IMG/VR virus record: IMGVR_UViG_3300036759_000028
Span: 1-20,363 of that record
Reading direction: 5' to 3' (one strand)
Source of the DNA: a virus
DNA length: 20,363 nucleotides
Shown: positions 1 to 20,363 of the stretch, piece by piece
Layout of the letters: each line of letters starts with the position of its first letter
Numbering within the stretch: position 1 is the first letter of the stretch
Program-made: the position numbers and the translations under genes
The notes under the pieces: model-generated
Told to the model about the DNA's origin: nothing
What the model saw: only the letters and a program-made list of their open reading frames with translations
The model's database searches: none

Positions 1-326
1 CCCCGGCGTCCAGAACCACCACCACCACCGCCACCGATCACGGTGACACGGGCATAGGTCTTGCCGGACGGCTTCGTCCAGGTGCCAGATGAGGTGTAGG
101 TGTTGATCGTCATCGTCGCCGCTGGACCAGTCGCAGTGATGACGAACGGGTTCCCGGAGGTACCGGCACCGGACACGCTGATCCCGGAACCGGCAGTGAT
201 CTTCGGCTGGTCGACCTGGATGACGTACGGATTCGATGCGGAACCAAGGCCCCCGACAGTGACATTGGCGCTACCGGACTGGATCGTGCACGTGCACAGT
301 GCGCTTGCACAGCCGCAGCGGGACAT
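1..326 (-). CDS. Glycine-rich minor tail protein, 5' part only
   Basis: The gene runs off the left edge of the window, so only the first 108 codons are seen. It starts at ATG 326 (MSRCGCASALCTCTIQSG) and stays open to base 1. The visible part has a Cys-rich N-terminus (four Cys in the first 13 residues), a repeat of short beta-strand-like Gly/Ser segments (SASNPYVIQV, then SGNPFVITAT), and then TYTSSGTWTKPSGKTY followed by ARVTVIGGGGGGGSGRR. The W-T-K-P-x-G...V-x-V-I/V-G-G-G-G-G-G pattern is the start of the glycine-rich domain found in many phage tail and adhesin proteins, often at the fibre tip. It follows the large collar fibre in transcription order, which fits a minor tail or fibre accessory role. 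The upstream ribosome site is weak (GGTGAT five bases before ATG). The rest of the protein and its exact role cannot be seen. Confidence 0.8.
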   Translation of the reverse strand, partial: MSRCGCASALCTCTIQSGSANVTVGGLGSASNPYVIQVDQPKITAGSGISVSGAGTSGNPFVITATGPAATMTINTYTSSGTWTKPSGKTYARVTVIGGGGGGGSGRR

Positions 327-364
327 CTGCTATCACCGATCTTCCCGGTCTGGGCTCCTGTCCT

Positions 365-379
365 CTTTACGGCGTAAAG
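365..379. promoter_or_regulatory. Palindrome copy 1 (CTTTACGGCGTAAAG)
   Basis: A perfect 15-bp inverted repeat with 7-bp arms around one central base. It lies in the gap between the 27-codon membrane ORF (stop at 415) and the glycine-rich tail gene (start 326), about 38 bases upstream of that start. It is flanked by an outer inverted repeat (CCGGTC at 345-350, GACCGG at 381-386) and by two direct copies of TCTGGGCTC (349-357 and 394-402). The same core recurs four more times in the window. It is probably a dimer-binding operator; the function is inferred. Confidence 0.65.
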
Positions 380-414
380 GGACCGGCCGTCGATCTGGGC
401 TCAGCGTAGACCCC

Positions 415-498
415 TCAGCCGCCGTTCCACCAGGACAGGAAAAGCAGCACACACAGGCACACCCCGGCGACGAAGCCGAGGCCGAACGTCAGCAGCAC
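415..498 (-). CDS. Small single-pass membrane peptide (27 aa)
   Basis: A short frame starts with GTG directly after the stop of the tail fibre gene (TAGGTG) and ends at TGA 415-417. The product is 27 residues: a run of hydrophobic residues (LLTFGLGFVAGVCLCVLLFL) followed by SWWNGG. Nearly the whole peptide would be one membrane helix with a Trp/Asn/Gly tail. GGA lies six bases before the GTG, a modest ribosome site, and the zero spacing to the previous stop suggests coupled translation. Small membrane peptides are common near lysis genes of actinobacterial phages, but no lysis gene is visible here, so a holin-like role is only a possibility. At this length the frame could also be chance. Confidence 0.45.
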   Translation of the reverse strand: MLLTFGLGFVAGVCLCVLLFLSWWNGG

Positions 499-3400
499 CT
501 ACAGTCCGGCGTAGATCAGGTACCGGACCGCGAGGCCGGGCGGCAGCGTGAAGAACGGCGCACTCGTGCCGGGACCGTCGCCGGTGAAGGTGGTGGTGGT
601 CGCGCCCACAGCAGTGTTGTCGCCGTGCGTGGTCCCGGCACCACCCGCGTTCGTCACCAGATTATTCTGCGATCCCGGCCCGGTTTCACGGCTGCTGATC
701 GGGTGGGTGTGCCCCATCGCATGGGTGTGTGTCGGCAGGTTGCCAGCCGTCAGCGCCCGCTGGTCCGCCCCGACCGTCTGCCCTGCTGCGAACGCGCCAG
801 CGTTGGGGAACGTGCCCGCCCCGAACGGGAACCTGGCCCGCAGGTCCGGCAGCGTCCCGGGCGTCGACCCGTAGGTGGTGCCGAGCAGCGCGATCAGCGC
901 GGTGTACTGGGGCGGGCAGACCGAGCCGTCACAGGTGAGCCATCCGGCCGGGGTACCGGTCGCTGGGGCGTAGGCGATGATCGTGCCGACCGGGGTGAGC
1001 GCCAGCGCCACCGCCGCCGCAAGATCGGTGACAGCCACCGTGCCGTCGGCGATCTTGACAGACGTGACCGCACCGTCCGCCAACTCTGCGGTACCGATGC
1101 TGCCGTCGGTGACCTGGCTCGCTCCGACACTGTTCGCCGCCAACGACGGGTCTGGGTAGGTACCGGACAGCGATCCACCAGCAGGCCCGGTCGGTGGCCC
1201 ACCCGTAGCGGGGTGAGTGTGATTTCCGGCTGCCGCCTGCTGTGCCCCGGTGCCAAGGGTCCGCATCGAAGGTGTGGCAGCGGCTCCGTCTTTGTTCGCC
1301 GCCGCCACATCAGTGTCCACGATGGTCGCGTCCAGAATCTTCGCCGACGTGACCGCGTTGTTGCCGAGTTTGACCGCCGTCACAGCCCCGGTCGCCAACT
1401 CGTTTGAACCGACGACGCCGACGCCGAGGGTCGGGTTCGGGTAGGTGCCGGTCAGCGACCCCCCGGCAGGACCCGACGGCGGCAGGCTGGTCGGAACCGT
1501 GGGGATCACCCCGGCAGCGATGTCGCCAGCCTGGATGGTGCCGTCGGCGATGGCCGTGCTCGTCACCTTCCCGGCCCCGATGGTCGGGTTCGGGTAGGTG
1601 CCTGCCAGGTCGCCGCCTGCAGGACCGGTCGGTGTGCGGGCATCGGTGAACCGGGCGTCGTCACCGGCTGCCGCCTGCTGGGAACCTGTCCCGAGGGTCC
1701 GCATGGATGGAGTGGCGGCAGTCCCGTCCTTGTTTGCCGCCGCCACATCGACGGCCTGGACAGTGCCGTCAAGAATCTTGCTAGACGACACCGCGCCATC
1801 TGCGAGTTTCGCCGTAGTGACAGCCACGTCGGCGATCTGCCCGGTACCGACAGCACCAGTCGCCAGATCACCGCCCTGGATCGTGCCATCCACGATCTGA
1901 AGCGTTGTGACTGCATCGGTGGCGATCTTGCCGAGCGTGACCGCACCGTTGGCGAGTTTGCTGCCGTTGACCGCCCCCGTGGCGATCTCATTGGTGCCGA
2001 CTGCGCCCAGCCCAATCTCCGGGTTCGGATAGGTGCCAGTGAGATCGCCACCTGCCGGACCAGTGGGTGGGCCGCCAGTGGCACCGCCACCAGGGATCGT
2101 TACCGTGACCCCTGCCCCGTCGTCAATACCGGGCGTAGGTGTCACCGTCACGCCATCACCGACGAAGTTCCAGGTGATCTTCGGGTCGACGGCGATATTG
2201 TCGCCTTCGTCCTCGACCTCCTGGTCGGGGCCAGTGACGGTGACGTTGACCTGATCGGCCTGAGTGTCGTCACGGGTGGCGGTCACCCCGTCGCCGATGA
2301 AGTTGAGTGCGAGCACCGGCTCGCTGTTGACCAGGGAGCCTTCGTCCTTCACCGAGCCCAATCCGGACGCATGGCTGTCCACCGTCATCTCACCTGGTGC
2401 CGTCTCCACTGCCGACAGCGGCTCCACGAACACCAACCGAGTCGTCGGAAACACGGTGTAGTCGTAGCCGACCGTCGTCAGCGGTGCCGGGATCACCCCC
2501 GGCGCGATGTCGGCGGCGGTGACCGCGCCGTCTTTGATGCCGGGGTTCGGGTAGGTACCGTCCAGCACCCCGCCAGCCGGACCGGACGGCGGAAGCGTCG
2601 TCGGGATCACGCCGGCTGCCAGGTCAGCGGCGGTGATGCTGCCATCCACGATCATCGACGACCCGATGGCATTCGACTTGATCGTCGGGTTGGGATAGTT
2701 GCCGGTCAGTGAGCCACCAGCAGGGCCAGATGGCGGCAGGCTCGTCGGTGGTGCCGGAATCGTGCCAGGAGCGAGGTCGGCGCTGGTGATGGTGCCGTCC
2801 TTGATCTTCGCCGACGTGACAGCATCATCGGCTAGCGACGTGGTGAGTACCTTCCCAGGCCCAATGGTCGGATTCGGGTACGTCCCGGTGAGGTCGCCGC
2901 CCGCCGCACCCGACGGGGGACGCGAATCGGTGAAACGAGGATCGTTTCCGGCGGCTGCCTGCTGCGCCCCCGTACCAAGAGTCCGCAGACTGGGGGTAGC
3001 GGCCGCACCGTCCTTGTTCGCTGGTGCCACATCAGTGTCAGTGATGGCGCCGTCGGCGACCATTGCCGAGGTCACCCCACCTGGGGCGATCGAGAACTGG
3101 CTCCCGGTCAGTTGCAGGCCGGGACCGGCGGTGTAGGAGGCTGCCCCTCCGAACTGCACCCAGGTGACCGGGGTGGTGCCCAACGTGCCACCCTGGTCGG
3201 ACGTGCACACCCAGCCGGTATCGGCGTTGACGGTGCCCTGCTCCACCCACACGTACGCAGACGGCACCTCACCCCAGGTGTTCATGTCTGTGGCTCGGTA
3301 GACCTTAGAGTCGCCAGGGTCGACGTAGTAGATGCCGTTCTCGGCCGGGTTGGCCTGGTTCTTCAACAGCACCCGGTCGCTGTTCGTGACGGTCACTCCG

Positions 3401-4824
3401 TCCAAGGTGGAAAGAGTCTGCGGAGGACTGACGACGATGTTCCCCGTACTGGCAGCCTTCACCGAGGCTTTCGCATCCAGGCCCTGTGCCGCCGCATCCA
3501 CATAGCCCTTGTTCGCCGCGTCGGTCGGATTCGTTGGAGCAGCCAGATCGGTGACCTTCTGGCCGTTGACCGACACTGGGCCGGTGGCTGGATGCTGGCT
3601 GGCAAGTGCGTCCAGAGTGAAAGCAGGGTCGGTATCGGCCACACTCACCGATCCATCAGCGATCTGTGCGGAACCGACTGCACCTGCTGCAATCGTCGGA
3701 TTCGGGTATGTCCCAGTCAGGCTGCCACCGGCTGGGCCAGACGGGGGAAGGCTCGCTGGGATGGTGCCAGGCGCAAGATCGGCGGCGGTGACGCTACCGT
3801 CGGCGATCTTCGCGCTGGTGATCGCGTTGTCGCCGACCTGCGGGTTCGGATAGGTACCGGTCAAATCACCACCGGCTGGACCGGTGGGGGTGGCTGGACC
3901 GCCACCGCCACTGTCGGTGGAGACGGCACCAATCGCCTCGGTGACAACCTCGTCAACAAGCAGCCAGGCCGGTCTGGACGCATCAGCGGAGATGAACGAC
4001 CCACCGTTGTTCGGCACCCCGATCAGGTTGATCCGCTGGTTCGTTGCTCCGGCAGCCTGGTCATAGGTCCACTCCCCAACGGCCGATGCCTGCACGGTTC
4101 GACTGGCGACTCGATGGTCGACGATCTGTTCAGCGACTGAAGAGCCGCTAGTTGACGAGGCGGCCGTGACGCCGACCCGGATCGACAGGTTCGTCCAGAT
4201 ACCGGTCGAGTCCGGCTCAATGTTGCAGAACCCGGTGATGCGGAACCGTTTCCCAACCACACACATCTCTGGTGGCAGCAGGAACGACAAAATCACGTAC
4301 GGACTGGTGCTGTTGTTCGTGCTCGTGGTCCGGGTCGAAACTCCGACATTGCGGAGCACCTGAGTGACCGCGCCACCACCGGATTCGATCTCCCAGTCCG
4401 AGAACACCGACATCCCGGCGTCCTCGTCGAAGTAGAACCGGCGCATGTAAGTGGGCTGCGGCCACTGCATCGGCTCGTCCACCGGGGTGCCGTCAGCCAG
4501 GTCAGGTGGTCGGTACGCGGTCACTCGCTGGATACCGTCGCCGTTCTCATCGACCTCGGTGTGGCCGAGATAGTAGGTGGAGTTCGCCGGATCGGGTGAG
4601 TTGATCGCTCCCGGCTGGGAGAACCAGAATCCGTTCATCTGTGGGGCTGGGTCGTTCCAGTCGTACACCCGCTGTGACCAGGCTCCCAGTCCATCCACGT
4701 AGGTGTGGCCGTCCGGTGGAGCAGGCTTGCGCCGCTCCTCGTGCATGAGCCGCTTCTCCATGTCCATCGACCAGTCGTAGAACGACTGAGCGATACGCCA
4801 GTTGGTTTGCCCAGAAGCACCCAT
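499..4824 (-). CDS. Large tail fibre / minor tail protein with C-terminal collar domain
   Basis: The product is 1441 residues. Residues 1-150 look like the conserved N-terminus of a virion-attached minor tail protein. Residues about 150-297 form a beta-rich segment that could be a carbohydrate-binding jelly roll. From residue 314 to about 1240 there are nine copies of a fibre module built on GPAGG-LTGTYPNP followed by runs of ITSAKIADGSV-type strands, and three copies of a linker with ANKDG and TPSxRTLGTGxQQAAAG. Between copies 2 and 3 lies a longer insert with VTNSDRVLLKNQ and NGIYYVDPGDSKVYRA. The last 169 residues are a phage tail collar domain: PVGTIIAY, GWLTCDGS, YGSTPGTLPDLRARFPFG, then a His cluster at 1366-1374 (HTHAMGHTH), which in collar fibres such as T4 gp12 binds metal. 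It is the likely receptor-binding protein. It starts at ATG 4824, six bases after the preceding stop, with GAGG inside the end of the upstream gene. Confidence 0.9.
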   Translation of the reverse strand: MGASGQTNWRIAQSFYDWSMDMEKRLMHEERRKPAPPDGHTYVDGLGAWSQRVYDWNDPAPQMNGFWFSQPGAINSPDPANSTYYLGHTEVDENGDGIQRVTAYRPPDLADGTPVDEPMQWPQPTYMRRFYFDEDAGMSVFSDWEIESGGGAVTQVLRNVGVSTRTTSTNNSTSPYVILSFLLPPEMCVVGKRFRITGFCNIEPDSTGIWTNLSIRVGVTAASSTSGSSVAEQIVDHRVASRTVQASAVGEWTYDQAAGATNQRINLIGVPNNGGSFISADASRPAWLLVDEVVTEAIGAVSTDSGGGGPATPTGPAGGDLTGTYPNPQVGDNAITSAKIADGSVTAADLAPGTIPASLPPSGPAGGSLTGTYPNPTIAAGAVGSAQIADGSVSVADTDPAFTLDALASQHPATGPVSVNGQKVTDLAAPTNPTDAANKGYVDAAAQGLDAKASVKAASTGNIVVSPPQTLSTLDGVTVTNSDRVLLKNQANPAENGIYYVDPGDSKVYRATDMNTWGEVPSAYVWVEQGTVNADTGWVCTSDQGGTLGTTPVTWVQFGGAASYTAGPGLQLTGSQFSIAPGGVTSAMVADGAITDTDVAPANKDGAAATPSLRTLGTGAQQAAAGNDPRFTDSRPPSGAAGGDLTGTYPNPTIGPGKVLTTSLADDAVTSAKIKDGTITSADLAPGTIPAPPTSLPPSGPAGGSLTGNYPNPTIKSNAIGSSMIVDGSITAADLAAGVIPTTLPPSGPAGGVLDGTYPNPGIKDGAVTAADIAPGVIPAPLTTVGYDYTVFPTTRLVFVEPLSAVETAPGEMTVDSHASGLGSVKDEGSLVNSEPVLALNFIGDGVTATRDDTQADQVNVTVTGPDQEVEDEGDNIAVDPKITWNFVGDGVTVTPTPGIDDGAGVTVTIPGGGATGGPPTGPAGGDLTGTYPNPEIGLGAVGTNEIATGAVNGSKLANGAVTLGKIATDAVTTLQIVDGTIQGGDLATGAVGTGQIADVAVTTAKLADGAVSSSKILDGTVQAVDVAAANKDGTAATPSMRTLGTGSQQAAAGDDARFTDARTPTGPAGGDLAGTYPNPTIGAGKVTSTAIADGTIQAGDIAAGVIPTVPTSLPPSGPAGGSLTGTYPNPTLGVGVVGSNELATGAVTAVKLGNNAVTSAKILDATIVDTDVAAANKDGAAATPSMRTLGTGAQQAAAGNHTHPATGGPPTGPAGGSLSGTYPDPSLAANSVGASQVTDGSIGTAELADGAVTSVKIADGTVAVTDLAAAVALALTPVGTIIAYAPATGTPAGWLTCDGSVCPPQYTALIALLGTTYGSTPGTLPDLRARFPFGAGTFPNAGAFAAGQTVGADQRALTAGNLPTHTHAMGHTHPISSRETGPGSQNNLVTNAGGAGTTHGDNTAVGATTTTFTGDGPGTSAPFFTLPPGLAVRYLIYAGL
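1140..3900 (-). repeat. Nine-copy GPAGG-LTGTYPNP module array within the fibre gene
   Basis: On the plus strand the repeat is visible as nine copies of a GGGTTCGGGTAGGTxCC-like segment, close to positions 1155, 1438, 1590, 2025, 2545, 2692, 2875, 3702 and 3847. Each encodes (T/S)GPAGGxLxGTYPxP. Copies are degenerate (D/S/V before L, one N for T, one D for N), so the array is old rather than freshly amplified. Spacing varies from about 145 to 830 bases because of added strand repeats and the inserted linker domains. Such arrays vary in copy number between related phages by recombination. Confidence 0.85.
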
Positions 4825-4830
4825 TCGCGA

Positions 4831-7218
4831 CTATTCCTCGCTCTCCTCGATGCTCTCCGCGTCCGGGTCAGCCCCCCCGTTCGGAGCCGGAGACATCACC
4901 ACCGCCACCGCCTCAACGCCACCACTGAACGTCACCGTCACCGAGTCCAACTTCTGCCACTGCCTCACCTCACGCAGCGTCGCTTTACTGAGTAAAGGAA
5001 TCCACACCCCAGGGATCAACTGCTGGAACCCGAGATTCACATCCGGATTCAACGTCGAGTTGTCCGGCACCCGTACCACCAGCGGAGTCGGCCACCGGTG
5101 CGCCACATTGCGCTTCGCCTGCTTCAACATGGTGTCGGTCGACTTCTCCGTCTCCGAATACGACGACGCCACCATCTCCACCGGCCCATACCAGTCGTTG
5201 AAGTCAGGATTCTGCACCGGATTCCCGGCCGCATCATGAACAACCTTGCCGTGCCGGTCGTGCTTGTACCGGTTCCGGTCCGTCACCTTGTCGATCGCCG
5301 CCCACACACCGGTGTTGTTGGTGACCGCCGAGTAAGTGCACAACTGCATCCCGTACTCGGTCACGATCGGCGGGTCGGAGAAGTCACCGTCGGTCATCAT
5401 CGGCAGTCGCCCGATCGGCCGATGGGTGTCGTTGAAGATGATCCGGCGGCCGACCGTCACATAGTCCAAGCCTGCGTTCGCGGCCAGGTCGTCGATCTGC
5501 TGCCACGCGGTCTGCGAGTAGTCGGGCACGTTGCGGGACTGGTGGGCATCGTTGTCGTAGATGAGCGCGGTGATGTACGGCAACAGATTTGGGTCATGGT
5601 AGGCGAGTGCGTTCAACGCGATCTGATAGGCCCGGAACACCACGCTGCGACCGTGCGGGGTCTCCCCGCCGAGCACCTTCTTGCCGGGACCGGGGAGCCC
5701 ACCGAACCCGTCGTTGTAGCCCTGCCGCATGATCCGCCGGTACAGGTACGCCATGCAATCCTTCGCTTCGAACTCCACCGAGTCACGGGTGTAGGCGATC
5801 CGGGTGATCGGCCCCTCCCACACTCGTACCCCGTCCCGGAAGACCACCAGTTCGTGCATCCATGACCTGATCCGGCGCAACATCGTGCCACAGTCCTCAC
5901 CGAATCCGATGGTCTGTACCAGCGCAGTGGAGATGTCGTCACGTAGCCGCCCGAACTGCAACGACGAGATCGGCTGAATCTCGCCCCGGTACACCTCTCC
6001 ACCCTGGTCGTACAGACACACCCGGTACTTCCCGCAGCCGAGTGAGCCCTGAATGAAGTTGGGGTCCAGCACCGGTGGGATCGGGATCGCCCCACCCGGA
6101 GCCTTCACCGTGTAGAAGAACGCCGAAGACGACCAGTCCGACGGCTGGCCGACCGTCGAGTCATAGGTACGGACCTGCCATTCGTACCGATAGCCGGGAC
6201 CGGTGAACGTTCCCACAGGCAGCGTCCAGAACGTGTGGGTGCCGGGAGTGCCCGGATCGGTGGCACCGTAGCGGACATTCCAGTACGGTGGCTCGTCCGC
6301 ATCCGGATTCGCGTCCCGGTCCACTGCCCGCCATCGGATGTCAGCCCGCACCTGCCGATCGGTACGAGTTGGGTCACGGAACTGCCAGTCGAACAGGATG
6401 CCCTGTGAGCAGTCGACGGCGGTGTTGCGAATCGGTTCCAGCAGCAGCGGCGGCTGGGTGAGTCCGGTGGCGAAGAACGAGAACGGCGGATCGGCCCAGT
6501 CGCCGTATCGACCGGAGGTCTCATCGGCGGTCCGTACTGTCCACTCGTAGAACGTGTTGCCTTTGAACCGCTTCGCAGGTGCTTGCCACTGCTGTTTCTT
6601 CGCATCCTTGCCGTTGTCGACGGTGACCGTATGCCACTGACCCTTCGCCCCACCTGACCCGACAGTGCGATAGCGCAGTTGAAACTTCGCCTGGTCATCC
6701 TGCGGGTCTGGGTCTTGATGTATCCAGGTGAACCACATTGGCGTGTCAGCGTCGAACTGATAGTTGTTGTGCGGAGTCTGCAACCTCGGCTCGGTCGGAA
6801 ACCGGTTCGTCCAGAACGAAGTCGAGTTGAACCGAACCGACTGACGGCCATCCTTGTCTTCGGCCCAGACGTGGATGATGTACCTGGTGTTCTGGGAAAG
6901 CCCGGTCAGGAACACCGTGCAGGTGGCGAGGCCCTTGTCGGGGGTGTTGCGCCAGTTGGAGCGAAACCGGCACTTCGCCTGTCCTTGCCGGTACGGGTTG
7001 CCAGGCGCCACCACGTCGATGCAGACATGGATGCGGACATCTTTCCCCTGCGGATCGCGGGTGTCGGCGGTGATCTTCAAGTTGCCCTTCGACTTGGTGG
7101 CCTGGTTGTCGACGGCCTTCTTGTCGTTCAATCGCAGGTTCGTCGGTGTCGTCGGACGAAATGGAGTACCACCGTCCGCCTCCAACGGGACCGGCTCGAA
7201 GAACGGAGTCTCAGACAT
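4831..7218 (-). CDS. Minor tail protein, Gp37-like with N-terminal fibronectin type III-like domains
   Basis: The product is 795 residues. Three fibronectin III-like beta-sandwiches can be recognised at about 24-138 (ends TRYIIHVWAEDKDG), 141-249 (TFYEWTVRTADETSGRYGDW) and 256-371 (YRYEWQVRTYDSTVGQPSDW); the Y-x-W-x-V-R-T-x-D strand and the S-DW ending repeat. From about 395 to 765 it resembles the siphovirus ReqiPepy6 Gp37-like family, with RDDISTALVQTIGFG, HELVVFRDGVRVWEGPI and VEFEAKDCMAYLYRRI. This family forms the baseplate hub or tail-tip protein next to the distal tail protein. The last 30 residues are acidic. It starts at ATG 7218, directly after the TAG of the upstream gene. A palindrome of the window-wide family lies inside its 3' end at 4983-4997 (codons for PLLSK). 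Confidence 0.87.
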   Translation of the reverse strand: MSETPFFEPVPLEADGGTPFRPTTPTNLRLNDKKAVDNQATKSKGNLKITADTRDPQGKDVRIHVCIDVVAPGNPYRQGQAKCRFRSNWRNTPDKGLATCTVFLTGLSQNTRYIIHVWAEDKDGRQSVRFNSTSFWTNRFPTEPRLQTPHNNYQFDADTPMWFTWIHQDPDPQDDQAKFQLRYRTVGSGGAKGQWHTVTVDNGKDAKKQQWQAPAKRFKGNTFYEWTVRTADETSGRYGDWADPPFSFFATGLTQPPLLLEPIRNTAVDCSQGILFDWQFRDPTRTDRQVRADIRWRAVDRDANPDADEPPYWNVRYGATDPGTPGTHTFWTLPVGTFTGPGYRYEWQVRTYDSTVGQPSDWSSSAFFYTVKAPGGAIPIPPVLDPNFIQGSLGCGKYRVCLYDQGGEVYRGEIQPISSLQFGRLRDDISTALVQTIGFGEDCGTMLRRIRSWMHELVVFRDGVRVWEGPITRIAYTRDSVEFEAKDCMAYLYRRIMRQGYNDGFGGLPGPGKKVLGGETPHGRSVVFRAYQIALNALAYHDPNLLPYITALIYDNDAHQSRNVPDYSQTAWQQIDDLAANAGLDYVTVGRRIIFNDTHRPIGRLPMMTDGDFSDPPIVTEYGMQLCTYSAVTNNTGVWAAIDKVTDRNRYKHDRHGKVVHDAAGNPVQNPDFNDWYGPVEMVASSYSETEKSTDTMLKQAKRNVAHRWPTPLVVRVPDNSTLNPDVNLGFQQLIPGVWIPLLSKATLREVRQWQKLDSVTVTFSGGVEAVAVVMSPAPNGGADPDAESIEESEE
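4983..4997. promoter_or_regulatory. Palindrome copy 2 (CTTTACTGAGTAAAG), inside a coding region
   Basis: A perfect 15-bp inverted repeat within the 3' end of the Gp37-like gene, about 160 bases before the start of the fibre gene. Compared with the other copies, the bases flanking the centre are T and A instead of G and C, so the symmetry is kept although the sequence changed. It encodes Leu-Leu-Ser-Lys and could in principle be a chance match, but a perfect 15-bp palindrome with both CTTTAC half-sites makes that unlikely. Confidence 0.5.
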
Positions 7219-8550
7219 CTAGGCGACCTTGGCGTACAGCGAGAAGTCGACCACCGGAAGATCGTCGTCCTGCGATTTCGGCATGTCGAGCGCAACGATG
7301 TAGGCGTAGCCGCAGGTCAACTGCGGCCAGTCGAACGGACCACCGTCAGAGTCGAACACGATCGTGTCGGCACGCTGCCGCACCCCACCACCACGTTCCA
7401 CGTACACCGTCTCGTCGGCACCGTCGAACACCAGCGTCGAGTTCGGCGGGATGTAGGAGAACACGATGTCACCGCAGTAGGCGCACGGATCGTCCTTTGG
7501 ATTCAGCCGACCCAGCACATCAGGATAGAACCGTAGCCGCAGACTCCGCACCTCGCTCTTAGCCTTCACCACCAGGTACGGCACCACATCGGTCCACAGC
7601 GGCACCACCTCTGGTGGGATCACGAACGACCGGCGGGTGTAATTGACCGGGAAGGTGAAACAAGACAGCCGCACGTTCGACGGTACGTTCGGCGGCAATA
7701 TGGTGGCTGGACAGTCCGGGTCCTCCAACGGCACGTACACCCTGGTCGGGCATCGCTGCTCGGTCTCGATGTGACCGGTCATGTCGTACGGGTACGGAGT
7801 CCCGTTCTTCGTCGGTGCCGACGGCACGTACGGGTTCGTCACTCCGGTCTTCATGAAGTTCTTGATGAGCCGCCGTTCACCGCTGTACTCGTATGGGTTC
7901 CCGGCGACCATTGTCACCGTCACCGTCCACGAACAGCCGCCGTCGACCATCACCCGTTTCCCGGTGACGGTGGGACCAGTGGTGACACCCACCTTCCGCA
8001 GTGACCGGAAGTAGCGGGCCAGACAGCCGTCCGCATCGGACGGGTCGTCACAGTGCTCCCAGTCGATGCACGGCTCACAGGAGAAGTAGCACAAGTCGTT
8101 GCCAGCGCATGACGACTGGCCTTGTCCTTCGCACGGGTTCCCACCGAGTGCCGATTTCAGCCATCGGAACCCCGCCTCCACCCCACATTCGCTCATCCCG
8201 ACCAGCAACAGGCTGAACACGACCGCCTTTGTGGTACGACGGGCACGGCCGACCACGCCGCCGTCCAAAGTGGACTCGGTGACACTCGCCGACGTAGTGG
8301 CATCCTCGATCCCGGTCACATCCAGCGGGTAGCAGCCCCAGAAGTCGTAGGTATCGAGGTTGTCCGGATCGGTCCAGGGGGCATCATCCTGCATCGGCGA
8401 GTCGTACCGGTCACCCATGATCGGACCGATCGCGTCGTTGCCGTAGACGGGTCGGAACCAACCCACCCCGGCCGCTTTCGCGTACGCCTCGGTGCGGGAT
8501 GCATTGACGATTTCCTCACCATTGAACTCAAAATACCCGATCCAGGCCAT
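7219..8550 (-). CDS. Minor tail protein, distal tail (Dit-like)
   Basis: The product is 443 residues, beginning MAWIGYFEFNGEEIVNASRT, a start typical of actinobacterial phage minor tail proteins that directly follow the tape measure. The position between tape measure and Gp37-like hub is that of the distal tail protein (lambda gpM/gpL or SPP1 Dit position). An unusual Cys-rich insert lies at 140-176, with seven Cys in 37 residues (C140, C148, C154, C158, C161, C167, C176), followed by beta-rich sequence. These could bind metal or form disulfides. It starts at ATG 8550 with an excellent ribosome site: GTAAAGGAG four bases upstream, where the AAAGGAG is the right half of a palindrome of the window-wide family. 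Stop TAG is followed at once by the next ATG. The assignment to Dit is by position and N-terminal pattern. Confidence 0.78.
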   Translation of the reverse strand: MAWIGYFEFNGEEIVNASRTEAYAKAAGVGWFRPVYGNDAIGPIMGDRYDSPMQDDAPWTDPDNLDTYDFWGCYPLDVTGIEDATTSASVTESTLDGGVVGRARRTTKAVVFSLLLVGMSECGVEAGFRWLKSALGGNPCEGQGQSSCAGNDLCYFSCEPCIDWEHCDDPSDADGCLARYFRSLRKVGVTTGPTVTGKRVMVDGGCSWTVTVTMVAGNPYEYSGERRLIKNFMKTGVTNPYVPSAPTKNGTPYPYDMTGHIETEQRCPTRVYVPLEDPDCPATILPPNVPSNVRLSCFTFPVNYTRRSFVIPPEVVPLWTDVVPYLVVKAKSEVRSLRLRFYPDVLGRLNPKDDPCAYCGDIVFSYIPPNSTLVFDGADETVYVERGGGVRQRADTIVFDSDGGPFDWPQLTCGYAYIVALDMPKSQDDDLPVVDFSLYAKVA

Positions 8551-8557
8551 GACGCTC

Positions 8558-8572
8558 CTTTACGCCGTAAAT
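8558..8572. promoter_or_regulatory. Palindrome copy 3 fused to a Shine-Dalgarno sequence
   Basis: TTTACGCCGTAAA at 8559-8571 fills the whole space between the tape measure stop (TGA 8574-8572) and the ribosome site of the distal tail gene. Read on the coding strand it is CTGATTTACGGCGTAAAGGAG followed by CGTC and ATG. The right arm supplies the AAAGG of the Shine-Dalgarno. A protein bound here would also cover the ribosome site in DNA terms; in RNA a six-pair stem with a three-base loop could hide part of it. Confidence 0.65.
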
Positions 8573-11478
8573 CAGAAATATGTAGCGGCCACGATGCGGC
8601 TCACTGTCTCAGCGGCCACCGCCCTCGGGTCCTCGGTGGGAGTGATGATGGTGATACTGCCAACATCGACCGTCTTGCCGGTTGGCACCGTCACCATCGC
8701 GGCTGCACCGGGAGGTCCGGGGATGCCTTGCGCTACCGCCGACAACTGCCGTACCGATGGGTCCACCTGGGCCAGACTCCGCGCCATCGGCACCACTGCT
8801 TCTGGCCCGGACTCACCCACCATCGCCAGCGTCGGCTTGTTGAACACCCCACCGGAGGCAAACCGTGGGATCACCGTGAAGTCCCATGGCCCCAACGGAC
8901 CCGGTGGGTCCAGGTGCACATCGAGCGGCAGGTCGAGCAGGTCGTTGAGCGCGTCCTTGACCGCGTTGGCGACCGTGCTGCCGATAGAGGACGCAAGCCC
9001 GCCGACCTTGCTGATGCCGTTACGGAGACCGTCGATGATGTTGCTGCCGAGCGTGTTCCCGGCGTTGTACAGCGAGGTGGCGTAGCCACGAATCTTGTCC
9101 GGCAAGTCACGGAACCAGTCGATGATGTCACCCAACTTGGTTTTCACGTCGGATGCGATGTTGGCGGCAGCACCACGCAGCCAGTCCCAGGCGGCCGAGA
9201 ACTTCGTCTTCACCCACGACGCTGCGTCAGCGATCTTGTCCTTGATGTCGCCGAACTTGTCACGCACCCAACCGGCCACGTCCGCCAACTTGCCCCGGAA
9301 CCACTCCCAGGCGTTCTCGAACTTGTCGATGAGCCACTGGGCGGCACTCTTGATCTTGTCCTTGATGTCGTCGAACTTGTCTTTCACCCAGTCTCGGAGA
9401 TCACCGAACTTGTCGCGGACGAACTTGATCGCCTGACCACCCTTCTCGCGCAGCAAGTTGAAGGCGTCGATGATCTTTCCCAATGCGAATCGCAGGAACT
9501 TGAACGCCTGAATAGCCTGTCCGATCGGGGTCAGCCACTTGAAGAAGAAGTTGACCACGTTCCAGTGGTCGGCGACGAAGTTGATGATCCACGCGATCGC
9601 CTGGAAGAACTTCTGCACCTTCTTCCGGTTCTCCGGGGTGTCCAACACGTCGATGAAATGGATGACGGACTTGATGATGTCGCCGATGGCGAACGCGACA
9701 TTCTTCGCATCCTCGAACCACTGCTTCAACGCCTTCTGCCCGGCCGGGGACTCCAACCACTTCGCGGCCCGCTCGATCGCATCCGCCATCTTGTCGATGA
9801 TCGTGTCGCCGGTCTCCCGACCCGAAGACAGGATCGGTCCGAGGAAGTCCCAGATCGACTTCAAGAACCCGCCGATGGATTTGGCCGAGTCAGCAGCATC
9901 GTCGAAGAAGTCCGCCAGCCATTTCTGGCCTTCCACCGAGTTGGCCCAGTCACCGAACTCAGTGGCGATGGAGGCGATCCATCCGGCGAAGTCCTCCGCC
10001 AGTGGCATCGCCTGCCGCGCCACGCCCATGAATCCCCGGAACACCTGGACAAAGGCGGTGGACAGTTCGTTGAGCGTGTTGGTGAGTTGCTCTCCGAGCA
10101 CCTTAGCGAACTGCCGGAAGTCGGCACTGCCCAACAGGTATCCAATCTGGGCGCCGACGAACGCGAACGAGTCACCGACATCCTCGATGACCGGACTCAT
10201 CTCCTTGAATGCCGTCTTGATCCCCGGCATCGCCGCCTTGATCCCGGCGAACAGGTCCTTGCCGAGCGTCTTCTGCAAGTCCTCCAAATCTTTCTTCATC
10301 GGTGCGAACAGTTCGCCGACCTGCTTCTTCGGCAGCCCTTTGATCGCCAGCGCAATCCCAGCGATCCCGGTGGCGACGATCGGCAGCAGACCCGCGAACA
10401 CACCGAGTCCGGCCCCGAGCGCGTACGCCACTGATGCGGCCAGGGCGGTGATCGCCCCGGCAAGTGTCGAGATCAGAGAGGCGGCCGGTCCGATGATCTC
10501 CACCAGTGCGGTCACGATGCCGATCACCACCGGCCCAGACCTGGCCGCGAATCCACCCATCTCCCCGAGCACGGTGGCGAACTTCTGCGAGAACGACTGA
10601 GCCTCCTCAGCGTTCTTGCCGAACCCGGTCGCCATCCTGAACAGACCCTTACCGGCATCGGTAACCACCTTCGTCAACCCGAGCAGACCCTTGGTCCCGC
10701 CGCCGATGACGGAGCCTACGAAGTTGAGAAAGTCGTTACGAGAGCCCTTCCCGAACGACCGGCCGATCACGTCCCCTACCCGGTCGATGCGACGCTCGCC
10801 TTCCTTTAGCGGTGGGTTTATCTTCTGCCAGCCCTGGCGGAAGTTGAACGTGAACGACGACGTGATCGTATCCAGATCACCAACTGCGTCTCCGGCGTCA
10901 CCGAGTGCGGTCTTCATCTTCGACAAGTCGGTGCGGGCACCAGTGACAAGATTGCTGATGTCTTTCCCGGTGCGATCGAAGGAGGCTCGCCACTTGGTCT
11001 CGAACTCATGCTGTTGCCGGATCACTGTGGCGAACAGCCGTTCCGCATCGAACTCTTTCGACCCAGACCTGACAAAGTTATCGGCCCAGACCTCCCCAGC
11101 CTGCTTACCCATCGCCTCGGCCCGGTCACCAAATCCGGCATCACGAAACATCGGCGTCAACAACCGGGTAATCCGGTCCTGGAACCCTTCCCCGGTCCCA
11201 TCGGCCAACCGGCCACCCATCGCCCGACCCAGCGCGGTCACCTTGCCGCGTGACCGCATCACCTTCTCGTCGAGACCCTTCTCGAACTCCTTGTTCTTCT
11301 TGGTCTCGTCGTTGAACCCCTCCCAGTACGAAGCCGAATGCTCCTTTCCGGCATGCTCCATCACCGGGTCGGCGTCCCGCATCTCCCGTTCGACCGACTC
11401 GTCGAGCCCAGCGCCGTCAGCGAGGATGCGGACATAAGCCGTTCCAATGCGCTCCCCTCTAAGCGGCACCAATACCAC
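8572..11478 (-). CDS. Tape measure protein
   Basis: The product is 968 residues and sets tail length; at the usual 1.5 angstrom per residue this means a tail near 145 nm. The N-terminal 300 residues are charged and helical. Residues about 316-380 are a long hydrophobic Ala/Gly/Ile/Leu segment, as is usual for tape measures that insert in the host membrane. Residues 684-795 hold amphipathic repeats of the type W-V-K/R-D-K-F-x-D-I-K-D-K-I. The C-terminus has the family signature RFASGGVFNKPTLAMVGESG followed by PEAVVPMAR (872-900). A start at GTG 11478 is the longest option; GTG at 11469 with GGTGG five bases upstream is equally possible. The start lies only 22 bases from the divergent HNH gene. 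The stop codon shares a base with palindrome copy 3. Confidence 0.93.
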   Translation of the reverse strand: MVLVPLRGERIGTAYVRILADGAGLDESVEREMRDADPVMEHAGKEHSASYWEGFNDETKKNKEFEKGLDEKVMRSRGKVTALGRAMGGRLADGTGEGFQDRITRLLTPMFRDAGFGDRAEAMGKQAGEVWADNFVRSGSKEFDAERLFATVIRQQHEFETKWRASFDRTGKDISNLVTGARTDLSKMKTALGDAGDAVGDLDTITSSFTFNFRQGWQKINPPLKEGERRIDRVGDVIGRSFGKGSRNDFLNFVGSVIGGGTKGLLGLTKVVTDAGKGLFRMATGFGKNAEEAQSFSQKFATVLGEMGGFAARSGPVVIGIVTALVEIIGPAASLISTLAGAITALAASVAYALGAGLGVFAGLLPIVATGIAGIALAIKGLPKKQVGELFAPMKKDLEDLQKTLGKDLFAGIKAAMPGIKTAFKEMSPVIEDVGDSFAFVGAQIGYLLGSADFRQFAKVLGEQLTNTLNELSTAFVQVFRGFMGVARQAMPLAEDFAGWIASIATEFGDWANSVEGQKWLADFFDDAADSAKSIGGFLKSIWDFLGPILSSGRETGDTIIDKMADAIERAAKWLESPAGQKALKQWFEDAKNVAFAIGDIIKSVIHFIDVLDTPENRKKVQKFFQAIAWIINFVADHWNVVNFFFKWLTPIGQAIQAFKFLRFALGKIIDAFNLLREKGGQAIKFVRDKFGDLRDWVKDKFDDIKDKIKSAAQWLIDKFENAWEWFRGKLADVAGWVRDKFGDIKDKIADAASWVKTKFSAAWDWLRGAAANIASDVKTKLGDIIDWFRDLPDKIRGYATSLYNAGNTLGSNIIDGLRNGISKVGGLASSIGSTVANAVKDALNDLLDLPLDVHLDPPGPLGPWDFTVIPRFASGGVFNKPTLAMVGESGPEAVVPMARSLAQVDPSVRQLSAVAQGIPGPPGAAAMVTVPTGKTVDVGSITIITPTEDPRAVAAETVSRIVAATYF

Positions 11479-11488
11479 CGACCTCTGT

Positions 11489-11507
11489 TAGACTGTCTCT
11501 ATGAGAC
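11489..11507 (+). promoter_or_regulatory. Extended -10 promoter and overlapping inverted repeats at the HNH start
   Basis: TGTTAGACT at 11486-11494 reads as an extended -10 (TG, one base, TAGACT). It ends six bases before the ATG at 11501, so transcription would begin at or next to the start codon, giving a leaderless mRNA; there is no Shine-Dalgarno upstream. No -35 match is seen. Two inverted repeats overlap it: AGAC-T-GTCT at 11490-11498 and GTCTC-TAT-GAGAC at 11495-11507, the second spanning the start codon. These could be an operator, but this is inference from pattern alone. Confidence 0.4.
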
Positions 11508-12043
11508 CGACCTGTCAGATTGAGGGATGTGAGCAGCCCATCATCGGGCGCGGCTGGTGTAGTAGGCACTATTACCGGTGGAAGCGGCGAGGGACCACCG
11601 ACGATCCGGACTCGCCGGAGCAACGGTTCTGGCGCTATGTGGACAAGACCAAGACATGCTGGCTGTGGACGGCACCGCTCAATGCCGATGGATACGGACA
11701 GTTCTGGGTGGCTGAACTGAATCGCTCGATCAGACCGTCTCGATGGGTCTACGAGCACCTGGTAGGCCCGATCCCAAACGGGATGACACTCGACCATCTG
11801 TGTCACTCGTTGGACGCGTCCTGTCCCGGTGGAAGCGACTGCCTGCACCGCAAGTGCGTGAATCCGGCTCACTTGCAGCCAGTCACGCGAGGGGACAACT
11901 CTGCACGCGGAAAACTTCGTCTCACCACCTGTAGGCGTGGGCATCCGTGGACTGAGGAAAACACCAGGATTGACCGACGAGGGCACCGTTCGTGCAGAGC
12001 ATGCGCACGAGCGCGCAGCCAAGCGTTCTATCACTCGTCCTGA
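11501..12043 (+). CDS. HNH homing-type endonuclease
   Basis: The product is 180 residues and the only convincing gene on the plus strand. It has an N-terminal Cys/His cluster (C5, C10, C20, H23 in GWCSRHY), then the HNH core: RWVYEHLVGPIPNGMTLDHLC with the catalytic His99, Cys101/Cys108/Cys114/Cys119 in the zinc-binding loop, and KCVNPAHL with Asn121 and His124. A C-terminal zinc site follows (TCRRGHPW ... NTRIDRRGHRSCRAC). This is the HNH type found as free-standing homing endonucleases in phage genomes. It lies between the chaperones (stop at 12066) and the tape measure (start 11478), opposite to both, so the late transcript passes through it antisense. Insertion as a selfish element between two essential genes is the likely history. 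A role as a virion-packaging HNH is less likely because no terminase is next to it. Confidence 0.88.
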   Translation: MRPTCQIEGCEQPIIGRGWCSRHYYRWKRRGTTDDPDSPEQRFWRYVDKTKTCWLWTAPLNADGYGQFWVAELNRSIRPSRWVYEHLVGPIPNGMTLDHLCHSLDASCPGGSDCLHRKCVNPAHLQPVTRGDNSARGKLRLTTCRRGHPWTEENTRIDRRGHRSCRACARARSQAFYHSS

Positions 12044-12065
12044 TCGCTCGCCGCGTAACGCCATG

Positions 12066-12392
12066 TCAGCCTCCGGTGAGTATCTGGTGCTGACTCATCG
12101 CTGCCATGAACATGGCGCCTTCACGTTCGATGTCAGCCTCTGACGCGACCACGACTCTCGTGTCCTCACCTGGAAGTGGGGCGTTCAACTGGGCCTCCCA
12201 CTCTTCCCGTTTGTCCGGGTTGATCCGTTCTACGCACCAGGCGTAGACACAGTTCAGGAACCGGTCGATGCGGAACCCGATGATGTCGGCCTGGTAGTAG
12301 GTCGCGTCGATTTCCGCCCACCGTTCGACCGCGATCGCGTAGAGCCGGAGGGCGGTTCGGTAGGGCGGGCGGTCCATTCCTCCACCATCCAC
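12066..12392 (-). CDS. Tail assembly chaperone, second (T-like) frame
   Basis: This frame overlaps the end of the first chaperone and lies in the -1 frame relative to it. The sequence LRLYAIAVERWAEIDATYY, then IDRFLNCVYAWCVERI, then KREEWEAQLNAPLPG is the characteristic T-region of actinobacterial phage chaperones (lambda gpG/gpT principle), made as a C-terminal extension of the first protein by ribosomal frameshifting. It is open only from base 12404 (an in-frame TGA lies at 12407-12405), so the shift has to occur after that. The coordinates given start at GTG 12392; an ATG at 12377 has GGAGGA too close in front to serve well as a ribosome site. Independent initiation is thus less attractive than frameshifting, but no classical slippery heptamer is evident. 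It binds the tape measure during tail assembly. Confidence 0.8.
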   Translation of the reverse strand: MDGGGMDRPPYRTALRLYAIAVERWAEIDATYYQADIIGFRIDRFLNCVYAWCVERINPDKREEWEAQLNAPLPGEDTRVVVASEADIEREGAMFMAAMSQHQILTGG

Positions 12393-12703
12393 TCCAACAC
12401 CTGCTCAACCTCGTCAAGACCGAACGGGTCCTTCCGGTTCAGCAGCCGGTTCTCCACGTATGCCTGACTCTCCTCATCGAGCACCTCGACGAAGAAGTCG
12501 ATGATTCCGGCTACCTTCTCGCTGGTTTCTCGACGACGGCCTACCGCGCTCATCGCGTACGCCAACTGGGCCGGGGACGGCCGGTAGCACTTCAACACAT
12601 GTCCGTCGATGGTGAACTCGACATGCTCCTCATCGGGTTCCTCGGCGGCTCTGAGTGCGGTGACGAACTCCTTGATTGGAACCACGTCCTCTCTCTCATG
12701 CAC
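12254..12703 (-). CDS. Tail assembly chaperone, first (G-like) frame
   Basis: The product is about 149 residues from GTG 12703, which has GGTGGG six bases upstream. GTG 12727 (157 aa) and GTG 12685 (143 aa) are alternatives. The protein has an acidic, helical centre (VEFTIDGHVLKCYRPSPAQL, VAGIIDFFVEVLDEES) and ends in a Ser/Thr/Arg-rich tail after EEWTARPTEPPSGS, the TARPTxxPSxS pattern typical of the G protein of actinobacterial phages, where the tail is encoded over the conserved second frame. With its frameshifted extension it would coat the tape measure and guide tube polymerisation. The upstream gap holds a stem-loop at 12736-12753 and palindrome copy 4. Confidence 0.8.
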   Translation of the reverse strand: MHEREDVVPIKEFVTALRAAEEPDEEHVEFTIDGHVLKCYRPSPAQLAYAMSAVGRRRETSEKVAGIIDFFVEVLDEESQAYVENRLLNRKDPFGLDEVEQVLEWMVEEWTARPTEPPSGSTRSRSNGGRKSTRPTTRPTSSGSASTGS

Positions 12704-12735
12704 GAGGTTCCCACCAGGTTTAGCCACAGAGCCAG

Positions 12736-12753
12736 TCCCCGGAAAACCGGGGA
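12736..12753. promoter_or_regulatory. GC-rich stem-loop upstream of the chaperone gene
   Basis: TCCCCGG-AAAA-CCGGGGA, a perfect 7-bp stem with a four-base loop (UUUU in the minus-strand RNA). It lies between palindrome copy 4 and the chaperone start. No U-run follows on either strand, so it is not a standard intrinsic terminator. It may act as an attenuator, an mRNA stabiliser or a modulator of chaperone translation. Confidence 0.55.
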
Positions 12754-12757
12754 GACC

Positions 12758-12772
12758 CTTTACGGCGTAAAT
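12758..12772. promoter_or_regulatory. Palindrome copy 4 (TTTACGGCGTAAA core)
   Basis: The 13-bp core at 12759-12771 begins immediately after the stop of the gp10-like gene; on the coding strand the context CTGATTTACGCCGTAAAGG matches copy 3 over 19 bases except the central base. It is separated by four bases from the stem-loop at 12736-12753. Confidence 0.65.
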
Positions 12773-13332
12773 CAGGGGTCGCGGACGAAGGTGGGGATGC
12801 GTCGCATCGCCCGGTGGAAGTGCGCGGTGTCCCGCCAGCCTTTCAGCAGGAAGTTGTTGGAGACTTGGCCATCCACCGCCCACCTGTACACCCACGGATA
12901 ACCGTGACCACCGAAGTGCATCCAGAAGCCAGGGATCGCCTGTGCGATTTCGGTGCCTTCGATCTTGCCGGGCACCCAATGCCAGAACACCCCCTCACCG
13001 CCTTCGGCGACGACGCCATGGGTGGTGTTCCAGCCTTGCTCGGTCATGATCGGCCAGGTGGTGCCACGCAACACATACAGCGTGTACGGGACTTCGCTGC
13101 GCCAGTCGATCATCATCTTCTTCGCCGACGGCACCGCCCGCATGTTGGTGTGGATACCGGCCCGCATCGCACCAGACCGTTTCGGTGCTCGCGCCTTCGT
13201 GTACGTCGACAGCCGCCTGGACAGTCTCCCGAACCACCGGTGTGCCATATGTCCAGTCTTGTACAGGTCCGAGGAGTCGACGTGCACCATCGTCAGTACC
13301 GCTGCCTCCGATGGTGCCGTGACCCGGGCCAT
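12772..13332 (-). CDS. HK97 gp10-like head-tail joining / tail completion protein
   Basis: The product is 186 residues. After MARVTAPSEAAVLTMVHVDS it has a helical basic stretch ending in KARAPKRSGAMRAGI, the A-P-K/V-R/D-S/T-G-x-L/M-R-x-x-I pattern of HK97 gp10-type proteins, which join the head connector to the tail. The C-terminal half is rich in Trp and His. Its ATG overlaps the stop of the upstream gene as TGATG at 13334-13330, so translation is likely coupled. Place in the order (adaptor, terminator candidate, gp10-like, chaperone) agrees with this role. The stop is directly followed by palindrome copy 4. Confidence 0.75.
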   Translation of the reverse strand: MARVTAPSEAAVLTMVHVDSSDLYKTGHMAHRWFGRLSRRLSTYTKARAPKRSGAMRAGIHTNMRAVPSAKKMMIDWRSEVPYTLYVLRGTTWPIMTEQGWNTTHGVVAEGGEGVFWHWVPGKIEGTEIAQAIPGFWMHFGGHGYPWVYRWAVDGQVSNNFLLKGWRDTAHFHRAMRRIPTFVRDP

Positions 13333-13835
13333 CAGAGTTCACCCAGGGTTGCCTGCCACAACCCACCCAGCACCATCCCGTCAGGACCGATCGGGGTGTA
13401 GGCATCGAGGATGAAGTCACCGATGTCACAACAGGCCAATGCTCGTCTCATGCACAGCATGTCCGCGACCTGCAACTCGGCCCCTTCCAGGTACTCGGCC
13501 TCGGTCGGGGGGTTCCCGTCCTCCGGTATCGGAAAGCAGCGGACGATGCCGACCTCTACCTGGAATCCGACTTCGGACCCGCAGTTGTTGAGGGTCTCGT
13601 TCACGATCCCGATCCCGGTGGTCGGCTGAGCAGTGTCGAGCCGCACCCACGCCATCCCGCATTCGTTGTCGCAGCCGTCGATGTAGTCGAACACAGCCGC
13701 CTCACCGGGAATCACTCCGCAGAAACATGGGGTCGGCAGCCCATCAGTCTCGATCTGGGCGCACAGGCAGGTGGCGATCGCCTGCATCTTGGCGAATACC
13801 CCGAACGGGGCCAGAGGCAGCGGCTGGATGCTCAC
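13332..13835 (-). CDS. Probable tail terminator or head-tail stopper, Cys-rich
   Basis: The product is 167 residues from GTG 13835, which overlaps the upstream TGA as GTGA; the frame is open further upstream but that part lies inside the adaptor gene. I do not recognise the family by motif. Length and position between the adaptor and the gp10-like protein fit a stopper or tail terminator. It contains 11 Cys, including CLC near residue 23, CFC, the GCDNECG segment and ACC near the C-terminus, many more than usual for this class. The N-terminus LAPFGVFAKMQAIATCL is a predicted helix, as in tail terminators that begin with one. The role is inferred from gene order. Confidence 0.6.
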   Translation of the reverse strand: MSIQPLPLAPFGVFAKMQAIATCLCAQIETDGLPTPCFCGVIPGEAAVFDYIDGCDNECGMAWVRLDTAQPTTGIGIVNETLNNCGSEVGFQVEVGIVRCFPIPEDGNPPTEAEYLEGAELQVADMLCMRRALACCDIGDFILDAYTPIGPDGMVLGGLWQATLGEL

Positions 13836-14638
13836 CCGGTCGGCACCACCCTCGGAACTCTCATGTCTGGCGACCACACCTGGGGGGGCTGGATGCCACG
13901 CGGGTTCCACAGTCCGATGAAGGTGTCCACCTCACGGATTCCGGTCATTCCGCCAGGAAACGATCCAGCGGCGATCTCGAACGACACCCCTTGCCGAGTC
14001 ACCGCTGTCACGTTCGCCGGAAGACGGCACTTCTTCCCGGTACAGGCTTTGGCGAACTCCATCGCCAGCACCCCGGCCGCGTATGCCCCGATCGTGTCGA
14101 CCGGGTAGGCGTTCAGATAGGTGACGGAGAACGTGTCAGGTTCAGTATCCGGCTGAGAAAGGTCTTGGCAGGCGGGCCACGGACAACCCGTCTGATCCCC
14201 GATCCACACCAGCCGGTTTCCGTCCACCCGATACTGGGTGTCGACCATGATGCCGCCGTCGAGCCGTACCTGAATGACCGGGCCGACCGGCGGCGGGAGT
14301 TCGATTTCGCACAGGACCGAGCAGGAACAGTCGGTGGCACAGCCGCACGAGTTCACCCACAATCCGTCGGCACCGATATGCGGCCAGAAGGACAGTCCGG
14401 TTCCGTAGGCCAGCATGTCGTAGTAGGAGGGGTACGCCAGGTCGCGGCAACCCTGCTTGCAAGGGCGTACCGTGATCGGACAGCCGCCTACCCGATACCC
14501 GGTCAACCGGCGCAGAGTCGCACTCGCCAGATCGACCGACCGGGCTTTCACGGTGTCGTCGAGTGCGTCCCATTCCTCGGTGAAACACGCCGGATCGACG
14601 GGCCAGTCACAGCCGTACTCGACGGGTGGAGTCGTCAT
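13832..14638 (-). CDS. Head-to-tail adaptor, Cys-rich
   Basis: The product is 268 residues, starting MTTPPVEYGCDWPVDPACFT. The helical segment ALDDTVKARSVDLASATLRR with LTGYRVGGCP is the pattern of actinobacterial phage head-to-tail adaptors (HK97 gp6 position), in which the adaptor ring docks under the portal. The late part (TFSVTYLNAYPVDTIGAYAA, ALAMEFAKAC-like, RLPANVTAVTRQGVSFEIA) also fits. It has 14 Cys, with five packed in CGCATDCSCSVLC (residues about 97-109). Alternating C-x-C spacing suggests metal binding or disulfides. Gap to the upstream gene is 21 bases with a weak ribosome site; its end overlaps the next gene by GTGA. Confidence 0.7.
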   Translation of the reverse strand: MTTPPVEYGCDWPVDPACFTEEWDALDDTVKARSVDLASATLRRLTGYRVGGCPITVRPCKQGCRDLAYPSYYDMLAYGTGLSFWPHIGADGLWVNSCGCATDCSCSVLCEIELPPPVGPVIQVRLDGGIMVDTQYRVDGNRLVWIGDQTGCPWPACQDLSQPDTEPDTFSVTYLNAYPVDTIGAYAAGVLAMEFAKACTGKKCRLPANVTAVTRQGVSFEIAAGSFPGGMTGIREVDTFIGLWNPRGIQPPQVWSPDMRVPRVVPTG

Positions 14639-14659
14639 GGCTGCAACCTAGCCCGACGG

Positions 14660-15556
14660 TCAGGCAGGGTCAGCGACCCACGCCGTGCCGGACCAGTGCA
14701 TCGCGTCGCCGTCACGAGTCCGCACATACTGACCAGCCGTCCATGCCGTCGTCGGGCTTGCGGTCAGGCCGGTGGCATCAGCGAGTGTTGCCGGACCGTA
14801 GGAGTTGGCCGGAGTGTAGGTGCCGGGAGTACCGGCGGTCGCACTGGTTGCTGGCACACCGAGCGGCTGTCCACCGCAGGTGTCGGTGTCCGGCGGCGGC
14901 ACATCGGTCAACTGCATGTGCAGGTGGTCGTTCGGGTCGAGTGGGTCCAGCAGCGGCGACGGCAGTTGGGTGTCGTCGGAGACCACATCGTAGGGTCCCG
15001 ATCCCCAGCCGTTGCCGTCCTTGGAGTTCGCACCGGACAAGGTGAAGTTGACTGCATCGTTGCCGATGGTGAAGTCACCGATCACGCCGCCTTTCAGGAA
15101 CGGGATCAGGAAGTAGCCGTACAACTGTCCGGTCTGCCCGGCCTCGCAGGCAGCAGCCGGGACGTTGGACCACATCTCCAACGCGAACCCGGACTCGTCG
15201 GCGTTCACGTCGGTGTTCATCCGGAACCCGATCGCGGTCTCACCGGTGGCGTCGTACACCTGCTCCTGGCCGGTCATCAGCGAAATCAGCGCCGGGTCGA
15301 CACCACAGAACTCGACGGTGACGCCGTAGCCGGTGAACTTCGGCGCCGGTTGGTCCAGGATGCAGACGTTCCCGGCGGCATTGGTGACGTTGATCTCGGT
15401 GCCCTCATCGGTGTTGGCGGTCAAGCCGACGGTGATGAACCCTTCGCTTACCACCACCGAGTCGGGACCGGGAACCGGGACACCGCATCCGTCGAGCCGG
15501 GTGACCCGCAAGGCACGGCCCCGGACGAGGGAGAAACATTTGGTCGTCTCAGCCAT
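14660..15556 (-). CDS. Major tail (tube) protein
   Basis: The product is 298 residues. It begins MAETTKCFSLVRGRALRVTR and includes FTGYGVTVEFCGVDPALISL and GYFLIPFLKGGVIGDFTIGN, patterns of siphovirus major tail proteins of actinobacterial phages. Residues about 230-298 form a small C-terminal domain ending in AWTAGQYVRTRDGDAMHWSG and TAWVADPA, an accessory domain often found at the surface of phage tail tubes. It would polymerise around the tape measure. ATG 15556 has GGAG six bases upstream, inside the end of the previous gene. Unusually it precedes the head-to-tail connector genes instead of following them. Confidence 0.82.
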   Translation of the reverse strand: MAETTKCFSLVRGRALRVTRLDGCGVPVPGPDSVVVSEGFITVGLTANTDEGTEINVTNAAGNVCILDQPAPKFTGYGVTVEFCGVDPALISLMTGQEQVYDATGETAIGFRMNTDVNADESGFALEMWSNVPAAACEAGQTGQLYGYFLIPFLKGGVIGDFTIGNDAVNFTLSGANSKDGNGWGSGPYDVVSDDTQLPSPLLDPLDPNDHLHMQLTDVPPPDTDTCGGQPLGVPATSATAGTPGTYTPANSYGPATLADATGLTASPTTAWTAGQYVRTRDGDAMHWSGTAWVADPA

Positions 15557-15565
15557 GACCTGCTC

Positions 15566-15796
15566 CTACTTCTTCTTCGCAGCCTTCTTGGCTGGCTTGG
15601 GTTCCGGTTCATCGTCGCCATCATCATCAGACTCATAGTCGACACCGGCCTTGTCCGCCACGTTCTTGTCGACCACGAATGCGCCCTCAGAGGTCCGGAC
15701 TGCGCTCGGGTCGAGGTCCAGTTCCTCAGCGGCAGCCAGCAGCAACGTTGCTGTCTCGCCCGGCTTGTCGCCGAACGGAACGGTCACATCGGTCAC
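15566..15796 (-). CDS. Small acidic protein with Lys-rich tail, head-associated
   Basis: The product is 76 residues from GTG 15796, overlapping the upstream TGA as GTGA. Residues 1-55 are mixed (ETATLLLAAAEELDLDPSAV), then an acidic run (ESDDDGDDEPEP) and a basic ending (KPAKKAAKKK). Proteins of this size with AKKAAKKK-type tails often follow the capsid gene in actinobacterial phages, but their role is not established; a head-tail or head decoration part is possible. The wider open frame upstream lies within the 258-residue gene and is not used. Confidence 0.65.
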   Translation of the reverse strand: MTDVTVPFGDKPGETATLLLAAAEELDLDPSAVRTSEGAFVVDKNVADKAGVDYESDDDGDDEPEPKPAKKAAKKK

Positions 15797-16569
15797 GAGA
15801 GCACCTTCACTTTCACCTTGGCGACCAGGCAGTCCACGGCAGCGATGTAGAGCCGTTCGGCCAGCACGGTGAACTCGTTGCTGGACCGGTCCAGCGCGTT
15901 CTGCGACACCAGGTCGCTGCGGAGGATGACCACCGCTCCGGTGACGAACGCCCACTGCTCCGGGTCGAGTTTCCCGTTCGATTTCGTCTCCACCCCGGAC
16001 GACACTGCGACCTGAGTACCCAGGTTGGTTTCCAGGTGCCCGGCTGTCCGGACGAGCGCCTGCGCCCCGGACAGCATCGCGGTCACTCCCGGACCCAGCC
16101 AGATCACCGGTTCCCCGGCGTAGGAGCCGTAGCCGACACCTTCCAGGATGCCGAGCGCCTCCACTGGGGTGACCGGCCCGGAGGCAGGGGTGAGATCGGT
16201 GCCGTTGACCAGGATCGTGTCATGGATGCCGACAGCCACCCCTTCGGCCTCCATCGCCGCGAACGCTGCCTTGATCCGGGAGTCGTCCGGATCGAACCCG
16301 AACCCCTTGCAGCGCACCCCGGTCTGGACGCTGAACATGTGCCCATCGGAGAACGATGGTGGATCGAACCGTTTCGTCAACCCCTTGAACCCGGTGCAGT
16401 CCACCGCGTCCACGTCGACCCCGACGCAGTTGTAGGACTCGATCAGCCCCACCAACCCGGCAAACGAGAAGTCGTCAGAGACGGTGGCGATGTCGAGGAT
16501 GCCGGAACGCGGCTGACGCGACGGCGGGGTGAATGGTCCCGCCGTCGTCACCAGAGAAATCGTCGTCAT
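15793..16569 (-). CDS. Virion structural protein, unknown, possibly capsid-related
   Basis: The product is 258 residues with a strong ribosome site (GGAGG six bases before ATG 16569). I do not recognise the family. It follows the major capsid gene by 35 bases and precedes a small Lys-tailed protein, so a head protein is likely. The C-terminal part (EQWAFVTGAVVILRSDLVSQ, then FTVLAERLYIAAVDC) has a pattern like the end of the capsid protein (YPAGTFIKGTADVINL, then TALFFEQGILVAKMC), so distant relation to the HK97 capsid fold or a minor capsid protein is conceivable. That is a weak resemblance seen by eye only. Four Cys are present, with C48 and C58 in SYNCVGVDVDAVDC. Confidence 0.6.
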   Translation of the reverse strand: MTTISLVTTAGPFTPPSRQPRSGILDIATVSDDFSFAGLVGLIESYNCVGVDVDAVDCTGFKGLTKRFDPPSFSDGHMFSVQTGVRCKGFGFDPDDSRIKAAFAAMEAEGVAVGIHDTILVNGTDLTPASGPVTPVEALGILEGVGYGSYAGEPVIWLGPGVTAMLSGAQALVRTAGHLETNLGTQVAVSSGVETKSNGKLDPEQWAFVTGAVVILRSDLVSQNALDRSSNEFTVLAERLYIAAVDCLVAKVKVKVLS

Positions 16570-16604
16570 CGGCTACCTCCTTCCCTCCGCTCGATCCGTC
16601 CGGA

Positions 16605-18230
16605 TCAGGCGCAGGTCAGGTTGGCGGAACCGGTACGCCCGGCGTTGCAGACCGGGATCGTGACCAACTGCGCCTCGTAGCACATCTTCGCTACCAGGAT
16701 GCCCTGTTCGAAGAACAGCGCCGTGTCGAGGTTCTGCACCAGGCTCGCGGCGTCGTAAACGGCGTTGAGGTTGATGACATCGGCGGTGCCCTTGATGAAC
16801 GTTCCTGCCGGGTAGATCAGCGCCTGCACGGTGGCCGGGTAGCCGATCGCCGGGGCAGTCCCGGCCGGGAACGGGGTGTCCTGCCAGTCGTAGACGTACT
16901 GGACGTTGAGGTTGCGGGAGGCAAACAGCGACTCGACGCTCTGACCACCGCAGCCGTTGCGGTTGTCGAGGTCGTTCTGCATCGCACCTTTGACCCACCA
17001 GGGCAGTACGACCTCCATGCTCGCGGTCGGGGACAGCCGGTACTTGGACCTGATGCCGTCGGCGATCAGTGCCAGGCTGTCCACCATGTCGGCGACGGTG
17101 GACCCGTACGCGGTGACCGTCTTCGCGGTACCGGCAGCGGTCGCCATCGCCGCGATCACCTTGGCGTTCATCTTGTGCTGGTGGGCGATCATGCCGCCGG
17201 ACAGGTACCGCTGCACCAGTTCGGGGTAGGCGGCGTTGGTGAGGATCGGTGCCTTGATGCACAGCCCACAGGCGTCGAGCCGGACCTCTGTGAATGCTGG
17301 ACAGGGCACCTCGTAGCACGTCTTGGCGGTCCCTGCGATCGCCTGCGCCTCAGTCTGGCAGAAGCCGACGTTGGAGTAGATGGAGGCGAAGTCGGGGCCG
17401 GAGGTGTACTTGATGCCACCTCGTGCCACGTTGACCTCGGGCACGGACAGGAGGCCCTCGGCAGTTTCACCGGAACATAGGTCGTAGATGGTCTCTGACG
17501 GGGCACACCAGCCACCGGAGGCAACCAGCGACCCGCCAGGAAGCCGAGCCTCATCCATCGCGTGGTACAGCACCTCCATGTCGTCGGAGTGCCGGTCGAT
17601 GGTGAGTTCGTTGGGGAAGTCCAACTTGAACATCGCCACGCCGTAGTGCTGCAAGTTCTCGATGCTGCCGTCACCGGTCGGGGTGCCGAACCCCTTCATC
17701 CTGTTCACCAGCGCCTGGCCGACCTTCTCGAAGTCGTTACCCAGGTCGGAGCCGGTGGAGAACTGTGGCACGTCGGCAGCAGCGGTGATGGTGATCGGGG
17801 CACGGGAGGCGGCGGGTTTGGTGGGACGGGAAGTCCGCTTCGCCAGCACAGCCACCGTCGACCGGGCTGCGATCGGCGGCTCGTCCACGACCTCTGCTTC
17901 CACTACTTCGGCATCGAGATCGTCGCCGTTGTCGTCGCCGTTGTCGTCGGTGGCCTCCACCTCGTCCGGCTCGGCATCTTCGCGCTGAAACCGGGTCTGT
18001 AGCGCGGCATGACGAGCAGTCAGTTCCGCGACGGCCTGGGCACGGGCTGCTTCTTCGCCCTGTGCTGCCTCGATGGCTGCTGCGTACGCTTCCGCCCGGT
18101 CGAGTTCGTCAGCAGTGATCGTGTCCGCGTCACGGAGTTCGCCGAAGGCGGCGAACAGTGAGGCCACGTATTCCGACAACTGGTCATCGGAGAGTTCGGT
18201 GAAGTCAGTCAGGATTTCGAGGGGGTCCAC
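16605..18230 (-). CDS. Major capsid protein (HK97-like) with N-terminal scaffold-like region
   Basis: The product is 541 residues from GTG 18230, preceded by GGAG at a six-base distance. Residues 12-84 are strongly helical and Ala/Glu-rich, 84-118 are acidic (DDNGDDNGDDLDAEVV), 123-145 are basic, and the shell domain begins near 155. This is the layout of an HK97-type capsid protein with a delta or scaffold domain, which a protease would remove; no protease is in the window. The shell part contains SMEVVLPWWVKGAM and, near the end, IYPAGTFIKGTADVINLNAV and TALFFEQGILVAKMCYEA, typical of this fold. It has 11 Cys, five of them in 291-324 (C291, C305, C310, C321, C324), unusual for a capsid protein and a possible source of disulfide links between subunits. 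Confidence 0.85.
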   Translation of the reverse strand: MDPLEILTDFTELSDDQLSEYVASLFAAFGELRDADTITADELDRAEAYAAAIEAAQGEEAARAQAVAELTARHAALQTRFQREDAEPDEVEATDDNGDDNGDDLDAEVVEAEVVDEPPIAARSTVAVLAKRTSRPTKPAASRAPITITAAADVPQFSTGSDLGNDFEKVGQALVNRMKGFGTPTGDGSIENLQHYGVAMFKLDFPNELTIDRHSDDMEVLYHAMDEARLPGGSLVASGGWCAPSETIYDLCSGETAEGLLSVPEVNVARGGIKYTSGPDFASIYSNVGFCQTEAQAIAGTAKTCYEVPCPAFTEVRLDACGLCIKAPILTNAAYPELVQRYLSGGMIAHQHKMNAKVIAAMATAAGTAKTVTAYGSTVADMVDSLALIADGIRSKYRLSPTASMEVVLPWWVKGAMQNDLDNRNGCGGQSVESLFASRNLNVQYVYDWQDTPFPAGTAPAIGYPATVQALIYPAGTFIKGTADVINLNAVYDAASLVQNLDTALFFEQGILVAKMCYEAQLVTIPVCNAGRTGSANLTCA

Positions 18231-18263
18231 GGGTGGCTCCTACGCATCGAGAAGTACGGGTTC

Positions 18264-18274
18264 CGCGTTACGCG
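18264..18274. repeat. Short perfect palindrome CGCGTTACGCG
   Basis: An 11-bp inverted repeat (CGCGT-T-ACGCG) in the gap between the collagen-like gene and the capsid gene, 34 bases upstream of the capsid start. It is not a member of the TTTACG family. A role is unknown; it could be chance in GC-rich sequence. Confidence 0.35.
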
Positions 18275-18330
18275 CTGCCACCAGGCGCCAAGGCCGGGGA
18301 CTCTCCTGACTCAGAACCGTAGACCTGGAT

Positions 18331-18356
18331 CGACTCCCCTGGCTAGAGAGGGGTCG
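18331..18356. promoter_or_regulatory. GC-rich stem-loop next to palindrome copy 5
   Basis: CCCCT at 18336-18340 pairs with AGGGG at 18349-18353, and CGA 18331-18333 with TCG 18354-18356, leaving a two-base bulge and an eight-base loop. It abuts palindrome copy 5 without spacing. On the plus strand it is followed by TTTT, so it looks like a weak terminator against plus-strand transcripts; on the coding strand it is followed by no U-run. Confidence 0.4.
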
Positions 18357-18371
18357 TTTTACGGCGTAAAA
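18357..18371. promoter_or_regulatory. Palindrome copy 5 (TTTTACGGCGTAAAA)
   Basis: A perfect 15-bp inverted repeat just after the stop of the collagen-like gene (18379), 127 bases upstream of the capsid start. The outer pair is T-A instead of C-G, again keeping the symmetry. The capsid is the most highly expressed late gene, so a control site here would matter. Confidence 0.65.
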
Positions 18372-18378
18372 GACCGGC

Positions 18379-18993
18379 TCATGGAGTGTCTTGGAGACAC
18401 ACTTCGATGATTGCGGTGGCTTCCGGGTCACGTTGGTGGACACTGATGACAGTGGCGGTGAACCCCACCGGACAGGCTGGACCAGGTGGGCCTGCTGGCC
18501 CAGGTTCACCCTGAGCGCCCGTCTGGCCCTGCCGCCCTGGTGGCCCTTGTGGACCCATTTCCCCTTCGGGTCCACGGGGGCCACGCCTGCCGGGTATGCC
18601 CTGCTCGCCCTTACCAGGTGGGCCTGGCTCGCCTCGTGGACCGGGGACACCTGGCTGACCGGCTGGACCGGCAGGTCCCTGCTGGCCTATGCCCGGTGCC
18701 CCTGGTGCTCCGTCATTACCCGATTCTCCTGCCGGTCCACGCGGACCTGGCTTCCCTGTCTGCCCGCGTGGACCGGGTTTTCCCTCTCCACCTGTCGGTC
18801 CACGTGCACCGGGTGGGCCTGCCTGGCCTTGGGGACCTGGCGGACCGGTGACGGTGACGGCGGTGGGGACGGAAGCGTCGGCGCTGCTGGGGTTGTCGAG
18901 GATGAGCCCTGCTGCGATGGTGCCTCCGAACGCGACCACCATCAGGATGCCTGCGGCGAGGTAGCCGACGGGGGGCTGGGTGAGCCTGCTCAT
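18379..18993 (-). CDS. Membrane-anchored collagen-like protein
   Basis: The product is 204 residues. Residues about 10-32 form one hydrophobic segment ([20 protein letters not shown]) after a short N-terminus with one Arg, so it could be a membrane anchor or an uncleaved signal; no lipobox Cys is present. Residues 50-173 are Gly-X-Y repeats: 17 triplets, an interruption GIGQQ (101-105), 7 triplets, an interruption GKGEQ (127-131) and 14 triplets. The repeats are Pro-rich, often with GPP, GPR and GKP, as in phage and bacterial collagen-like proteins. Residues 174-204 form a short end with C174 and C199 ([28 protein letters not shown]), perhaps a trimerisation or disulfide-bonded tip. The function is unknown: it may be a virion surface fibre or a host-surface protein. 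ATG 18993 lies seven bases after a strong hairpin. Confidence 0.75.
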
Positions 18994-19000
18994 GAGACGA

Positions 19001-19039
19001 CTACGCCCCCTCTAGACCGGATGCCGGTGGGGGGCGTAG
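19001..19039 (-). promoter_or_regulatory. Strong hairpin just upstream of the collagen-like gene
   Basis: CTACGCCCCC (19001-19010) pairs perfectly with GGGGGCGTAG (19030-19039). Inside, ACCGG (19016-19020) pairs with CCGGT (19024-19028) around a three-base loop. The base of the stem is seven bases from the start codon of the collagen-like gene, and the only purine-rich stretch that could be its ribosome site (AGGGGG on the coding strand) is part of the stem. Initiation may therefore depend on opening the stem. There is no U-run after it, so termination by the intrinsic route is unlikely. Confidence 0.55.
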
Positions 19040-19146
19040 CGTGCGATTTGACGTCAGCAATCCCGACTGTACAGCCACTGGGCTTACGGGGTCCAGCGGG
19101 GTACAGCCATGCACAGAGCGGCGTACGCTCGGGTCCACTTGGGCGG

Positions 19147-19163
19147 GAGGGGAAGCACCCCTC
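19147..19163. terminator. Terminator-like stem-loop after the zinc-ribbon gene cluster
   Basis: GAGGGG-AAGCA-CCCCTC, a perfect 6-bp stem and five-base loop, seven bases beyond the stop of the last zinc-ribbon gene (19171). No U-run follows, but terminators without one are common in actinobacteria. Together with the hairpin at 19001-19039 it marks a probable boundary between the small gene cluster and the structural operon. Confidence 0.4.
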
Positions 19164-19170
19164 TGTCCAC

Positions 19171-19392
19171 TCACGGTTCCCCGTCGCGTCCGTAATCCCA
19201 ACCGCAGCGTTCACACACCAGGCCCTTCGTCTCCCGCTGCCGCACCCACCTGCCCATCAGCGAGTGCCAGGTCCGGCCGTTGCAGGTCGGGCAGCGGCGG
19301 GTTTGTCTCCGAGCCAGGGCCGTGTGTTCCGGGCTGTTCGGGCACGAGTCCGGACAAGGGGCAGGCCGATGGAGCGGGCATGGTTCACGCAT
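19171..19392 (-). CDS. Small zinc-ribbon protein
   Basis: The product is 73 residues from ATG 19392, which overlaps the upstream stop as TGATG. C34-P-T-C37 and C60-E-R-C63 form a plausible zinc ribbon, with aromatic and basic residues between (RTWHSLMGRWVRQRE), and a second N-terminal set C5, C13, C17. An in-frame ATG at 19422 (83 aa) is an alternative start. Small zinc-ribbon proteins of unknown role are common in actinobacterial phages; nucleic acid binding is likely but not shown. Confidence 0.65.
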   Translation of the reverse strand: MREPCPLHRPAPCPDSCPNSPEHTALARRQTRRCPTCNGRTWHSLMGRWVRQRETKGLVCERCGWDYGRDGEP

Positions 19393-19595
19393 CACGACGG
19401 TATCGTCCCGCAAATCTGGCATGGCCTCTCTGTCGACACCCAACAGGTCAGTGTGAGGCCCGCACCCAACGAGCAGACATGCCAGATCATCGGCGGGATG
19501 TCGGCAGCCAGCGCATCCCGTTCCTGACACTGTGCACACGCGGCGATGCCGCCGCAGGTGCAGCCCGGCTCGACAGAGGTCACAGGCTCAGCCAT
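19392..19595 (-). CDS. Small Cys-rich protein, zinc-binding candidate
   Basis: The product is 67 residues from ATG 19595, four bases after the upstream stop. Eight Cys are arranged as C12-x-C14, C20-x2-C23, C41, C51 and C59-x2-C62, enough for two metal sites. I do not recognise the family. The stop overlaps the next start (TGATG), suggesting coupled translation. Confidence 0.55.
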   Translation of the reverse strand: MAEPVTSVEPGCTCGGIAACAQCQERDALAADIPPMIWHVCSLGAGLTLTCWVSTERPCQICGTIPS

Positions 19596-19599
19596 CGCC

Positions 19600-19803
19600 T
19601 CACCACCGCTCGTTCGCAATCGCCACCAGGCGGTTGATGGCGGCAACCTGCGCCCAGAAGTCCAACTCGCCCTGCATCGCATCTACCGCAGCCTGCAAGC
19701 GTTCGTGATATTCGGCCTTGCTCGGGTCAGCGATAGCGGCCCTGGCCTCCCGGATCAGACGTGCGGCCTGCTGCCCAGGGGTTTCGGTGGCATGTTCACT
19801 CAT
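19600..19803 (-). CDS. Small helical protein, unknown
   Basis: The product is 67 residues (MSEHATETPGQQAARLIREA...). ATG 19803 is chosen over the upstream ATG at 19836 because AGGAAGGA lies five bases before it. Almost all of the sequence is predicted helix with Ala, Glu and Arg, ending in FWAQVAAINRLVAIANERW. There are no Cys and no motif I recognise. It is spaced by four bases from the next gene. Confidence 0.55.
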   Translation of the reverse strand: MSEHATETPGQQAARLIREARAAIADPSKAEYHERLQAAVDAMQGELDFWAQVAAINRLVAIANERW

Positions 19804-19842
19804 CGGCTTCCTTCCTGATGGCAGTTGCAACGGCATGGCTGG

Positions 19843-20052
19843 TCACAGAAGCGGTGGAGAGGTAGACGTGTCGGGGTCCGTCCACGTCCGCTGCTCAGCC
19901 ATCGGTTCGGCGGTGACGACGCCTGCTCGGAGGATCGTGTGCGTGGTGCGAACCCAGCCGTACCCATGCGGTTCTCCGGCGACATGAACCTCGCGGGTGA
20001 TGGGCCAGTCGACCGCACCATCGTCGGTGGTAGCGGTCGGTTCAGTCGTCAC
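19843..20052 (-). CDS. Small hypothetical protein
   Basis: The product is 69 residues from GTG 20052. GGAGG lies six bases upstream, a strong ribosome site, and the start overlaps the upstream stop by 11 bases (GTGACGACTGA). The frame is open further upstream but inside the previous gene. It is polar with Thr-rich ends and the segment PITREVHVAGEPHGYGWVRT; no domain is recognised. Confidence 0.55.
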   Translation of the reverse strand: MTTEPTATTDDGAVDWPITREVHVAGEPHGYGWVRTTHTILRAGVVTAEPMAEQRTWTDPDTSTSPPLL

Positions 20053-20227
20053 AGTGGGCCTCCACGATGTTCCAGACCGTTCCGCACCGCTCGCACCAGA
20101 CCTGCGGAACATCGGTCCCTGCCAGCGTCCGGCGGCTTTCGACGGAGTAGTCGTGGCCGTGGGTGAGGCATTCTCGGCGGGCGAGTTCGGCACGGGCGGC
20201 GTCGAGGGTGTAGGTCTGCTCAGTCAT
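20042..20227 (-). CDS. Small zinc-ribbon protein
   Basis: The product is 61 residues from ATG 20227, overlapping the upstream stop as ATGACTGA. A C-x2-H motif (C20, H23, also H25) and C45-E-R-C48 are 21 residues apart and make a plausible zinc site. Sequence C-L-T-H-G-H-D-Y followed later by WCERCGTVW is typical of small zinc-ribbon proteins of actinobacterial phages. A longer frame reaches upstream but overlaps the previous gene heavily. Confidence 0.65.
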   Translation of the reverse strand: MTEQTYTLDAARAELARRECLTHGHDYSVESRRTLAGTDVPQVWCERCGTVWNIVEAHCDD

Positions 20228-20363
20228 CGACAGCCACCGCCAGCCTGTCCGCGTTCCCGGACCAGACCGCCCCGGCGTCGGTGTTGGTGTGTGCCCAGCC
20301 GTCATGGCGACCGTTCTCGTCGGTGGGTCGGTCGCAGGCGAAGTGCTTGCCCTCGATGGTCAA
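20220..20363 (-). CDS. Hypothetical protein, 3' end only
   Basis: An open frame enters from the right edge and ends at TGA 20222-20220 with 47 codons visible (ending NADRLAVAVDD). The first visible codon is TTG, so it could be the true start, but the gene may extend outside the window. It overlaps the next gene by eight bases, consistent with the coupled layout of this cluster. No motif is recognised. Confidence 0.5.
   Translation of the reverse strand: MTIEGKHFACDRPTDENGRHDGWAHTNTDAGAVWSGNADRLAVAVDD

Follow-up and report, generated by a model that had tools for sequence, protein, structure and literature searches.

A membrane-anchored, collagen-stalked protein encoded after a holin-like gene in uncultured phages: a likely member of the lysis module

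The collagen-like gene and its surroundings

The window analyzed here, meaning the whole stretch of 20,363 bases (GC 64%), belongs to an uncultured virus record and encodes on its minus strand a collagen-like protein (Table 1). This ORF matches the Pfam Collagen model (PF01391) with an E-value of 4.9e-19 and 68.3 bits (cut-off 27.2). Hydropathy analysis showed one hydrophobic segment, which is N-terminal, the best 19-residue stretch starting from about aa 14 with a mean Kyte-Doolittle value of 2.26, and an AxA-type motif noticed by eye at aa 38-40 would also suit a signal peptide that is cleaved, in place of a lasting membrane anchor. A Gly-X-Y run follows from aa 50. The first-pass annotation had already recognized a Gly-X-Y protein and the two interruptions GIGQQ and GKGEQ, and both observations hold, although parsing of the repeat gives 40 triplets instead of the 38 that it counted. 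The interruptions are exactly two and each is one residue short (Gly-Ile at 101 and Gly-Lys at 127). The collagen triple helix rises 0.86 nm per triplet, and the stalk would be ~34 nm long provided that the triple helix forms. Additionally, two cysteines are located within the 32-residue C-terminal end. Collagen in phages is usually encountered, and annotated, as tail fibre. PHROG matches of the protein fall in tail (fibres), head or unknown families with collagen-like stretches, and these matches reflect the collagen repeat only.

Table 1. Positions of the features of the collagen-like gene and its neighbors in the window and in contig L002.
Feature	Sequence	Position	Strand	Basis or remark
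Membrane-anchored collagen-like gene	window	18379..18993	minus	204 aa, ATG start; Pfam Collagen; homologous family
N-terminal membrane segment, about aa 10-32	window	18898..18966	minus	Contains the conserved P-x-x-G-Y/F-x-x-A; ends estimated; hydropathy and alignment of 37 relatives
Collagen stalk, aa 50-173, 40 Gly-X-Y triplets	window	18475..18846	minus	Repeat parsing
C-terminal cap, aa 173-204, CPxGF...VHQRxP...VC	window	18382..18477	minus	Alignment and AlphaFold2
74-aa ORF	window	18990..19214	minus	Its TGA shares ATGA with the collagen start; may serve for coupling, doubtful whether coding
122-aa zinc-ribbon-like ORF	window	19171..19539	minus	Between the holin-like and collagen genes
87-aa zinc-ribbon-like ORF	window	20042..20305	minus	Same intervening stretch
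Major capsid protein gene	window	16605..18230	minus	phrog_777, E-value = 4.4e-143; neighbor only, outside the module
Holin-like gene	L002	2533-2817		Beyond the window's end; two-helix, holin-like profile
HNH endonuclease gene	L002	2890-3453		Beyond the window's end; HNH_3, E-value = 3.5e-17
Collagen gene	L002	5238-5852

Contig L002 represents the same phage as the window (9,163 bases at 99.98% identity) and reaches 3.9 kb beyond the window's end, where a holin-like gene is located. In this phage the holin-like and the collagen gene are separated by an HNH gene and small ORFs, two of which appear zinc-ribbon-like by eye. The zinc-ribbon cluster of the first-pass annotation is plausible in view of its C-x2-C pairs, but the one ORF that was compared with Pfam and PHROG models (19171-19539) gave no match. 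A GTGA overlap persists at the stop of the holin-like gene (L002:2814-2817) and opens an 82-aa ORF without evident meaning. This is the arrangement where many relatives begin their collagen gene, as if the site were a former collagen start, and the zinc-ribbon cluster is best regarded as DNA that came to separate the two partner genes. A second, related HNH gene lies in the same phage within the tail gene region and on the other strand (window:11501-12043); both contain HNH_3 and share 39% identity over 151 aligned positions. Elsewhere in the window, at 499-4824, a 1,441-aa tail-fibre-like protein is encoded, with many SGPAGGxLTGTYPNPTI-type repeats and a Collar domain (E-value = 1.7e-13).

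A family of collagen-stalked phage proteins

The gene is a member of a widespread, apparently undescribed family of membrane-anchored, collagen-stalked phage proteins, all members of which lie on uncultured viral contigs. An N-terminal motif, P-x-x-G-Y/F-x-x-A-x-x-L with variation, is common to 37 aligned relatives and therefore a later start codon that would remove the hydrophobic segment, the refuting condition named in the first-pass annotation, is very unlikely. Across these 37 representatives the stalk ranges from 23 to 49 Gly-X-Y triplets, which would correspond to about 20-42 nm if triple-helical. Interruptions of varied form occur at least once in 22 of them and are absent in the other 15, so the family lends no support to the flexible or kinked sites that had been suggested for the two interruptions of the window's protein. 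Exactly two cysteines are present in 34/37 proteins, and both C-terminal cysteines are invariant in an alignment of 36 C-terminal ends. Between them, 29/37 proteins bear an H-Q-R-like motif, while an alternative form carries L-N-A-P-G-G-Q in its place. AlphaFold2 predicted the C-terminal end as a beta-hairpin (pLDDT 94.5) with strands at 6-16 and 19-29 and H-Q-R near the tip. Comparison of this hairpin with the PDB led to no relative, either by sequence profile (best E-value = 0.22) or by Foldseek (best E-value = 2.1). Concerning selection, whole-gene dN/dS was 0.26-0.37 in six of seven pairs, dS being saturated in the seventh, and the C-terminal end showed strong constraint in some pairs (0.05, 0.08) and none in another (0.64). 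Purifying selection (dN/dS about 0.3) together with the conserved end indicates a functional family.

Among 50,697 records of isolated phages, tblastn with eight protein queries (five collagen proteins or their ends, and three holin-like proteins) gave no homologue; the collagen queries depend on the protein ends, because BLAST masks the collagen repeat. One of them matched 12 records, all with an E-value >=1, which were taken as chance. Megablast with 8.4 kb of the window gave no match, and the sole locus of one scan of host genomes (L089) proved to be an ABC-transporter permease and a chance match. In a limited open-access literature search, the titles and abstract beginnings among the matches listed described no membrane-anchored collagen lysis protein.

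Genomic linkage to a holin-like gene

Gene maps of the relatives showed that the collagen gene is established 3' of a small membrane ORF with two segments, often overlapping its stop. A profile built from nine of these holin-like ORFs was searched against viral contigs and retrieved 66 loci, which formed 51 clusters at 90% identity; L055, whose contig ends 13 bases past the holin-like ORF, was taken out of the denominator, giving 50 assessable lineages. An ORF with a membrane segment and collagen repeats was found downstream of the holin-like gene in 42/50 lineages, 37 of them by script and five as clusters checked singly (L030, L049/L050, L057, L061, L070). In 41 of these 42 it directly adjoins the holin-like stop or overlaps it, the exception being the window's phage with a gap of 2,421 bases; the exact overlap (4 bases in 22/42) is biased, since start codons were taken nearest to the holin-like stop. 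Reading of the downstream ORFs showed the holin-like gene without a collagen gene in the remaining 8/50 (L031, L039, L062/L064, L063, L065, L080, L085, L086). For the reverse test, the C-terminal motif was used as a DNA pattern and detected 14 contigs, two of them new (L090, L103). Eleven encode an ORF with a membrane segment and collagen repeats, and the holin-like gene is immediately upstream in all 11, while the other three share one common kind of unrelated ORF.

The holin-like proteins are 74-119 aa long and combine two hydrophobic segments with a charged tail; the predicted fold is a helical hairpin (mean pLDDT 83.5) formed by residues 9-38 and 45-84. None of the 51 members matched a Pfam or PHROG holin family above the cut-off and matches were scattered and weak, the best being Phage_holin_3_6 in one member (E-value = 0.0054, below cut-off), so the designation holin-like is drawn from anatomy and neighbors. 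Foldseek comparison of the hairpin with viral models gave nothing with an E-value <=0.001. The annotated holin of Pam4, which occupies the same genome slot, was considered and is not a relative.

As for the surrounding genes, Pfam comparison of 58 hand-picked upstream ORFs, where one ORF may match several domains, gave M23 in six, Amidase_2 in four, GH25 in three and M15_3, M15_4 and CHAP in one each; examples are M23 in L005, Amidase_2 in L028 and M15 in L038. Peptidoglycan hydrolase domains are thus a minority, and many members have no recognizable endolysin directly upstream. For the candidate endolysin of the window's phage (L002 1293-2291), no Pfam match exceeded the cut-off and the PHROG match is to a 'membrane associated protein'. 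Some members sit after tail genes, with Collar in 5/58 upstream ORFs. Among 40 hand-picked other neighbor ORFs the commonest PHROG families were replicative helicase/primase and terminase. An ORF resembling the endonuclease/exonuclease/phosphatase fold was also seen inside the cassette beside the holin-like gene of L005 (4309-4989, Pfam E-value = 2.6e-7), and similar ORFs are present in L037, L048 and L087; Pfam detected this fold in 2/58 upstream ORFs and the rest were noticed by eye. Finally, no tyrosine integrase was found in 18 contigs of 49-81 kb, which may be fragments and were searched for the tyrosine type only; this suggests that the member phages are virulent.

A total of 848 phage records, mostly from phages of Mycobacterium, Gordonia and Microbacterium, contain relatives at <60% identity of the capsid protein encoded beside the collagen gene in the window, and for this reason the host is probably actinobacterial. 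Searching viral contigs with the capsid protein retrieved 18 loci, and a collagen homologue is encoded upstream of the capsid gene in 10 of them (L002, L003, L005, L006, L007, L009, L010, L011, L016, L019), in a shorter C-terminal form in L005. Five loci with the same capsid lack the collagen gene within the 6 kb searched upstream (L004, L012 and the near-copies L013-L015), and so do L008, L017 and L018, for which 3.5 kb or less was searched. L003, L005, L006 and L007 carry the collagen gene in the orientation opposite to that of the capsid gene, and the holin-like gene shares this inversion in L003 and L005, the two loci in which both ORFs were called. Seen from the holin-like side (L027, L037, L050, L069), the same contigs present the holin-like/collagen pair intact. 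The inverted cassette is flanked on its other side by a conserved ORF with a QVRRGTAAQW-type start that resembles by eye a fibre N-terminus (L003:1264-2424, L005:2469-3629, L006:1856-3019, L007:1789-2943). Regarding the 51 holin-like clusters, the window's capsid type was found near only 12, within fetched flanks of 4 kb or less.

A proposed role in lysis and comparison with known systems

The collagen-stalked protein likely belongs to the lysis module. Its gene comes directly behind that of a holin-like pore protein, and the role of the protein is therefore probably in the bursting of the host cell and not in the building of the particle, its precise act presumably being disruption of the envelope or the timing of lysis. 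Our best reading, to which we assign a probability of roughly 0.6, is that the gene is the last of a lysis cassette and encodes a third lysis factor, similar to LysZ or a spanin, with a collagen stalk. The cassette would run from a peptidoglycan hydrolase through the two-helix holin-like protein to the single-helix collagen-stalked protein. The N-terminus of the latter would remain cytoplasmic with the membrane helix as anchor, while three copies would assemble into a collagen rod, roughly 20-40 nm long, that crosses the cell wall and is tipped by a trimer of disulphide-closed beta-hairpins. Made alongside the holin, the protein may remain inactive up to the firing of the holin and the cleavage of the wall by the endolysin, and may then grip or displace the envelope layer beyond the peptidoglycan, letting the progeny exit. 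More tentatively, and with somewhat less than even odds, these proteins could constitute a new lysis class, a 'collagen spanin', whose anchored trimers would bind and tear an outer envelope layer with their hairpin tip after endolysin action in a large group of uncultured, probably actinobacterial phages.

The other readings have to account for the same linkage. The collagen gene adjoins the capsid gene in the window, a site to which the first-pass annotation had attached significance, and the protein might be a virion part, that is, a head fibre or decoration with a processed N-terminus; the PHROG tail-fibre matches would agree, though they derive from the collagen repeat. This is the least probable of the explanations considered. 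The position before the capsid gene seems incidental given the capsid counts above, and the holin-like linkage, the same-capsid phages without the gene and the membrane segment conserved in the family all argue against a head fibre, as do separate collagen-containing fibre-like ORFs, with a weak or no N-terminal hydrophobic segment, on some of the same contigs (L042, L051, L083). A capsid-linked head fibre was set aside as the main reading on the linkage counts. With a membrane segment for an N-terminus and a holin-like gene for a partner in place of the capsid gene, the protein bears out the original description of a membrane-anchored, collagen-like product that is not an ordinary tail fibre. 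Display outside the cell late in infection, where the protein would block adsorption of further phages to the cell or its debris, is very unlikely too. A predicted extracellular rod, tipped by a conserved knob of small size, would suit such a shield, and collagen-like rods serve at surfaces elsewhere, but superinfection exclusion gives no reason for so constant a holin-like linkage and a site abutting that gene would be an unusual place for it. Expression from a lysogen is unlikely, and the earlier suggestion of a changed host surface is weakened in its lysogenic form, since no tyrosine integrase was detected in the 18 contigs.

A regulator of lysis timing deserves more weight, while still being unlikely. 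In this case the protein would act much as an antiholin does, pairing with its holin-like partner within the membrane, and its outer knob would sense the wall or a superinfecting phage, for which RI of T4 offers an analogy. The abutting or overlapping genes suggest coupled translation at a fixed ratio, the N-terminal helix is conserved and contains small residues, and the conserved H-Q-R at the tip of the predicted hairpin could bind a ligand. However, a stalk of 23-49 triplets exceeds what helix pairing would need, and eight lineages retain the holin-like gene without the collagen gene.

If the reading as a third lysis factor is right, a third lysis component can be named for many uncultured phages and a routine annotation error, the PHROG match to tail fibre, can be corrected. 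It would also supply a testable answer to how phages of bacteria with thick walls or layered envelopes complete lysis after holin and endolysin. Additionally, protein engineering could draw on these natural collagen stalks, which are short and end in a 32-residue capping hairpin.

Spanins of Gram-negative phages comprise Rz/Rz1 and the u-spanins. In the features summarised in PMC13056207 and PMC9671378, they resemble what is proposed for the collagen-stalked protein: an N-terminal anchor, an elongated ectodomain, a gene within the lysis cassette and a third step of lysis. They differ in having a helical ectodomain instead of a collagen rod; moreover, no lipoprotein partner was identified for the collagen protein, whose hosts are probably actinobacterial. 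Closer in arrangement is LysZ of the Corynebacterium glutamicum phages CL31 and Cog (McKitterick, Lyerly, and Bernhardt, 2025, as described in PMC13056207 and PMC13148394). In C. glutamicum phages a two-TMD holin is followed by the single-TMD LysZ, which is essential for proper lysis (PMC13148394). LysZ is described as a 177-aa protein, similar in size to the 204 aa encoded in the window, with a proposed N-in/C-out topology and action on lipoarabinomannan, its deletion leading to small plaques (PMC13056207). Both proteins have a single membrane segment, and the collagen-stalked protein would share with LysZ an outward-facing bulk and a place in a lysis cassette just behind the two-TMD holin; the likeness is drawn from these descriptions of LysZ, which mention no collagen repeat. 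LysZ is backed by genetic evidence, whereas the collagen family is known here from sequences. The LeBron genes gp28 and gp29, likened to the holin/LysZ pair (PMC13148394), also place a two-TMD gene and then a single-TMD gene after lysin genes, as is proposed for the collagen cassette, although gp29 has 139 aa and, unlike the window's protein, no collagen repeats. Comparison of gp29 with the window's protein gave no alignment and gp28 did not match the holin-like profile; LysZ itself being known by description, the collagen protein is accordingly proposed to work like LysZ and is not said to be LysZ. Finally, the EPcl proteins of E. coli O157 prophages join a collagen triple helix to a capping domain at the C-terminus, an architecture that the window's protein would share, and their PfC cap is reported to trimerise (PMC3368898). 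EPcl proteins are parts of tail fibres and start with PfN, the N-terminal domain of phage fibres, whereas the window's protein begins with a membrane helix and is linked to a holin-like gene.
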